NCBI GenBank assembly: GCA_019113245.1
Contig: DXHU01000015.1
Span: 1 to 64,000, forward strand
Reading direction: 5' to 3'
Source of the DNA: Candidatus Ornithospirochaeta avicola
GTDB lineage: Bacteria > Spirochaetota > Spirochaetia > Sphaerochaetales > Sphaerochaetaceae
DNA: 64,000 nt
The notes beneath the pieces were generated by a model. The model saw only the letters and a program-made list of their open reading frames with translations, did not search any database and was not told the DNA's origin. Shown here piece after piece: positions 1-64,000 of this stretch (the stretch's first letter is position 1; every line of letters begins with the position of its first letter). Both the position numbers and the translations under genes were made by a program.

Positions 1-142
1 AAAGAACTTCTTTAACATCAAATCCTACCTCTATATTACTAAATTACAACACCGCTGATTATAAAGCAATCGCAGAGAAAGTATTTTGTGTGTATTTGAT
101 GGCTAGAAAAAATAAGTCAAAGATGTAATAATACACTTCAGC

Positions 143-216
143 GGGGCTGTAGCTCACCTGGCTAGAGCGTTTGAATGGCATTCAAAAGGTAGTCGGTTCG
201 ATCCCGATCAGCTCCA
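143..216 (+). tRNA. tRNA-Ala (anticodon GGC)
   Basis: A full cloverleaf can be folded: 7-bp acceptor stem (143-149 with 209-215), D stem GCTC/GAGC (152-155 with 165-168), anticodon stem 170-174 with 182-186, and T stem 192-196 with 204-208 around a TTCGATC loop. The anticodon loop places GGC at 177-179. The third acceptor pair is G3-U70, the alanine identity determinant, and the loop has the A32-U38 combination known from bacterial tRNA-Ala(GGC). CCA is not encoded. The 3' part is the attachment site of the islands to the right. Confidence 0.95.
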
Positions 217-255
217 CTACTCGCAACTCCCTCTAAATCAGGGAGTTGTTTCTTT
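197..255 (+). repeat. attL-like direct repeat: tRNA-Ala T-loop to terminator
   Basis: These 59 nt run from the T loop of the tRNA through its terminator. They recur at 5306-5364 with two mismatches, and the first 20 nt recur at 18148-18167 with one mismatch. Identity that begins at the T loop and runs through the tRNA 3' end is the usual footprint of integrases that target tRNA genes, so this is read as the left attachment site. Confidence 0.85.
224..255 (+). terminator. Rho-independent terminator of tRNA-Ala
   Basis: The 9-bp stem CAACTCCCT/AGGGAGTTG (224-232 with 240-248) has a 7-nt loop and is followed by TTTCTTT. It is 8 nt beyond the tRNA end. Confidence 0.85.
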
Positions 256-312
256 CTCAAGTGTTTTTGGGCATAGAAAAAGGAATAGAGAATCTCTAAT
301 TTTTGGTATTCT

Positions 313-1236
313 TCAATTTGAATGGGGGCCCAAAAAGCGATCACCATTCAAATGAATCATGTGGTCAGGCATCTCTGAAATCCAGACTTCCGTTTCCCAA
401 GCAAGACTACTTGCAAACTTCTTATATGTGGCAAAATCTAGAAATGCAGTAACAAATACTTTTCCTGATTTCACATACTTTGTCATAGCCGTTATCTCGT
501 CAATTCGTTTTGGATCCATAGGGCCAACAGAAGTAACAGCCTCAACAAAATAAATCCAATCTCTATCTTCTCTATAAAGTACAACATCTGGCATCTTATC
601 ATGCAGTGTTATTTCAAAACCAAGAGAACGAAGTTTTTCTACATTCTTTACCAAATCCTTTTCAATAGTATCTCCAACGTATAAAACTTCAGAATAAGGT
701 GCAAATCGCGGTGCAAATTCCTCAATAATAGCCTTCTGTAACTGATTATGTTTTCCTGCTGAGAATGTAAATTCTCCATCATTAATCCGCACTGGAAGCT
801 TCGCCATACGCTTTTTAGACGCATAATAATCTATTAGCGAATCATGCACTTTCAAGAAACTTGCACTTTTTGTGTCATAAGATACCAACCCTATAGATTG
901 AATAATGTTCAATGTCTCATCTGTTATGCGATATCGATAATTAGGACTATTTGTGGAAACTCCATTATCTTCAATCAATGCAGCAGTGCGAAAATGATGC
1001 ATTGCCTGTTTACGAATTGTTTCTCGACTGTTCTCAGCATATTTAATGCCATACCACTTATCCAAAAAACTAATCACATCATGAATGCGAATCCAAGCAT
1101 TTCTAGCGGCAATCCATGAGTCATTAGGTTTTATTTCTGCCATTGCTAGCAGGGTGTAACAACAAATATCAGCTTGCTGCGGCTTTGGCATTCCAATATC
1201 AACCAGAAATTTTCTTATATCGTCGACCTTGCTCAT
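313..1236 (-). CDS. PstI/BsuBI-family type II restriction endonuclease
   Basis: The 307-aa protein reads as a BsuBI/PstI-type endonuclease. It has a helical N-terminal DNA-binding half (about 1-150) and a C-terminal catalytic half with YVGDT (186-190), MPDVVLY (215-221) and YFVEAVTSVGP (229-239), the conserved blocks of this family. Known members cut CTGCAG, so that specificity is inferred, not shown. The start codon lies inside the end of the methyltransferase gene (38-nt overlap), so the two genes are translationally linked. The gene is AT-rich and lies between tRNA-derived direct repeats, consistent with horizontal acquisition. The frame is intact and the length normal. Confidence 0.9.
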   Translation of the reverse strand: MSKVDDIRKFLVDIGMPKPQQADICCYTLLAMAEIKPNDSWIAARNAWIRIHDVISFLDKWYGIKYAENSRETIRKQAMHHFRTAALIEDNGVSTNSPNYRYRITDETLNIIQSIGLVSYDTKSASFLKVHDSLIDYYASKKRMAKLPVRINDGEFTFSAGKHNQLQKAIIEEFAPRFAPYSEVLYVGDTIEKDLVKNVEKLRSLGFEITLHDKMPDVVLYREDRDWIYFVEAVTSVGPMDPKRIDEITAMTKYVKSGKVFVTAFLDFATYKKFASSLAWETEVWISEMPDHMIHLNGDRFLGPHSN

Positions 1237-2731
1237 ACACAGTCTCCTTCAAAATTGCATCACAGTTCTCTGTTGATAAATCTCCCGATGCAATAAGTTG
1301 TTTTCCCATATCTCGCATAATATCAAGAGGAGGCACAGGAATACTATTCATCTCTGTACTATTAACCTGAGTACTTCCATTCATAATTCGATAGTATTGA
1401 TCATAAAGCGTTGAGTTAAAAACAACATATAGTCCATACACTAGGTCTTTATCCAAATCAGAGCCATCACTCATGTCAATAAAATTAATCTTATTTTGTG
1501 TCCCAATAACTTTATATTGTTTAAAATCGTTTGATAAGAATATACCTAACTGAAGCCTTCTTTTTTCTTCCTTAGCCGTAAAACGCTTACAGAAAATGTA
1601 ATTCTTATTCTTCTGAAGTAAACCTTGTTTTGACGTAGATAACCAGTCCATATTCTTTCCTGAAGGATTATGATTAACACGCCCATTACGAATATGTTGA
1701 CTATAAAACAAGGGAACAACATCATCACCTGCATCGCTACGCAAACTATCTTTCTCTCTAAAGTCAACTACGATTCCAGTTTTCATACGTAGCCCCAAAT
1801 CAGGCATCGTTGAATTAAACTTATTAACAGCAGAAATAGACTCAACATCTTGTTTTGTCGTAGGCAAAAATACATAGTGGTCTCGTCCAGATACAACACA
1901 GTCATATGGGACAAGCAATGTTGTCAAATGATTAAATTTCCTATTGCTGTTGCTTGATGTTATCCTAACACAATCTACATGTGCTTGCGTTTTGCGAATT
2001 AAGATTATCATCGTCTCTTGCAAAACATTTTCATTATCAAAGACCTTGTCACGACTCTCAAAAACGTGAATCGCTTCAATGCTACTTTTGCTAAAAAGGT
2101 TTTCTCTGAATCTCTTGAAATATGCACCAGATGTCCATGACCGTGGAATTATATAAACTAGCTCATGATCATCCTTTAAATTGAAAAGGCTCATTCCCAA
2201 GAAAAGAAAATAAAGATTAGGCGCCCCATGACACAAATCTGGCATTGCTAATGCTTCAGGTGCATCTCTTGCGATTTTCATGTAAGGAGGATTTGAAATG
2301 ATAATATCGTACTTTTTAGGACAAGCATCTGCCAACAGGGTGTTATTATACTCATCACTCTGGCTCAAGATATAGTTATCTTGAATTATTTGATATTCGA
2401 AAGAACAAGGATAATACTCCTTCACGCGATTCAAATTTGAAGCGAGAAGTCCAATAATGTTAGAATCCGTTTCATAACAGGTAAGTTTAATTTTGGTAAT
2501 TCCTGAAGCCTTAGCCAATCTATCAATCAAAGCAATCGACAATATGCCAGATCCTGCTCCTGGATCAAGTACTGAAACTTCATGACCCAAAAAGGATAGG
2601 TCATACATTTCTGACATGAAAAGAGCAGTCTCCTTGCTTGTGAAAAACTGGCCATACCCTTTTCTAATCTGTTTGGGCATAGCTTCTAGAAAGTCATTTG
2701 TTGCTTTGATAATCTCGTCAAGGAACTCCAT
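1199..2731 (-). CDS. N6-adenine DNA methyltransferase of the PstI/BsuBI-type system
   Basis: The 510-aa protein has the N-terminal block GYGQFFTS (25-32), SAM-binding motif I DPGAGSG (56-62) and catalytic NPPY (147-150), the order seen in gamma-class adenine methyltransferases. The C-terminal half should carry target recognition. It would methylate adenine in the site cut by the downstream endonuclease and so protect host DNA. CTGCAG is the expected site by family. It is the first gene of a two-gene operon on the minus strand, and a GAGAAG sequence 4 nt before the ATG can serve as ribosome binding site. No lesion is visible. Confidence 0.9.
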   Translation of the reverse strand: MEFLDEIIKATNDFLEAMPKQIRKGYGQFFTSKETALFMSEMYDLSFLGHEVSVLDPGAGSGILSIALIDRLAKASGITKIKLTCYETDSNIIGLLASNLNRVKEYYPCSFEYQIIQDNYILSQSDEYNNTLLADACPKKYDIIISNPPYMKIARDAPEALAMPDLCHGAPNLYFLFLGMSLFNLKDDHELVYIIPRSWTSGAYFKRFRENLFSKSSIEAIHVFESRDKVFDNENVLQETMIILIRKTQAHVDCVRITSSNSNRKFNHLTTLLVPYDCVVSGRDHYVFLPTTKQDVESISAVNKFNSTMPDLGLRMKTGIVVDFREKDSLRSDAGDDVVPLFYSQHIRNGRVNHNPSGKNMDWLSTSKQGLLQKNKNYIFCKRFTAKEEKRRLQLGIFLSNDFKQYKVIGTQNKINFIDMSDGSDLDKDLVYGLYVVFNSTLYDQYYRIMNGSTQVNSTEMNSIPVPPLDIMRDMGKQLIASGDLSTENCDAILKETVYEQGRRYKKISG

Positions 2732-3038
2732 ATTTCTTCTCGCGCAAGAACAATTTAATGATATCTCAACCTAGTAAAAATTATAAGTCACTTTTCTATC
2801 CAAATGTCAAAGAAACATATCCATCTAGTTTGTAGTGGATTATATTCTCATAGCTATTTTCAAACGAGCACATTGTCCATCTACCTCAAAGAATTGGTAA
2901 ACATGATAAACAATTCTGCTACAACTGCTTACTTCTCCAAGGTAAACATGCCTTATTTATCTTGCCCAACGTACACATTTACATAAAATTGAAGCACATG
3001 CTGATTTGAAACAAGTCTCTTCAGAGAAACAGAATCCA

Positions 3039-3220
3039 TCAACGTCCAAGATGACTGGAAGCTGACTTCTCTGGCGTCTTTTCCTCAAAAGGTACACTTG
3101 CTTTTACAAGCTTCTTCCTGATTAACGACAGCTCATTCATTGTGTCATTCGCAATGACATGAAGTCCTGCATCAAAAGCCCTGATCTCATCTTCAGACAT
3201 CCCATCCGAAAGCAACAATT
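3039..3220 (-). pseudogene. Fragment resembling the C-terminus of a MarR-type regulator
   Basis: An open stretch of about 60 codons without a start codon ends at a TGA (3039-3041) and is bounded upstream by an in-frame TAA. It encodes GMSEDEIRAFDAGLHVIAND and an amphipathic helix after it. That resembles the last helices of MarR-family regulators (a 'GLSEEE...F...L..I..N' pattern), but the winged-helix part is missing. The assignment is tentative. What is clear is that it is a protein-like fragment with no start. Confidence 0.35.
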
Positions 3221-3222
3221 AA

Positions 3223-3542
3223 TACCAGCAGGCAGGATTGATTCATCACGAAATCGAAAATACTGCATTGAGAAATAATCTCAAGCCATTACCTTACATG
3301 ACAATGTTTTTCGATGCCTTCTCACTGAGTTACAATATTCTTCTCGAAATCTACAACCAGATAAAAGAACTGACTCATCCAAGATCAAGTTGACAGAGGC
3401 TCTGAGACAGATACTATTCCACGATAATGCCTATAGTATCGGATCTGATACACTGAATGCGGTAATAGCTGAAGACTATTTCTGCAAAACCAATGCTACA
3501 GTAGCCTCAAAAACTGTAAATGATCTGTTGACTTTCAAGTAA
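3223..3542 (+). pseudogene. Frameshifted remnant of an unknown gene
   Basis: Frame 1 stays open from 3223 to a TGA at 3391-3393. Protein-like sequence then continues in another frame from about 3381 to a TAA at 3540-3542 (ALRQILFHDNAYSIGSD, then ..VASKTVNDLLTFK). Together they would give about 108 residues of a mostly helical protein. There is no start codon in the first part. I do not recognise the family. A frameshift near 3380 is the simplest explanation. Confidence 0.45.
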
Positions 3543-3558
3543 TGATCACATATTTTTT

Positions 3559-3651
3559 ATGGAAAGACGAGATTTAAACCAAATTGCAAACGTCTATAAA
3601 GAACTTGCTAAAGTTGGTGGCCAGATGGCCGTTAATAAGAAACCTCTTTGA
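3559..3651 (+). CDS. Possible 30-aa peptide, unknown
   Basis: ATG at 3559 opens a 30-codon frame (MERRDLNQIANVYKELAKVG, then a short basic tail) that looks like an amphipathic helix. No clear ribosome binding site precedes it. It may be a genuine short peptide or the detached N-terminus of a decayed gene. Treat as weak. Confidence 0.2.
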   Translation: MERRDLNQIANVYKELAKVGGQMAVNKKPL

Positions 3652-3714
3652 CTGCCATACACATTCTTGTGGTGTGTTATCTTGTCATTCCAATAGAAAT
3701 TGGATGGAGGTATT

Positions 3715-5070
3715 ATGATTTTAAACTTTATGATTTCTGGTTTTGTTGAAAGTATGGAAAAGGTGCTCGCCTCTAACCATATCAGCAGAGTTGAGGACCC
3801 AGCAGTATTTTGTACCGAAACCACAAAATCAAAGAAAACTGACACTAGACACAAGACTGACCCATATGAGACGCTAAAAGAGCTTCTTAAAAAAGGTCCC
3901 CGTCAGGAAATTGATGGCATGACCAATACTTGCTATTCATACTTTAATCATGTAATTGGTAATGACATATATCCTGGAATCATCTTCAAACAGACCAATA
4001 GCAGTAATAATAAGGAATATGTTTTCCTACTTGAGGAAGACACATCAGAGAATACGTACTTTTTGTATTCCCTAAAGAAAAGCACTCTAAAATACTTCAT
4101 AAGTAACACAATATATAATTCCACTGGATTAATATATGGCTTCGAGAAGTGGTGCAAATCTTATATAGATTCTGCATTCTTATCCGGCAATGTCGCAATC
4201 TATAACAATTACCTCTCAATGCTTTCGGGGCTTTCCCTCTTGCAGAACTCCATTGAGGGAACACTTCTTAAAAAGCATAATATTGATTTGCACAATGATC
4301 TTCAGATGGGATTAGTCCGTGCTGAAGAAACTGTTTATTCGCCTGAGCACTTAAAGGACATGAGATTCCTTTACTCGTCTTATATCATGGGGCTCTTCAG
4401 CTTCATAGAACATGTGGCAGTACTCATTCTCCCGTTCTGGTATTCACTTCGTGATACTTATACTTACTGGAATGATTTCTGCAATGGCTTTCACCCAAGC
4501 AAATTTGATACATACCATGACTTCTGGACCAGTAAGCTGTACTGGATTGATTCATTTGTTGAAACATTGTGCAAATTCAAGAGATTCGACTCCAAGTCTC
4601 CACAAGGCTCATTTTCATTTGATGCGGACGAAAACCAAAAACTAACAAAGCGGCTATATGAGCGGCTTAAAGTCGATTATAGGAATCCTGTTCACCATGG
4701 TTTTTCTACAGGAGAAAACAAAACCGGCTTATCCATGGAAGTCCCTTCACTAAAGAAGATTGTATTCTTCAACACGCCTCCTTTACTTCGTGAACTAGAT
4801 ACAACTACTTATGAACAAGCGAAAAAACTCCTAGCGCTCTTTAATTCACAAATCAAATGCCATAACGATGAAATTTTCAAATATATATCTACAGGGTGGA
4901 ATATTCCTGTGGATTGTTCAGAACTAGCCAAATATGTTGTCAATCACGACATGGATGATTTTATCTCGGAATACAACTCACAAATCTACTCCAAGAAAGA
5001 TATCCTCATTGAATCATTCATGAACGGCTATGGATATAACTGGGCCTCTATTACCGGGAGGAAATACTGA
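3715..5070 (+). CDS. Orphan island protein with HEPN-like RX4H motif
   Basis: The 451-aa protein matches no family that I recognise. Near residue 325 it has DYRNPVHHG, which fits the R-N-x(2-4)-H signature of HEPN RNases (RX4H, followed by G as in many HEPN-like proteins), set in helical sequence. HEPN proteins often act as ribonuclease toxins or abortive-infection effectors, and defence genes on both sides make that plausible. This is inference from a short motif. The second ATG (3715) is preferred over 3700 because GGAGG lies 4 nt before it. The gene stands alone, with a strong hairpin terminator right after it. No MNT-type antitoxin is adjacent. Confidence 0.55.
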   Translation: MILNFMISGFVESMEKVLASNHISRVEDPAVFCTETTKSKKTDTRHKTDPYETLKELLKKGPRQEIDGMTNTCYSYFNHVIGNDIYPGIIFKQTNSSNNKEYVFLLEEDTSENTYFLYSLKKSTLKYFISNTIYNSTGLIYGFEKWCKSYIDSAFLSGNVAIYNNYLSMLSGLSLLQNSIEGTLLKKHNIDLHNDLQMGLVRAEETVYSPEHLKDMRFLYSSYIMGLFSFIEHVAVLILPFWYSLRDTYTYWNDFCNGFHPSKFDTYHDFWTSKLYWIDSFVETLCKFKRFDSKSPQGSFSFDADENQKLTKRLYERLKVDYRNPVHHGFSTGENKTGLSMEVPSLKKIVFFNTPPLLRELDTTTYEQAKKLLALFNSQIKCHNDEIFKYISTGWNIPVDCSELAKYVVNHDMDDFISEYNSQIYSKKDILIESFMNGYGYNWASITGRKY

Positions 5071-5086
5071 ATTCGTCAACATATTG

Positions 5087-5136
5087 CCACACGCAACTCT
5101 CCGTATAAAGCAAGTTGCATGTGGTGGGACCTTTTT
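5087..5136 (+). terminator. Hairpin terminator after the HEPN-like gene
   Basis: The 12-bp stem CCACACGCAACT (5087-5098) pairs with AGTTGCATGTGG (5113-5124) with one wobble position. A T5 run at 5132-5136 follows after a short gap. Confidence 0.6.
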
Positions 5137-5305
5137 GGCAGATTAACAGCATCGTTATATCTGTGACTGGAATGGAAAATAGCATTGATAATGATGAAAA
5201 AACTCTTAACAAGAACGTAAAGATTGAAATGAATCGTATCATTTAACTGCTGTTAATTGAAAGAGTTGTAAAGTTTTGCCATGGTTCAGAAAATTGGTTA
5301 AACAC

Positions 5306-5364
5306 TTCGATTCCGATCAGCTCCACTACTCGCAACTCCCTCTACATCAGGGAGTTGTTTCTTT
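5306..5364 (+). repeat. Middle att copy of the tRNA-Ala 3' end plus terminator
   Basis: Matches 197-255 at 57 of 59 positions, including the whole terminator hairpin (5333-5341 with 5349-5357). It separates island A from island B and would be the right end of A and the left end of B. The near identity suggests that island A integrated recently compared with island B, whose distal repeat is only 20 nt. Confidence 0.85.
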
Positions 5365-5418
5365 TATAAACCGAAATCGCATCAGAAGGAATATTACTTC
5401 GGCAATAGCCGTCTACCT

Positions 5419-6758
5419 TCAAATCACTTCCCAGTGGCCATCCTTGTCACTTCCAACTCTTCTGACAAGTCCTGCTTCACTTAGACTTCTAAGATAATTC
5501 GCTACTGAAGCTCTTGATATATTGAACATCTTACTGAGAGGCTCATATGTACATGAAGGATTCTCTTTAAGAACTTCAACAGTTCGAATCTTGATTTCAG
5601 CACGAGATAGTCTCTCTGTGCTTTTCAGCCCAGAATCAGATTTAGAGTCTGAATTAGACTGTAAATCATCTTCAAAGCCAGGAACAAACCTGAAAACGAC
5701 CTTGATCATGTCATCATGTATCTCGAAGATGCTCCTGTCGTAATACCGGAGTATCCTGTTCATGCCGGAGTCAAGCTGCTCCACCATTTCAACGTCGTGG
5801 AAGATTCTCATGATTTCCCTGTTGCGTGGGCGGCTTACGCCGGAGAAGAAACACTCCTCAGTCATTCCATCAGGAAGACCACCATGTGATGTAAGCTCAA
5901 GCCTGTCGGAATAAATCTCTACAACGGGAGTGTAGCCTCGACTGTAATCATTATGAACGAGCATATTGATTAGAGCCTCCATTGCAGAAATCGGCTCAAA
6001 TATCTTTCTTTCAAGCCTTAGCTTCGGCGTTATCTTCGTCCATGTCTGGTTCTCGACGAGGAGACAATCTGCAAGCTTGTGAGCAGTCGTGATAATACAG
6101 TTGAATCCATACTCAGAACTCTCTATTTGTTTACACTTGTCAATTCCGGCTTATCTGGCAAACTTGAATGTCAGATGATTGTTGTCAGTCATCAGATAAG
6201 CAACGAAATTGTACTTTCCCTCTGGAGTCAGAAAATCGAGAGTCTCTGCAAAACTGTCATTAAGAGGATGCTTCTTCTCGCTGTAATAGCTCTTCAGCTG
6301 TTCGAATTCAAGATTCTGGCTTGGGGAAACGATTGTAGCCAATGTCGTAGGCACCCTTTTGGCGTACATCTCCCGGATCATGCGTTCAGGCATCGGACGA
6401 CATGAAGAACCGACTCTGTAATAGCACCCCTTTGAGCTCATGCCGTACTTTGCGATGTAATATGGCCTGTCAGATCCAGCAGAGACGGTCACTTTCACAA
6501 GATGCTTTCCACCCTCTGCAGCTTCCACTTCAATATCGAAGAGGCAAAGGCATGATGGATGAACATTCTCAGATAGACGCTGTGCGATGCGCTTCTGGAT
6601 ATCATCAGGATCTAAAACTCCATAGACTGTGCCATCATTAGCCAGACCGAAGACAAGCTCTCCACTAAACGTGTTCCGAAATGAAACCACCTCTTTCTCA
6701 AGGCCTTCAACGTCTTTTGTAAGTTCTCTCTCTTATATTCAATTACTCTTCCTTCTAT
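5419..6758 (-). pseudogene. Decayed AlbA_2 / RecG-like ATP-binding regulator
   Basis: This is the last gene of the type I operon and is broken at least twice. An N-terminal AlbA_2-type part (FSGELVFGLANDGTVYGVLD and onward, to 6151) and a C-terminal ATPase-like part with a winged helix (from about 5982) lie in one frame. They are split by a single TAA at 6151-6153, with coding-quality sequence on both sides. Further upstream IEGRVIEYKRE (about 6758-6727) and LTKDVEGLEKE lie in different frames, which points to a second lesion. Intact relatives are about 450-480 aa and are annotated as putative DNA-binding or RecG-like transcriptional regulators. Function is presumably lost unless the stop is read through. 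Confidence 0.8.
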
Positions 6759-6770
6759 TGGCTTCCTTTT

Positions 6771-9700
6771 TTACTCATTATCATTAAATTCATACAGGCC
6801 AAGACCGGAGTATTTATCGAAGAAAGACTGAAGTTTCTCAATGATGGATTTCTTCCTCTCAATCTTTTCCCCTCCGAAATAAGACATTGGAGGCATGATC
6901 TTATCTATGCCCGTTCCTGTCGTCTTCATGACACCATCACGGAAAGAATTCTCTACAAACCTCTTCGTCTCATACTCAGGCATCTTCTCTGCAGCAATCA
7001 GTGCATCAAGATCCTTCTGCTCCTCTTCCAATACATACTGGAACCACTCTTCACTGATGGAGGAATTGACTTCCCCTTCAACATTGATCTTGCCAATGAA
7101 ATCCTCAATGAGTTGTTTCTTGCTTCTCAGCTGAGGATTAGAATCAATGATTCTGCGGATTGATTCGATGATTTCCTTATCCTGGCAGTTGTTATCATGA
7201 TATTTCTCGACAAGCATCAGGATGTAATCGATATTGATCTCAACCTGCTTTATTAGTTCCATCTCGAAGACGATATCATCAGATATATCCTCTTTCTCCT
7301 TGTCTTTTGTTTTCCTGTACTTGTCGTACAGATCAAGGTATGTACTCTGGTAATCCTGCAAATCACGGGCGGATAGATCTGTCCGTTCTGCAAACTGATC
7401 AAAAGAAAGAAGGATATTCCTCAAGCTAAGCAACTGGCTGAAAAGCTTTATGAAACGCTTCTCTGCTTTCTCTCCCACAATCTGCAGGCCTAGAGGATAC
7501 TCTTCCTTGATGATTTCCAGAAGTTCAAGATAGCCGAGATGGTGCCGTCCTTTATCATCGTCATAGCCATTCAGGTAGTCTTCATAACTCTTTAGCAAGA
7601 CAATCCCGCTTGCATTCTTATCTCCAAAGAGAGCAATGGCATCATCTGTTTCTTTCTGAAGATTCCTGAAACAGACGATATTGCCGAATGTCTTCACAGA
7701 GTTGAGTATTCTGTTTGTTCTGGAGAATGCCTGGATGAGACCATGCATCTTCAGGTTCTTGTCAACCCAGAGTGTGTTCAGAGTCGTTGCATCAAAACCT
7801 GTAAGGAACATGTTTACGACGATGAGAATATCGACCTGCTTGTTCTTCATCTTCTGTGACAGATCCTTGTAATAATTCTGGAATTTGTCAGCAGAAGTGT
7901 CAAAGCTTGTGTGGAACACTTCATTATAGTCATGAATTGCATCTTCAAGAGAATCTCTTGAGGACTGATCGAGATCATCAGTCTCGAATCCCTCCTCATC
8001 AAGCAGGCCATCAGGGTTGTCACTGACCGCCTCGTTTGCAGCAAAGCTGTAAATCATGGCAACCACAAGCTGTATGTTGCTTTCAGCAAGCTGCCTCTTG
8101 AATTCCTTATAGTACTTGATTGCCACAGGTATCGAAGAGACTGCAAAAATCGAATTGAAACCATTCAGACGTTTGTCTTTCAGTGAATAGAAGGAATTGC
8201 GCTTAGTCTTCTGATCAAAGTGCTCAATGATATATCCGACTACATTGGAGATTCGTTCAGGATCGGCCATAGCCTTCTCCCTGTCGATATCATAGACATC
8301 CTTGTCGCTTACACCTTCCTTCTCCTTCATCGTGTTGATGTAGTCTATTCTGAACGGCAGGACATTACCGTCATTGATGGCATCGACAATCGTATAAGAA
8401 TGAAGCTGGTCTCCAAATGTCTGGGGCGTTGTCAGCATCCTTAGGTCGCTTCCACGTCCAGCGTTGGCAGCAAAGATTGGTGTCCCTGTGAAGCCGAAGA
8501 GATGATAGTTCTTGAATGCCTTCACAATCCTCTTGTGCATATCGCCGAACTGACTTCTGTGACATTCATCAAAAATAATTACACAATGGCGAGTGTAGAC
8601 AGGATGAGACTTGTTTGCACTGATGAAGTTATCAAGCTTCTGGATTGTAGTGACGATGATCTTATATTCATGAGGACGGCCTTTCTCATCCTTGTCCTCA
8701 AGCTGACGCTGGAGGACTCTGGTTGATTTATTGCCGTTGGCAGCACCTTTCTCGAACCTGTCATATTCTTTCATCGTCTGATAGTCGAGATCCTTTCTGT
8801 CTACGACAAAAAGTACTTTCTCAATGCCGGAAACCTTGGTAGCAAGCTGGGCAGTTTTGAAGGATGTAAGCGTCTTACCACTTCCTGTTGTATGCCAAAT
8901 ATAACCACCAGCATCAATTGTTCCCATTTTTTTGTAGTTGGTGGAAGTCTCTATTCTGTTGATAATTCTCTCAGTTGCCACTATCTGATAAGGTCTCATC
9001 ACAAGCAGAAGCTCTTCAGAAGTGAACACACAGTACTTCGTCAGGATATTGAGAAGCGTATGCTTGGCGAAGAACGTCTTGGTGAAGTCAATCAGATCAG
9101 GGATGATGTTATTCTTCGCATCAGCCCAGAAAGAAGTGAACTCAAAGCTATTGCTTGTGTTCTTTGACGCTCTTCTTCCATACAATTCCCTGATATGACT
9201 GCTTCTGGTTGTGTTGGAATAGTATTTTGTGTGAGTACCATTGGAAATGACGAAAATCTGCACATACTCATAGAGTCCACAGGCTGCCCAGAAGCTATCC
9301 TTCTGATAGCGGTCAATCTGGTTGAAGGCTTCCTTAATGGCGACACCTCTTCTCTTCAGCTCAACATGAACAAGAGGAAGCCCGTTGACTAGGATTGTAA
9401 CATCATATCTGTTCTTGTAATTGCCCTTTTTTTGTTCAAACTGATTGATGACCTGAAGCCTGTTATTGTGAATATTTGATTTGTCTATGAGAGTGATGTT
9501 GACTGTAGAACCATCATCTCTCTTGAGATTCTTTACATTATCTTCCTGGATTGTGCGGCTTTTCTCGGCTATTCCATCATTGGGATTTGCAACAATCTGC
9601 TTGAAGAACCGATTCCACTCACTGTCAGTGAAAGTGTAGTTATTCAGCAGACTAAGCTGTGTTCTCAGGTTATCAACAAGCTCTTTATCACTATGGATTG

Positions 9701-9854
9701 GCAAGTAGGAATAACCCTGTTCCCTGAGCATCTTAATGAACTCAGCTTCAAGTGCTGCTTCACTCTGATAAGAATCAGACCTGGCAACCTTGGAGACATA
9801 TTCAGTTACAACAGTACTCTCATTCGTGGACATCACGATATTGTATGTGCTCAT
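6771..9854 (-). CDS. hsdR: Type I restriction enzyme R subunit (HsdR)
   Basis: A 1027-aa motor and nuclease subunit. The endonuclease core is at 151-167 (D151 and VELK, a PD-ExK-type fold), Walker A TGSGKT at 323-328, the DEAD-type box DECH at 429-432, and FTGTP at 455-459. A coiled-coil-rich C-terminal part should bind the HsdM2S core. It translocates unmethylated DNA with ATP and cuts at a distance. The ATG overlaps the stop of the half-hsdS by 4 nt (9851-9854), so it is in the same operon as hsdM and hsdS. Length and motifs are complete, so restriction should be active if expressed. Confidence 0.95.
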   Translation of the reverse strand: MSTYNIVMSTNESTVVTEYVSKVARSDSYQSEAALEAEFIKMLREQGYSYLPIHSDKELVDNLRTQLSLLNNYTFTDSEWNRFFKQIVANPNDGIAEKSRTIQEDNVKNLKRDDGSTVNITLIDKSNIHNNRLQVINQFEQKKGNYKNRYDVTILVNGLPLVHVELKRRGVAIKEAFNQIDRYQKDSFWAACGLYEYVQIFVISNGTHTKYYSNTTRSSHIRELYGRRASKNTSNSFEFTSFWADAKNNIIPDLIDFTKTFFAKHTLLNILTKYCVFTSEELLLVMRPYQIVATERIINRIETSTNYKKMGTIDAGGYIWHTTGSGKTLTSFKTAQLATKVSGIEKVLFVVDRKDLDYQTMKEYDRFEKGAANGNKSTRVLQRQLEDKDEKGRPHEYKIIVTTIQKLDNFISANKSHPVYTRHCVIIFDECHRSQFGDMHKRIVKAFKNYHLFGFTGTPIFAANAGRGSDLRMLTTPQTFGDQLHSYTIVDAINDGNVLPFRIDYINTMKEKEGVSDKDVYDIDREKAMADPERISNVVGYIIEHFDQKTKRNSFYSLKDKRLNGFNSIFAVSSIPVAIKYYKEFKRQLAESNIQLVVAMIYSFAANEAVSDNPDGLLDEEGFETDDLDQSSRDSLEDAIHDYNEVFHTSFDTSADKFQNYYKDLSQKMKNKQVDILIVVNMFLTGFDATTLNTLWVDKNLKMHGLIQAFSRTNRILNSVKTFGNIVCFRNLQKETDDAIALFGDKNASGIVLLKSYEDYLNGYDDDKGRHHLGYLELLEIIKEEYPLGLQIVGEKAEKRFIKLFSQLLSLRNILLSFDQFAERTDLSARDLQDYQSTYLDLYDKYRKTKDKEKEDISDDIVFEMELIKQVEINIDYILMLVEKYHDNNCQDKEIIESIRRIIDSNPQLRSKKQLIEDFIGKINVEGEVNSSISEEWFQYVLEEEQKDLDALIAAEKMPEYETKRFVENSFRDGVMKTTGTGIDKIMPPMSYFGGEKIERKKSIIEKLQSFFDKYSGLGLYEFNDNE

Positions 9855-10462
9855 GCTTCTTTCTCCTTAAAATCCAGGAGTTTATCTCTGTAATATTCGT
9901 ATTGTTTCTTCCTAGCTTCGATTTCTGCTGGGAGGCCTTCAGAAAGGTCATTGCATAGACTATCGAATTTATTTAAAACACTGATTATTGCTTTCTGATA
10001 TTCAATTGACGGAACACTTATTCTTATTTTAGCTAATGAATTAGCATTAAATTGAGGTTGCCCACCTGTAGTCACCAATGCATTTGCCTGCTGCCAATAC
10101 ATGGAAGATTGCGCAAAGAACCAATAGTATCTATTCATAAGCTTTGAGTTATCTGGCTGAATCTTTATAAGGAATGAAGCATAAATTCCTTTTGTTCCAT
10201 CAGGTATTGAAACGGTCTTACCAAAAGTAGCTCCCGTTCTTGCCATTAGCAAATCACCTGGCTCAATCAGAAAGTCTTTGTTTTCTTTAGTGATATCAAT
10301 ATATTTTGCTGGCGTTGTTCTTAAGCATCCATACTCATCAATATCTGTAATACGTATGAATCGTACAGTACCAACATCTGCGGCTTTATCTGTAAACCCA
10401 TATGTAAATTTCGCAATATCACCTAGATTGTATGTCTTGATAAAGCACAGCTCTTCATTCAC
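9851..10462 (-). CDS. hsdS: Half-length type I specificity subunit (single TRD)
   Basis: 203 aa: one target recognition domain (about 8-145) followed by one conserved helix ending KKQYEYYRDKLLDF, the same ending repeated twice in the full HsdS. The start is GTG at 10462, overlapping the hsdS stop (GTGA), so translation depends on coupling or on the G-rich run acting as ribosome binding site. Alone it could dimerise into a palindromic-type specificity unit, as known for half-HsdS proteins, or be inert. If the G8 tract upstream gains one G, this frame is joined directly to hsdS. It has no separate promoter that I can see. Confidence 0.85.
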   Translation of the reverse strand: MNEELCFIKTYNLGDIAKFTYGFTDKAADVGTVRFIRITDIDEYGCLRTTPAKYIDITKENKDFLIEPGDLLMARTGATFGKTVSIPDGTKGIYASFLIKIQPDNSKLMNRYYWFFAQSSMYWQQANALVTTGGQPQFNANSLAKIRISVPSIEYQKAIISVLNKFDSLCNDLSEGLPAEIEARKKQYEYYRDKLLDFKEKEA

Positions 10463-11679
10463 GGCATACCCCCCCCGTTGAAGTTGAGCAGTCTGTCCCG
10501 ATAATGTTCATGTTGTTTCTGTCGCAAGGAAATCTCAGCAGGGAGACCTGCGGAGATATCAGTAGTAAGAGTGTTGAATTTATCTAGAATACTGGAGATT
10601 TCTTCTTGTACTGCTCTTGGAGGAACAGGGAGTTGCCATTTTGCAAATCCACTCATATCAACAGATGCAAAATTCCCTACTCGGATATTATCTTTGCACC
10701 ATTTGTCTAGATTGAACAAAGCATAATAGACATACTTCAAGTCAAGCTTTGATTTCCACTCCGGCTTACAAGTCAAACAGGTAAAACGTTGATTTGCCAA
10801 GAATGGCACAGTAATCCATGCATGCTCACCAATGGTTGCAGATGTTGAAACAATAAAAGAATCTGCGGGGAATAAGTCTCCTTTCGCAGCTTCCGGAGAA
10901 ACATGCTGAATTGCATCGTCTAATATTCTACCATTCTCTCGAATATCTTCTAGTCTAAACCATGGTATTGTACCGTTTTCCCAGAATTCAGGATTTGATT
11001 TTGATGGCGTATAACCATTTCTGAAATCAAATATCTCTGATAAAGGCTTATATTCCACCTTTTCAGGCCCACCGCAGATCTGATCCAGCATATCCCTGAT
11101 CCGTTTGACAATCGCCGTCTCATCATCAAATGTGAGTAGTTTGTCTCTGTAGTACTCATACTGGGCGCGCCTCGCTGTAAGCTCCGCTGTAAGCTCCGCT
11201 GTAAGCTTGGTGAAAGAATCCAAGATACGAACAATCTCTTCCTGAACAGTGAGAGGGGGTACTGGAATTTGTAAACGCTTTATCTCATTTGCATTCATAT
11301 TGGGAACACTGCTACTTTTACTTTCAATTTTTTGAGAAGACAAAGCATAGTATAAAAATCTAGCATTGATATGATTGTCCTTGGGCACAACAACTTTCAG
11401 ACGAATAATCGGAGTAAAATGGCCTTCTCTGAAATAAACAGCTCCTGTGTTTGCTCCAATTGAAGAAATTACAGTTGCATCTTCTTCTACTTCATATGAA
11501 CCTGAATAACCATAAACATCTTTTCCATTTCCCCATATGGCATATGGATGGTTATTATCTTGATTCTTCTGACTATCAGCAGGAGGTTCTCCTCCTGTTA
11601 TAACTGTACATACATCAGCAATTCTCTTATATTCCACCCCATCAGGACAATATTGCTTTATCAGATCATCAAGCTTACT
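10459..11679 (-). CDS. hsdS: Type I specificity subunit HsdS (two TRDs)
   Basis: 406 aa with TRD1 (about 15-150), central helix with two TAEL units (161-168) then ARRAQYEYYRDKLL, TRD2 (about 215-370) and a distal helix ending HYRDRLLNF. It sets the bipartite recognition sequence of the methylase and restriction complexes. ATG 11679 is chosen over the upstream frame start because AAAGGAGG lies 8 nt before it. It overlaps the rhuM-like stop by 5 nt. The 3' end holds a run of eight G that encodes the unusual tail NGGGMP, so the present stop is a frame effect of that run. Both the TAEL repeat and the G run are slippage-prone. Confidence 0.93.
   Translation of the reverse strand, partial: SKLDDLIKQYCPDGVEYKRIADVCTVITGGEPPADSQKNQDNNHPYAIWGNGKDVYGYSGSYEVEEDATVISSIGANTGAVYFREGHFTPIIRLKVVVPKDNHINARFLYYALSSQKIESKSSSVPNMNANEIKRLQIPVPPLTVQEEIVRILDSFTKLTAELTAELTARRAQYEYYRDKLLTFDDETAIVKRIRDMLDQICGGPEKVEYKPLSEIFDFRNGYTPSKSNPEFWENGTIPWFRLEDIRENGRILDDAIQHVSPEAAKGDLFPADSFIVSTSATIGEHAWITVPFLANQRFTCLTCKPEWKSKLDLKYVYYALFNLDKWCKDNIRVGNFASVDMSGFAKWQLPVPPRAVQEEISSILDKFNTLTTDISAGLPAEISLRQKQHEHYRDRLLNFNGGGMP
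10469..10476 (-). repeat. G8 homopolymer at the hsdS/half-hsdS junction
   Basis: Eight G on the coding strand, 7 nt before the hsdS stop. With 8 G the hsdS frame ends in GGGMP. With 9 (or 6) G the frame reads on as GGGYAVNEELCFIKTYN into the half-hsdS without a stop. Homopolymers of this length are classic phase-variation tracts, and an equivalent poly-G switch is known for NgoAV of Neisseria gonorrhoeae. Confidence 0.85.
11173..11208 (-). repeat. 12-nt tandem repeats encoding TAEL in the HsdS spacer
   Basis: Three head-to-tail copies of a 12-nt unit (11173-11184, 11185-11196, 11197-11208, the last with one mismatch) encode LTAE-LTAE-LTAR in the central helix. In EcoR124I-type enzymes a change from two to three TAEL units lengthens the spacer of the recognition sequence by one base. 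Confidence 0.88.
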
Positions 11680-12742
11680 CATTGTCTTTGTCCTCCTTTG
11701 ATTCGATGGACTGGATTTCAAGCATCATCCTGTCAAAATCGCTTTGATACAGTCTGTCCTGGATAACCCTGTATTTCTCAAACTCGCTCAGAGCATGTGC
11801 CTTTGCAAGCTCTGCAGATATCTTTCCATTGTCCTTGAGCACAGTCCTGTCCCAGAGAGTAAGGAAGCTGTTGAGGCGTTCTTCCCAGTCTTCCATGGTC
11901 ATCGGGATATGTCGCTCCGCCATATCCTCAGCGAAATCAAGATATGCGGAAACAATGCGTTCAAGCTTCCTCAGTTCATCTTCAGAAAGATAATTCTTTG
12001 CAACAATGACATCATAACTGTGGATTTTTCCATTTGGAGAACCATCCCAGTTTGTGAGTCCCATATGTTCCTTTTCAGAATCCGCCCTATTGTATATGAC
12101 CTCAGCGGCAGTCTGACCATGAACGCTGTAATGTAGCTTGTTCTGCACAGCTGCAAAGAAGCGATGAGTTGCTTTGGCAGCCGGATCATAATCCACAGCT
12201 GTGGCATAGATGTCTGTCACTTTCTGGTAGAATCTCCTTTCAGAAAGCCTTATCTCCCTGACTTTATCAATGAGCTTGTCAAAATACTCTTTGGTGAGTT
12301 GTGAACCGCCGTTCTTCAGGCGTTCATCATCCATTACCCACCCTTTGATGGTGAAATCCTTTACAATCGTGTTTGCCCACTTCCTGAACTGTACAGCACG
12401 TTCATTGTTGACCTTGAAGCCGACAGCAATGATCATCTGGAGATTGTAGTGGATGACATCTCTTGATACTTGTCTGTTTCCCTCAGTTTGAACTATCCGG
12501 TATTTTCGGATAGTTGCCTCTTGAGACAGTTCTGAATCTCCATAGATTTTCTTGATATGGTCATTGACTGTGCGCACATCAACACCGTATAAAGCCGCCA
12601 TCATTTTCTGTGTGAGCCAGATATTCTCATTTTCATATCGGAGCTCGATGCTTTCATCAGAACCACCTGTGGCTGCAACATATGTCAGATACTCGGCAGC
12701 AGAAGAATGAATAATCGATGTATCTTTGCTTTTCCTGCTCAT
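11675..12742 (-). CDS. RhuM-family protein encoded within the type I operon
   Basis: A 355-aa protein similar to 'virulence RhuM family' proteins. The N-terminal part is KilA-N/phage-regulator-like ([21 protein letters not shown], about residues 42-62, resembling a helix-turn-helix), followed by [19 protein letters not shown] and a longer helical C-terminus. RhuM proteins are frequent passengers of type I operons, but their role is not established. Regulation or DNA binding is a guess from the HTH-like segment. The ATG overlaps the hsdM stop by 4 nt and the stop overlaps the hsdS start, so it is fully embedded in the operon. Confidence 0.8.
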
Positions 12743-14295
12743 CCTTCTATCTCCGCAATGATTCTGTCTATCTCATCTCTGAGTAGCTGCTCTCTTGCAA
12801 CAATCTCTTTAATCTCGGCATTGAGTTTGACGATATCTATGACTTCCCGTTTGTCCTCTTTCTCAACATATGTACTTACGGAAAGATTGAAATCATTCTC
12901 CTGAATCTCTGAATAAGGAACACAGCGGGAAAAGTATTCAACATCCTCACGGGATGTGAATTCATTTACAATCTTCTCGATGTTCTCAGGGGTAAGTTTA
13001 TTGTTGTTTGTCACCTTTTCAAACTCATTTGAGGCATCGATGAAAAGAATTGTATTATCTGTCTTGGACTTCCTGAGAACCATGATGCAGGTAGCAATGG
13101 AAGTTCCAAAGAAAAGATTATCAGGAAGCTGGATTATGCAATCCACATAGTTGTTGTCTACAAGGTATTTCCTGATCTTCTTCTCGGCACCACCTCTATA
13201 CATGATACCAGGAAAACAGACTATAGCTGCTGTGCCATTAGTCGCAAGCCATGCAAGGGAATGCATGATGAAAGCAAGGTCTGCTTTTGACTTCGGAGCC
13301 AGAACTCCCGCCGGACTGAATCTCTCATCATTTATGAGGATAGGGTCATCATCACCTTTCCATTTGATGCTGTAAGGCGGATTAGAGACGATGACTTCAA
13401 AAGGCTCATCATCCCAGTGCTGTGGATTTAAGAGAGTATCACCATATGCGATATCAAACTTGTCGTAATCAATGTCATGAAGGAACATGTTGATTCTGCA
13501 GAGGTTGAATGTTGTCGGGTTTATTTCCTGACCGAAGAATCCATTTCTGACATGATCCTTGCCAAGTATCTTTGCAGACTTCAGGAGAAGGGAACCAGAA
13601 CCACATGCAGGATCATAGACTTTATTTACTTCTTTCTTCCCTACAACAGCAATCCTCGTCAGAAGCTCAGATACTTCCTGGGGTGTAAAGAACTCGCCAC
13701 CGCTCTTTCCCGCATTGGATGCATACATGCTCATCAGGAACTCATATGCATCTCCGAATGTATCAATATTGTGGTTCTTGTAGTCTCCAAGCTCCATGGC
13801 TGCAATGCCATCCAGCAATTTGACAAGCTTCTCATTTCTCTCAGCAACGGTTTTACCGAGCTTGTTGCTGTTCACATCGATATCTTCAAAGAGTCCTGAG
13901 AAATTCTTCTCGCTCTGTGTTCCTTTTGCAGAGTCTTCAATATGCTTAAGTATTGTCTCCAAGGTGACATTGAGATTCTCATCATCTTTAGCTCTCTTTC
14001 TGAGATTACAGAACAGCTCGGAAGGAAGAATGAAGAAGCCTTTTGTATTAATCATGTCCTCACGGGCATTCTCTGCCATCTCATCAGAAATGGATGCATA
14101 GCTGAAATCTGAATTTCCAGCCTTCCGCTCTCCATCATCTATGTAGGCAGCAAGATTCTCTGAAATATAGCGGTAGAACATTATTCCAAGGACATATGCC
14201 TTGAAGTCCCAACCATCAACACTGCCCCTCAGCTCATCAGCTATTGCCCAGATGGCACGATGTAGCTCTTCTCTCTCTTGGTTTCCGTTAGCCAT
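12739..14295 (-). CDS. hsdM: Type I DNA methyltransferase subunit HsdM
   Basis: A 518-aa adenine methyltransferase. The helical N-terminal domain (1-165) mediates subunit contacts. GEFFTP (200-205), SAM motif I DPACGSG (228-234) and catalytic NPPY (305-308) follow. With HsdS it forms the M2S1 modification enzyme, and with HsdR the restriction complex. It starts 17 nt after the stop of the XRE regulator and is the first large gene of the operon. No lesion is visible. Confidence 0.95.
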
Positions 14296-14312
14296 ATGTT
14301 TATCTCTTCCCC

Positions 14313-14522
14313 TTATTTTTCATCAGGAACAATTTCGACGATGTCATTCAATGTGCAACCAAGGCATGTGCAGATTTTTGCAAGAACTTCAAGCCTGACA
14401 TCCTCGTTCTTTCCCATTTTTGCAATGGCATTCGTACTCACACCAGCCATTGAATAGAGCTGGCTTCGCTTGAGTCCTTTATCAATCAACAATTTCCATA
14501 ACTTGTTATAACTTACAGCCAT
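14313..14522 (-). CDS. XRE/Cro-type HTH regulator heading the type I operon
   Basis: A 69-aa single-domain protein. The helix-turn-helix covers about residues 16-40 ([20 protein letters not shown]), and the C-terminal [14 protein letters not shown] helix is typical of small XRE regulators. Such proteins time expression of restriction relative to methylation. It is the first gene of the minus-strand operon, and an inverted repeat 30 nt upstream (14552-14565) is a candidate operator. Confidence 0.9.
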
Positions 14523-14551
14523 AAGCAGTCCTTCGAGTCATTATTCAGTAG

Positions 14552-14565
14552 ACTTGTCTTCAAGT
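14552..14565. promoter_or_regulatory. Inverted repeat, candidate operator of the XRE regulator
   Basis: ACTTG-TCTT-CAAGT is a perfect 5-bp inverted repeat about 30 nt upstream of the XRE start. Its place and size fit a Cro-type operator for autoregulation of the operon. No experiment-level support can be given from sequence. Confidence 0.4.
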
Positions 14566-14943
14566 GTACAATAGAATATTGAATATCTCAAGAACTATAG
14601 GAATGAAAACATGAAAGAGATTCATATCAATACTGGATTCACACCGAATGATATCGACATTCTGAAGACCTTCATTGACAAGAGTCATTAAGATGTATCA
14701 CGAGAAATACAATAGTGCACATACCGTCATGTGCATTTTGAGAATTCAACATAGAGTCTTATCAATGAGTAGTGTCATCCATTATTTTGATGCCGAAGTC
14801 AAAGGCGTTGTTTGCCTGTATATTCAGGGATGGAAGAATCCTTATCTTATCATCAATGTGTACGACCATGATGTCGGAACAACTATTGAAAAAGTCTCAA
14901 TCGTGACAGCCACAGTTCATGCAACGCTGAAGAAGTAAGAGGA

Positions 14944-14951
14944 GGGGGGGG
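14944..14951 (+). repeat. G8 homopolymer in decayed intergenic sequence
   Basis: Eight consecutive G lie just after a TAA (14936-14938), followed in the same frame by about 30 open codons. Any present role is unclear. A second G8 tract in the same island as the hsdS switch is notable. Confidence 0.5.
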
Positions 14952-15328
14952 TAAAACTTACACGAACTCAATTACCGATGGCGTGATATTCGCCTTCACA
15001 GATAGTCACGAATGGGATTTGAGCGCTATGATGATTTTATTGAAGGTATAAATGTCTACAAGAGTACAATGTTATGGAAAAATTCCAGAAGTCTGTGAAT
15101 ACTGGCTCAACGGGATGCAATATGACTATGATGCAATTGCAGATCAAATCACTTGTCATAATCGAATAGACTTTACGAGAAACACAAGCTTATTTTCCAG
15201 AACTACACAAGCCTATAATTGCTCAATAGACATGCACTATAAGCTCAATATGATAGCTACGTGATTTTAGCCTCATCAATCTAACAAATTCTATGCAATA
15301 CAAGTAGCAACACTTAACCCAAATAAAG

Positions 15329-15334
15329 TATTCT
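15329..15334 (+). promoter_or_regulatory. -10-like hexamer 6 nt before the PHP-ATPase start
   Basis: TATTCT ends 6 nt before ATG 15341, with no ribosome binding site between. The same hexamer and spacing occur before avtA. A leaderless transcript is inferred. No good -35 is seen. Confidence 0.4.
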
Positions 15335-15340
15335 ATTTCC

Positions 15341-17986
15341 ATGAACAGGTTTCAATATGGCTCTACTTGGGTTAAATCGGACTTTCATCTTCACACTATA
15401 AAAGACAAAGAATTTGAGTACATTAATAACACTGAATATCCAGACGAGAATGTTTTCCCCAAAGAGTATATTGAAGCCTTAAAAAATGCAGGGATTGGGT
15501 TAGGCGTCATTACAAATCACAACAAATTTAATAAAGGAGAATTTGATTGTTTACGAAAGCAAGGGAAAAAGGAAGAAATATATCTTCTACCAGGCGCAGA
15601 ACTATATATTTCTGGAGGAAGTGAGGGAATACATATCCTTGTCGTTTTTTCTGATGACTGGATTTCTGGAGAGGATTACATTAGCAAATTCATTGACAGC
15701 CTATTTCCCGGAGTCTCGCGTACACAAGTTTATAATGACACACGATCCAAGTTTTCATTAGAGCAAATGGTCGGCATGCTTGATGACTACCATAAGGACT
15801 ATTTTTTAGTTTTTGCTCATGCCAACTCAAGTCATGGTATTTTTGATTCTATGAAACCTGGAGCGGCCATGCAAACAATAAAAACTATTGCAACAACAGG
15901 GACTGGCGAATCCAGAATTATTGCCTTCCAGAAATTAAGCGATACCACATCTGAATTGTTTCCCCAATTCGAACTTGCTCCACCAGCTAGAGTCGAAGGT
16001 TCCGATCCTAAGATGATGGAAAATGTTGGACATAGCAAGAATTCATGCTGGCTCAAAATTGGAGCGCCCAGTTTTGACGCAGTAAAACTGGCAATTGCAG
16101 AGCATGAAACACGCATTCTATTAGACGCACCTCCTGTAACAAAGCACTCGTATATTAAGTCTATTTCCTTTGATGGAGGGTTTCTTTCTGGGACAAAACT
16201 ATCATTCTCTCCCGAGCTTAATAATCTGATTGGGATTAGGGGTAGTGGCAAATCTGCAATTCTTGAAATGATTAGATATGCGTTCGACTTGCCATTGCCA
16301 GAGAAAATAGAAGACTGTGTGTATAAAGAAGGGCTTAGAAAACATGCTATTGGAAGTGGAGGTAGAGTTGAAATTCTTGTTTCCAATGAAATAGGGAACG
16401 AATACAAAATCAGCAGGACTTTTAATCGATCCCCTGAAGTATTATTCAATGGCGAAATCGTTCCAAACTTGAGAAGCACTTCCGTAATTCATCGTCCGCT
16501 TTTCTTCGGACAAAAAGAGCTAACTGCTAGAAATGAGGATTTTTATTCAAACTTGATAGACAGACTTGTTGGTGACAAACTGTCTAATATTAGAAAGAAA
16601 ATCAATGAAAAAAAACTTTTTGTTACAGATTTGCTGTCAAAAATCAATAGACTTGGTTCTCTTGAAGACCAGAAAGTTACCATTCAAGCCTCTATTGCAG
16701 AAAACACCCTAAAGCTTAGCCAATTTGATCAATTTAACGTGAAAGAGAGACTATCAACACAAACCGATTTCAATACAGACGAAAGAACTCTTAAAAATGT
16801 AAGGGAAAAATACAATGACTACAAAAATATTATTACCGAAGCTATCACTTCTATTCAAACTTTAGATATTAAGTGCTCTTTAAGTGAGCGAAACAAGAAT
16901 TTTCAACATAAAATAGACCAATTTGCAACTACAGCAGAGCAAATTCTATCCTCACTATTTGACACTCTCAGTAAGGTTTCAAATTTATTATTTAATATTG
17001 ACTTAGTCATTGCAGATTTTTCTCGAGAAAAAGATAAGAGCTTTGAAGAAACTGATCAAATAAAACGAGAACTTGAAGCCCAGATTAGAGCTTCAGGTTT
17101 TATATCGAATATCAATCTTGAAGAATATCCTTTATTGCAGGATAAAATACTACAGGATAGAGAACAACTCAAGCTTCTTGAAAACAAATCAAAAAACAAA
17201 GAAATATACCTAAGTAACTTGAATACTGCCTTATCTGAGCTAGGAGAATTATGGAGAGAAGAATTCAGAACCATTCAAACCGAACTAAATAGAATTAATG
17301 AAAGTCAAAATGCAGTGAATATCACTTCCGAATATTGCATGGATAAAAAACAATATTTGGCTTACATGCAAAGTACGTTCAAGGGAAGTAGAATTAGTTC
17401 CAGTACATTCTCGCAACTTATTGAGAAATATGTTGATTTCATCGAAATGTATCGCAATTTCAACGAGTGCTGTAATTCCATTTCTGGAGATAATACAAAA
17501 TTAGCTTTTGAGAAAGCTTTCGAAGAACACATTGATGATTTACTTTGCTACCAAGTTCCCAATAAATATTGCATCACCTATAACGGAAGAGATATTACAT
17601 CATTATCATTAGGGCAACGAGCATCTGCGATGATTCTCTTTATTCTAAGCCAACAAGACAATGATTTAATCATCATAGATCAACCAGAAGATGATTTAGA
17701 TAACCAAACAATTTATCAGGATGTAATAAAAACCGTAATGAATGTAAAGCCAAATATACAATTCATTTTTGCAACCCATAATGCAAACATTCCAGTATTA
17801 GGCGATTCGGAGATGGTTCATTGTTGTTCTGCGACAGAAGAAGCAGGTATTACGCATATTAATATTAAATCCGGTAGCCTTGATGATGCTACAATACGAG
17901 ATCAAATTATCACGATAATGGAAGGTGGTCATGATGCGTTTGAAAGAAGAAAAGAGATATACAAGCTTTGGAAGAATCAAAAATAA
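15341..17986 (+). CDS. PHP-domain/SMC-like ATPase fusion (TrlF-like), probable defence protein
   Basis: An 881-aa protein with two parts. Residues 1-260 form a PHP phosphoesterase-like domain with metal-ligand blocks DFHLHT (14-19), ITNHN (57-61), PGAEL (84-88) and FAHAN (158-162). The second block has N where canonical PHP enzymes have D. The rest is an ABC/SMC-type ATPase: Walker A GIRGSGKS (298-305), a long coiled coil (about 400-690), a signature-like LSLGQRAS (about 752) and Walker B IIIDQPEDDLDN (about 778-789), then FATHNANIPVLGD. This matches 'TrlF family AAA-like ATPase' proteins. PHP-SMC fusions are associated with defence islands, but I cannot name a proven activity for this one. 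It is AT-rich, stands alone, and is the last gene before the distal att site. Confidence 0.8.
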   Translation: MNRFQYGSTWVKSDFHLHTIKDKEFEYINNTEYPDENVFPKEYIEALKNAGIGLGVITNHNKFNKGEFDCLRKQGKKEEIYLLPGAELYISGGSEGIHILVVFSDDWISGEDYISKFIDSLFPGVSRTQVYNDTRSKFSLEQMVGMLDDYHKDYFLVFAHANSSHGIFDSMKPGAAMQTIKTIATTGTGESRIIAFQKLSDTTSELFPQFELAPPARVEGSDPKMMENVGHSKNSCWLKIGAPSFDAVKLAIAEHETRILLDAPPVTKHSYIKSISFDGGFLSGTKLSFSPELNNLIGIRGSGKSAILEMIRYAFDLPLPEKIEDCVYKEGLRKHAIGSGGRVEILVSNEIGNEYKISRTFNRSPEVLFNGEIVPNLRSTSVIHRPLFFGQKELTARNEDFYSNLIDRLVGDKLSNIRKKINEKKLFVTDLLSKINRLGSLEDQKVTIQASIAENTLKLSQFDQFNVKERLSTQTDFNTDERTLKNVREKYNDYKNIITEAITSIQTLDIKCSLSERNKNFQHKIDQFATTAEQILSSLFDTLSKVSNLLFNIDLVIADFSREKDKSFEETDQIKRELEAQIRASGFISNINLEEYPLLQDKILQDREQLKLLENKSKNKEIYLSNLNTALSELGELWREEFRTIQTELNRINESQNAVNITSEYCMDKKQYLAYMQSTFKGSRISSSTFSQLIEKYVDFIEMYRNFNECCNSISGDNTKLAFEKAFEEHIDDLLCYQVPNKYCITYNGRDITSLSLGQRASAMILFILSQQDNDLIIIDQPEDDLDNQTIYQDVIKTVMNVKPNIQFIFATHNANIPVLGDSEMVHCCSATEEAGITHINIKSGSLDDATIRDQIITIMEGGHDAFERRKEIYKLWKNQK

Positions 17987-18147
17987 CACGCCAGCACCTG
18001 TTGTGTTGGGCGTCATTAATTCAGTCATAAAAGACTGATAACACTTGATATCGGCAGTCACACTTACCATTAAATGGGAAACAGCAAACAGTTGATTTGC
18101 TATGAATTAGATAAAATTCTCAGTATTCGGGAATGTTGCTTACTCCA

Positions 18148-18167
18148 TTCGATCCCAATCAGCTCCA
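18148..18167 (+). repeat. Distal attR-like 20-nt repeat of the tRNA-Ala 3' end
   Basis: Matches tRNA positions 197-216 (T loop to discriminator base) at 19 of 20 positions, in the same orientation. Similarity stops exactly at the tRNA end. It would mark the right boundary of island B and of the whole composite island. Confidence 0.75.
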
Positions 18168-18541
18168 ACGCGAAAAACCCATCCATACCGACTTGCCACA
18201 TTACCAAAAACTGTCGATTTCTTGTTACTTCTTGCTGTTCCAACAAGCAGACAATAATGGCCTCTATGTCCATGAATCGCTCACTCATGACATGGGTAAT
18301 GGAACTATCGCCAGTGGATACGGGAAGCACCAGCGGCAGGGAGCCCCATGAACGGATCACGGAAAGTATGGGCGCCTTCTCCTTCGATATCGGGAAGGTC
18401 TCGACAACCGTCTTCTTGATTGCTGCTGATTGTTCTCTTGCATTCATATCAACACCTGAGGGCGCAGAATACGCCTGATGTTGTTTGGCACCCCCCGATT
18501 CCCAACTGCAGTCATATGAGAATTCCATGCCGCGATGACAT

Positions 18542-18553
18542 ATTTCATGAAAT
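18542..18553. promoter_or_regulatory. Palindrome 1 upstream of the AAA_14 ATPase
   Basis: ATTTCATGAAAT is a perfect 12-bp palindrome. A second copy (18573-18583) lies 31 bp away centre to centre, about three helical turns, so both face the same side of the DNA. Candidate operator pair. Confidence 0.5.
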
Positions 18554-18572
18554 TCAGCTTTTCAAAAGTCAT

Positions 18573-18583
18573 ATTTCATGAAA
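18573..18583. promoter_or_regulatory. Palindrome 2 upstream of the AAA_14 ATPase
   Basis: The 10-bp palindrome TTTCATGAAA is repeated here within ATTTCATGAAA. It ends 5 nt before the -35 box at 18589. Confidence 0.5.
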
Positions 18584-18588
18584 ATTGA

Positions 18589-18617
18589 TTGATAGATTGG
18601 CGTTTTCAGTTTAGACT
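18589..18617 (+). promoter_or_regulatory. Sigma70-type promoter of the AAA_14 ATPase gene
   Basis: TTGATA (18589-18594), 17-bp spacer, TAGACT (18612-18617), then only 6 nt to ATG 18624 and no ribosome binding site. The geometry predicts transcription starting at or next to the start codon. Confidence 0.6.
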
Positions 18618-18623
18618 GTAGTC

Positions 18624-19796
18624 ATGAGATACATAAAGCGGGTGTTGGATATCAGTCATGACCTCGAAAGGAAGTCACAGTTTCTCTTCGGACCCAGACA
18701 GACGGGCAAGACCTCATGGAGCAGAGAGGAGCTTGATGGTGTGAGCTACCGTTTCAACCTTCTGGACAAGAAGCTTGTGAAGGCACTGCAGGACGATCCT
18801 GCCCTTTTTGCGGGCATGCTGCGCCGGGAAGGCATCGACAGAGGGCTTGTCGTCGTGGATGAGATACAGAAGCTTCCATTCCTTCTTGATGAGGTGCACA
18901 ACCTGATAGAGTCCACAGACATCAGGTTCCTTCTGACTGGATCCAGCGCAAGAAGACTCAGGGAACAGGGAACGAATCTCCTTGGAGGAAGAGCCGGCTG
19001 GAAGGAGATGTATCCCCTCGTATGGCCTGAAATCAAAGAAGATGCACCTGAACTTGATTCGGTTTTCAGGTCAGGCCTCATCCCCGCCATGTATCTTTCA
19101 GATGATCCGGATTCTGATCTCTTCGACTATGTACAGCTCTATCTCAACGAGGAGATACAGGCCGAAGGACTGGTCAGGAACCTGCCCTCGTTCGAGCGGT
19201 TTCTGGAAGTTGCGGCATTGAGCAACAGCGAGATGCTCAACTATGAAAACATCTCGAAGGATGTCGGCGTCAGTCGCTCAGCTGTCATCAGCTGGTTCCA
19301 GATCCTCTATGACACTCTCATCGCCTTCGAAGTTCCAGCCTATACGAAGACGAAGAAGCGCAAGGCATATGCCTCCTCGAAATTCTACATGTTCGACCTC
19401 GGTGTCATCCGCCATCTTCTTGGATTCGAGAAGATAGAGGCTGGCAGCACCGAATACGGGAAGTTCTTCGAGACGTATATGGCAATGGAGATGAGGGCGT
19501 ATATCGGCTACAGGTCAAGACCAAAGCTCAACATCACGCCACTCGGCTATTGGAGGAGCCTTTCCGGATTCGAGGTCAATTTCATACTCATGGAGAAGGT
19601 TGCCATAGAGACGAAGACCACTCGCCGCCATACGGCAAGGGATCTCAAGGGGCTGAAGGCCCTGAAGGAGGAAGGACTCTTCTCACGGTACATTCTTGTA
19701 TGTAACGATGACTATGCCCAGACGACGGAGGAAGGCATCGAGATTGTGCCCTGGAGACAGTTCCTTGATGAGCTGTGGGCTGGGAAGATTGTTTGA
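18624..19796 (+). CDS. AAA_14 / DUF4143 family ATPase
   Basis: A 390-aa protein with Walker A GPRQTGKT (about 23-30), Walker B-like LVVVDEIQKLP (about 75-85), a sensor-like LLTGSSARRL, and a C-terminal DUF4143 domain with a winged-helix-like ISKDVGVSRSAVISWFQIL segment and a nuclease-like end (GFEVNFIL...AIETK). These ATPases are common, often strain-specific, and their role is unknown. The base composition is clearly more GC-rich than the neighbouring island genes, which suggests a separate acquisition. It is a single gene controlled by the palindrome-flanked promoter above. Confidence 0.88.
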   Translation: MRYIKRVLDISHDLERKSQFLFGPRQTGKTSWSREELDGVSYRFNLLDKKLVKALQDDPALFAGMLRREGIDRGLVVVDEIQKLPFLLDEVHNLIESTDIRFLLTGSSARRLREQGTNLLGGRAGWKEMYPLVWPEIKEDAPELDSVFRSGLIPAMYLSDDPDSDLFDYVQLYLNEEIQAEGLVRNLPSFERFLEVAALSNSEMLNYENISKDVGVSRSAVISWFQILYDTLIAFEVPAYTKTKKRKAYASSKFYMFDLGVIRHLLGFEKIEAGSTEYGKFFETYMAMEMRAYIGYRSRPKLNITPLGYWRSLSGFEVNFILMEKVAIETKTTRRHTARDLKGLKALKEEGLFSRYILVCNDDYAQTTEEGIEIVPWRQFLDELWAGKIV

Positions 19797-20133
19797 TGAT
19801 ATCAGTCTCTATGAGATATACAAGGACAAGGAAAAAACTCTCCCCGGTGATAAGAGAAATTTCACAATTTAACAAGCAAGGAAACTGCAGGAATCAAAGG
19901 CAGGAGGCTTGATGCCGTCAGTACTTCCGGGCAGTTACAAGCTGGGGCCTTTCAGGGCAGCGGTAGTTGACTTTTCCAGACACATCGATGATTTTGCTTA
20001 TATATTGTTCACATGAATCAGCTCATAATATATTCAGGGCAGAAGAGTTTTATATAGATTACTCCCCCGTTTTTCTCCCTCTTTCCCGGCATTGCTCCGG
20101 GAAAGTCATTTCAATTACATGGTGGATCAAGAC
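19797..20133. other. Intergenic region without a recognisable gene
   Basis: About 340 nt between the AAA_14 gene and the TetR gene. I see only short open frames and AT-rich sequence before the TetR gene that probably includes its promoter. No tRNA, repeat or clear terminator is evident. Confidence 0.5.
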
Positions 20134-20682
20134 ATGGCAGACTTTACCCAGAAAGAAATCAGAAAGACATTCATTTCCCTGCTTGAGACAAAGAGGGCTG
20201 ACAAAATCACGGTCAGGGAAATCTCATCAGAATGCGGAATAAACAGGAACACATTCTACTATCATTACCGCGATATACCACACTTAATTGAAACTATCAT
20301 TGAAGAGGATGCTGAATATATAATTGCAGAGACAAAAGAAGAGAAGACTCTGTCTGAGTGCCTTAGGAAGGCTATAGATTTCGCACTTGAGCACAAGAGT
20401 GCAGTAATGAATATATACTGTGCAGAGCGCTATATATTTGACATCTCGCTCTGGAAGGTTGCAGACCATGTAGTAAGATCGTATTTGAAAACTGTATACA
20501 GTGCTGACATGATGAGCGAGAAAATGGAAAGCGTGATTGTATATCTGCGCTGCGTTCTTTTCGGACTTGTATCTGCATGGCTTGACTCATCGATGGATGA
20601 GAGAGTGCTCAGGGAACTCGAGATGATATCCTCTTTCAAGAAAGGAGATCTTGAGAGCCTTGTCAGGAAGGCAGGATTATGA
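20134..20682 (+). CDS. TetR/AcrR-family regulator
   Basis: The 182-aa protein begins ADFTQKEIRKTFISLLET, followed by the helix-turn-helix ITVREISSECGINRNTFYYHY (about 22-42), the TetR pattern. The C-terminal part is helical and would bind an unknown ligand. The third in-frame ATG (20134) is favoured because GGTGGA lies 7 nt upstream; longer starts at 20092 or 20119 lack such a site. It converges on avtA, and the two genes overlap by 6 nt at their 3' ends. Confidence 0.85.
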   Translation: MADFTQKEIRKTFISLLETKRADKITVREISSECGINRNTFYYHYRDIPHLIETIIEEDAEYIIAETKEEKTLSECLRKAIDFALEHKSAVMNIYCAERYIFDISLWKVADHVVRSYLKTVYSADMMSEKMESVIVYLRCVLFGLVSAWLDSSMDERVLRELEMISSFKKGDLESLVRKAGL

Positions 20683-21945
20683 GTACTCCCGATATTTCAG
20701 GCTTATTTTGTAAACACCTTCTTCCACAAGAGCATCACAGCCGCTGTAATTGAGGCGCAGGCATTTGTCATAATGCTCATGAGGATATTTCCCACCCTCA
20801 GAGCCGAAAAAGAAATACTCAGAAGGAACTGTCACCACCCCGCAATCCATGAGAATCTTATAGAACTCAAGAGCGCTGACAGTAAGGGATGGAAGATAAA
20901 GCCAGGAGAAAATCGAGCCTTCTATCTTATGCACATAATATTCAGTGCCTTTGAAATACTTATGGATATAAGAGAGCATCTTCTCGCTTTTTTCTTTATA
21001 GAACGGGCGTACTGCGCTCTCTGCAAGAGAAACAAGGCGTCCACTTTTGAGCATATTGTCAACAAGAACCGGACCGAATGATCCTGTAGCAAGTGCACAG
21101 ATTGCATTCATATTCCCGATCTTTGATGCTATCTCCCTGCTTGCAATCACAATTCCCGTCCTTATTGAAGGAAGCCCTATCTTTGAAAGACTCATTGAAA
21201 GGATTATGTGCTCGTTCCAGATTGGAGTGGCATCATCTGTAAATACAATATCTGGAAAAGGAAGACCGTATGCGTTGTCTATGACAAGAGGTATGTCGTA
21301 CTGCTTTGCTAGAGAAGAAAGGAAACCTATCTCTCTGTCTGTAAGCACATTTCCGCTTGGATTGGTAGGACGGGAAACTGCAATTGCTCCAACCTCATCA
21401 TGAGAGGCAAGATAATCCTGGCAGGCTTTCTGGTCAAGAACATATTTCATGCTTCTGTCGCTGTAATATTCAACCTTAGCTGGTATTGATACAAACGTGC
21501 CCTTCTCTATCCCCTGATCAGCATAGCCTATGTATTCAGGCATAAGAGGAAAAAGAATTGTCTTCTTCTTTCCATCAGTGCTGCCAGAGAACATGTTGAA
21601 TATGTAGAACATTGCACACTGGCTTCCGTTTGTAAGTGCTACATTGTTCTCATCTATATTCCAGCCATAGCGCGATGAAAAGAAATCTGACACTGCCTTA
21701 AGAAACTCTACACGGCCCTGAGGAGAATCATAATGGGCAATGAAATTCTCAAAATCATCTCCAGATGAGAGAAGTCTCTCCATTTCTTTTCTGTATTCTT
21801 TTTCCACCTCGCCTACACGTGCAGGATTTCCCCCGCCAAGAGAGAAAACCTTCATCCCCTCTGCAAAAGGACGAGAAATATCATCCATAAGCTGAAGTAT
21901 TCCTGAGTGAGATGCAAGCTTTTCTGCAAAATCCGAGAATTCCAT
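20677..21945 (-). CDS. avtA: Valine-pyruvate aminotransferase (AvtA)
   Basis: A 422-aa fold-type I PLP aminotransferase. FSLGGGNPARV (about 34-44), RPTNPSGNVL, VIDNAYGLPFP and the PLP-lysine block SLSKIGLPSIRTGI are diagnostic for AvtA, which interconverts valine/2-oxoisovalerate and alanine/pyruvate. The enzyme is cytoplasmic. No ribosome binding site precedes the ATG; a -10-like TATTCT lies 7 nt upstream. It is a single-gene unit between a convergent TetR gene and the beta-helix gene of the ABC locus. Confidence 0.9.
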   Translation of the reverse strand: MEFSDFAEKLASHSGILQLMDDISRPFAEGMKVFSLGGGNPARVGEVEKEYRKEMERLLSSGDDFENFIAHYDSPQGRVEFLKAVSDFFSSRYGWNIDENNVALTNGSQCAMFYIFNMFSGSTDGKKKTILFPLMPEYIGYADQGIEKGTFVSIPAKVEYYSDRSMKYVLDQKACQDYLASHDEVGAIAVSRPTNPSGNVLTDREIGFLSSLAKQYDIPLVIDNAYGLPFPDIVFTDDATPIWNEHIILSMSLSKIGLPSIRTGIVIASREIASKIGNMNAICALATGSFGPVLVDNMLKSGRLVSLAESAVRPFYKEKSEKMLSYIHKYFKGTEYYVHKIEGSIFSWLYLPSLTVSALEFYKILMDCGVVTVPSEYFFFGSEGGKYPHEHYDKCLRLNYSGCDALVEEGVYKISLKYREYS

Positions 21946-21952
21946 GAGAAAA

Positions 21953-21981
21953 AGAATACTACCTTACGCGTTAAGTGAAAA
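21953..21981 (-). promoter_or_regulatory. Candidate leaderless promoter of avtA
   Basis: TTTTCA (21981-21976), 17-bp spacer, TATTCT (21958-21953), then 7 nt to the ATG at 21945. No Shine-Dalgarno sequence is present. Confidence 0.4.
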
Positions 21982-21995
21982 GGATTTGCTGCCTT

Positions 21996-23276
21996 TTATG
22001 TCAGAAATTGTGGAACATCACCAATCTCGATGTTCACAATTCTGTCCCCCTTCTCCTCATAATTGCCATCTGAGCCTATGCGCTGGAATGGAATGTTCTT
22101 CCTCTTGTAAAACACATTGTCAGTCAAAAGCGCATCAGGATTGCCTGCAGGCGTGATTGAAGAGACAAGATCATCATAGCTTATATTGTTCTTGAATACA
22201 TTATTTACCGACTCTGAAAGACAGAACATCACTGCTCCTCCTTCATTTGACCAGGAGAAATTGCTGTCATAAACAGTTCCGTCACCTGAGTCTGCATCCC
22301 ATGCCTGACCGTCCTGATTGAGCTTTGTATCAATTGCAAGGTTTCTTGAAAAGACTGCACCAAGACATTTCCATGGCCAGATGGCAGCAGCCACCCTGCC
22401 TTTGAAGAGAACACTTTGATTATAAATGCTCCTGTTCATCTCATGCGCGGCACTCTCGCACTGACAGTGCTCTACAACAGGAGAAAGGCAGTACATCACT
22501 GTTATGCCGTCTCCTCCGGCAGAAGAGACAAAAACATCATGGATTTCCACATTAAGATTTCCGTACTTCTCAAATGTCTTTTGCTCAAGCTTCTGCGTTG
22601 CAAATTTGTCATGATTGTAAGTATATGCGACAGCAAGCCCCCATCTGGAGACATCATGAATCAGGCTATCGCTTATGCTCACTCCGTCAAAGCGCGGAAT
22701 TCCTGTCTTTTCTTCATCATCCGGCTTCAGGCAGGAAAAATATATTCCGCCATTGTTCATATGCTTGTCATATATATTTCCGCGCACAGAGGATACAACA
22801 ACATTTTTTATGACGCTGTTTTTTATTGTTCCTCTGTTTTTAGCAACAAAAGCAATACCTGTACGGCACATTCGGAGACTGCTGTTGTACTCTTTTTCAT
22901 CCACATTGCCGCTGTTTCTAACATGAATGGATTCTATTCTTATATTGCTCGAATCCTCAATCAGAACTGCAGATGACACTTCTCCCTTATATTTATGGTA
23001 AATATTGTCGAGAGGAACACCGTAATCCTGATACCACACTCCGCTTCCATTTGCATCAACAAGAGGAAGCTCTCCTTCTCCATAGGCAGAGATTTTCACA
23101 TCATCAAGTCCTCTTATATGGATAAAGCTGTCAGTGAACACGGAATTTCTCTTTAAAAGTATCTCATCACCCGGCTTAAGCGAAATCTTCATAAGAGAAG
23201 AAAGAGAGGAAAAAGGATAGGATGCACTTCCATCCTTGTTTTCTCCTTCATATGCGCTGTCAAAGTGATATCTCAT
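21996..23276 (-). CDS. Cytoplasmic right-handed beta-helix protein, possible polysaccharide lyase
   Basis: A 426-aa protein rich in parallel beta-helix rungs (VLIEDSSNIRIESIHVRNS, GTIKNSVIKNVVV, FDGVSISDSLIHDV, VFKNNISYDD). Proteins of this fold include pectate- and alginate-lyase-like enzymes. It starts MRYHFDSAYEGENKDGSASY with no signal peptide, so it should act in the cytoplasm, on material brought in by the ABC transporter encoded just upstream. Its start overlaps the preceding gene by 17 nt. Substrate and catalytic residues cannot be named; an isomerase or structural role is also possible. Confidence 0.65.
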   Translation of the reverse strand: MRYHFDSAYEGENKDGSASYPFSSLSSLMKISLKPGDEILLKRNSVFTDSFIHIRGLDDVKISAYGEGELPLVDANGSGVWYQDYGVPLDNIYHKYKGEVSSAVLIEDSSNIRIESIHVRNSGNVDEKEYNSSLRMCRTGIAFVAKNRGTIKNSVIKNVVVSSVRGNIYDKHMNNGGIYFSCLKPDDEEKTGIPRFDGVSISDSLIHDVSRWGLAVAYTYNHDKFATQKLEQKTFEKYGNLNVEIHDVFVSSAGGDGITVMYCLSPVVEHCQCESAAHEMNRSIYNQSVLFKGRVAAAIWPWKCLGAVFSRNLAIDTKLNQDGQAWDADSGDGTVYDSNFSWSNEGGAVMFCLSESVNNVFKNNISYDDLVSSITPAGNPDALLTDNVFYKRKNIPFQRIGSDGNYEEKGDRIVNIEIGDVPQFLT

Positions 23277-23640
23277 TTATATGGGCCTCCCACTCCTCTT
23301 CTCTTATTTTCTTTCTCACAACATCGGAGACCTCTTCAAAGGGGAAATAATCTCCCTCCTCATATTTTGAGAAGATCTCCTTGTTTTTATCATAATAATC
23401 CTTCAGCATCTCATTAGAGAGAAGCACATAGTTGAACCGTATCCTTCTGTCTTCATTCACAAAGCGGAGGCGGAGGACATTCTCAAGATGAACGGCATAT
23501 GAAAAAGGCGTGTATTTCCTGATTCCCCAATCATGCGTCTTCTCATTTTCCCTCCTGTAGAGCTCATCAAAATCCTCTGTATCGACAAGCTCTATGGATT
23601 TGGAGAAGCGAAGTATCTTCCTCATTCTCTCGCTTGTCAT
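23260..23640 (-). CDS. Unknown 126-aa protein in the sugar ABC operon
   Basis: The ATG at 23640 overlaps the permease stop by 4 nt and is preferred over a longer frame from 23685. The protein is charged, with FDELYRRENEKTHDWG in the middle and a C-terminal helix KDYYDKNKEIFSKYEEGDYF, somewhat like segments of parvulin-associated chaperones, but this is too weak to assign. It lacks a signal peptide or membrane segment. It lies between permease and beta-helix genes, so it probably takes part in handling the imported substrate. Confidence 0.6.
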   Translation of the reverse strand: MTSERMRKILRFSKSIELVDTEDFDELYRRENEKTHDWGIRKYTPFSYAVHLENVLRLRFVNEDRRIRFNYVLLSNEMLKDYYDKNKEIFSKYEEGDYFPFEEVSDVVRKKIREEEWEAHINEISL

Positions 23641-24449
23641 TTGACTGACCCCGTTATACCGTTTGCAAAGCTTCTCTGCAGACATAAAAATAAAATGGCT
23701 GTAGGAAGCGTGCAGATTAGTACACCGAGCATCAGCATGCCATAGTCAACCACATATCCGCTCTTGAGGTTGGCAACAAGCATCGGCATCGTGATGCTCT
23801 CCTTTGACTGGAGCACGACTCGAGGCCACATGTAGTTGTTCCATGCATTCATGAATGTCACTGTCATGGCAGCTCCGTATGTCGATCTCATGACAGGAAC
23901 AAACATCGTGAAGAATATCTTCAGCTCGCCAAGGCCTTCAAGACGTGCTGCCTCTATGATGTCACGCGGAAAGCTCCTTGCGCTCTGACGGAAGAGCATT
24001 ATCATGAAAGGAGTGCTTATTGCAGGAAGGACAAGAGCCATCCAAGAATTGATTAGGTGCACAGATGAGAACATCTTGAAAAGAGGAACCATCAGAGCAA
24101 CAAAAGGTATCATCATTGCAAGAAGAAGTATGCTCATGACAGTATCCTTCTTCTTATCATGATAGATTTCAAAGCCATATCCTGCCACAGAACAGATTAA
24201 AAGGGTCAGGAATGTTATTATTATCGAGTTACGGAATGAATTGAACATTGCCTGTCCAAGGTTCTGGTTTGAAATCAGGCTTTTGAAATTCTCAACCAGG
24301 TTTGTTCCAGGAAGCAGCTTTCCGTTCGTGATTTCCATGCTTGTATTGGTTGCTCCCACTGCCATGTAGTAAAGAGGGAACACCGACAAGAAGCTTGCTA
24401 TTATCAGTATTATATAGGCCGGTGCCATTGAATGAGCTCTCTTAGTCAC
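23637..24449 (-). CDS. CUT1 sugar ABC transporter permease (MalG/UgpE type)
   Basis: A 270-aa inner-membrane protein with about six membrane segments (IILIIASFLSVFPLYYMAVG first). The EAA loop, read as EAARLEGLGELKIFFTMFVPVMR (residues about 170-192), contacts the ATPase. It starts 8 nt before the end of the preceding permease gene. It forms the heterodimeric pore with that permease. The operon has no ATPase gene. Confidence 0.9.
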   Translation of the reverse strand: MTKRAHSMAPAYIILIIASFLSVFPLYYMAVGATNTSMEITNGKLLPGTNLVENFKSLISNQNLGQAMFNSFRNSIIITFLTLLICSVAGYGFEIYHDKKKDTVMSILLLAMMIPFVALMVPLFKMFSSVHLINSWMALVLPAISTPFMIMLFRQSARSFPRDIIEAARLEGLGELKIFFTMFVPVMRSTYGAAMTVTFMNAWNNYMWPRVVLQSKESITMPMLVANLKSGYVVDYGMLMLGVLICTLPTAILFLCLQRSFANGITGSVK

Positions 24450-25329
24450 GCTTGTCTCCTATTTTCATCTGTATTGCAGACAGCACCGCAACAGATACAA
24501 GAATAAATACCGACATAGCGGCAGAATAATTGAAATTCGGCGTCATTACAAATGATGTGTCGAAAATATAATGAGCAAGGGTCATTGTTGCCTTTCCCGG
24601 GCCTCCGGAAGTGAGGTTCACAGACTCATCAAAGAGCTGCAGTGTGCCTGCAGTGCTCATTATGGCAGTCAGGAGAATCGTAGGCTTCAACAGAGGAATC
24701 GTTATTTTGAAGAACTGCTGCACAGGGCTTGCCCCGTCAATGGTTGCAGCCTCATATACAGAGCTTTCTATATTCTGCAATCCTGCAAGATAGAAGACCA
24801 TGTTGTATCCTGTCCATCTCCAGATCAAGGCAAATATTATAACAAAACGTGCGGGCCATGCCTGCTCAAGCCATCTGACTGGCTCAAGCCCTATATTTGT
24901 CAGAAGCACGTTGATGAATCCGTTTGAGGAAAAAAGAGACTGGAAAATCATTGAATATGATACAAGGCTTGTCGCACATGGAAGGAATATCATGGTGCGG
25001 AATATGCCTTTTCCCTTGAGTCTCGGATTATTTAGTAGCTGTGCCAGTATGAGTGCAAGCACAAGCATGATTGGAACCTGTATCACAAAATAGAAAACAG
25101 TATTGAAAAGACACTGCTTGAATGTGTTGTCCTTCAGTAGTCTTGCAAAATTTGCAAGCCCAACAAAGGTTTCATTTGCTCCCCTTCCCCGCTTGAATGC
25201 AATCAGGATTGCCTGAAACATCGGATAGAAGCTGAAAATAAGGATAAGGGCGGCTGCGGGAATTATGAAAACCCACCCTGTTATCCTGAGTCTCCTCTCC
25301 AGTGTCATAGCTTTTCTTTCTTTAGCCAT
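24442..25329 (-). CDS. CUT1 sugar ABC transporter permease (MalF/UgpA type)
   Basis: A 295-aa permease, with membrane segments from WVFIIPAAALILIFSFYPMF onward and the EAA loop YEAATIDGASPVQQFFKITI (about 190-210). It pairs with the downstream permease. It lies 68 nt after the binding-protein gene, and a terminator-like hairpin occupies that gap, so permease levels may be kept below binding-protein levels. Confidence 0.9.
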   Translation of the reverse strand: MAKERKAMTLERRLRITGWVFIIPAAALILIFSFYPMFQAILIAFKRGRGANETFVGLANFARLLKDNTFKQCLFNTVFYFVIQVPIMLVLALILAQLLNNPRLKGKGIFRTMIFLPCATSLVSYSMIFQSLFSSNGFINVLLTNIGLEPVRWLEQAWPARFVIIFALIWRWTGYNMVFYLAGLQNIESSVYEAATIDGASPVQQFFKITIPLLKPTILLTAIMSTAGTLQLFDESVNLTSGGPGKATMTLAHYIFDTSFVMTPNFNYSAAMSVFILVSVAVLSAIQMKIGDKRD

Positions 25330-25344
25330 ATGAACCTTCTTTTT

Positions 25345-25372
25345 AAAAAAACCGGGCCATAGACTGACCCGG
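25345..25372 (-). terminator. Intra-operon hairpin after the binding-protein gene
   Basis: The GC-rich stem CCGGG/CCCGG (25352-25356 with 25368-25372) is followed on the minus strand by seven T (25351-25345). It has the form of a terminator but lies inside the operon, so partial termination is inferred. Confidence 0.6.
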
Positions 25373-25397
25373 ATAAATCAATCAGTATTTCTGATTA

Positions 25398-26699
25398 TCA
25401 GAGAGCGGAAATAGCAAAATCAACTGTTGCTTCTGCGTTCTCAAGCTCTGTTGCGATATCTGCACCGTTCTGTACGATGTTTGTAAGAGCAACATTGAGT
25501 GCATCTCTGATCTCGTTGTACCAGTTGCCATAATCAACTGCCGGTACGTTTCCTGCAAACTCAACTATGTCGGCATATACTTTCTGTCCGCCATAGAATG
25601 GAACCTCTTCATTATAGAGAGAAGAAGATGCTGCAGGCAGATAGCTTGCTATTACAGAATTGGATTCAAGCACTGTGTCATAAAGTGCGGTAGAAGAACC
25701 GAATGTTGACTTGAGGAAGTCAATTGCGAGTTCCTTGTTTGCATTTCCGGATACGACCCAGCTTGATCCTCCGATATTTGCATAGTTTGTTGCGCCAGCT
25801 ACATCACCAAGGCGAGGAATTGTCACAACTCTCCAGAGCCCGCTCTGGTCAGCAGCTGCTTCAATTGATCCGAGAATCCAGCATCCCTGGATGACTCCGC
25901 CTGTGACACCTGTATTCATTGATGCGATATATTCGTTCCAGTCTGTGTAATCAATGAGGATTCCTTCATCATACATTGTCTTGTAGATTTCAAAAGCCTT
26001 CATGAGGACTTCGTTTCCTGCGATGTTGAGCTTGCCATCAACTACAGGAGAATCTGTTCCTGCGCTCTGGAGGATTTCGATGATAATCTCAGATCCACCG
26101 CTGATTGTAATCATCGGATGGCCTGTTTTCTCCTTTACGACTCTTGCCTTTGCAATAAAGTCATCCCATGTGATCTGGTCAAAGTCCTCAACTGTGAATC
26201 CTGCCATCTCCACAATGTCCTTCCTGATTGCAAAGATTGTTGTTGAGTTGTCAAACGGGACACCGTACTGCATGCCATTTACGTTGCTGTCTGCAGCCTT
26301 ACCTGCTGTGAAATCTGCAAAATCAATTCCGCTGTCTGTAAGGTCTGTAAATACTTCAGGATACCTATTTGCATATGTGTGGAACTGATAATCCTGCATG
26401 AGGAAGATGTCTGGAAGAGTTGAAATGTCTCCTGCCTCAGCTGCCGCAATCAGGTTTGTCTGGATGTCGTTGTAGACATATTCGACAATGTTGAGCTTGA
26501 AGTCAGGATGATCTTCCTGATAGATTTTCTCTGCTGCCTTTAGAGCTGCAATATTGAAATTCGGGTCCCATGCCCATACTGTGAGTGTCTTCGGGTCTTT
26601 GTCTGTGGATGTTACAACACCCGCTTCCTTGCTTCCACCTGCGAACACTGCAGGAACAAGGAATAATACAACAAGAAGAACTGCTAAAATTTTCTTCAT
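25398..26699 (-). CDS. CUT1 sugar ABC transporter substrate-binding protein
   Basis: A 433-aa periplasmic binding protein. The signal peptide is MKKILAVLLVVLFLVPAVFA, followed by GGSKEAG. There is no cysteine at the cleavage point, so it is more likely a soluble periplasmic protein cut after VFA than a lipoprotein. The mature part has the SBP family 1 pattern (LTVWAWDPNFNIAALKAAEK, PYCVPFDNS-like region, TWDDFIAKARVVKEKTGHP). It is the first gene of the operon, with AAGGAG ahead of the ATG and a palindrome (26739-26751) upstream. The sugar is unknown. Confidence 0.88.
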   Translation of the reverse strand: MKKILAVLLVVLFLVPAVFAGGSKEAGVVTSTDKDPKTLTVWAWDPNFNIAALKAAEKIYQEDHPDFKLNIVEYVYNDIQTNLIAAAEAGDISTLPDIFLMQDYQFHTYANRYPEVFTDLTDSGIDFADFTAGKAADSNVNGMQYGVPFDNSTTIFAIRKDIVEMAGFTVEDFDQITWDDFIAKARVVKEKTGHPMITISGGSEIIIEILQSAGTDSPVVDGKLNIAGNEVLMKAFEIYKTMYDEGILIDYTDWNEYIASMNTGVTGGVIQGCWILGSIEAAADQSGLWRVVTIPRLGDVAGATNYANIGGSSWVVSGNANKELAIDFLKSTFGSSTALYDTVLESNSVIASYLPAASSSLYNEEVPFYGGQKVYADIVEFAGNVPAVDYGNWYNEIRDALNVALTNIVQNGADIATELENAEATVDFAISAL

Positions 26700-26738
26700 A
26701 ATTATCTCCTTTTACTTTGGTATTTTCAGATTAAAGCT

Positions 26739-26751
26739 GAATTTTAAATTC
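26739..26751. promoter_or_regulatory. GAATTT-T-AAATTC palindrome upstream of the sugar ABC operon
   Basis: A perfect 6-bp inverted repeat around a central T, about 40 nt before the binding-protein start. The 12-mer CTGAATTTTAAA that contains its left half recurs exactly at 32128-32139 before the other sugar ABC operon. Possible operator, but in AT-rich DNA. Confidence 0.3.
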
Positions 26752-26856
26752 AATTATAAAAATATTGCCAGATTTTATTAATATATTGCTATGTATTTCT
26801 TTTTATTAAATACACTATTAAATATTTGAATACAAATTCTTTGTTTTACATTCAAT

Positions 26857-26880
26857 AAAAAAAAGCCCGCATCAACGGGC
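26857..26880 (-). terminator. Terminator of the DHH phosphoesterase gene
   Basis: Minus-strand hairpin GCCCG-TTGATG-CGGGC (26880-26865) followed by eight T. Confidence 0.85.
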
Positions 26881-26886
26881 CGGTAA

Positions 26887-27807
26887 TCACAAAAGCCTGT
26901 CAAGGGCATCAAGGACAAGCGGGATTTCTTCTGCGCTTTTAAGCCGTGCTCCTGAAGCGAATTTATGCCCTCCTCCTCCAAAGGATGATGCAACTTCATT
27001 TACAGCAATACCCTGGCTTCTGAACTCGACACGGATTTTCCCAAAAAGATCGGAAAAGAGCACATAGAGCGGATGCTCTTTGATGTTCCTCATGCATGAG
27101 AGCGCCTCAGAGACCATGTCAGGAGAAAGACTGTACTTGTCTTCGATCTCCTGGGGAATATAAATCCAGAGCACTCCTTTTTCTGTAACTTTCATCCTGT
27201 TGTATGCTTCTGCTATGAATTTCACTGTATTTAAATTTCTCTCATAAGCCTTTGAAAGAAATTTTGAGACATCTATTTTTGTCTCAAGAAGCTTGGAAGC
27301 AATGAAAAGCGTTGAACTGCTGACTCCACTGTACATGAAGTTGCCACTGTCGGTGCTCATGCCTGTATAAAGGCATGTTGCGGCATCCTGAGTAATTTTG
27401 AGACCTTTCTCGACTGCATCAGATGCGATTATCTCACAGCAGGATGATGTCATCCTCTCCTCGTTATATGTGCCATAGGAGTCAATCACTATATGATGGT
27501 CTATCTTTATCACAACAGATGCATCCATGAAAGAGCAGTCACAGGACCTGTTTCTTACTGAGTTGTCTACCTGGATCACAAGAGAGCCGCTGTAATCAAT
27601 GCTGCCAGGGAGAGTCCAGGAGCCAAGATAGGAATACTTTTCTATCTCCTCATTCACTACAATGCATTCTCTGCCATAGTTTTCCTTTATCAGATAATAA
27701 AGTCCGAGTGATGATCCTATGCAGTCCCCGTCCGGCTGGATATGACCGAGGATATACACACGGTCAAATCTTGTTATTTCCTTATCAATTATGTCAAAGA
27801 TATTCAT
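26887..27807 (-). CDS. nrnA: DHH-family phosphoesterase (NrnA-like oligoRNase / pAp phosphatase)
   Basis: A 306-aa cytoplasmic enzyme. The DHH motifs are HIQPDGDCIGSSLGL, VIQVDNS, KIDHH and TGMSTDSGNFMY. The C-terminal DHHA1 domain ends with ASSFGGGGHKFASG, the substrate-binding glycine loop. By family it degrades nanoRNA and 3'-phosphoadenosine 5'-phosphate. ATG 27807 is preferred: the alternative at 27855 would start inside the previous gene's terminator stem. TATAAT lies 7 nt before 27807 and there is no Shine-Dalgarno sequence, suggesting a leaderless message. Confidence 0.85.
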   Translation of the reverse strand: MNIFDIIDKEITRFDRVYILGHIQPDGDCIGSSLGLYYLIKENYGRECIVVNEEIEKYSYLGSWTLPGSIDYSGSLVIQVDNSVRNRSCDCSFMDASVVIKIDHHIVIDSYGTYNEERMTSSCCEIIASDAVEKGLKITQDAATCLYTGMSTDSGNFMYSGVSSSTLFIASKLLETKIDVSKFLSKAYERNLNTVKFIAEAYNRMKVTEKGVLWIYIPQEIEDKYSLSPDMVSEALSCMRNIKEHPLYVLFSDLFGKIRVEFRSQGIAVNEVASSFGGGGHKFASGARLKSAEEIPLVLDALDRLL

Positions 27808-27814
27808 GAGCTTG

Positions 27815-27843
27815 ATTATAAACGAAAAAAAGCCGTCTGAAAA
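27815..27843 (-). promoter_or_regulatory. Promoter of nrnA-like gene, overlapping the upstream terminator
   Basis: TTTTCA (27843-27838) lies within the terminator hairpin of the preceding gene, a 17-bp spacer follows, then perfect TATAAT (27820-27815). The ATG is 7 nt further on. Confidence 0.5.
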
Positions 27844-27853
27844 CTCAGACGGC
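27824..27853 (-). terminator. Terminator of the second sugar ABC operon
   Basis: 9-bp stem TCAGACGGC/GCCGTCTGA (27853-27845 with 27840-27832), 4-nt loop, then eight T on the minus strand. Confidence 0.9.
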
Positions 27854-27872
27854 AATTGCGGGATGTTGTCTA

Positions 27873-29195
27873 TCAGATACCGATTTCTGACTTGGCTGTC
27901 TCAATGAGTGCATCGATATCCGCATTAGGATCAAGAGCGATATTCTCAACGACATCAGAAAGAATCTGTCTAACACCATAGCTGTTTTCAAATACAGGGT
28001 CATAAGCAAGATATTCATCAGGATATGTTGCGCTGACGTTCTTTGCCTGTGCCTGAAGGTTTCCGCTTGCGATGCTGTCCTTATAGACATCTGTCTCAAG
28101 AGCTGCCTTGTTAGCTGGTGCGTAACCTGTGTTTGCGCTGTAAAGAGCGCCTGCCTCTGCTGTGTAGAGATACTCGAGAACAATGCTTGTTGCAAGATCT
28201 ACAAGAGCATCACCTGTTGTGAAACCGCAGAAGTTGCCACCCTGCTGGATGACTGCAGGATTAGGTCCTACCGGGTTTGGGGCAACACCTACCTCAAATC
28301 CGTTTGGAGTGATGTAGCTGGCACCGGATGAGGAACCGATATAGATGATGATATCTCCGTTGCCGAATGGGCCTGAGCAGTAGAGGTCTTCACCTGCTGT
28401 GCGGAAATAACCCTCGTTGATGCCCTTCTGCCACCACTGATAGAAAGCCTTTGTAGTATCAATGTTGTTCTCATCAAAGATATATATGTTCCCCTGTGGA
28501 TCAGCATATTCGCTTCCAAAGTTGATTGGGCCATAGATACCGAAGTTATCCATGCTGTCATGACCGAATGCAGGCTTGCCTGTTATTGCAGTAATTGCCT
28601 TAGAAACTTCAGCAAGTTCTTCATATGTTGTAGGAACACTCAGACCATGCTCATCAAGGAATGTCTTGTTGTAGAACATGACTTCTGTGCTCTTTCCAAG
28701 GCTTGTTGCATATGTGTGTCCATCAGGGAAGGACTTGTTCTCGCCAAGATATGCTGGAACTACTGTAGAAAGCTCTTCCTGAGAAATTCCGAAGTCATCA
28801 GCAAGATAAGAATCAAGCTGCATGAGCTTTCCTGACGGCATGTATTCCATCATGTTGTTGTTATAAGCCTGTGTGATGTTCGGATAGGAACCTGCAGAGA
28901 GTGCTGCAAGAGTCTTCTGGTGAGCATCTGTATAACCGCCCTGGTTAGTTGCAACAACTGTGATTCCATACGGGTTTGTCTGGTTGAAGAGTTCAACCAC
29001 CTTGTCAAGAGCAACACCGTTTTCTCCTGTCTGAGCATGCCACATCTGGATTGTGATATGAGCATTCTGCAGATCCTCTGCTGTGATGTTTGATACATCA
29101 ACAGTGCTTGTAGCTGCCTCTTCCTTGCTTCCGCCTGCAAAAACAGGAATGAATACAAGAAGGACAACCATTAAAAAGGCAAATAGCTTTTTCAT
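27873..29195 (-). CDS. CUT1 sugar ABC transporter substrate-binding protein
   Basis: A 440-aa binding protein with signal peptide MKKLFAFLMVVLLVFIPVFA and GGSKEEA after it, again without a lipobox cysteine. The mature part shows the SBP family 1 pattern (ITIQMWHAQTGENGVALDKV, FNQTNPYGITVVAT). It resembles glycerol-3-phosphate or oligosaccharide binders, but the ligand cannot be told. It is the last gene of a four-gene operon (ATPase, two permeases, binding protein). AAGGAG precedes the start. Confidence 0.88.
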   Translation of the reverse strand: MKKLFAFLMVVLLVFIPVFAGGSKEEAATSTVDVSNITAEDLQNAHITIQMWHAQTGENGVALDKVVELFNQTNPYGITVVATNQGGYTDAHQKTLAALSAGSYPNITQAYNNNMMEYMPSGKLMQLDSYLADDFGISQEELSTVVPAYLGENKSFPDGHTYATSLGKSTEVMFYNKTFLDEHGLSVPTTYEELAEVSKAITAITGKPAFGHDSMDNFGIYGPINFGSEYADPQGNIYIFDENNIDTTKAFYQWWQKGINEGYFRTAGEDLYCSGPFGNGDIIIYIGSSSGASYITPNGFEVGVAPNPVGPNPAVIQQGGNFCGFTTGDALVDLATSIVLEYLYTAEAGALYSANTGYAPANKAALETDVYKDSIASGNLQAQAKNVSATYPDEYLAYDPVFENSYGVRQILSDVVENIALDPNADIDALIETAKSEIGI

Positions 29196-29212
29196 TTCTT
29201 TTTCTCCTTATA

Positions 29213-30058
29213 TCAGCCTTTTAATCCTCCACGGGCTATGCCCTGGATTATATACTTCTGGAAAACGAGATAGATGACAATGAGCGGAAGCACGACTATT
29301 GTCGCACCTGCCATCATCAGCTGATACTCGCTTCCTGCATCGCCTGTAAAATAGTGCAGTCCTATCGAAAGGACTCTCTTGTTTATGTTTCCTGTAACCA
29401 TCATCGGCCAGAGATATGCATTCCAGCTTGTGATGAAATTCAAAAGCCCTATGGTCACAAGGCTACTCTTTGAATTGGGTACCATGATTTTCCACAGATA
29501 TTTCCAGTCATTAATCCCGTCCACCTTGCTTGCAAGATAGAACTGGTCAGGAATCTGCATAAAGAACTGTCTGAGTAGGTATATATAGAATACAGATGCA
29601 GAATACGGAAGAATCTGTGCCCAGAGAGTATCATAAAGGCCCATCTTTGTGATGGTTATGAAATTCGTGACAAGATACATCTGGCTTGGAACCATCATGG
29701 TTGCAAGCAGTATGCTGAAAAGCTTGTCCCTGCCCTTGAAAGAAAGGCGCGAGAAAGCAAAGGCTGCAAGTATAGTAGTTGCCAGTGTGAATATCGTGTT
29801 TGCCGAGCTTACAATTATCGAGTTCTTGAAATAAATGCTGAACGGGTTTGACGGCATTGAAAGAACCTTAGTATAGTTTGACCACTGCATCTCATCAGGC
29901 CACCAGACAATCTTGAGCGACTGTATCTCCTGAAGCGTCTTGAATGATCCGGAAATCATCCAGTAGAACGGGAAGAGCATTACAACAGCCCCGATTATGA
30001 GGAAGATGTAGATTATCACAGAGATGATTCTGTCTTTTGAGCTTTTCACTTCTGCCAT
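29213..30058 (-). CDS. CUT1 sugar ABC transporter permease (MalG/UgpE type)
   Basis: A 281-aa membrane protein with about six membrane segments (IISVIIYIFLIIGAVVMLFP first) and the usual FYWMISGSFKTLQEIQS. The EAA-loop region is about LASKVDGINDWKYLWKIMVP, with the conserved glycine kept. It starts 9 nt after the upstream permease and precedes the binding protein. Confidence 0.9.
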   Translation of the reverse strand: MAEVKSSKDRIISVIIYIFLIIGAVVMLFPFYWMISGSFKTLQEIQSLKIVWWPDEMQWSNYTKVLSMPSNPFSIYFKNSIIVSSANTIFTLATTILAAFAFSRLSFKGRDKLFSILLATMMVPSQMYLVTNFITITKMGLYDTLWAQILPYSASVFYIYLLRQFFMQIPDQFYLASKVDGINDWKYLWKIMVPNSKSSLVTIGLLNFITSWNAYLWPMMVTGNINKRVLSIGLHYFTGDAGSEYQLMMAGATIVVLPLIVIYLVFQKYIIQGIARGGLKG

Positions 30059-30067
30059 ATCCCCTCC

Positions 30068-30949
30068 TCAGTCCTTGTTCCTGCTGATTCTCAGCTGGAT
30101 GAGCGTGAACACCAAGATAATCAGGAACATCAGAACTCCGCTGGCTGCTGCTTTTGAATAGTCAGCATAGCCATAGAACTGATCATACATATAGTAGACC
30201 ATCGTCACTGCAGAGTGCAGAGGTCCGTCATCTCCGAATATGCCGACAACCTCGACATATGTCTTGAACGATGAGATTATCGCAATTACAAACTGATAAA
30301 CTAAAATCGGCTTGAGCTGGGGGACAGTAATCTTGTAGAACATCTTCCAGCTGGATGCTTCATCAATGCGTGCCGCCTGATAAAGCTGTGGATCAATTGA
30401 CTGCAAGCCTGCAAGGAAGATTACTATCTTGAATGCAAGAGCACTCCATACCCCGTATATGCACAGCGTCGGAAGAGCCAGCGAGGGACTGTTGAGCCAT
30501 TGCTGCGGCGTTCCTCCAAAGAGCTCTATGACTTTATTTACGATTCCATAGCTTGAATGGAATATGAAGCGGAATGCAAGGCCTATAGCGATTGCATTGG
30601 TGACATATGGAAGGAAATATGCTGTCTGGAAGACCTTTGCCGCCTTCAGCCCCTTGTTAAGGAGAATCGCAAGCAGAAGCGAAATCGCCATCGAGACAGG
30701 GACTGTGACAATCGTGTAGATGAACGTGTTCTTCACAGCAAGGAAGAAAGTCTTGTCATTCAGAACTTTCCTGTAGCTGTTCAGTCCAAATCCGGTACCC
30801 TCGTATGTGAAGATGTTGAATTTGTCAAAGAACGACATTCGGACTGTATGGAACATCGGATAAACCACGAATATTCCGATTATGACCAGTGCAGGAAGAA
30901 GATAGCACATGGCCTTGATGAATGTCCTGGACTTTTTCTCTCCTACCAT
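30068..30949 (-). CDS. CUT1 sugar ABC transporter permease (MalF/UgpA type)
   Basis: A 293-aa permease. Membrane segments begin with AMCYLLPALVIIGIFVVYPM, and the EAA loop is YQAARIDEASSWKMFYKITV. Its start overlaps the end of the ATPase gene by 7 nt, so the two are translationally coupled. Confidence 0.9.
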   Translation of the reverse strand: MVGEKKSRTFIKAMCYLLPALVIIGIFVVYPMFHTVRMSFFDKFNIFTYEGTGFGLNSYRKVLNDKTFFLAVKNTFIYTIVTVPVSMAISLLLAILLNKGLKAAKVFQTAYFLPYVTNAIAIGLAFRFIFHSSYGIVNKVIELFGGTPQQWLNSPSLALPTLCIYGVWSALAFKIVIFLAGLQSIDPQLYQAARIDEASSWKMFYKITVPQLKPILVYQFVIAIISSFKTYVEVVGIFGDDGPLHSAVTMVYYMYDQFYGYADYSKAAASGVLMFLIILVFTLIQLRISRNKD

Positions 30950-32034
30950 TGGCTGATCCTGTTTCCTTCTTTGTCAAAGAGATGTATACCGCTTCTCTTT
31001 GCCCTTACTTTTATCCTGTCACCTTCATTGACACGGTTGTCCGATTCAATGAGGGCCTTGCTGAACACTCCGTTAAGATCAAAGCGGACAAGGAAATCCC
31101 TTCCTATTGTCGCCTTGTACTTTATATCTATGTCAAACGAGTCATCTCCGTCAGAGACAATGAAGCTCTCTGGGCGGATGCCGACCTGTACATCAGTATA
31201 TGGAACATCTGCCTTGAAAGCCTTCTCACCATTTATGACAACGTAGCCGTCTGACACTTTTGCATCAAACATATTGATAGGAGGATTTCCCAGAAACTTT
31301 GCAACAAATGCGTTATCAGGCTCTGTGTATATATCCTGAGGTGCTCCTACCTGCTGGATAATTCCCTGGTTCATCACGACAATCTCATCTGTGATGCTCA
31401 TTGCCTCTTCCTGGTCATGAGTTACGAACACAGTCGTGATTCCTGTCTCCTGCTGTATGCGCCTTATCTCTTCCCTGGTCTGGATTCTCAGTCTTGCATC
31501 CAGATTTGAAAGCGGTTCGTCAAGAAGGAGCACTTTCGGCTGTTTTGCGATTGCTCTTGCAATTGCAACTCTCTGCTGCTGGCCGCCGGAAAGCTGTCCA
31601 GGCTTTCTGTCAAGGAGCTTGTCTATATCTACAATGCGTGCTGTCTCGTGCACGATAGCATCAATCTTCTCCTTTCTCTCCTTACTCTCTGGATGTTCTT
31701 TTTTGAAGCTCTTGCTGTTCTTGAGAGGAAAAGCAATGTTCTCGTAAACTGTCATATGCGGATAAAGTGAATAGTTCTGGAAAACAAGCCCTATTCCCCT
31801 CTTTTCTGGAGGAACAGCTGTAACATCATCTGAGCCGAACCATATCTTTCCGCTTGTAGGCTCATGAAGCCCGCATAAAAGATACAGCGTTGTACTCTTT
31901 CCGCAGCCAGAAGGGCCCAAAAGCCCGACAAGATGACCTGACTTTATAGTCAGGTTCAAATCATTTACAGCAATTGTCTCTACCTTGTCCTTGTTGGTAA
32001 AGGACTTGGTCAGATGCTCAAGACGTATATCCAT
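30943..32034 (-). CDS. Sugar ABC transporter ATPase (MsmK/UgpC/MalK type)
   Basis: A 363-aa ATPase with Walker A GPSGCGKST (about 39-47), Q-loop QNYSLYP, signature LSGGQQQR, Walker B VLLLDEPLSN, and a C-terminal OB/MOP regulatory domain (PINMFDAKVSDGYVVING, IRPESF). ATPases of this type often energise several CUT1 importers. The neighbouring operon (21996-26699) has no ATPase, so sharing is likely. First gene of its operon, with AAGGAG before the ATG. Confidence 0.92.
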   Translation of the reverse strand: MDIRLEHLTKSFTNKDKVETIAVNDLNLTIKSGHLVGLLGPSGCGKSTTLYLLCGLHEPTSGKIWFGSDDVTAVPPEKRGIGLVFQNYSLYPHMTVYENIAFPLKNSKSFKKEHPESKERKEKIDAIVHETARIVDIDKLLDRKPGQLSGGQQQRVAIARAIAKQPKVLLLDEPLSNLDARLRIQTREEIRRIQQETGITTVFVTHDQEEAMSITDEIVVMNQGIIQQVGAPQDIYTEPDNAFVAKFLGNPPINMFDAKVSDGYVVINGEKAFKADVPYTDVQVGIRPESFIVSDGDDSFDIDIKYKATIGRDFLVRFDLNGVFSKALIESDNRVNEGDRIKVRAKRSGIHLFDKEGNRISQW

Positions 32035-32201
32035 TTTTTCTCCTTATCAGGAGGATAAGCGTACCGTCTGTACTAGAACAATTATAAAGATAAAAACCAG
32101 ACTTTTAAATGCAAATTTGAAAAAAAACTGAATTTTAAACATTTTTCAATGAAAAATTAATTTTTTGCCATGTTTTTCATGTGGAAATCCCTGTTTGTCG
32201 T

Positions 32202-32209
32202 GTTAAAAT
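32202..32209 (+). promoter_or_regulatory. Extended -10 promoter of glgA
   Basis: TG-T-TAAAAT, an extended -10 element, sits about 37 nt upstream of the glgA start in the 205-nt divergent region shared with the ABC operon. The rest of that region is very AT-rich, with no structured RNA that I recognise. Confidence 0.45.
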
Positions 32210-32245
32210 AATCTGGTAAGCAAAAACTGAAATAAAGGTGTGGTT

Positions 32246-33703
32246 ATGAAGAATATCCTTTTTGTTACAAGTGAATGTGTTCCGTTTGTAAAGACCGGAG
32301 GTCTTGCAGATGTATGCGGAAGCCTTCCTAAGGCTTTTGACAAGAGCGAATATGACATCCGTGTCATTCTTCCAAATTATCATGCAATAAAGGAAGAATG
32401 GAGAAACCAGATGGAGACAGTGTATTACTTCCAGATGGACAACAGGATTTATGTCGGAATAAAGACTCTTGTCCTTGACGGAATCAGATACTACTTTGTC
32501 GACAATGAACAGTATTTCGGAGGTCTTGTTCCATACTATGACATGTTCCAGGACCTTGAGCGCTTTGCATATTTCTCAAAAGCAGTGCTCTCTGCACTTC
32601 CGCTCATAGGCTTCCGTCCGGATATAATCCACTGCCATGACTGGCAGAGCTCACTTGTTCCGGTGTATCTGAACACAGTATTCCAGGGAGATCCGTTCTT
32701 CCGCGGCATAAGGACTGTTTTCACTATCCATAACATACGCTTCCAGGGAACCTGGGATGTAGGACACATACAGTGGGTATCAGGGCTTCCATGGGAATGC
32801 TTTGAGCCGGGACGTCTTGTATCGCCTTATCAGGACACGAGCATTCCTAAGAACAGCTGGAACTGTTCAATGATGAGGGGCGGCCTCGTCTATTCAGACT
32901 ACATAACCACAGTCAGCAACTCGTATGCAGGAGAAATCCAGACAGCTAATTTCGGAGATGGTCTTGATGATATCCTGCGCTGGAGAAGAGAAAGGCTTTG
33001 GGGAATACTCAACGGCCTTGACTACGATGAATGGAATCCAGCAAAAGACAAGAAGATTTACAAGACATACTCTGTAAAGAGTTTCCGTGAAAGGAAGAAA
33101 GTCAACAAGACAGAGCTTCAGAAAGAGCTGAAGCTGAAAGAGAACCCCGATGTGCTGACACTGGGCATAGTCTCACGCCTTACAGACCAGAAGGGCCTTG
33201 ATATTGTGAACATCATCATGGATGAGCTCTGTTCAAGGGAAATCAACCTGATTGTACTTGGAACAGGTGCCGAATATTATGAGAACATGTTCCGCTACTA
33301 TCAGAGCAAATATCCTGACAAGGTATCTGCAAGAATCATGTACTCAGATGATCTTGCACATAAGATCTATGCAGGAGTTGATGCCCTTCTTGTTCCCTCT
33401 GCATTCGAACCTTGCGGGCTTACGCAGCTCATAAGCCTCAGGTACGGCACAGTTCCTATCGTGCATGCCGTTGGAGGATTAAGGGATACAGTAGAGCCTT
33501 ACAATGAGTTTGAGGAGACAGGAACAGGATTCGTATTCAACGAGTACACGGCATGGGCACTCATGGACAGAATCAACCATGCATCTTGGCTTTATTACAA
33601 CCACAAAGACAGATGGGACAATCTTGTTGAGCGCGGAATGAAAAAGGATTTCTCCTGGAAGGAATCCAGCAAAATCTATCAGGATCTCTACTCAAGAATG
33701 TGA
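32246..33703 (+). CDS. glgA: Glycogen synthase (GlgA)
   Basis: A 485-aa GT5 ADP-glucose-dependent glycogen/starch synthase. KTGGLADVCGSLPKA (about 17-31) is the ADP-glucose-binding signature. HCHDWQS, FTIHNIRFQG, GILNGLDYDEWNP, SRLTDQKGLD and PSAFEPCGLTQLISLRYGTVP follow in the family order, the last with the catalytic E. It extends alpha-1,4-glucan for storage. ATG 32246 (MKNILFVTSE) is favoured over a GTG two codons upstream, and AAAGG precedes it. Monocistronic, with its own terminator. Confidence 0.95.
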   Translation: MKNILFVTSECVPFVKTGGLADVCGSLPKAFDKSEYDIRVILPNYHAIKEEWRNQMETVYYFQMDNRIYVGIKTLVLDGIRYYFVDNEQYFGGLVPYYDMFQDLERFAYFSKAVLSALPLIGFRPDIIHCHDWQSSLVPVYLNTVFQGDPFFRGIRTVFTIHNIRFQGTWDVGHIQWVSGLPWECFEPGRLVSPYQDTSIPKNSWNCSMMRGGLVYSDYITTVSNSYAGEIQTANFGDGLDDILRWRRERLWGILNGLDYDEWNPAKDKKIYKTYSVKSFRERKKVNKTELQKELKLKENPDVLTLGIVSRLTDQKGLDIVNIIMDELCSREINLIVLGTGAEYYENMFRYYQSKYPDKVSARIMYSDDLAHKIYAGVDALLVPSAFEPCGLTQLISLRYGTVPIVHAVGGLRDTVEPYNEFEETGTGFVFNEYTAWALMDRINHASWLYYNHKDRWDNLVERGMKKDFSWKESSKIYQDLYSRM

Positions 33704-33709
33704 ATTACT

Positions 33710-33737
33710 CTGTACCATCGCTGGTGGTACAGTTTTT
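33710..33737 (+). terminator. Terminator of glgA
   Basis: 8-bp stem CTGTACCA/TGGTACAG (33710-33717 with 33725-33732), then TTTTT. Confidence 0.85.
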
Positions 33738-33773
33738 ATTGAATAAATCTGATTATTTTTATAGGAGAGAAAA

Positions 33774-34919
33774 ATGTACAGATTCAACCTGAATGAGACA
33801 AGTTATCATGGTTATGGCGCAATTGAAGCAATTGCTGCTGAAGCAAAGGCCAGAGGATTCAGAAAAGCTTTCATCACAAGCGATCCCGGAATCCTCAAGG
33901 CAGGAGTTGCAAAGAAAGTCACAGACCTTCTCGATAAAGAAGGACTGAGTTATGAAGTGTATTCAGAAATCAAGCCGAATCCGACAATAGAGAACGTGAA
34001 GGACGGAGTTGAGGCTTTCAAGAAATCAGGAGCTGACTACATCATAGCAATCGGAGGCGGCTCTTCAATGGATACTGCCAAGGCTATCGGCATCATCATT
34101 ACAAACCCTGAATTTGCTGATGTCAGAAGTCTTGAGGGAACAGCTGCTACAAAGAACCCCTGTACCCCGATAATAGCAGTCCCGACAACAGCAGGAACTG
34201 CAGCAGAAGTAACCATCAACTATGTCATTACAGACGTCGAGAAAGAAAGGAAGTTCGTATGCGTCGATCCGCATGACATGCCGATTATTGCAGTAGTGGA
34301 TCCGCAGATGATGGAATCCATGCCTAAGAGCCTTACAGCAGCAACAGGAATGGATGCGCTTACTCATGCCATTGAAGGCTATACGACAAAGGGTGCCTGG
34401 GAGATGTCAGACATGTTCCACCTAAAAGCAATAGAGATTATCGCAAAGAATCTCAGAGCAAGTGTCAACGGGGATAAAGAAGGAAGAGAGAAGATGGCCC
34501 TCGGTCAGTACATCGCGGGAATGGGCTTTTCGAATGTAGGACTTGGAATTGCCCACTCTATGGCACATACTCTTGGCGCTGTATATGACACACCTCATGG
34601 AGTTGCCTGTGCTATGATGCTTCCTCTTGTCATGGAATTCAATCAGGAAGAAAGCGGAGAGAAATACAGGGAAATTGCCAGGGCAATGGGCGTGAAGGGT
34701 GTTGATTCAATGAGCCAGAGCGAGTACAGGAAAGCTGCAATCGATGCTGTACGCCAGCTTGGAGAGGATGTAGGCATTCCAAAGTATGTTGATGCTCTTA
34801 AGGAAGAGGATCTTGATTTCCTTGCCCAGAGTGCAAAGGCTGATGCATGTGCACCTGGAAATCCGAGGGAAGCCACAATAGATGATTTCAAGGCGCTTTT
34901 CAGAAAGGTCATGCGCTGA
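33774..34919 (+). CDS. fucO: Lactaldehyde reductase / 1,2-propanediol oxidoreductase (FucO type)
   Basis: A 381-aa group III iron-containing alcohol dehydrogenase that follows E. coli FucO closely: GADYIIAIGGGSSMDTAKAI for NAD binding, PTTAGTAAEVTINYVITD, KFVCVDPHDMP, and iron ligands in TGMDALTHAIEG (D and H) and GIAHSMAHTLGAVYDTPHG (two H). By family it reduces L-lactaldehyde to propane-1,2-diol with NADH, which disposes of reducing power from fucose or rhamnose breakdown. No fucose genes are in the window. GGAG lies 7 nt before the ATG. Single gene with its own terminator. Confidence 0.9.
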   Translation: MYRFNLNETSYHGYGAIEAIAAEAKARGFRKAFITSDPGILKAGVAKKVTDLLDKEGLSYEVYSEIKPNPTIENVKDGVEAFKKSGADYIIAIGGGSSMDTAKAIGIIITNPEFADVRSLEGTAATKNPCTPIIAVPTTAGTAAEVTINYVITDVEKERKFVCVDPHDMPIIAVVDPQMMESMPKSLTAATGMDALTHAIEGYTTKGAWEMSDMFHLKAIEIIAKNLRASVNGDKEGREKMALGQYIAGMGFSNVGLGIAHSMAHTLGAVYDTPHGVACAMMLPLVMEFNQEESGEKYREIARAMGVKGVDSMSQSEYRKAAIDAVRQLGEDVGIPKYVDALKEEDLDFLAQSAKADACAPGNPREATIDDFKALFRKVMR

Positions 34920-34922
34920 TTA

Positions 34923-36308
34923 TCAAGAAGTCAATTCATGGGGAGCAGAAATGCTCCTCTTTTTTAAAAGACGGTTGAAAACGATGATTCTCATTGCTGT
35001 GTATGCGCTAATTCCACCCACTATATTGCTTATTGCTTCTGCAATCATTATCCCGTCTGTTGACAGAATATAAGGCAAAAGGATTGTGAGAGGAACAACA
35101 ATAATCACTTTTCTGAAGAGGGAGAAGAAAATTGCAGGCCCAGAAAGGCCAAGAGATACAAATGTCTGCTGTCCGCTCATCTGGAATGCCATGAAAATAA
35201 AACCGAAGAAATACAGTCTGATTGCGTGAGCTGAAACAGCAAGAAGAGCCTCATCGCGCGTGAACATAAGAGCCATCAGACGGGGAAAAAGGAATACGAA
35301 CAGCCAGACAACGGCAGAATAGATTAAAATAGAGAAAAGCAATGTATTGCTTGCTTTTTTTACCCTGTCATAATCCTTTGCTCCATAGTTGTAGCTCATT
35401 ACAGGCCCGCCTGCGGAGGCAAGTCCGTTTATAGGGGTTGAGAAAATCTCCCTGATTGAGTTTAAAATCGTCATCACGCCCACATATAAATCCCCGCCCC
35501 AGATGAACGCTGTCTTGTTGCATACAAGCTGGACTATGGAATTGGTGGCTCCCATTGTGAAACCGGACAGTCCGAGCGTGATTATGCGGCGGCAGCGTGA
35601 AAAGCAGAGATGCATCCCCTTCACCGTAAGACGAAGCTCAACTGAGGATGATCGGAGAAAAAAGAATGCAAAGAATGCCGAGAGGCTCTGGCTTATAACT
35701 GTGGCAATTGCCGCTCCCTTAACGCCCATGTCAAAAACGAATATGAAAACTGGATCCAGAATTATGTTGCAAACAGCTCCGACAATCACAGTCATCATGC
35801 CTATCTTCTGAAATCCCTGACTGTTTATGAATGCATTCAGCGTAAGAGAAACAAGAACAAATACAGTACCGCATACATATATTGACAGATAATCGCGGGC
35901 ATACGGATATGTATTGTCACTTGCGCCGAAGATATAGAGAACCGGGCGCATGAAAACAAGAAGCAGCACAGTTATCACTAGTGCGGCAATTACTGCCATG
36001 AGAAATGAATTTCCCATAATCGCCTCAGCCTCTTTTTTCTCTTTTTTTCCCCTGTAAATTGCCGCAAGGGGAGCTCCTCCATTAAAACCGAACAGTCGCG
36101 GAAATGCGCTGATCAGGGAGATTATCGGAAAACACAGGCCAAGTCCGGTAAGCGCAGTGCTGCCCACATCCTCAATATGCCCGATGTATATCCTGTCAAC
36201 CATGCTGTAAAGCAGATTGACAAGCTCTGCGACAATGAGAGGAAATGACACCCTCAAGATGAGAGAAGGCACACTTCCCTTTGAGAAATCCGCTTGTCTG
36301 ACTTTCAT
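34923..36308 (-). CDS. MATE-family efflux protein
   Basis: A 461-aa inner-membrane protein with about 12 membrane segments in two MATE repeats. PLIVAELVNLLYSMVDRIYIGH near the N-terminus (residues about 23-44) and AISNIVGGISAY near the end fit the family. It would export drugs or cationic metabolites using an ion gradient. It converges on fucO; the fucO terminator lies inside its last codons. It diverges from the oxidoreductase gene with only 34 nt between the two starts. Confidence 0.9.
   Translation of the reverse strand: MKVRQADFSKGSVPSLILRVSFPLIVAELVNLLYSMVDRIYIGHIEDVGSTALTGLGLCFPIISLISAFPRLFGFNGGAPLAAIYRGKKEKKEAEAIMGNSFLMAVIAALVITVLLLVFMRPVLYIFGASDNTYPYARDYLSIYVCGTVFVLVSLTLNAFINSQGFQKIGMMTVIVGAVCNIILDPVFIFVFDMGVKGAAIATVISQSLSAFFAFFFLRSSSVELRLTVKGMHLCFSRCRRIITLGLSGFTMGATNSIVQLVCNKTAFIWGGDLYVGVMTILNSIREIFSTPINGLASAGGPVMSYNYGAKDYDRVKKASNTLLFSILIYSAVVWLFVFLFPRLMALMFTRDEALLAVSAHAIRLYFFGFIFMAFQMSGQQTFVSLGLSGPAIFFSLFRKVIIVVPLTILLPYILSTDGIMIAEAISNIVGGISAYTAMRIIVFNRLLKKRSISAPHELTS
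34942..34965 (+). terminator. Terminator of fucO within the 3' end of the MATE gene
   Basis: 6-bp stem GGAGCA/TGCTCC (34942-34947 with 34952-34957), 4-nt loop, then TCTTTTTT. It doubles as coding sequence for the convergent gene. Confidence 0.75.
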
Positions 36309-36342
36309 ATGATTTCCTATAATCCCTTTAGTAGAGGTTTAA

Positions 36343-37677
36343 ATGAAAAAAGTCACTTTTGCAATTGCCGGACTCGGATCGAGAGGACTGGATGCATACG
36401 CTGAATACCAGAAAAAACATCCTGACGAGATGGAGATAGTAGCTGTCGCGGATTTGAAAGAAGAGCGCAGAAATCTTGCGAAGAAAGAATACGGGATAAA
36501 GGATGACAGGATTTATAAAAGTGCTGAGGAAATGCTAAAGGAAAAGAGGCTTGCAGATGCCATCATAATCGCAACTCAGGATCAGGACCATGTTAGAGAG
36601 GCTTTAATGGCAATAGAAAAGGGCTATCACATACTGATGGAGAAGCCGATAAGCCCATCAAAGGATGAATGCCTTCTCCTTCTTGATAAAGCAAGAGGAT
36701 ATGACAAGAAGATTGCAGTATGCCATGTTCTCAGATACACCAGTTTCTACAGGACAATAAAAGAGATAATTGATTCAAAGCGTCTTGGCTCTGTTGTATC
36801 AATCGATGCAATAGAAGCTGTAGGATACTGGCATATGGCTCACTCATTTGTACGAGGCAACTGGAGGAATTACAATACCACAAGCCCGATGCTTATGCAG
36901 AAATCATGCCACGATATGGATATCCTAAGATATCTGACAGGAGAGAAAGCAAAGCGCATCTCATCTTCCGGATCCCTGATGTACTTTAAAAGAGAGAATG
37001 CACCGGAGGGAGCAGCTGAACGCTGCACTATATGCAAGGTAAAGGACAGCTGTCCTTTTGATGCTGAGAAAATCTATATTACAGACAGGAAAACAGGAAT
37101 AAGGCACAACAGGCAGTGGCCATGCAATGTGCTTCAGAGCAACCCGGATGAGGAGAAAATCAGGAAGGCGATTGAAATAGGCCCATATGGAAGGTGTGTC
37201 TTTCACTCAGACAACAATGTGGTGGACCACCAATGTGTTTTGATAGAATTTGAAAGCGGAGCGACTGCCACTTTCCAGATGATAGGGCTTTCAAAGGAAA
37301 ATCACAGAAGCATACACATCTTCTTTACAAACGGTGAGCTTCTTGCAGACATGCTCTCAGATGAGATTGTGATCAAGAATTTTGATGATAAAGAATATGA
37401 GAAAATTAAAATTGAGAAATCTTCCAGCGGACACCTTGGAGGGGATGAGCAGATAATGAAGGAATTCATAATGTCTGTAAATGGAGAAGGAGATGTCTCT
37501 TCTTCCCTTTCTCTCTCAATTGACAGCCACATGATGGTATTTGCCGCAGAAGAATCGCGTATTTCTGGAAAAGCTGTCTCCCTAATAGATGAATTCAAGG
37601 GTCAGGCATACAACCCGGAAGATGGAATTACTCTTGAGTGGATGGGAAGAGCTGAAGGAATAAATGAAGAGCAGTAA
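36343..37677 (+). CDS. Gfo/Idh/MocA-family oxidoreductase
   Basis: A 444-aa NAD(P)-dependent dehydrogenase. The Rossmann fold is at the N-terminus (FAIAGLGSRGLDAYAEY, then VAVADLKEERR), and MEKPISPS is the typical cofactor and catalytic lysine block (about 100-107). The C-terminal domain should bind a sugar or cyclitol. A cysteine cluster CTICKVKDSCPF (about 228-239) could bind a metal and is seen in a subset of the family. AGAGG lies before the ATG. Single gene; substrate unknown. Confidence 0.85.
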   Translation: MKKVTFAIAGLGSRGLDAYAEYQKKHPDEMEIVAVADLKEERRNLAKKEYGIKDDRIYKSAEEMLKEKRLADAIIIATQDQDHVREALMAIEKGYHILMEKPISPSKDECLLLLDKARGYDKKIAVCHVLRYTSFYRTIKEIIDSKRLGSVVSIDAIEAVGYWHMAHSFVRGNWRNYNTTSPMLMQKSCHDMDILRYLTGEKAKRISSSGSLMYFKRENAPEGAAERCTICKVKDSCPFDAEKIYITDRKTGIRHNRQWPCNVLQSNPDEEKIRKAIEIGPYGRCVFHSDNNVVDHQCVLIEFESGATATFQMIGLSKENHRSIHIFFTNGELLADMLSDEIVIKNFDDKEYEKIKIEKSSSGHLGGDEQIMKEFIMSVNGEGDVSSSLSLSIDSHMMVFAAEESRISGKAVSLIDEFKGQAYNPEDGITLEWMGRAEGINEEQ

Positions 37678-37681
37678 GGGA

Positions 37682-37710
37682 AATCCAGAGCGCACGGCTC
37701 TGGATTCATC
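37682..37710. terminator. Bidirectional terminator between the oxidoreductase gene and ftsH
   Basis: 9-bp stem AATCCAGAG/CTCTGGATT (37682-37690 with 37698-37706) with a 7-nt loop lies between convergent genes. The downstream T content on the plus strand is modest. Confidence 0.6.
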
Positions 37711-37715
37711 TTTTC

Positions 37716-39593
37716 CTATTTTCCTTTTTTCTTGAGGATTTCCATGAACTCATCCCCTGTTATCGTCTCCTTTTCAAGCAGATAGGATGCAAGCTCATCT
37801 AAAAGCTCTCTATTTTCATTAAGAATTCCTGCAGCTTTGTCATGGGCTTTTTTGACAACATCAAACACAAGTGCGTCTATTCGGCTGCTGGTGTCATCTG
37901 CACATAAAAGAGAAGTATCGCCGCCAAGATACTGATTTCTAACACTCTCAAGTGCAACCATTCCGAATTCATCAGACATGCCATAGCGGGTTATCATGGC
38001 CCTTGCAAGCTTGGTCGCTGTCTCGATATCATTGCTTGCACCCGTAGTTGCATTCTCTTCTCCAAAAACAATCTCTTCTGCAGCACGTCCTGCAGTAAGA
38101 GTTGCAATCTTGTTCAGTATCTCAGCCTTGCTCATGAGGAATTTTTCTCCCTCATCAACCTGCATCGTGTAGCCGAGTGCACCGTTGGCCCTCGGGATTA
38201 TCGTAATCTTTGTCACTGGTGCGCTGTCCGTCTGTACTGCGGCAACAAGAGCATGACCTATCTCATGATAAGCGACAATCTTCTTTTCTCTCTCAGGAAC
38301 TACCCTGCTCTTCTTCTCGGCGCCTGCAATCACTGTCTCCACGCTCTCTTCAAGATCTGATTGCGTGACAATGCTGTGTCCTCTCTTTATTGCAAGCAGT
38401 GCTCCTTCATTTATTATGTTCGCAAGCTCTGCTCCGCTTGCGCCGCTTGTAAGCCTTGCAATCTTCTCAAGATCCACATCTCGCTCCATCTTCACATCTT
38501 TTGCATGCACCTGCAGTATGGCCTTTCTTCCTTCCAGATCAGGCAGCTCCACAGGAACCCTTCTGTCAAATCTTCCTGGCCTGAGCAGAGCCGGATCAAG
38601 GCTTTCCGGGCGGTTAGTGGCAGCAAGCATGACTACTCCTTTTGCAGAGTCAAAGCCATCCATCTCGGCAAGAAGCTGATTGAGAGTCTGCTCCCTCTCA
38701 TCGTTTGAGGAAAATCCGGATGTGTCCCTCTTCTTTCCAATGGCATCAATCTCATCTATGAAAATGATGCACGGAGCCTTCTCGTTGGCCTGCTTGAAGA
38801 GGTCTCTTACCTTTGCGGCACCCATTCCTACAAACATTTCGACAAACTCGCTTCCTGATATTGAGAAGAAAGGCACCTGTGCTTCTCCTGCAACAGCTTT
38901 TGCAAGCAGTGTTTTGCCTGTTCCCGGAGGGCCAACAAGCAGTATTCCCTTTGGAAGACGAGCTCCGATTTCCCTGTATTTTTCAGGGTTGTGAAGGAAG
39001 GATACAACTTCTTTCAGGCTTTCTTTTGCCTCTTCTTCGCCGGCAACGTCTTTAAATGTTACAGCCTGATCCTCGCCCTTAACATAAATCTTCGCACCGC
39101 TTTTGCCGAACTGCATTGCGTTGCCGAAAGATCCGCCCATCTTCTTCATCATCATGCGTGAAATAAGGTTTCCGATAATCATTATGAAAACAATCGGGAG
39201 TATCCAGGAAAGAAGGAATGAGAGTATCGGGTTTGCCTGAGTCGGAATTGATGCGGCTACCTGCACCCCTTCTGTATTTCTCAGCTGTTCAAGAAGCCTT
39301 TCTCCATCCCCCGGCCATACCCCTGTGCGGAATACGATTGAACGCGTGGCTCCCTCAGGCGTTGCAAGGAACGTATATGTCTTTTCTGTCTCATCATACG
39401 CAACCTGCGTCACCTGATTTTTCTCAATCATCGAAAGAAAGTCAGTATAGCTTACATCCACAACACCGTTTCTTGATATAGATGGAACGAGAAATGCATT
39501 TAAGAGCATTATGATGATCAAAGCCACTATGTAATAATAGAGTATTGATTTCTTTGGTTTTTTTCCTTCGTTATTGTCTTTTATTTCCTGCAT
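37716..39593 (-). CDS. ftsH: ATP-dependent zinc metalloprotease FtsH
   Basis: A 625-aa membrane-anchored AAA protease. Two membrane segments (about 17-36 and 122-142) flank a periplasmic domain. Walker A GPPGTGKT is at 221-228, Walker [12 protein letters not shown] near 276-286, SRH residues in [21 protein letters not shown], and the zinc site HEIGH at 443-447. It degrades unassembled membrane proteins and short-lived regulators. AGGATG precedes the start. Monocistronic; convergent with the oxidoreductase gene, divergent from the LDH-family gene. Confidence 0.97.
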
Positions 39594-39718
39594 AAAAATT
39601 CATCCTGTGTAATCAATATCGCAAGAGAGAATGAATACGGCAAGAAAGGAAAATATGTATTTTCTGTGTGCTCTTTCCATTCGCCATATTATTGATTATC
39701 TTATCTGCGGAGAAAGAT

Positions 39719-40672
39719 ATGTTAATAAAAAGAACAAAAGTGGTCATAGCCGGTGCCGGCAATGTCGGAGTGACAACAGCATATTCGATTGTCAACCAGG
39801 GGCTCTGTGATGAGCTTGTCATGATTGACCTGAACAAGGAAAAGGCATATGGGGAGGTTCTTGACCTCAGTCATTCCATTTCCTTCATGAACAGGAACAT
39901 CAGAATCAAGAGCGGATCTTATGAGGACTGCTCTGATGCAGACATCGTGATAATCACGGCAAGTGCGCCTATGAGCAAGAGCGACAATGACCGTCTTCTC
40001 ATGCTCGATAAATCTATGGCTATTATAAAGAGCATTGTCACAGAAGTGATGGAAAGCGGATTTGACGGCATATTCCTTGTTGTCTCGAATCCTGTGGATA
40101 TAATGACATATTACACATATAAGCTCTCAGGACTTCCCAAGAACCAGGTAATCGGGAGCGGAACAGTGCTCGATACAGCAAGACTGAGATACTACATCGG
40201 GCAGAGAATAGATGTCGACCAAAGAAGCGTGAACGCATATGTCATGGGAGAGCATGGCGATACGGAATTCGTATCATGGAGCACAGCCACTGTTGGAGGA
40301 AAGAGCATTGAAAATGTGATTAAGGACAATAAGGATCGTCTTGGAGATGACCCTTACAACAAGATCCTTCAAGAGACAAGAGTCGGCGGATGGGAAATCC
40401 TTTCAAGAAAGGGGAACACATCTTACGGCATTGCCGGAGCCACAACAAAAATCCTCAAGGCAATATTGCAGGATGAGAATCACATCTATCCTATTTCAGT
40501 TTATCTTGATGGAGAGTACGGTGTCTCTGATGTCTACATCAGTGTTCCGACAATCATAAACAGATACGGAGCAAAAGAGATTGTCGAGCTGAAGCTCAAT
40601 GAGGAGGAGAAGGAAAGATTCCTTAAATCTGTTGAGATCCTCAAGGAAAACAACAGAAAGCTAGTCTTTTAA
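39719..40672 (+). CDS. L-lactate dehydrogenase family enzyme with atypical substrate loop
   Basis: 317 aa. The NAD site GAGNVGVTTAYSI is at 12-24. The catalytic residues are in place: DTARLR (152-157, with the D and R of the active site) and GEHGDTEF (177-184, catalytic H). The mobile loop is ASAPMSKSDNDR (81-92): the glutamine that selects pyruvate in classical LDH is M and the loop is one residue longer. It may be a lactate dehydrogenase or a 2-hydroxyacid dehydrogenase with other specificity. ATG 39719 follows GGAGAAAG; the upstream in-frame ATG at 39668 has no such site. It overlaps the convergent Nudix gene by 4 nt. Confidence 0.82.
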   Translation: MLIKRTKVVIAGAGNVGVTTAYSIVNQGLCDELVMIDLNKEKAYGEVLDLSHSISFMNRNIRIKSGSYEDCSDADIVIITASAPMSKSDNDRLLMLDKSMAIIKSIVTEVMESGFDGIFLVVSNPVDIMTYYTYKLSGLPKNQVIGSGTVLDTARLRYYIGQRIDVDQRSVNAYVMGEHGDTEFVSWSTATVGGKSIENVIKDNKDRLGDDPYNKILQETRVGGWEILSRKGNTSYGIAGATTKILKAILQDENHIYPISVYLDGEYGVSDVYISVPTIINRYGAKEIVELKLNEEEKERFLKSVEILKENNRKLVF

Positions 40673-41055
40673 AGAAGCTTCTCAATCTCATCAAGGACAA
40701 GGATGTCAGCAGGAAGCCAGTCAACGCTCCTGATTTCATCCTTTGAAAGGAATCTTGCACTCTCGTGCTCTTTAAGGCACAGATTGCCGGATATGAGAGA
40801 GCAGAGATAGCAGTGCATCTTGATATGAAAAAGAGGATAATCATATTCAACAGTCTTTATAAGCCTTTTTACTGAGATAACGCTGTCAAGCTCCTCTTTT
40901 ATCTCGCGCACAAGGGCATCTTCTGCTCTCTCGCCTTTTTCCATCTTGCCTCCCGGGAATTCCCACCCGTCCTTGAACTCTCCATATCCACGCTGGGTGG
41001 AGAACACTTTATTGTCTTTTACAATCACAGCAGCAACAACTTCAATACTCTTCAT
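40669..41055 (-). CDS. MutT-like Nudix hydrolase
   Basis: 128 aa. The Nudix box lies at about 36-58 (GGKMEKGERAEDALVREIKE, then EL), with the family G, E and REIKEE residues. The short length, the EVVAAVI start and FPGGKMEKGE fit 8-oxo-dGTP diphosphatase or (d)CTP-type MutT enzymes that clean the nucleotide pool. Its start lies inside the end of the helicase gene (14-nt overlap), so they form an operon. Confidence 0.85.
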   Translation of the reverse strand: MKSIEVVAAVIVKDNKVFSTQRGYGEFKDGWEFPGGKMEKGERAEDALVREIKEELDSVISVKRLIKTVEYDYPLFHIKMHCYLCSLISGNLCLKEHESARFLSKDEIRSVDWLPADILVLDEIEKLL

Positions 41056-43834
41056 GTGTCAAATAATCAAAGAGCTCCCCTTTGACTCTCTCCTTCATTC
41101 TAAGTCTGTATTCTATCACAGGAATTTCATCCCCTTTGTCATTTCTCATTTTTTCTTCTTTCCAGCTCTCTGGCACAACTGGGCCAAGATAATAATGCTC
41201 TGCACTGTCTGAATCATCATTTTTCTTTGCAAAGAGATACATTTTGAGTCCGTTTTTCCTGAATGAGTTTATCGCCTTTATCTCAGAGCTCTCAAGAGTC
41301 AGATTTGAGCGGCTGAACCATCTGAAGGCCTCGTCTGAATAAAATGCATCCTCATAGCTTGTTTGACAAGAGACATTCTTTTTCTCAAGAGTGACGAAAA
41401 TCGGGCAGCTTCCATCCTTGACTGTGTAGCCATATATTGTAGATGTAGAGTCCTTTTCCCAGTTAAGAAGCCTTGAAACATCCTTTCTTGTATATTTCTT
41501 GTAAAGAGTGAACGTGCTTGACTCGTCATAGCGCTCACTTACTCGAGCAATGGAGAACCTTATATACATCTCAATTTCATTTCTGAATACATTACTTTCC
41601 AAAAGAGAAGCAAACAGAGGAGATATGCTTATATACATCCCATCATCTGTAAAAAAGCTTATCCCATCATATTTTTCCCTTTCCCTCTCGCTTAAATAGC
41701 TAAGAGAGAAAAGAGAATAAAGAGATGCAAAAAGCCTTGTATCCTCTTTCTTTACTGACTTCTTTTCAATAAGAGAGCGCAAGAACTCTGCTTCTGCCTT
41801 CCTCTTTGAAGAGAGAACCCAGGAAGAGATGAATGAAAAATACTTTTCCTCAACAGGAAGAAATGAAAGACCGCACTCATCATCAGAATAGCATATGAAT
41901 TCAGACCATGATGAGAAGAGGAGGCTTTTAGAGGCACTTGTTCTTGTGATTATTACCATGGGGTCTATCGTGCCATACTTCTTGAAATCAAAGAGAGAAG
42001 GTATACGCCCTATCTTCTCTTTCAGCTTTCTATATGCATCCCTGCATTCTCTCTTTGACAGATTATGTGTATTGATTGCGCGGAAGATCTCTTCCTTTGC
42101 ACGCCTGGAGAAATGAACTGATGAAAGACCTGGAATAATGCTGTTTGCCTCCATCATGTATCTTCTGCTTTCATCCTTTGAAAAAGAAGAGCTGCCGTTC
42201 AAGGCCAGAGGAATCATATAGTTATTGTCAACATTTGCAATGAAATCAAGAATCACGACATATTCTTTCCCCTCCATCTTCCTTAATCCCCTTCCCAGCT
42301 GCTGGATGAAGATTATGGAGGATTTTGTCGGCCGGAGGAATATCACCTGATTGACTGAAGGAATGTCAACTCCCTCGTTGAAAATATCAACAGTGATTAT
42401 ATAGTCAAGCATATTGCCAGAATCAGCTTCCAGTGCATCAATTGCATCATCCTTTTCCTTCTGGCTGTTCTCGAAGCAGAGAAATTTCACTTTGAGGGCA
42501 TAATCTTCATTGAGTGTTTGCTCAAGAATCTTTCCTTCCCTTATGTCACTGACAAATATAAGCCCCTTCACGCGCGGACCTGAGCAGCCATAATACTCAG
42601 CCTGAGAAAGAACATGCTTTATGCGTTCTGGGCTTGTAAGCCTGGCAAAATCCCTTTGTTTATATGTTTCTCCGTTTATCTTCAGATCATCGATTGCATA
42701 ATAATGGAACGGACAGAGGAGATTCTGCTCAAGTGCATCCTGCAAGCGGATTTCAAGTGCGATATTGTATTTGAACAAAGAGAAGATGGATGAACTGTCA
42801 TCAGTCCTTTCAGGAGTTGCTGTCATTCCAAGGAAGAAGGAAGGGGAAAAGTAATCAAGTACCTTCTGATATGAAGATGCGGCCGCTTTATGGACTTCAT
42901 CTATTATTATCAGATCAAAATCAGAGGGACTGAATTTCTCAAGAACTTCCTTCTGGCTTAACGTCTGAACAGTTGAGAAAAGGAGGCGTGATGAATAGCA
43001 TTTGCTTTCCCCGGAAAGTATTCCTGTATCATGCTCTGCAAAAACTTTTTCAAAAACATTCACCGCCTGAGACAAGAGACGGGAGCGATGGGCTATGAAG
43101 AGCATTCTCTTTGGACTGAAATCCCGGGCAAAGAAAGCTGATGCATATGTCTTTCCTGTTCCTGTTGCAGAAATCAGAAGAGCTCTGTCAGATCCCCCTT
43201 CAATTATTCTCTTGACATTCTCAATGAACTCCAGCTGCATAATGTTTGGCTTTATAGGCTTTTCATTATCCAGCTTCTGCCTTTTAAGGGCTTTCCTGTT
43301 CTCCTCATATATTCTCTTATAGGTATCAAGATATGATGAGACATCAACCGATGATTCCCAAAGATAATTAAACTCATTAAGAACTTCATCAAAAAGTGGA
43401 TCTGCTTTTTCTGCGCTGTACTCTAAATTCCATTCCATGTTTGTCTTAAGCGCATACTGGGTGAGATTCGACGATCCTATAAGAAGGCTCATATTCTTTT
43501 CAGAAGAAAAGAGATAGCCCTTTGTATGGAAGCCAGCTCTTTTTTCTTCATTGCTCTTGAAAAGACGCACTTCAAGATTTTTAAGTCTGAGAAGGTCTTT
43601 AAGGGCAGCTGGTTCGGTCATCAGCTGATAATCTGTTGTAAGAATCTTTCCGCAGATTCCTTTCTCATCAAGCTCTTTCAAAATAAGCTTTAAAGGAGCA
43701 AGCCCGCCGGAAGTGATGAAAGCAACAGAGAAAATGTAGTATTTGCATTCAGAAAGCCTTGATTCAATCTCGGAAAGCACGCTTCTGCTTTTCTTCTGAT
43801 TGTTCAAGACAAACCTGACATCTCTCGTCTTCAT
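41042..43834 (-). CDS. PLD nuclease - SF2 helicase - DUF3427 fusion protein
   Basis: About 930 aa in three parts. An N-terminal phospholipase D-type nuclease domain has FHTKGYLF and IGSSNLT (HxK block, about 103-125). An SF2 helicase follows with SATGTGKTY (about 222-230), LIIIDEVHKA, GMTATPERTD and QQLGRGLRK. The C-terminal region is DUF3427-like, with FSRRAKEEIF and a late RLLNWEKD...YGYTV block. Such proteins resemble restriction-type DNA-processing enzymes, but the cellular role is unproven. ATG 43834 is preferred over 43906, which would place the start inside the upstream terminator. No Shine-Dalgarno sequence is present; the -10 is 6 nt upstream. Confidence 0.85.
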   Translation of the reverse strand: MKTRDVRFVLNNQKKSRSVLSEIESRLSECKYYIFSVAFITSGGLAPLKLILKELDEKGICGKILTTDYQLMTEPAALKDLLRLKNLEVRLFKSNEEKRAGFHTKGYLFSSEKNMSLLIGSSNLTQYALKTNMEWNLEYSAEKADPLFDEVLNEFNYLWESSVDVSSYLDTYKRIYEENRKALKRQKLDNEKPIKPNIMQLEFIENVKRIIEGGSDRALLISATGTGKTYASAFFARDFSPKRMLFIAHRSRLLSQAVNVFEKVFAEHDTGILSGESKCYSSRLLFSTVQTLSQKEVLEKFSPSDFDLIIIDEVHKAAASSYQKVLDYFSPSFFLGMTATPERTDDSSSIFSLFKYNIALEIRLQDALEQNLLCPFHYYAIDDLKINGETYKQRDFARLTSPERIKHVLSQAEYYGCSGPRVKGLIFVSDIREGKILEQTLNEDYALKVKFLCFENSQKEKDDAIDALEADSGNMLDYIITVDIFNEGVDIPSVNQVIFLRPTKSSIIFIQQLGRGLRKMEGKEYVVILDFIANVDNNYMIPLALNGSSSFSKDESRRYMMEANSIIPGLSSVHFSRRAKEEIFRAINTHNLSKRECRDAYRKLKEKIGRIPSLFDFKKYGTIDPMVIITRTSASKSLLFSSWSEFICYSDDECGLSFLPVEEKYFSFISSWVLSSKRKAEAEFLRSLIEKKSVKKEDTRLFASLYSLFSLSYLSEREREKYDGISFFTDDGMYISISPLFASLLESNVFRNEIEMYIRFSIARVSERYDESSTFTLYKKYTRKDVSRLLNWEKDSTSTIYGYTVKDGSCPIFVTLEKKNVSCQTSYEDAFYSDEAFRWFSRSNLTLESSEIKAINSFRKNGLKMYLFAKKNDDSDSAEHYYLGPVVPESWKEEKMRNDKGDEIPVIEYRLRMKERVKGELFDYLTHEEY

Positions 43835-43840
43835 AGGAAA

Positions 43841-43869
43841 AATGTAGCAGCTTGTCTGATAATTAACAA
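43841..43869 (-). promoter_or_regulatory. Promoter of the PLD-helicase gene
   Basis: TTGTTA (43869-43864), 17-bp spacer, TACATT (43846-43841), then 6 nt to the ATG. Leaderless start inferred. Confidence 0.55.
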
Positions 43870-43878
43870 GATCATCAG

Positions 43879-43904
43879 AAAAAAAGCCTGCCACGCGGGC
43901 AGGC
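43879..43904 (-). terminator. Terminator of the P-type ATPase gene
   Basis: 7-bp stem GCCTGCC/GGCAGGC (43904-43898 with 43892-43886), then seven T on the minus strand. Confidence 0.88.
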
Positions 43905-43910
43905 ATTAAA

Positions 43911-46562
43911 TCATGCTTTTTTCATTCTTCGCTGCACAAGCTTCTGTATCTCTACAATCGGTACGATACATGCTGCAAGAAGAAGCGAGATGAAGAATTC
44001 AAACAGCGATATATGTTCGAAGCCGAACACGCTGTTAAGGAAAGGAACATAGAGAACCAGAACAGTTAGCACAAATGCTCCTACAAGTGAGGCATAGAGG
44101 AATTTATTGTGTCCCTTGAGCGTGAATATGCTGTCTTTCATGCTCCTCATGTTGAATGAATGAATCATCTCTGCCATTGAAAGAGTCAAAAAGGCCATTG
44201 TCATTCCATCAGATGAGTTTGCAATCCTGAACACACCGTTTTCAATATACTCGCCTACAAAATATGCAATAAGAGTAATCAGAGCGCATGCACAGCCTTG
44301 GAAAATGGCATTGAAGCCGAGACTGTTGGCAAATACTCCTTCATTCTTGTCGCGAGGAGGACGGCTCATGAGATCCTTCTCTCCTGCTTCCATTCCCAGT
44401 CCTATTGCAGGGAAGCTGTCCGTAATCAGGTTGATCCATAACAGGTGGCTGGGCTTCAGAATTGTAAAACCTAAAAGCGATGCTACGAAGATTGAGAGGA
44501 CTTCTGCAAAGTTTGAGCCCAGCAGGAACTGGATTGCTTTCCTGATATTGTCATAAATCCTTCTTCCTTCTGCTACCGCACTTACGATGGTTGCAAAGTT
44601 GTCATCAGCCAGGACCATGTCAGCAACATTCTTTGTGACATCAGTTCCCGTGATTCCCATTCCAACTCCGATATCTGCATTCTTGATGGAAGGTGCATCA
44701 TTTACGCCGTCCCCTGTCATCGCAACGACCTTGCTCTGCTTCTTCCATGCATTGACTATCCTGACCTTATGCTCTGGCTGGACACGGGCATAGACACTGT
44801 ATTTTGTAATCAGGCCGCCATCCAGATCCTCATCAGAGATATTATTGAGCTCACTGCCAGTTATTGTCTGTGATGCATCAGTTATGATTCCAAGCTCCTT
44901 TGCAATTGCAACTGCTGTATCCTTATGGTCTCCTGTGATCATCACAGGGCGGATTCCTGCCTTGCGGCACTCCTCAATTGCACTCTTGACTTCAGGACGC
45001 ACCGGATCGATCATGCCGACAAGCCCGACAAATACAAGATCTTTCTCAAGTATAGCTGCACTGTACTCAGGCTCCTCATCCCATGACCGCTCTGCAGCTG
45101 CGAGAACTCTGAGAGCCTTATCTGCAAATTCCTTGTTCTTCTCAAGAATCTCTTTCTTATCCTCATCAGTGATTTCTCTGATGCTTCCATCAGAAGTGAG
45201 AATCTTTGTGCATTTTTTCAGCAGTTCATCAGGAGCACCCTTTGTATACTGGATGATTCCGTTTTCTGTCATATGAACGGTGCTCATGAGCTTTCTTACT
45301 GAATCAAACGGAGCCTCCCCGATTCTCTTCTCACTGGTCTTTTCTATTTCATTCTTGTTGATTCCCTCTTTATAGGCAAAATTGACAAGAGCACACTCTG
45401 TGGGCTCTCCTGCCGCATTGTTGTTCTCATCAAGACTGCTATCAGAACAGAGTGCCATAGCCTTTGCAATGAGAGCCTTGTCCGGAGAATAATAATCTAC
45501 AACAGTCATCTTATTCTGAGTAAGGGTACCTGTCTTATCTGAGCATATTATCTGCGTACAGCCCAGGGTCTCAACTGCTGTCAGCTTGCGGATTATGGCC
45601 TTGTTTCGGCTCATCTTGGTCACTCCGATTGAAAGAACGATTGTAACAACAGCCGCAAGCCCTTCAGGAATTGCAGCAACAGCAAGCGATATTGCTATCA
45701 TGAAGGTATCGAGGATACCGGAAATTCCTACGCTGCCCATAATTGCCATTCTGATAAAATCAATGACAAATATAACGACACAGATTCCAAGCACCAGATA
45801 TGTCAGTATCTTTGAAAGCTGATTGAGCTTTATCTGAAGCGGAGTCTCCTCCTTCTGAGCAGAATCAAGGGCGGATGCAATCTTTCCCATCTCGGTATTC
45901 ATGGCAGTATCTGTGATTACAGCCTTTGCCCTGCCGTATACGACAGTGGAGCCCATATATACCATGTTTGACCTGTCTCCAAGAGGGACATCTCCGTTTT
46001 CTCCTGCCTTAAGGGTATCTGTATGCTTTTCAGATGGAACAGACTCTCCTGTAAGAGCAGCCTCCTCGACTTTCAGCGATGCAGCCTCAAGTATTCTTCC
46101 ATCTGCAGGCACGCTGTCTCCTGCTTCCAGAACCACTATGTCTCCAGGAACAAGCTCATCGCTTTCAACTGGGTGCATGAAGCCATCCCTTATTACCTTG
46201 CTCTGAGCCTTCGACATATTCTGCAGCGCCTCGATTGCGGCCTCTGCCTTTGCCTCCTGGACAACACCTAAAACGGCATTGAGAAGAACAACCACAAGAA
46301 TTATGATTGCATCAGTGTATTCAACTTCTCCCTGTATTGCACTTGTGACGACAGATAGAACAGCCGCTATCATGAGGATGATGAGCATCGGCTCTGTCAG
46401 CTCAGAAAAGAATTTCTTTATGATGCTTTCTTTCTTGCCTTCTTTGAGCTTGTTAGGCCCGTATTTTTCAAGTCTTGCCTTTGCCTCTTCCTTTCCTAGT
46501 CCATTTGCGCTAGTGGAAAGAGAGGAAAGAACATTTTCAGTATCGCTAAGATACGGTTTCAT
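43911..46562 (-). CDS. Calcium-translocating P-type ATPase (SERCA/PMCA-like, P2)
   Basis: An 883-aa inner-membrane cation pump. TGES (171-174) is in the actuator domain, AIPEGL (297-302) in membrane segment 4 supplies a cation site, and CSDKTGTLTQN (340-350) holds the phosphorylated aspartate. TGDGVNDAP is in the hinge. About ten membrane helices are present. The PEGL motif with NAD..T late helices fits Ca2+ export. GGAG precedes the ATG. It is downstream of the glycerophosphodiesterase gene with a 47-nt gap. Confidence 0.92.
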   Translation of the reverse strand: MKPYLSDTENVLSSLSTSANGLGKEEAKARLEKYGPNKLKEGKKESIIKKFFSELTEPMLIILMIAAVLSVVTSAIQGEVEYTDAIIILVVVLLNAVLGVVQEAKAEAAIEALQNMSKAQSKVIRDGFMHPVESDELVPGDIVVLEAGDSVPADGRILEAASLKVEEAALTGESVPSEKHTDTLKAGENGDVPLGDRSNMVYMGSTVVYGRAKAVITDTAMNTEMGKIASALDSAQKEETPLQIKLNQLSKILTYLVLGICVVIFVIDFIRMAIMGSVGISGILDTFMIAISLAVAAIPEGLAAVVTIVLSIGVTKMSRNKAIIRKLTAVETLGCTQIICSDKTGTLTQNKMTVVDYYSPDKALIAKAMALCSDSSLDENNNAAGEPTECALVNFAYKEGINKNEIEKTSEKRIGEAPFDSVRKLMSTVHMTENGIIQYTKGAPDELLKKCTKILTSDGSIREITDEDKKEILEKNKEFADKALRVLAAAERSWDEEPEYSAAILEKDLVFVGLVGMIDPVRPEVKSAIEECRKAGIRPVMITGDHKDTAVAIAKELGIITDASQTITGSELNNISDEDLDGGLITKYSVYARVQPEHKVRIVNAWKKQSKVVAMTGDGVNDAPSIKNADIGVGMGITGTDVTKNVADMVLADDNFATIVSAVAEGRRIYDNIRKAIQFLLGSNFAEVLSIFVASLLGFTILKPSHLLWINLITDSFPAIGLGMEAGEKDLMSRPPRDKNEGVFANSLGFNAIFQGCACALITLIAYFVGEYIENGVFRIANSSDGMTMAFLTLSMAEMIHSFNMRSMKDSIFTLKGHNKFLYASLVGAFVLTVLVLYVPFLNSVFGFEHISLFEFFISLLLAACIVPIVEIQKLVQRRMKKA

Positions 46563-46609
46563 CAGTTTTCTCCAACAAATTAAGATTAGCTATTCAAATA
46601 TACAGGATT

Positions 46610-47338
46610 TCATGACTGATTTTCCATATGGGACAAAACCCTGTCAGGATAGTTTGTTATTATTCCGTCAACCTGAAGAGAAATCATCCTCTTAATGTCC
46701 TCTTCTTCATTCACAGTCCATACATTGAGAGCAACGCCGTTTTTTCTGAGCTCTGATGCTGTTTTCTCATCAACTAAACGGAAATCCGGATGATATGCAT
46801 CAAAGCCCGTGTCTTTAATTAGAGGCGCAATGTTATGCAGTTTCAGGCTCTCAAAGAGAAGACCTGCCTTTACAGAAGGGTCTATCTGCTTCATTCTCAT
46901 AACAGACAGCCAGTTGAATGATGAGTATATGACCTTATCTGAGCAGCCTGCATCCTCAACCATCCTAAACACCTTCTCTTCAATGCCTGGATAATAAACA
47001 GGAGCTGTCTTGAGTTCTATGTTTGTTATCACATCAGTGTTTCTTATGTATTCAAGATACTCCTCAAAAGACGGGATAGGGGTAAAGCCATAAATCTCGT
47101 TCTGCGTCTTTCCTGCACTTATGCTCTCAAGCTCGCTCCTTGTTTTCTCAAAAACAAATGAAGAAACACCCGCAGTCCTTTCAAGTGATTCATCATGGAT
47201 TATCATGACATGACTGTCCTTTGAAAGATGCACATCCAGCTCGATGGCATCAGTTCCAGCCTCCACTGCCTTTCTGAATGCAAGCATCGTGTTTTCAGGA
47301 TATCTGCCTGAATATCCTCTGTGTGAATATATAAGCAT
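46610..47338 (-). CDS. Glycerophosphodiester phosphodiesterase (cytoplasmic UgpQ type)
   Basis: A 242-aa TIM-barrel enzyme with the GDPD signature HRGYSGRYPENTMLAF (6-21), metal ligands in AIELDVHLSKD, and the catalytic H in IIHDESLERTAG (about 48-59). It hydrolyses glycerophosphodiesters to glycerol-3-phosphate and an alcohol. There is no signal peptide, so it is cytoplasmic. It starts one nt after the stop of thpR and lies in that operon. Confidence 0.92.
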   Translation of the reverse strand: MLIYSHRGYSGRYPENTMLAFRKAVEAGTDAIELDVHLSKDSHVMIIHDESLERTAGVSSFVFEKTRSELESISAGKTQNEIYGFTPIPSFEEYLEYIRNTDVITNIELKTAPVYYPGIEEKVFRMVEDAGCSDKVIYSSFNWLSVMRMKQIDPSVKAGLLFESLKLHNIAPLIKDTGFDAYHPDFRLVDEKTASELRKNGVALNVWTVNEEEDIKRMISLQVDGIITNYPDRVLSHMENQS

Positions 47339-47339
47339 C

Positions 47340-47861
47340 TCATTCCTCCGCTTTTTTTATAAATATAGGTGTATAGATCATCCCTCTTTCTCCACGCTCT
47401 GAAAGCATCAGGGAAAATGAAGATACACTCTCAGCAATACGCTCTGTCGATGCTGCAGGAATATCCTCACCAGCTCTCCTTGAAAGCGTGACATGGGGTC
47501 TGTATTTTCTTTCTTCAAGCTTTAAGCCAATATCAAGGAGTGCTTTTTTCTGAGATCTCTGAAGGGTAAGAAGCCCGTCATTTCTTTCTACACACATATA
47601 ATATATCCTTCCTCCTTTCCTGCTGAAGAAAGATATGTCTTTCATTTTTATCATAAACGGAGAAAAACTGACAGAATCCAGAGCCTCTATGACCTTATCA
47701 AGAGAAGAAGGCTCAACTTCTCCGATGAATGAAAGAGTCAGATGAAGATTTTCCTTTTTCTCAATGTGCATACGTGGAAAGCTGTTCATCATGCTTTCTG
47801 ATATTCCATATATACATTCCCTTGTCTCTGTTGAAAAAGTTATTGCCGTAAAAAGCCTCAT
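47340..47861 (-). CDS. thpR: RNA 2',3'-cyclic phosphodiesterase (ThpR / 2H superfamily)
   Basis: A 173-aa protein with the two 2H motifs HLTL (about 40-43) and HVTL (about 126-129), starting MRLFTAITF as in the family. It opens RNA 2',3'-cyclic phosphates and can ligate 2'-5' ends in vitro. An extended -10 box lies 6 nt before the ATG and there is no ribosome binding site. First gene of the unit thpR - glycerophosphodiesterase - perhaps Ca2+-ATPase. Confidence 0.88.
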   Translation of the reverse strand: MRLFTAITFSTETRECIYGISESMMNSFPRMHIEKKENLHLTLSFIGEVEPSSLDKVIEALDSVSFSPFMIKMKDISFFSRKGGRIYYMCVERNDGLLTLQRSQKKALLDIGLKLEERKYRPHVTLSRRAGEDIPAASTERIAESVSSFSLMLSERGERGMIYTPIFIKKAEE

Positions 47862-47867
47862 AGCATG

Positions 47868-47876
47868 ATTCTAACA
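47868..47876 (-). promoter_or_regulatory. Extended -10 promoter of thpR
   Basis: TG-T-TAGAAT (47876-47868), then 6 nt to the ATG. It lies directly after the terminator of the ABC operon. Confidence 0.5.
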
Positions 47877-47902
47877 GAAAAGGCCCTCGAAATTGAGAGC
47901 CT
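47877..47902 (-). terminator. Terminator of the DUF3798 ABC operon
   Basis: 8-bp stem with one G-T pair (AGGCTCTC with GAGGGCCT, 47902-47895 and 47888-47881), then TTTT on the minus strand. Confidence 0.65.
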
Positions 47903-47910
47903 TTGCTAAA

Positions 47911-48375
47911 TCATAATGATGAAAATGATGCCATGTCATCGAGAATGACTGTATTGTCCGCCTCTGTCGGAGCTGAAGGAGCAACTTCATACGGCTCCAG
48001 CCAAACACTCTGGCTCTGGCTCATGTCCGCCATGAAAGTCGGAACAGACAGCAGGACCATATCCTGCATCAGAGGAATCGTAATCTCAAAGGCCACCGCC
48101 ATCATTTTTCCGTCCTCATTCTCATATTGCAGCTTCACCTGATGCTTCTGTCCTGTGACATTGACAAGCTCCCTCATCATCGGAGCCATGTCAAGCATCG
48201 GCGAGCCGTCTACTGAGAACTCAAAGTAATCAAGAGCCTTATGCCCGTTTCTGCTCTGGTTGTCTATCAGCACAGTGTGCTCCTTGCCTATGAAGAACAT
48301 TGTTACAGCAATGGCAAGGACTATAACAATTACGGCAAGACGTATGAAAAAACTTCTTTTAAAATGTATCTTCAT
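47911..48375 (-). CDS. Membrane-anchored protein of the DUF6672 type
   Basis: A 154-aa protein with one N-terminal membrane segment (FFIRLAVIVIVLAIAVTMFF, about 9-28) and a periplasmic domain (VLIDNQSRNGHKALDYFEFS, then a beta-rich part). I match it from memory to DUF6672, a small family found with this kind of ABC transporter in spirochaetes. Function is unknown; an accessory or assembly role in the transporter is likely from position. Its ATG overlaps the upstream permease stop by 4 nt. Confidence 0.65.
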   Translation of the reverse strand: MKIHFKRSFFIRLAVIVIVLAIAVTMFFIGKEHTVLIDNQSRNGHKALDYFEFSVDGSPMLDMAPMMRELVNVTGQKHQVKLQYENEDGKMMAVAFEITIPLMQDMVLLSVPTFMADMSQSQSVWLEPYEVAPSAPTEADNTVILDDMASFSSL

Positions 48376-49466
48376 GCTGCTGCCTCCAGTGCCTTTCTTT
48401 CTGCCCTTCTCTTTCTCATCTCATAGAGAACAAGTGAAAGTGATATTACTCCATAGCTTACGAATACCCTGAAGTATTCTCCAAGCTGTGCCTCTCCGAT
48501 GAGGTTTCTGCCGACAGTCGGAGCAATTGTGAACATGAGGTGGAACAGTATTATTCCTAAAAACACGTTCTTTATATTCGCCTTGTCGACACTTGCACCT
48601 CCTACCAGAAGGGCTGCAATGGAGAACATTCCAATCTGGGAGTGGCTGTTGTATGTGTTCAGCGTTCCGATGTTCTGAAGGTAGATGATCATGCCATAGC
48701 CAGCGAAGACTGTCGAGAGTATGATTGAAAGCACTCTTGTCCTCTCGACCTTTATGCCTGCCTGACGTGCAACTTCCATATCCTGGCCGACTGCCCTCAT
48801 GTCCTGCCCGAGCTTTGTCTTTCTGAACCAGATTATTATCAGGCAGAAAAGAGCTACAAGAAGCAGTGTCGCAACAGGGACACTTGCTCCGAATATGCGT
48901 ACAGGAATAAGGTTGTCAAGGCTCTTTCTCATGCTCTCAAGATTGACTGTGTTCCTTATTCCATATCCTCTTGGAAGTATGAGCTCGCTTGAGGAGATAG
49001 GAATTATGGCACCCATGAAATAGAGCACAACAAGCTGATAAACACCGTTCATGAAGAATCCGATGATGTAGCTTGTGACCATCTCCCTTCCCTTTGCCCT
49101 GTTCAGGATATTTCCGCATACCCAGCCAAGAAGTACTGAAATCGGAGTTGATATTATTGCGGCAAGAACCATGCCCGGTATGCCTACAATGGACCAGTCA
49201 GAGACGAATATGAGTCCAATCTGTCCAGCCATCGCACCGAGTGTCATGCCGAAGTTCAGTCCCATTCCGGCCATTACAGGAATGAGGAGGGAAAGGACAA
49301 GGAATGCATTCCTTCCAAGTCTTGAGAGAATCTCATTCAAAAGATATGTGCCGGAGTACCCTGAAAGAGGGATTCCGAATATACATATTCCAACAAAGAT
49401 GATTGGAACAAGGTTGTTTATTATCATCTCGCGCGGAGACAGATTTGTCTTAAAAGTGTTCTTCAT
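48372..49466 (-). CDS. ABC transporter permease (branched/CUT2-like)
   Basis: A 364-aa inner-membrane protein with 8-10 membrane segments. LVLSLLIPVMAGMGLNFGMTLG and GGASVDKANIKNVFLGIILFH match the BPD_transp_2 (ribose/nucleoside/branched-chain) permease pattern. It pairs with the upstream permease (4-nt overlap) and the double ATPase. Confidence 0.88.
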   Translation of the reverse strand: MKNTFKTNLSPREMIINNLVPIIFVGICIFGIPLSGYSGTYLLNEILSRLGRNAFLVLSLLIPVMAGMGLNFGMTLGAMAGQIGLIFVSDWSIVGIPGMVLAAIISTPISVLLGWVCGNILNRAKGREMVTSYIIGFFMNGVYQLVVLYFMGAIIPISSSELILPRGYGIRNTVNLESMRKSLDNLIPVRIFGASVPVATLLLVALFCLIIIWFRKTKLGQDMRAVGQDMEVARQAGIKVERTRVLSIILSTVFAGYGMIIYLQNIGTLNTYNSHSQIGMFSIAALLVGGASVDKANIKNVFLGIILFHLMFTIAPTVGRNLIGEAQLGEYFRVFVSYGVISLSLVLYEMRKRRAERKALEAAA

Positions 49467-50515
49467 CTTGTTGCCTCCTGCTTTCTTGTAAGAGCATACA
49501 GAATCATACCGTTTGAGACTATGATTCTTATAACTTCCGATACGTCCATCTGTATAAGTCCGTTCATCACGCTTGGAGTCATAGTAAGGATTCCCTGGAA
49601 AAGAAGGGTTCCTATAATGACGTTCGCAATAGATGCCTTGTTGACGCTTGCGCCTCCAAGAAGGATTGCACTTACGGCAGGAAGGGCCATATTGAACGGT
49701 CCCATATAAAGCTGTATGAATCCATATGACTGCTCATACATGATTATTCCGACAGCACCGAGCCATGTGGAGAGAACAACAGAAAGCATTCTCAGACGGT
49801 CGATGCTTACTCCGCTTGCCTTTGCAAACACCGGATTTGACCCCACAGCTGTCATCGCTGTTCCTGTCTTTGTCCTCAAAAACAGCCACATCAGGAATGC
49901 AAGAAGGGCAAAGAACAGTATTGTTCCTGTCGGTATTGCAAAGTGCCCGATCTGTATTCTCAGGAAATTATCAAGAAGTCCGCCATAATAACCGGCAACA
50001 GAGATAGTAGTCCTGAGTCCTGTTCCTGCATAGCCCCAGACCATGTTCGGAGAGTCATAAGGCAGAAGCAGCCACATTATGCACATGAATGCAACGGATG
50101 AGAATCCTACATATGTTGCAATCATCATCTCACCGCCCTTAACGCGGTTTAAAAGTCCTCCATACCCAGCTCCAAGCACAAGAGCAAAAGGAGTGGATAT
50201 CAGGATAGCCATGATGAAGCTTGAAATTCCTGTGAATCCGAACTCGATTGACATTGTAGCGCCGAGCAGTCCTGATATAATTCCAAGCGGAAGTCCGAAA
50301 TTAAGGCCGCATCCGGAGTGGATCATCGGCACCATTGCAAGAACAAGAACTGCATTCATGCCGAATCTTGTAAACACATTGGCAAGTCCTGCACCGACAT
50401 TCACATTCGCAAATGGTGCAATAATGAACAGAAGCAGGAGGAAGATTGCGATAATAAGTCTCGGCAGCCCGAATGATTTCACAAGGCTCTGAACTCTTTC
50501 CTTTATATCCATCAC
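49463..50515 (-). CDS. ABC transporter permease (branched/CUT2-like)
   Basis: A 350-aa permease similar in layout to its neighbour (VLVLAMVPMIHSGCGLNFGLPL, GGASVNKASIANVIIGTLLF). The shared blocks indicate that the two arose by duplication and form a heterodimer. The start overlaps the ATPase stop by 4 nt. Confidence 0.88.
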   Translation of the reverse strand: MMDIKERVQSLVKSFGLPRLIIAIFLLLLFIIAPFANVNVGAGLANVFTRFGMNAVLVLAMVPMIHSGCGLNFGLPLGIISGLLGATMSIEFGFTGISSFIMAILISTPFALVLGAGYGGLLNRVKGGEMMIATYVGFSSVAFMCIMWLLLPYDSPNMVWGYAGTGLRTTISVAGYYGGLLDNFLRIQIGHFAIPTGTILFFALLAFLMWLFLRTKTGTAMTAVGSNPVFAKASGVSIDRLRMLSVVLSTWLGAVGIIMYEQSYGFIQLYMGPFNMALPAVSAILLGGASVNKASIANVIIGTLLFQGILTMTPSVMNGLIQMDVSEVIRIIVSNGMILYALTRKQEATR

Positions 50516-52134
50516 ATGGCCTCCTTTACATTTCCAAGCATGAGCAGACCGAATTCCTCGCTTGCAGAAGATGCATCCAGAGTTCCAGCAATCTCTCCGT
50601 CATGCACGATTGCGATTCTGTCGCATATGCTTCTGAGCTCTTCCAGCTCACTTGATATCATCACGATTGTTGTTCCGTTTTCCTCGTTATAGCGCCTGAG
50701 GGCATCAAGGACCAGTGCCTTGGCTCCGACATCTATTCCCCTTGTAGGCTCGGAAACGAAAAGCAGTTCAGGAGAAAGCGCGAATGCCTTTGCAAGACAC
50801 ACTTTCTGCTGGTTTCCTCCTGAAAGCTGACGTGCCTTCTGCTTCGAGGATGTGCATTTGATCTTCAAAAGGTCAATATATTCATTCGTGACATCCTCAA
50901 TGGCTTTCTGGTCACGGAACTTTATGAATCCGATTTTCTTCAAGAAATTGTCATTTACCTGCATTGCTGAGAAAGAGACATTCCATTCAAGTGATTCATC
51001 TAAAAGAAGTCCTACACCCCTTCTGTCCTCAGAGACGAATGCCATCTTGTTCTTAAGCGCAAGGGCCGGGTTGTTTAGCTTTATCTCCTGACCTTTGAAT
51101 TTCACACTTCCGGAAGAAAGATTTAGGCCCATTATTCCATTCGGGATTCCAATCTTGCCCTGACCGGCAAGACCCCCAAGACCGAAAATCTCACCTTTTC
51201 TGACAGAGAATGTGGCATTCCTGACCATTTCCCCGCTCATTTCCACCTTGAGATTCTCAACACTCAGGATAATCTCATCTGAAATATCTCTTTTTTTCCT
51301 TTCATTTCCAGCCTTTTCCTCAACCTTTCGTCCGACCATCCATGAAGCAATCTTCTGAACATCAGCTTCTTTTTTATCCACATGGCGGATTATAAGGCCA
51401 TCCCTCATGACCATTATCGAGTCACATACGTCGATTATCTCCTGCAGACGGTGAGAGATGAATATTATTGCTATTCCTGCAGCAGAAAGGTTCTTCATGG
51501 CCTTTAAAAGTGCAACGGCCTCATGTTCTGACAAGACTGCAGTTGGCTCATCAAGAACAAGGAGCCTCATGCCCTTTTCTCCCTCATTCCTCTTGTCATC
51601 TTCCTTGCTGAGCTCCCTTGCGATTTCAGTAAACTGTTTATAGCCGACAGGAAGAGAAGAAATCCTCTTTGAAGGATCAAGCTCGACTCCAAGACGCTCT
51701 ATGGCCTTGAGCGCTCTTTTCTGTATTTCCTTAGTGTCCACAGTATTCAGTCTCTTTCCGAAGACCTCGCTTATGACACTGTATCTTTCCGGTTCTCTGT
51801 TTAAAAGGATATTCTCCCCGACTGTGAAATCCGGGATCAATGAGAACTCCTGATGAACCATTCCGATTCCTGCCTTGATGGCATCCTCTGATGAGGAAAA
51901 AGTGACCTTTTCCCCGTCAATCAGGATATCTCCACCGTATCCTCCGGTGTTTCTGATTTCATCCATGCCAAAAAGAATTTTCATCAGAGTGCTCTTTCCA
52001 GCTCCGTTTTCTCCGACAAGGCCCAGAATTTCTCCCGGGTAAAGCGAGAAATTGATATCTGTAAGAACCTTGTTGCCTGAAAATTCTTTGCTTATCCCCC
52101 TCATTTCAAGAAGGGGTACCGAATTGTTTCCCAT
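50512..52134 (-). CDS. Double ABC ATPase (RbsA/MglA/nucleoside type)
   Basis: A 540-aa protein with two ATPase domains. The first has GENGAGKSTLMKILFG (about 40-55), LPVGYKQFTEIAREL and LLVLDEPTAVL. The second has a degenerate P-loop (GLAGQGKIGIPNG), LSGGNQQKVCLAKA and LFVSEPTRGID. The asymmetric second site is normal for this class. It energises import by the two downstream permeases. A hairpin separates it from the binding-protein gene. Confidence 0.92.
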   Translation of the reverse strand: MGNNSVPLLEMRGISKEFSGNKVLTDINFSLYPGEILGLVGENGAGKSTLMKILFGMDEIRNTGGYGGDILIDGEKVTFSSSEDAIKAGIGMVHQEFSLIPDFTVGENILLNREPERYSVISEVFGKRLNTVDTKEIQKRALKAIERLGVELDPSKRISSLPVGYKQFTEIARELSKEDDKRNEGEKGMRLLVLDEPTAVLSEHEAVALLKAMKNLSAAGIAIIFISHRLQEIIDVCDSIMVMRDGLIIRHVDKKEADVQKIASWMVGRKVEEKAGNERKKRDISDEIILSVENLKVEMSGEMVRNATFSVRKGEIFGLGGLAGQGKIGIPNGIMGLNLSSGSVKFKGQEIKLNNPALALKNKMAFVSEDRRGVGLLLDESLEWNVSFSAMQVNDNFLKKIGFIKFRDQKAIEDVTNEYIDLLKIKCTSSKQKARQLSGGNQQKVCLAKAFALSPELLFVSEPTRGIDVGAKALVLDALRRYNEENGTTIVMISSELEELRSICDRIAIVHDGEIAGTLDASSASEEFGLLMLGNVKEAM

Positions 52135-52156
52135 AGTCCTTTCCTTTTTATGGAAT

Positions 52157-52182
52157 AAAAGGGGGAGAAACTTTCCTCCCCC
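52157..52182 (-). terminator. Intra-operon hairpin between binding protein and ATPase genes
   Basis: 7-bp GC stem GGGGGAG/CTCCCCC (52161-52167 with 52176-52182), then TTTT on the minus strand. Probably leaky termination or mRNA 3'-end protection that raises binding-protein expression over the rest. Confidence 0.6.
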
Positions 52183-52202
52183 GGGTTTTTATAAAACTCT
52201 TT

Positions 52203-53483
52203 TTACTTGAGTGTGAAGTACTTCTCAGGAACCTCAAGGTCAGTTACATGCATGTAACCCTTGCCCATGATGTATGTATCCTGATATGTGAGGAAGTAGT
52301 TCCTCAGACCAACACCTGTGTCAACGTTGACATAGTTGCTTCCGCCCCACTCTGCACCTGGTGAGTATTTTGCGTATGCAGACATAATGTCATCTCTGTC
52401 AGTAATCTCGCTCTTTCCTTCAATTACGTTGATAGCATGTGTTCCAAGTCCTGCAGATACAGTATAGCCATAGCTGAATGCCCATGTTCCGAATCTGCCA
52501 GCACCACCGCGCTCTGCAACAGCATCCTCAACTCTTGCAAGGATTGCAGGGAAGTCTCCAGCAACATCACTTACATCGATTCCGAGTGCTCCAGGATAGC
52601 CCATGAGAGGGGAAGGAAGGTCAGCTTCGATGAAGTATCCGCCGTATTCCATAAGCTGGCTGAGAAGAGGTTCTGTATGTGCATCGTTTGTACAGAAGAA
52701 TGCTGTGTTCTCACCGTACTCCTCAATCCAGTTCTTTGTGTTCTCGAGAATGTACTGCTGTGCACCAGCAATACCGACATCGCTTGTCGGGTCTGGAGCA
52801 GAGATATCTACGAATGTCATTCCAAGCTCTTCACAAGCAGCCATCATGATTGCTCTTCTTCTTGCCATTGTCTCCATAGCAAGGTGACGCGGGAATGAGA
52901 TGTGGACAAATGTGTCGCATCCAAGCTCATGAGCTGTATGGATGATAAGATATCCACGTGATACAAAGTCGTTGTTACATACAAGGTCAGCAGCAGATGC
53001 GATTACGCCCGGATCCTCGTGTGCCTCTCCAGCGATACAAAGGATGTCAGGTCTGACTTCCTTGATTCTTCTGAATGCCTCTGTTGTTCCAGGAACAGCC
53101 TGGTTGACGATGACAGCCTTCATCAGAGGATCGTCTGCAAGCCCTGCGATAACGCTGATTGTTGTCTCCTGCTCTTCCATGAAGTTGTCAGGATATGTGA
53201 GGTGCTGGATCATTCCGCCCTCATCAACAGATCCATATTCCTTTATAAGCTGCTCAGCTCCTCTGAGGTCATCCTCAGACTGAGAAACTGTACCTGTGAC
53301 GATACCGATATGGAATGTCTCAGGAACGTCTTTTGTTTCTTCAGCAACTTCTGCTTTCTCTGCTGTCTCCACAACCGGAGCCGCCTCAGTGACTGTGACT
53401 GAGCCTGCATCATCCTTTGAACAGGATGTGAATGCGAATACAGCAAGGAAAACGAGCAACATTGTCAAAACAATTTTCTTCAT
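52203..53483 (-). CDS. DUF3798-family substrate-binding lipoprotein
   Basis: A 426-aa protein. The lipoprotein signal ends FAFTSC, with the cysteine at about 21. The mature part has a periplasmic-binding-protein type I appearance (FHIGIVTGTVSQSEDDLRGA, KAVIVNQAVPGTTEAF, TFVHISFPRHLA, FFCTNDAHTEPLLSQ), the DUF3798 pattern. Ligand unknown; relatives of the permeases carry nucleosides or sugars. First gene of a five-gene operon with GGAGG before the ATG. It is likely the most abundant product, given the hairpin after it. Confidence 0.85.
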   Translation of the reverse strand: MKKIVLTMLLVFLAVFAFTSCSKDDAGSVTVTEAAPVVETAEKAEVAEETKDVPETFHIGIVTGTVSQSEDDLRGAEQLIKEYGSVDEGGMIQHLTYPDNFMEEQETTISVIAGLADDPLMKAVIVNQAVPGTTEAFRRIKEVRPDILCIAGEAHEDPGVIASAADLVCNNDFVSRGYLIIHTAHELGCDTFVHISFPRHLAMETMARRRAIMMAACEELGMTFVDISAPDPTSDVGIAGAQQYILENTKNWIEEYGENTAFFCTNDAHTEPLLSQLMEYGGYFIEADLPSPLMGYPGALGIDVSDVAGDFPAILARVEDAVAERGGAGRFGTWAFSYGYTVSAGLGTHAINVIEGKSEITDRDDIMSAYAKYSPGAEWGGSNYVNVDTGVGLRNYFLTYQDTYIMGKGYMHVTDLEVPEKYFTLK

Positions 53484-53579
53484 TTATTCTCCTCCGTTTT
53501 CAATTATGTAAAGCATAATAAAACTCAATTTTAAGAATTTCCAGACCCAAATCAAAGAAAATATAAATTTTTATTCTTT

Positions 53580-53598
53580 TTTTATGCAGTTTTATGCA
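53580..53598. repeat. Paired TTTTATGCA repeat upstream of the DUF3798 operon
   Basis: TTTTATGCA occurs twice, one base apart (53580-53588, 53590-53598), in the 206-nt divergent region about 100 nt before the operon. The 10-bp period is close to one helical turn, as for a direct-repeat operator. Weak evidence. Confidence 0.3.
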
Positions 53599-53677
53599 TA
53601 TTTCAGTTTTTTTTGAAAATAAAGGGAATATACACTTCAAATACACATGAAAATATTTTCTTTTTCCTTTCTCGCAT

Positions 53678-53683
53678 TATATT
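53678..53683 (+). promoter_or_regulatory. -10 box before the zinc-ribbon gene
   Basis: TATATT ends 6 nt before ATG 53690, with no ribosome binding site. No convincing -35. Leaderless start inferred. Confidence 0.4.
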
Positions 53684-53689
53684 AATAAT

Positions 53690-54028
53690 ATGCAGAACAG
53701 AAACGGTCTTGATAACATAGCATTCATTGCAATAATTCTTGCAATAGTACTTCTCATTCTCACATCGAGCCTGATTGACAATGCTTTCCGCTTTATTCCT
53801 GCTTCTCTTGGCATCGCATCAGCTTCCTATGCTGTCTTCAGGATTCTTAGCACGAACGTCGGAAAAAGAAGATACGAAAATGACAAATTCACCGCATTCT
53901 TCACCCCATCCCCTTACCGCTACTTCCACTGTCCAGAGTGCAAGACAAAGCTCCGCGTTCCAAAGGGAAAGGGGAAAATCAAGATAAAGTGTCCTAAATG
54001 CGGGCATCAGATAATAAGGAAAACATGA
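53690..54028 (+). CDS. Small membrane protein with C-terminal zinc ribbon
   Basis: 112 aa: two closely spaced membrane segments (about 9-25 and 31-52) and a zinc ribbon CPECKTKL...CPKCGHQ at the C-terminus (two CxxC knuckles about 17 residues apart). Probably an inner-membrane protein with a cytoplasmic metal-binding tail. First of three plus-strand genes with a 1-nt gap to the next. Confidence 0.8.
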   Translation: MQNRNGLDNIAFIAIILAIVLLILTSSLIDNAFRFIPASLGIASASYAVFRILSTNVGKRRYENDKFTAFFTPSPYRYFHCPECKTKLRVPKGKGKIKIKCPKCGHQIIRKT

Positions 54029-54029
54029 T

Positions 54030-54830
54030 ATGTTCGGCTATATCACACCAGTCAGGAACAAGCTTAAAGAGAAAGATATCGAGACATACAAAAAGTATTA
54101 CTGCGGGCTCTGCCATGATTTGAAGAGATATGGAGGCTTTGCCACGCATGCACTTTCATACGATGCGGTCTTTCTTGCTCTACTTTTATCTGATTTATAT
54201 GATGAGCCGGCAAATGAAGGAAAAGAAAAATGCATGTTCCGTCCAGTAAAAGAGCATGCATACATAAGCAACAGGTACACTGAATATGCATCTGCAATGC
54301 AGATAATCCTGATGTATTTCAAAGCCCTTGATGACGAAGCTGATGAAGGGAAAAAGAGCTCTTTTTTTGAAAAGGCTGAGAAAATAATGCCCCAGATCAG
54401 GAAAAGCTATGAGCGTCAGTTCTCATCTTTTGAGGAAAACATGAAAATTCTCAACAGAATGGAGAAGGAAGTGGAAAAGAATACAAACAAGCTCTCCCTT
54501 GCATTCTCTGCAGCTCTCAGAGAGATGTTCGTCTATGATGAGAATGATTTCTTTGCGGACACACTCCGTTTACTCGGATCCTCACTTGCACGCTTTATAT
54601 ACATAATGGATGCATATGAGGACAGAAAAAGCGATGAGAAAAAAGGACTCTTCAATCCACTAAAAGATGAGAGTGAGGATGTTATTCTGGACATGCTGCT
54701 TGATGCGGCTGCTTCCAGCGCAGAATACTTTGAACGCCTTCCCCTCGATGAGAATATAAACATATTGAGAAATATTATATACTCAGGCATGTGGAAGAAC
54801 TATGACAGGGTAAAAAAGAATGACAGATGA
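54030..54830 (+). CDS. DUF5685-family protein
   Basis: 266 aa. It starts [20 protein letters not shown] with [14 protein letters not shown] after it, the start typical of DUF5685 proteins. It is helical throughout, with CGLCH and a later [10 protein letters not shown] block that could bind metal. Function is unknown; relatives regularly sit beside DnaJ-domain genes, as here (11-nt overlap with the next). Confidence 0.8.
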
Positions 54831-55479
54831 TCCGTACAGCATCCTTGGCATCAAGCCGGGGGCAAGCGAAGATGAGATAAAGAAAGCATACAAGAAGATG
54901 GCCAGGAAATATCATCCGGATTTGAACGGGAATTCAAAAGAGGCCGAGGCAATGATGAAGAAGGTAAATGAAGCATATGATGTGCTCATAAACAAGAAAT
55001 CATATTCATCCTCTTCTTCATCCTCATCATCCTCAACAGAAAGAGAAAATCCGTTTTACTGGTATTACAACAGCGGATATTCTTCCTACTCATCCTCTGC
55101 TTTCAATGAAGATGAATTCTCAGCCCGTTATGGAAGCGGGCCAAGCCTTGAGAGGGCAAAGGTGCTTTTCAATTCCCGTCAGTTCGGACGCTGCTTGAGC
55201 GAGCTCAACAGATTTCCCAGCGATCAAAGGACTGCCGAATGGTATTTCATATCCGCTATGGCAAAGAGAAACACAGGAAACTCATATGAAAGCTATGCAG
55301 ATTTGAAAAAGGCATGTGAGATGGATCCGGATAATGCTGAATACAGGATGTATATGAACCGCTTTGACCAAAGGAACACATATTACTCATCACAGCGCAG
55401 CTCATACGGTATTCCCTCCAGCATCATAGAATGCTGCTGTTCAATTATGCTTTTCCGGTTCTGCTGCTGCATTATCTAA
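54820..55479 (+). CDS. DnaJ-domain protein with serine tract and cysteine-rich tail
   Basis: 219 aa. The J domain is at 1-60 ([20 protein letters not shown], then KYHPDLNG with the HPD motif that stimulates DnaK). A serine run (about 62-73) forms a linker, a TPR-like helical region covers about 110-185 ([20 protein letters not shown]), and the end is [16 protein letters not shown]. It lacks the zinc-finger and client domains of true DnaJ, so it is a specialised J protein. It overlaps the convergent TetR gene by 39 nt. Confidence 0.85.
55001..55038 (+). repeat. TCN/TCA-rich microsatellite encoding polyserine
   Basis: Imperfect TCA/TCC/TCT triplets encode the serine linker of the J protein. 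Triplet gains or losses would keep the frame and only alter linker length. Confidence 0.6.
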
Positions 55480-56085
55480 GGAAAGCAGCTTTTCAAACCA
55501 GGTAAGCCGAGTGAAATCTGCAATACCGCAGCATAAGGAAGGAAGCTCGTAGATAGAGAAAGGAACACGCTCCAGAACCGCATCATAATAGACATCTATT
55601 ATCGCGCTCATCCAGAAATCAACAACCAGGATAAACTCCTTCTCTCTTCCATCTCTTATAAAGCGCCTGCCATAGGTGCTGTGCAGAAAGAATGAGAATA
55701 TCGCACTCTTGTGGTTGCCGATATACTCTGCAAACCCGCTGACCTGGAAAAGGAGCCTTGCATATTCAATATCAGAAGCGAGATAGTCCGTGATTGCCTG
55801 AAAAACCGGTCGAGGATTCTCAAAGATGAAGTCCGCACTGTATTTTTCCAGAATTGTCATGATTTCATGGATCATGTCATCCTGAATCTTCTCAAGCACT
55901 TCCCTCGTGCTGTGGAAGTGAGCATAAAAAGTACCTCTGTTTATATCAGCCTTCTTTACAATCTCTGCAATCGTGATTGAGTCAAAGCTCTTCTCCTTCA
56001 TCAGCTTTAAAAGAGCTTTCTTTATTAGGGTCTTACTGCGGAGACTGCTTCTGTATTCAGCTTTTTTCCTTATCTCTTCACTCAA
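55441..56085 (-). CDS. TetR/AcrR-family regulator
   Basis: 214 aa with the TetR helix-turn-helix at about 32-53 ([21 protein letters not shown]). The C-terminal ligand domain resembles the TetR_C_33 type seen in Firmicutes-like regulators. Its ATG overlaps the stop of the HAD gene by 4 nt. It ends in convergent overlap with the DnaJ-like gene. As the third gene after ilvA it may regulate its own operon. Confidence 0.88.
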
Positions 56086-56894
56086 AGCCAGCTCCTCAAT
56101 GCATACATTATCGCTTCCTTAAGTCCGTCCTGCTCGACATCGCCTGTTATCCAGTCAGCCCTGCTCTTCAAATCAGCACTGGCATTGCCCATCGCTATGC
56201 CAAGCCCTGCATACTCAACCATCTCGATGTCGTTCGATCCATCCCCGATTGCAACTGCATCCTTTTTATCTGCACCGTAATATGAAAGAATCTTCTCTAT
56301 TCCTGTTGCCTTTGAGATATCGCTTCTTACAATCTCTGCCATAAGATTCTCAGGAAGGCCCACTGTGTTGTTTACAACAGAAAAAGAAGAGGAAATATCC
56401 CTTCTCACATTCTCAACACCCCATCCTGACTCTTCTGAGATGAAAAGAAGTTTCTTGACCCTTACATTCTCAGGAAGAGACTCACTCACAATCAGGCCAT
56501 TTAAATCAACAAGGCGTCCTACATACTTAATCAGATATTCCTTGAATATCTCAGTGGCCTTTGCGCTCATGTATGTGCCCTCTTCTGCCTGAATAAGGGT
56601 ATACAGCCCATGGGATGCAAGATATTCATTGAGCATCTTGAACTCGTTTTGAGGAAGATAATCATCAGCGATCTTCTTTCCTTCAACAACAACTGTAGCT
56701 CCTGCTGAGCATACCAGGCCGTCAAATTCGATACGCTCAAAGCGCGGAAGTTCTGCAAGGCTCCTGCCGCTTGCGATGAAGAAGAGCGATCCAAGAGCCT
56801 GTGCCGCCTTTATTGCATAGACAGCAGAATCAGGAACACTCTTTCCAAATGGAAGCAATGTCCCGTCGACATCAAGGAAGAAATACTTTGTCAT
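56082..56894 (-). CDS. Cof-type HAD-superfamily phosphatase
   Basis: A 270-aa protein with HAD motif I FLDVDGTLL (6-14), motif II FIASGRSL (about 55-62), and motifs III/IV KKDAVAIGDGSNDIEMVEYA near the C-terminus. The cap is of the IIB type. Likely a sugar-phosphate or cofactor phosphatase; substrate unknown. Overlaps the end of ilvA by 4 nt. Confidence 0.9.
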   Translation of the reverse strand: MTKYFFLDVDGTLLPFGKSVPDSAVYAIKAAQALGSLFFIASGRSLAELPRFERIEFDGLVCSAGATVVVEGKKIADDYLPQNEFKMLNEYLASHGLYTLIQAEEGTYMSAKATEIFKEYLIKYVGRLVDLNGLIVSESLPENVRVKKLLFISEESGWGVENVRRDISSSFSVVNNTVGLPENLMAEIVRSDISKATGIEKILSYYGADKKDAVAIGDGSNDIEMVEYAGLGIAMGNASADLKSRADWITGDVEQDGLKEAIMYALRSWL

Positions 56895-58096
56895 ACCAGC
56901 TCCGATACAATATTGTAGCCTTTGTCAATGAGTGCTTTCTTTATATCAGCGACATGGGCAAAATCCCTTGTCTCTATAGTCACACGAAGCGTGCAGCTCT
57001 TTAAATCCGTGTCGCTTCCTCCCCTTTCATGATAAACTCCTGTCACATTTGCTCCCTGCTGGGCAATTATTGATGCAACAGCAACAAGCTGTCCTGGTTT
57101 ATCCGGCAGAGCCACAGTAATATCAGCATATCTCCCCTCTCTGAGCAGAGCACGGTTGATGACTCTGGAGAGGATTGTCACATCAATGTTTCCACCGCTG
57201 ACAAGGCAGCAGACTTTCTTTCCCTCAAGGTCAAATTTATTGAACATTGCAGCGGCAACAGAGACTGCGCCTGCACCCTCTGCAACTAGTTTCTGTTTCT
57301 CCATAAGGTCAAGGATTGCGCATGCAACCTCATCGTCTGTCACTGTTGCAATCTCATCAACATATTTTTCTGTATAGCTGAATGTAAGATCTCCAGGCTC
57401 CTTTACAGCAATGCCGTCACTTATTGTGCTTACTTTCTCAAGAGTCTCAATTTTGTGAGACAAACGGCTTTTATACATGCTTGCAGCCCCGCTGGCCTGC
57501 ACCCCGTAAATCTTCACCTCAGGCTTGAGTGCCTTCAGTGTGTATGCAAGACCGCTTATGAGGCCGCCGCCGCCAACAGGGACAATAACAGCATCCACAT
57601 CTGGAAGCTGATCAAGGATTTCAAGCCCGATTGTTCCCTGACCGGCCATCACATCATCATCATTGAATGGATGAATCATGACCTTGCCTGTCTCCTTCTC
57701 TATTTCAAGGGCTCTTAAATACGCATCGTCATAAACGCCCTTCACAAGCTCAACCCTTGCCCCGTAGTTCTTTGTCGCCTCGACCTTGGAAATAGGTGCT
57801 CCTTCCGGAATGCATATAAGGGCATCGATGTTCTGATGACTTGCTGCAAGAGCAACTCCCTGGGCATGATTGCCGGCGCTGCAGGCAACAACACCTTTCT
57901 TCTTCTGCTCCGCAGTGAGCCTGCTCATCTTGTAATATGCTCCACGTACCTTGAATGAGCCTGTTATCTGAAGATTCTCCGTCTTCAAGTATATTTCCTT
58001 ATCAGGGAACATACGCGGTGCCCTGATCATGTCCGTCTTTCTTATCACGTTCTTCAGTGCGAACGCAGCCTGGTATACTGATTCAAGTGTCAACAT
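56891..58096 (-). CDS. ilvA: Threonine ammonia-lyase (with C-terminal ACT domain)
   Basis: About 401 aa. The PLP lysine lies in LQITGSFKVRGAYYK (about 43-57), GNHAQGVA binds substrate, and VPVGGGGLISG binds the PLP phosphate. An ACT-like domain (about 325-401, ITVALPDKPGQLVAVASIIA) is typical of the 400-aa class. It converts threonine to 2-oxobutyrate and ammonia. The second ATG (58096) is placed 7 nt after a TATGAT box; the first (58108) would lie upstream of the predicted transcript start. First gene of an operon with the HAD and TetR genes. Confidence 0.92.
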   Translation of the reverse strand: MLTLESVYQAAFALKNVIRKTDMIRAPRMFPDKEIYLKTENLQITGSFKVRGAYYKMSRLTAEQKKKGVVACSAGNHAQGVALAASHQNIDALICIPEGAPISKVEATKNYGARVELVKGVYDDAYLRALEIEKETGKVMIHPFNDDDVMAGQGTIGLEILDQLPDVDAVIVPVGGGGLISGLAYTLKALKPEVKIYGVQASGAASMYKSRLSHKIETLEKVSTISDGIAVKEPGDLTFSYTEKYVDEIATVTDDEVACAILDLMEKQKLVAEGAGAVSVAAAMFNKFDLEGKKVCCLVSGGNIDVTILSRVINRALLREGRYADITVALPDKPGQLVAVASIIAQQGANVTGVYHERGGSDTDLKSCTLRVTIETRDFAHVADIKKALIDKGYNIVSELV

Positions 58097-58103
58097 GGTT
58101 AAA

Positions 58104-58132
58104 ATCATACATTTATTGCTTTAAAACAGCAA
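58104..58132 (-). promoter_or_regulatory. Promoter of ilvA
   Basis: TTGCTG (58132-58127), 17-bp spacer, TATGAT (58109-58104), then 7 nt to ATG 58096. The -35 directly follows the upstream terminator. Confidence 0.5.
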
Positions 58133-58133
58133 T

Positions 58134-58157
58134 AAAAAATCCTCACTTCCGTGAGGA
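58134..58157 (-). terminator. Terminator of the outer-membrane barrel gene
   Basis: 7-bp stem TCCTCAC/GTGAGGA (58157-58151 with 58146-58140), 4-nt loop, then T6 on the minus strand. Confidence 0.88.
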
Positions 58158-58164
58158 CCTTGTT

Positions 58165-59025
58165 TCAGAAGGTAAATCCGAAATTCAGAAGACCCAGATG
58201 ACTCATCTCACCATTTAAAAAATCGGAGGTGAAGGCATAACGGAAATCATAGCGCACTCCAAGGAAGAACACTGATCCCAGATAGTGCTTTGCTGTCGCA
58301 GAAGCAACTAGATACGGATAGAAGCATATTCCGTTTACATCAAACAGACTGAGCATACTATTCTTGCTTTCTGCCGAGTAGCCAGCAAATCCTGCTCCGA
58401 CGCCGAGAGATATGTCATTTGATCCGATTTTCAGGTCAAATGCGAATGTAAGGTCTCCATAGCCGACCTTGTCATATTTTGCCCATGAAAGGAAAGAACC
58501 GTTCTGAATATAGTCAAATATGGTCTGCTCATCCTGAGTAAGAAGAGTCAGTCCTCCTGAGAGTCTCAGATTGAATGCAGCCACATCGTTAGAAAAACGT
58601 ATTATGTTCTTGAAATCAAAAGAAAGATTGAGGGAGGGAGCGAAATGGCTTTCTGTCACTTCTGCTCCGAATGCAAAATCAAGGGAGAAAGCAAAAGGAC
58701 GTGTCGTAATCTCCTCAGATGAATCATCAGCAACCACAATGCTCTCCTGCTGTTTTTCTTCCTCTTCAGCTTCCGCCTGGGCAAAGCCTGAGGGGCTCCA
58801 TGTAACTCCATCAAGTGTCTGCTGAACAAAAAGGATCTCCACATCGTCAGACAGCGTTACACTCCTTGTATCAGGGGATGCATAAATCCAGGATCCATCA
58901 TCTTCTCCGTCAGCCTGGTATCTGAATCCCTTTATGTTGTTGTACTGACTGTCCCAGTGCCATGTCGCAGAGAAAACCAGTGCAGGTAAAAGCAAAATCA
59001 AAAGAAAAGCAGAGAACTTCTTCAT
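58165..59025 (-). CDS. Predicted outer-membrane beta-barrel protein
   Basis: 286 aa. A signal peptide ends LPALVFSA (about 20). An N-terminal domain (WHWDSQYNNIKGFRYQ...) with an acidic linker (AEAEEEEKQQE) is followed by alternating beta strands and a terminal NFGFTF with C-terminal phenylalanine, the signature for BAM-dependent barrels. The strand count suggests a small barrel. Function is unknown. The start overlaps the preceding membrane-protein gene by 4 nt. Confidence 0.7.
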   Translation of the reverse strand: MKKFSAFLLILLLPALVFSATWHWDSQYNNIKGFRYQADGEDDGSWIYASPDTRSVTLSDDVEILFVQQTLDGVTWSPSGFAQAEAEEEEKQQESIVVADDSSEEITTRPFAFSLDFAFGAEVTESHFAPSLNLSFDFKNIIRFSNDVAAFNLRLSGGLTLLTQDEQTIFDYIQNGSFLSWAKYDKVGYGDLTFAFDLKIGSNDISLGVGAGFAGYSAESKNSMLSLFDVNGICFYPYLVASATAKHYLGSVFFLGVRYDFRYAFTSDFLNGEMSHLGLLNFGFTF

Positions 59026-59894
59026 TTTCCATCTCCCAATTTTTCCGGGTCATCCTTCTTCTCTTCTTCCATCCTCTTTGGAATGAGCTTTAAAATAAAC
59101 CATCCCTTTATCTTTCCAAGCGTATAGAGTGCCCAGAAGATGGAAAACACCAGAGATCCGATGAAGGTCACACCCATGTCCTTCATTGTATCATATAATC
59201 CAATGTCAAGATATCCGCCAAGACCAAGAGGCATGCCATTTACTGTAACATCCGTTATATTCCTAATGACCACAGCCCTGTTTGATTTTGTGGGATCAAG
59301 CTCAACTGTACTTATTGTATGCAAAATGGTGTCTTTCTGCATATCGGTAAGGAAGAAATAATCCATGAAAAATTCTATGAATTCCCACATCACAGCAACA
59401 GTCATCGAAAAGCAGAAAGCGAAGAAGGCGACATAGAAAGGCGAGAGATTGATGTTCTTGCTGTTCTTGTTGAGAATATCAACAAGAGAATATCCAACAG
59501 CCGCAGAAAGGAATCCTGTTGTTGTGTGGAGAGCCGTATCCCAGAAAGTATATTTAAGATAGAAGGAATTTATCTCTCCAAGAATCTCTGCTGCGAATAT
59601 GAAAACCAGAACTATGCCCTCAAGCACGTTTGGAACATCTATTTTAAGTCTTCTCTCTATAATTGAAGGTATTGTGAAGAGGATGAGCGTCAGTGCGCAC
59701 ATTGCAACGTTGTAGTAATCCCCGTTGAGAATCTGCAGGCACATTACTGCAATTACAGCAACACGCAGAAAGAAATAGACAGCAGAAAGCACTGGAGCAC
59801 TCTTGACCTCCTGGATCGTTTTCTCTCTCTTTTCCTGGCGTGTTTTCCTCCGCCTTTCTCTTTTCTCTTCTCGGTTTCTGCAGCCATTCATCAT
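59022..59894 (-). CDS. Multi-pass membrane protein of unknown function (DUF2238/YjdF-like)
   Basis: About 290 aa. A basic N-terminus (RNREEKRERRRKTRQEKREK) is followed by about seven membrane segments. DTALHTTTGFLSAAVGYSLVD and VAVMWEFIEFFMDYFF recall the conserved H, W and E positions of DUF2238-type proteins. The ATG at 59894 is used; the longer frame would need a TTG start. Coupled to the outer-membrane protein gene, which suggests an envelope role. Confidence 0.65.
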   Translation of the reverse strand: MMNGCRNREEKRERRRKTRQEKREKTIQEVKSAPVLSAVYFFLRVAVIAVMCLQILNGDYYNVAMCALTLILFTIPSIIERRLKIDVPNVLEGIVLVFIFAAEILGEINSFYLKYTFWDTALHTTTGFLSAAVGYSLVDILNKNSKNINLSPFYVAFFAFCFSMTVAVMWEFIEFFMDYFFLTDMQKDTILHTISTVELDPTKSNRAVVIRNITDVTVNGMPLGLGGYLDIGLYDTMKDMGVTFIGSLVFSIFWALYTLGKIKGWFILKLIPKRMEEEKKDDPEKLGDGK

Positions 59895-59956
59895 ATTTCC
59901 ATCATAAGGCAAAAAAGCTATATTATCTATAATGTTTTAATTTAAGGAGATTTTCC

Positions 59957-61264
59957 ATGGACAATATCATCAGAAAGTATATTGACTATATCAGCAGAAA
60001 CAAGACTGAGAGAGAGTGCGTCGAAAGCACAATAAAAATGGCAGAAGAGATGGGTTACAAGAACATTGAAGAGACTGAAAGCCTCAAAGAAGGAGACAAA
60101 GTCTACTGCAATGTCTATAAAAAGGCCCTCATCCTTTTCAACATCGGAAGCGAGGAGATTGAAAACGGCATGAACATCCTCGGAGCTCACATTGACAGTC
60201 CGCGCCTTGATCTGAAGATGAAGCCTCTTTATGAAAAGGGTGGAATTGTTTACCTCAATACTCATTATTATGGAGGAATAAAGAAATACCAGTGGGTAAC
60301 ACATCCGCTTTCACTCCGCGGCCATGTAATAAAGAAAAGCGGAGAGGATGTTTCAGTGCTCCTTGGAGAAGAAGATGATGATTTCACATTCTCCATATCA
60401 GATATTCTTCCTCATATTGCCCAGGAGCAGATGAAGAAAAGCGCAGCTGAGTTCATCCCTGGAGAAAGTCTTGATCTTGTAGTAGCACTGGGAAGTGAGA
60501 ATGAGAAAGACAATGGCAAGAAGGAAGTGCTTTCAATCCTCAAGGACAGATACGGGATTGAGGAAGATGATTTCCTTTCTGCAGAGCTTGAGGTAGTTCC
60601 AGCTGGAAGGGCAAAGTATCTTGGACTCAAGAAGGACATGATCCTCGGATATGGCCAGGATGACAGAGTATGCGCATTCACAAGCGTAGCTGCAATGCTG
60701 GAAGAAAAGAAAGTGAGAAGAACAAGCTGCACAATTCTTGCAGACAAGGAAGAAATTGGCAGCGACGGGGCAACAGGAATGCATTCCCTGATGCTCGAGA
60801 ATGCACTGTATGAGGTCCTTGAGAGGATGGGTAAGGATTCTGCAATCACCGCAAGAAGAGCGCTTAAAAACTCCGTGATGCTCTCAAGCGACGTAAACAG
60901 CGCATACGACCCGCTCAATGCAGAGCTATATGATGAGGACAACTCATCAAGACTCGGAGGAGGAATCGTATTCAACAAGTACACAGGTAGCAGGGGCAAG
61001 AACGGCGCATCTGATGCAAATGCCGAGCTCATTGCTAGACTGAGAAACACTCTCGATGAGAAAAAAATAAAGTACCAGATGGCGGACATGGCAAAGGTCG
61101 ATGTAGGAGGAGGCGGAACGATTGCAAAGTTCATGGCATACTATGGCATGCAGGTAATCGATGCAGGAGTGAGCGTACTCTCAATGCATGCTCCGTTTGA
61201 GATTACAAGCACATTTGATGTTGAGTGTGCATACAACGCCTACAGGGCATTCCTTAATATGTAG
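59957..61264 (+). CDS. M18-family aminopeptidase
   Basis: A 435-aa dinuclear-zinc aminopeptidase. The family blocks are GAHIDSPRLDLK (H and D ligands), GYGQDDRVCAFTS (bridging D), ADKEEIGSDGATGMHS (catalytic E), LSSDVNSAYDP (D), and a terminal STFDVECAYNAYRAF. It removes N-terminal (often acidic or hydrophobic) residues from peptides in the cytoplasm. AAGGAG lies 9 nt before the ATG. Single gene with its own terminator. Confidence 0.92.
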   Translation: MDNIIRKYIDYISRNKTERECVESTIKMAEEMGYKNIEETESLKEGDKVYCNVYKKALILFNIGSEEIENGMNILGAHIDSPRLDLKMKPLYEKGGIVYLNTHYYGGIKKYQWVTHPLSLRGHVIKKSGEDVSVLLGEEDDDFTFSISDILPHIAQEQMKKSAAEFIPGESLDLVVALGSENEKDNGKKEVLSILKDRYGIEEDDFLSAELEVVPAGRAKYLGLKKDMILGYGQDDRVCAFTSVAAMLEEKKVRRTSCTILADKEEIGSDGATGMHSLMLENALYEVLERMGKDSAITARRALKNSVMLSSDVNSAYDPLNAELYDEDNSSRLGGGIVFNKYTGSRGKNGASDANAELIARLRNTLDEKKIKYQMADMAKVDVGGGGTIAKFMAYYGMQVIDAGVSVLSMHAPFEITSTFDVECAYNAYRAFLNM

Positions 61265-61275
61265 CAAAAGATTAG

Positions 61276-61299
61276 ACGCCACCATCAGGTGGCGTTTTT
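61276..61299. terminator. Terminator between the M18 gene and the convergent TIM-barrel-like gene
   Basis: 8-bp stem ACGCCACC/GGTGGCGT (61276-61283 with 61288-61295), loop ATCA, then TTTT on the plus strand. Confidence 0.85.
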
Positions 61300-62207
61300 C
61301 ATCTTTCTCTTGCTGCCATTCTTCTGTATGTATGGCGCACTCCGCGTATTGCAACTGAATATGTGAATATATTCTCCGGAAGGGCCATGCCCATATACCC
61401 AGAATCTCCGATGTGATGGATGTCTGTACCAGTTGCTTTTGCCTCCAGTGCAATCTTTTTAATCGTATCAGCATCGCTTCCTTCCTGACTTGTCCCGATT
61501 GCTGTCATCGTAAGTCTGCCAAGTGAATGAGTGTAACTTACAAGAGAGCGTATATATTCGCCAGTTATTCCAGGAACCGTATATGGTGCAGGAAGAAGAA
61601 TAACATCTGAACCAGCAGAGACAAAGCTTTTTATATCATCCTTGCTGACAATATTCTCTCCGCCCTCTCCGATTATGCCGCTTGCATGCATCTTTCCGCT
61701 GAAAATGAGCATGTTGTTCTTCACTGCATCCTTGATTTCCTTTATCGCACCGGATATATCCTCATTTCTCACTCCGTTGCCGGGATTTCCTGTAATTACA
61801 ATAAAATCAGCACCCATCTGCAAAAGCTTCAGTGCATTCTCTGCATTTGCAACACGGCCTTTCTTCATTGCCCAGATTGAATCATCCTCTCCTACTTTTG
61901 CCGGCTCCAGATTTACTCCAACAGCACGTCCTGATAGCTTCTTCACACATCGTATGACATCACAGGCTGGAGTATCAGGAAGGCCAAGAATTTCAGGATT
62001 GTCGACATCGAACATGTTGAGGATTATGAGGTCTGCACCAAGAGATGCGGCAAGCTCCGCATTCGAAATATCAACAAGCATCGGCATGGCAATGCCTATT
62101 GTCTCACAGGCAAGAGTTCTTCCTTCTGCCTGAGAAAGCGCATAATAAAGCTCCTCTGCACTTAATGAAATAAGTTCAGAAGGCATCAAATCAAGAATTC
62201 TTTTCAT
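61299..62207 (-). CDS. TIM-barrel-like protein (DUF7916 type)
   Basis: A 302-aa protein, beginning KRILDLMPSELISLSAEELYY. A repeated strand-helix pattern with GRTLACETIG, GADLIILNMFDVDNP, GADFIVITGNPGNG, AGSDVILLPAPYTVPG and DIHHIGDSGYMG is that of a TIM barrel. I place it tentatively in DUF7916, sometimes labelled a haloacid-dehalogenase-like hydrolase although no HAD motif is present. Function unknown. GGAGAGG lies before the ATG. Single gene. Confidence 0.65.
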   Translation of the reverse strand: MKRILDLMPSELISLSAEELYYALSQAEGRTLACETIGIAMPMLVDISNAELAASLGADLIILNMFDVDNPEILGLPDTPACDVIRCVKKLSGRAVGVNLEPAKVGEDDSIWAMKKGRVANAENALKLLQMGADFIVITGNPGNGVRNEDISGAIKEIKDAVKNNMLIFSGKMHASGIIGEGGENIVSKDDIKSFVSAGSDVILLPAPYTVPGITGEYIRSLVSYTHSLGRLTMTAIGTSQEGSDADTIKKIALEAKATGTDIHHIGDSGYMGMALPENIFTYSVAIRGVRHTYRRMAARER

Positions 62208-62230
62208 AGTTCACCTCTCCATAGATTTTA

Positions 62231-62893
62231 TCATATGGAGAGATTTTTAAGAATTTCCTCGTAACCTGTTATCTCATTAAAAAGCTTTTCCGCAACATCT
62301 TCCTGGTAGTTATAGTACGCAATTATATCCAGGATGTACGGAGAATATTCAAATCCGGTAAGGAATTTTGCAAAATACATCGCTTCAAGCTCAGAAAGGC
62401 ATCTTAAAGTGCTCTTTGTCTCAAAACGAAAAAAACGGAAATTTGTGACCTTTGTCTTACGGGAGAATATCTGGCTGTCCTTTTCTTCCACAAAATGGAA
62501 AAGCTCATGCGAGAGAATCAGGGACTCAAGACTTTTTCTGTCAAAAGCAGATGAAAGATATTCATCACTAAATATCCTGTCAAGTGGCTCATTCATTATC
62601 TCGATTTTATCTGGAGGAGTGAAAAGCGCGAAAAGGAGACCATTGCGGCCCATCTCGTTATCGGATTTCGTGACAGAAAGAGAGAAACTCTGGGCAATCT
62701 CCCAAGGGTCAGAAGAGACAGACTCTCTTATCTTTCTAGCCTGCATTTCAGCGTCTTCAATGGCCGCTAAAGAAAGGCTGACCTGATCGCTCAGGCCAAC
62801 CTTATCCTTAAGGACATCGCGTGAGAACGCATAGAGTCCCCACGCTGCATCAGATACACCTTTAAGGTGATTGAGAGTATTTTTTATGTCCAT
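62231..62893 (-). CDS. Unknown protein with HExxH metallopeptidase-like motif
   Basis: 220 aa. SHELFHFVEE (about residues 128-137) contains HExxH in a helix, as in zinc metallopeptidases, and E-rich sequence about 35-45 residues later (LSELEAMYF) could supply a third ligand. No signal peptide or membrane segment. The ATG shares one base with the stop of the hydantoinase-family gene (TGATG), so translation is coupled. Family not recognised. Confidence 0.6.
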   Translation of the reverse strand: MDIKNTLNHLKGVSDAAWGLYAFSRDVLKDKVGLSDQVSLSLAAIEDAEMQARKIRESVSSDPWEIAQSFSLSVTKSDNEMGRNGLLFALFTPPDKIEIMNEPLDRIFSDEYLSSAFDRKSLESLILSHELFHFVEEKDSQIFSRKTKVTNFRFFRFETKSTLRCLSELEAMYFAKFLTGFEYSPYILDIIAYYNYQEDVAEKLFNEITGYEEILKNLSI

Positions 62894-64000
62894 CAGCTCT
62901 GCTTTACGTTTGCTGCAACCATGATGATTTCATCATCATCGTTCATGTCAGAGACCTCGAGGTCTGTCAAAAGCTGGAGCTGGGAGAACTCTGTTGCGCT
63001 GAAGTCCATCAGACGTGCACCAAGGCAGAAGTAATAATCAGGGCGCTGGATAAGCTCTGTTCTGTAAACAGCCATATCCTCCCAGAGTTTCTCCATTGAT
63101 GCAATATAGTCTTTTGCTTTGACCATTACACACTGGCCTCTTCCGCGCTGTACCTTGATAAAGCCCTTCTTGTCTATGATTCTTATAGCACCAGGCTGAC
63201 CGTTTGATGTTATTTCACCAAATACATAGAAGAACTTTGTCTTTGCAAGAAGCTCAACCTTATCAACTGTCAGGCGCATGTCTTCAGCAGCAAGCTCCTT
63301 TGCCTCTTCTTCAGTGCATTCGCTCTGAAGATCCGCTGTCTTGACTTCTGTTGCACCTGTTGCGATTGCAGTCACCTTTGATGTCTGAGGATCGATTTCA
63401 ACATGGACCTCGACACTCTCTGGAGTTGCACCGCTCTCAATTGCCTTGTTTGTAGCTTCCTGCTTGATTGCCTTGATGTCTTCCTTGCTCGGGCTCGGAA
63501 TGATTCTCTCAACAACATCTCTGACCATTGCAAGAGCAACACCGATTGAGGAAATGACCTCAGCATTCTCAGGAATTGAGTATTTGACACCCATCTTGTT
63601 GCTGAAGTAGATGATGAGGGAAGCAGCTCCGCCTCCGACTCCTACAAGAGAAATCTGGTCTTTCTCAAGCTTATACTTCTCTGCAAGATCGAGGATGACC
63701 GGCTCAATCTTCGCATATGCGCGCTCCATAATCTGTGTTGCGATATCCTCAACTGTTGTTCCGCAGTAATCTGCAAGAGCCTGCATTGCCTTCTTTGCAG
63801 CCTCGACATTTCCGTAAGAGAAGTGCTCTGGCTTTACAAGTCCGAGTACGTTTGCAGCACAGCTGTTTGTGATAGTAACAGCAGAACCATCCTCAAGGCG
63901 GATTCTTACATAGTCATCAGGATCGCCCGGCTTTGGTGAGAAGAACTCCACCTTTGGTCCTTTGATCTTCTCCGGATCTGTGAATACTGCATAATCAAGA
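62893..64000 (-). CDS. Hydantoinase/oxoprolinase-family protein, 5' end outside window
   Basis: The frame stays open to the right edge, so at least 369 aa of the C-terminal part are present. The GTG at 63951 is an internal valine, not a start. VGVGGGAASLIIYFSNKMG and SIGVALAMVRDVVERI match the glycine-rich ATPase region of the hydantoinase A/oxoprolinase superfamily. Such enzymes open cyclic amides with ATP. The exact substrate is unknown. Confidence 0.8.
   Translation of the reverse strand, partial: LDYAVFTDPEKIKGPKVEFFSPKPGDPDDYVRIRLEDGSAVTITNSCAANVLGLVKPEHFSYGNVEAAKKAMQALADYCGTTVEDIATQIMERAYAKIEPVILDLAEKYKLEKDQISLVGVGGGAASLIIYFSNKMGVKYSIPENAEVISSIGVALAMVRDVVERIIPSPSKEDIKAIKQEATNKAIESGATPESVEVHVEIDPQTSKVTAIATGATEVKTADLQSECTEEEAKELAAEDMRLTVDKVELLAKTKFFYVFGEITSNGQPGAIRIIDKKGFIKVQRGRGQCVMVKAKDYIASMEKLWEDMAVYRTELIQRPDYYFCLGARLMDFSATEFSQLQLLTDLEVSDMNDDDEIIMVAANVKQS

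Follow-up and report, generated by a model that had tools for sequence, protein, structure and literature searches.

TrlF of a Candidatus Ornithospirochaeta avicola genomic island: a solo form of a usually paired PHP-SMC ATPase family that recurs in restriction-modification and BREX operons

What does a protein that joins a PHP phosphoesterase domain to an SMC-like ATPase do at the edge of a bacterial genomic island? The gene that raises this question (15341-17986, + strand) lies in a 64,000-nucleotide stretch of Candidatus Ornithospirochaeta avicola (GenBank assembly GCA_019113245.1, contig DXHU01000015.1, positions 1 to 64,000), referred to here as the window. A sequence-only reading had described it as a PHP-SMC fusion with a long coiled coil, standing alone beside a type I restriction-modification (RM) system and an attachment site, and as a candidate anti-phage gene. 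It suggested structure prediction, comparison with TrlF-like and other SMC-nuclease systems and a survey of homologue neighbourhoods, and held that homologues found mainly in core-genome contexts would speak against this role.

The gene, delimited by its open reading frame, its match to NCBIfam model NF045780 and an AlphaFold2 model, encodes 881 aa from an ATG start. The PHP domain (residues 9-263; 15365-16129) carries HxH (H16/H18), the second metal block T58-N59-H60 (15512-15520, placed by alignment), GAEL (E87), FAH (H160) and K224 within G220-S-D-P-K (16010-16012), where canonical PHP domains, as in Ppl-like relatives, have His. The ATPase part contains a Walker A motif GIRGSGKS (298-305; 16232-16255), a coiled-coil region of long helices (residues 399-654; 16535-17302), an ABC signature SLGQRAS (756-762; 17606-17626), a Walker B/D-loop IIIDQPEDDLDN (777-788; 17669-17704) and ATHN at 811-814, with all features on the + strand. 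The motifs and the AlphaFold2 model (mean pLDDT 83.7, pTM 0.64) bore out the blocks and the coil described earlier. In the model, residues 9-263 aligned with the PHP domain of Endonuclease Q (EndoQ), a DNA endonuclease and the closest fold (7k30_A, Z 18.3, 218 aligned, 3.2 Å), and also matched TM0559 (2anu_E, Z 16.5); residues 270-850 aligned with SMC/Rad50 heads (1w1w_A, Z 17.3, 237 aligned, 3.1 Å; 4nck_B, Z 15.6, 258 residues, 3.5 Å) and with MukB and JetC structures. By sequence, the Pfam PHP model gave no match, Pfam detecting the ATPase part only, and a PDB search returned no relatives for the PHP half. A scan of viral contigs with the window protein gave seven pattern matches, none of them a true relative.

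The comparison with TrlF-like proteins identified the family. The window protein matched NF045780 (TrlF family AAA-like ATPase) at 486.6 bits against a cut-off of 350, over residues 7-875 and model positions 2-944, and it has the TrlF layout of a PHP domain and an ABC ATPase with a long coil in one chain. The Ppl model NF042955 (172 bits, cut-off 1000) and the Spaf_1101 model NF045781 (176.4 bits, cut-off 475) fell below their cut-offs; the PADLOC Ppl model gave 144.7 bits over residues 6-871 and PADLOC AriA just 23.7 bits across 70 residues. PADLOC Wadjet models gave no matches for TrlF or for the four neighbours scanned alongside, and by fold the N-terminal domain is PHP rather than the calcineurin-like nuclease of Mre11-Rad50. 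Judged by these profile matches, the gene belongs to the known TrlF family and is not a new kind of protein. TrlF is a named family but little studied: in the open-licence literature searched, a study of temperature tolerance in Photorhabdus was the only relevant TrlF paper found, and no measured activity of any TrlF was found.

The island is anchored at a tRNA-Ala(GGC) gene (143-217, +), whose 20-nt 3' end (197-216) forms the left att copy. This sequence recurs with one mismatch at 5306-5325 (+), within a 59-bp copy of 197-255 (96.6%), and with one mismatch at 18148-18167 (+), 162 nt after trlF; none was expected from 100 shuffles, and no further copies with up to two mismatches were found elsewhere in the same genome. 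The island-edge placement proposed earlier therefore holds, with an att copy on one side of trlF and a type I RM operon (6771-14295) as its neighbour. That operon comprises hsdM (12739-14295), rhuM (11675-12742), hsdS (10459-11721), a half-length hsdS of 203 aa (9851-10462) and hsdR (6771-9854), all on the - strand; about 1 kb separates hsdM from the divergently oriented trlF. The island can be read as made up of two units added at the tRNA, one with a BsuBI/PstI-type RM system (313-2731), the next with type I RM, rhuM and trlF. No integrase was noticed in the subset of ORFs of at least 80 aa that was scanned.

Several other features of the island were recorded. The first unit, beside the tRNA, holds a complete-looking BsuBI/PstI-type restriction endonuclease with an Eco57I-like methylase (313-2731, -) and a 456-aa ORF (3700-5070, +) with no Pfam or PADLOC matches. 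The half-length hsdS directly follows the full one, a layout that could permit specificity switching via recombination, and immediately ahead of hsdM (14316-14522, -) lies the gene of a small XRE-type HTH protein (about 68 aa), likely the regulator of the RM operon. Adjoining hsdR, a gene with AlbA_2, HATPase_c_4 and winged-HTH domains (5340-6690, -) appears as two ORFs (5419-5982 and 6151-6690); it is split by an in-frame stop and its N-terminus lies in another frame. It has the look of a Schlafen-GHKL-wHTH pseudogene; Schlafen-GHKL-type RNases are reported beside BREX in the available text of PMC12839542, in which neither "PHP" nor "TrlF" occurs as a whole word. Beyond the island, a 93-bp repeat (about 19879-19971), with copies of 96-98% identity on contigs C1 and C21 of the same genome, lies where the alignment to a close relative (G062) breaks (19863 to 19971) and represents a small dispersed element.

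Comparison with other genomes supports TrlF being patchy and mobile rather than core, and homologues were not concentrated in core-genome contexts. It was found in 8 of 139 genomes of the family, including two in the genus (G000 and G038), in 22 of 390 genomes of the phylum, and in 212 plasmid records at E<=1e-100, of which 157 were conjugative. The congener G038 retains hsdM (87.8% DNA identity) and trlF (93.6%), with homology stopping exactly at 18167, the end of the right att copy, and G062 lacks trlF with flanks preserved at 14594 and 18010. At 35.4% the GC content of trlF is below that of the window (42.8%), and its GC3 of 30% compares with 40-64% in four other genes. Between the window and G038, trlF showed dN 0.024, dS 0.171 and dN/dS 0.14 (PHP 0.062, coil 0.228, C-terminal ATPase 0.059), and the window copy is under purifying selection. 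The adjacent hsdM had a dS of 0.90 in the same comparison, and trlF was therefore probably exchanged more recently than hsdM.

Neighbourhoods were counted in the best 80 of 543 relatives on genome contigs, drawn by similarity to the window protein; the fetch also used patterns containing NHNK and DQPED. Two loci (L046 and L096) ended at contig edges and were excluded, leaving 78 with room downstream. Among these best 80 of 543, a gene for a Schlafen/AlbA_2 plus HATPase_c_4/GHKL ATPase protein, trlG, lay directly behind trlF in 76 of 78 loci (73 by ORF calling, and L052, L068 and L076 by tblastn). Its start fell 9-24 nt before the last base of the last sense codon of trlF in 72 loci and 30 nt beyond that codon in one. 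The two loci lacking it were those of G038 (L023) and L090. In a Deltaproteobacteria MAG, trlF and trlG form one 1272-aa frame (L068:9977-13792), a fusion or an assembly error. The TrlG model was similar in fold to the nuclease cores of Schlafen/SAMD9 proteins (Z 9.3-9.9) and to GHKL ATPases, for example SpoIIAB (Z 10.6). Residue Q19, conserved in 70 of 71 TrlG sequences, presumably sits about where Schlafens have their second catalytic Glu, and a TrlG nuclease is thus only putative.

No trlG lies behind trlF in the window or in G038, and the sole TrlG-like gene in the window (5419-6690) is interrupted, with the whole RM operon between it and trlF. The description of the gene as standing alone was thus right for this copy, but it does not describe the usual state of the family: the window gene is a natural solo variant of a usually coupled pair. 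Solo trlF was also found on plasmids of E. coli, Citrobacter, Serratia, Listeria and Sulfitobacter; no TrlG was detected by tblastn in the seven solo plasmid flanks tested. In a FastTree phylogeny the solo genes, with the window's, formed five lineages, of which the Listeria lineage was weakly placed and the long-branched L019 was of unsure position. In ten of ten solo copies checked, the ATPase motifs and HHDHEHKDK are retained; L158 and L019/L157 show minor changes. Residues of a TrlG interface that might have been lost in solo lineages did not stand out clearly: of 247 conserved columns, the most divergent two solo sequences deviated at 61 and 53, and divergent TrlG-bearing sequences likewise at 41 and 39.

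This coupling raises the possibility, rather unlikely in our estimate, that TrlF is mainly a sensor or restraint, with TrlG the toxic effector, so that the solo TrlF of the window would be an orphan, lingering or borrowing an AlbA_2-GHKL protein in trans. The adjacency in 76 of 78 loci (best 80 of 543), mostly with an overlap of a few codons, and the single in-frame trlF-trlG frame (L068) are consistent with such a division of labour, as are the Photorhabdus mutations: in the part of that study available, growth arrest at 36°C was relieved when trlG or the operon was lost, and the relieving mutations lay in trlG and none in trlF (PMC7554251). Candidates for borrowing exist, since the same genome encodes other AlbA_2-GHKL proteins 27% identical to TrlG; however, the trlF-less G062 has such paralogues too, and the window's own is interrupted. 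A dN/dS of 0.14 with the tightest constraint on the PHP domain and the ATPase, and the retention of both active sites in five separate solo lineages, argue against this view.

The PHP site was compared in an alignment of 106 sequences (L118 and L120 were dropped for want of a full-length frame), of which 92 formed a TrlF-proper clade (SH-aLRT 100). The canonical PHP trinuclear site has nine ligand positions (H,H,x,H,E,H,H/C,D,H). Their counterparts in TrlF, which from known PHP structures we take to be positions 16, 18, 22, 60, 87, 160, 198, 222 and 224, read HHDHEH-K-D-K in 89 of the 92; two sequences have Q198 and one (L014) ends D-S, so that the string HHDHEH-K/Q-D-K covers 91 of 92. The window protein departs from the canonical set in having Lys at 198 and 224, and these two metal-ligand positions held by Lys appear, from the alignment, to be a real peculiarity of the TrlF site. 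The asparagine in place of the usual Asp in the second metal block, singled out by the sequence-only reading, is indeed present (N59) but is not special to the window gene, since N59-H60 occurs in all 92 TrlF-proper sequences; this constancy was partly selected for by the NHNK pattern in the fetch, though four sequences drawn by HMM (L111, L112, L116 and L117) have it as well. The change of His to Lys at the last ligand (D222-x-K224; K224 in 91 of 92, S in L014) is the informative, less expected one. Among the 14 NF045780 relatives outside the clade, D-x-H was found in 10, eight of which retain TDH (L103-L109 and L113) and two of which have TDY (L010 and L110); L114 has D-x-R, and L011, L115 and L119 have a degenerate PHP domain with QxN for HxH and E or A for the terminal His. 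A distant AlbA_2-GHKL gene adjoins L011 and L115 of this PHP-degenerate branch; none was found within the short flank of L119.

With two metal-ligand positions taken by Lys, the PHP domain of TrlF proper could be regulatory, non-catalytic or a nucleotidase rather than a nuclease, an explanation we consider improbable. K224 in 91 of 92 sequences, K or Q at 198 in the preceding block and the clearly degenerate site of other NF045780 groups (L011, L115 and L119) would fit it. Against this, every other ligand is invariant in the 92 sequences, the dN/dS of the PHP domain is 0.062, and the nearest fold is EndoQ.

The neighbourhood survey proposed earlier showed that relatives often sit in type I RM, BREX and type III operons. 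In the best 80 of 543 relatives, a type I RM subunit was found in the flanks of 22 of 79 loci (12 of the 36 with at least 4 kb on each side), with two or more different subunits in 17; typical orders were hsdM-hsdS-trlF-trlG-hsdR and hsdR-trlF-trlG-hsdS-hsdM. When genes of BREX and type III systems are counted too, modification-based defence genes were found at 35 of 79 loci (20 of 36 with at least 4 kb on both sides), and trlFG was flanked on both sides, on one strand, by such genes at 21 of 79 (15 of 36). These labels are approximate: those for HsdR and BREX came from two rounds of transitive phmmer, with drift by which some HsdS were labelled HsdM and some helicases BrxHI, and the family tallies took 81 of 111 neighbour proteins, the rest being near-duplicates or dropped for size. 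PADLOC checks, which covered L024, L031, L044, L055 and L085, placed pglX/pglZ around the L024 pair, PglXI/BrxHI at L044 and L055, and Mod/Res of type III at L031. As background, about 130 hsdR matches were summed over 149 genomes of the phylum (some genes being split), so that at about 3 Mb per genome a random 20-kb stretch is estimated to hold hsdR in well under 1% of cases; this estimate is from one phylum and the trlF loci come from many.

Such contexts suggest a guard of the neighbouring modification-based system, in which phage inhibition of the RM complex would free the PHP nuclease, as for PrrC in EcoprrI; we regard this as rather doubtful. It would accord with the 21 of 79 loci (15 of 36 with at least 4 kb; best 80 of 543) in which trlFG lies between RM, BREX or type III subunit genes on the same strand and with the co-occurrence of RhuM in 6 of 79. 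There are precedents, as far as the accessible text of the sources goes, in PrrC, PARIS and Ronin as effectors lodged in or guarding RM systems (PMC12409349) and in DarTG2 inside a type I RM (PMC12255303). The window trlF, however, is divergent from hsdM, about 1 kb off and exchanged separately (dS 0.17 vs 0.90), and the annotated flanks of the inspected plasmid solo copies contained no named RM gene.

Distinctly less probable than these is an action against plasmids, or in plasmid competition, of a Wadjet-like rather than anti-phage kind. The alignment of TrlF heads with JetC and MukB and the 157 of 212 strong plasmid matches on conjugative plasmids point that way; the lack of any PADLOC Wadjet match for TrlF or the four neighbours scanned, the chromosomal position of the window copy on a tRNA island and the many relatives in phage-defence operons (best 80 of 543) point elsewhere.

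The reading we favour, by a modest step beyond even chances, is that TrlF is a mobile defence protein in which a DNA(-end)-sensing, nucleotide-gated SMC head controls a PHP nuclease in the manner of Ppl, with an altered site and, in the window, without TrlG. In the available text of PMC12904381, E. coli Ppl is a PHP 3'-5' ssDNA exonuclease restrained by NTPs. Since TrlF has the Ppl architecture, an ATP-gated PHP nuclease sensing DNA ends would be its most likely mechanism. TrlF would, probably, dimerise through its SMC/Rad50-like heads and bind DNA or DNA ends, and nucleotide bound in the head would restrain the PHP domain. Infection, through invading or broken DNA or changes in the nucleotide pool, would then free the PHP domain, which would degrade nucleic acid as a metal-dependent nuclease and so may protect the host against phage or plasmids. 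TrlF would thus work like E. coli Ppl while belonging to a separate clade with its site changed from His to Lys. Because of the altered ligands its chemistry may differ from that of Ppl, and since the Ppl cut-off was missed by far and D-x-H is absent, a reaction in common with Ppl is not assured. The near-constant partner suggests that TrlF is often just half of a machine, most relatives presumably acting with TrlG; the Photorhabdus mutations, as far as that report is available, fit TrlG as the toxic part of the paired systems. A solo TrlF would then be left to depend on its own PHP domain, and the window protein probably acts alone, with this domain as its sole evident effector. What the analysis shows is the domain anatomy, the conserved active sites, the purifying selection, the mobility and the setting of relatives in defence operons; metal-dependent nuclease activity, end sensing, ATP gating and protection are inferred.

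A second joint reading, put forward tentatively and with less confidence, ties these forms together. TrlF-TrlG would be an unrecognised immune module of two genes that inserts between the modifying and the restricting components of unrelated methylation-based systems (type I RM, type III RM and BREX) and serves there as backup or guard; the temperature restriction of Photorhabdus would be an autoimmune side effect of the pair; and the TrlF of the window and of conjugative plasmids would be a single-gene form that arose more than once and has a PHP nuclease with Lys instead of a metal-binding His. TrlF is annotated widely (1131 plasmid records at E<=1e-5). New here is that trlFG is a coupled pair found time and again within operons of RM and BREX systems, and that solo forms occur naturally. 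This turns an orphan annotation into a testable guard or backup hypothesis, offers a reason for the harm that a "temperature restriction" locus does to its host, and supplies natural single-gene variants useful for biochemistry.

Among known systems, PARIS AriA, Mre11-Rad50 and Wadjet JetC resemble TrlF in that an ABC/SMC-type head governs a nuclease; in TrlF the predicted nuclease is a PHP domain of the same chain, and none of the partner proteins of those systems was seen with the window TrlF. PrrC and DarTG lie within type I RM operons, as do embedded trlF relatives, but they belong to other protein families, and the window trlF adjoins its RM operon rather than lying inside it. The Spaf_1101 family (NF045781) has the C-terminal ATPase part in common with TrlF. 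E. coli Ppl likewise combines PHP and an SMC-like ATPase in a single protein from a single gene; its Ppl-like relatives carry TDH and D-x-H where TrlF carries TNH and D-x-K. From the usual member of the TrlF family (NF045780; temperature restriction locus F in the available text of PMC7554251), the window gene differs in having no trlG behind it and in its long stem (1.15) inside the clade; it shares with that family a full-length match and the PHP-ABC layout, and it is about 37-42% identical to most of the aligned members.
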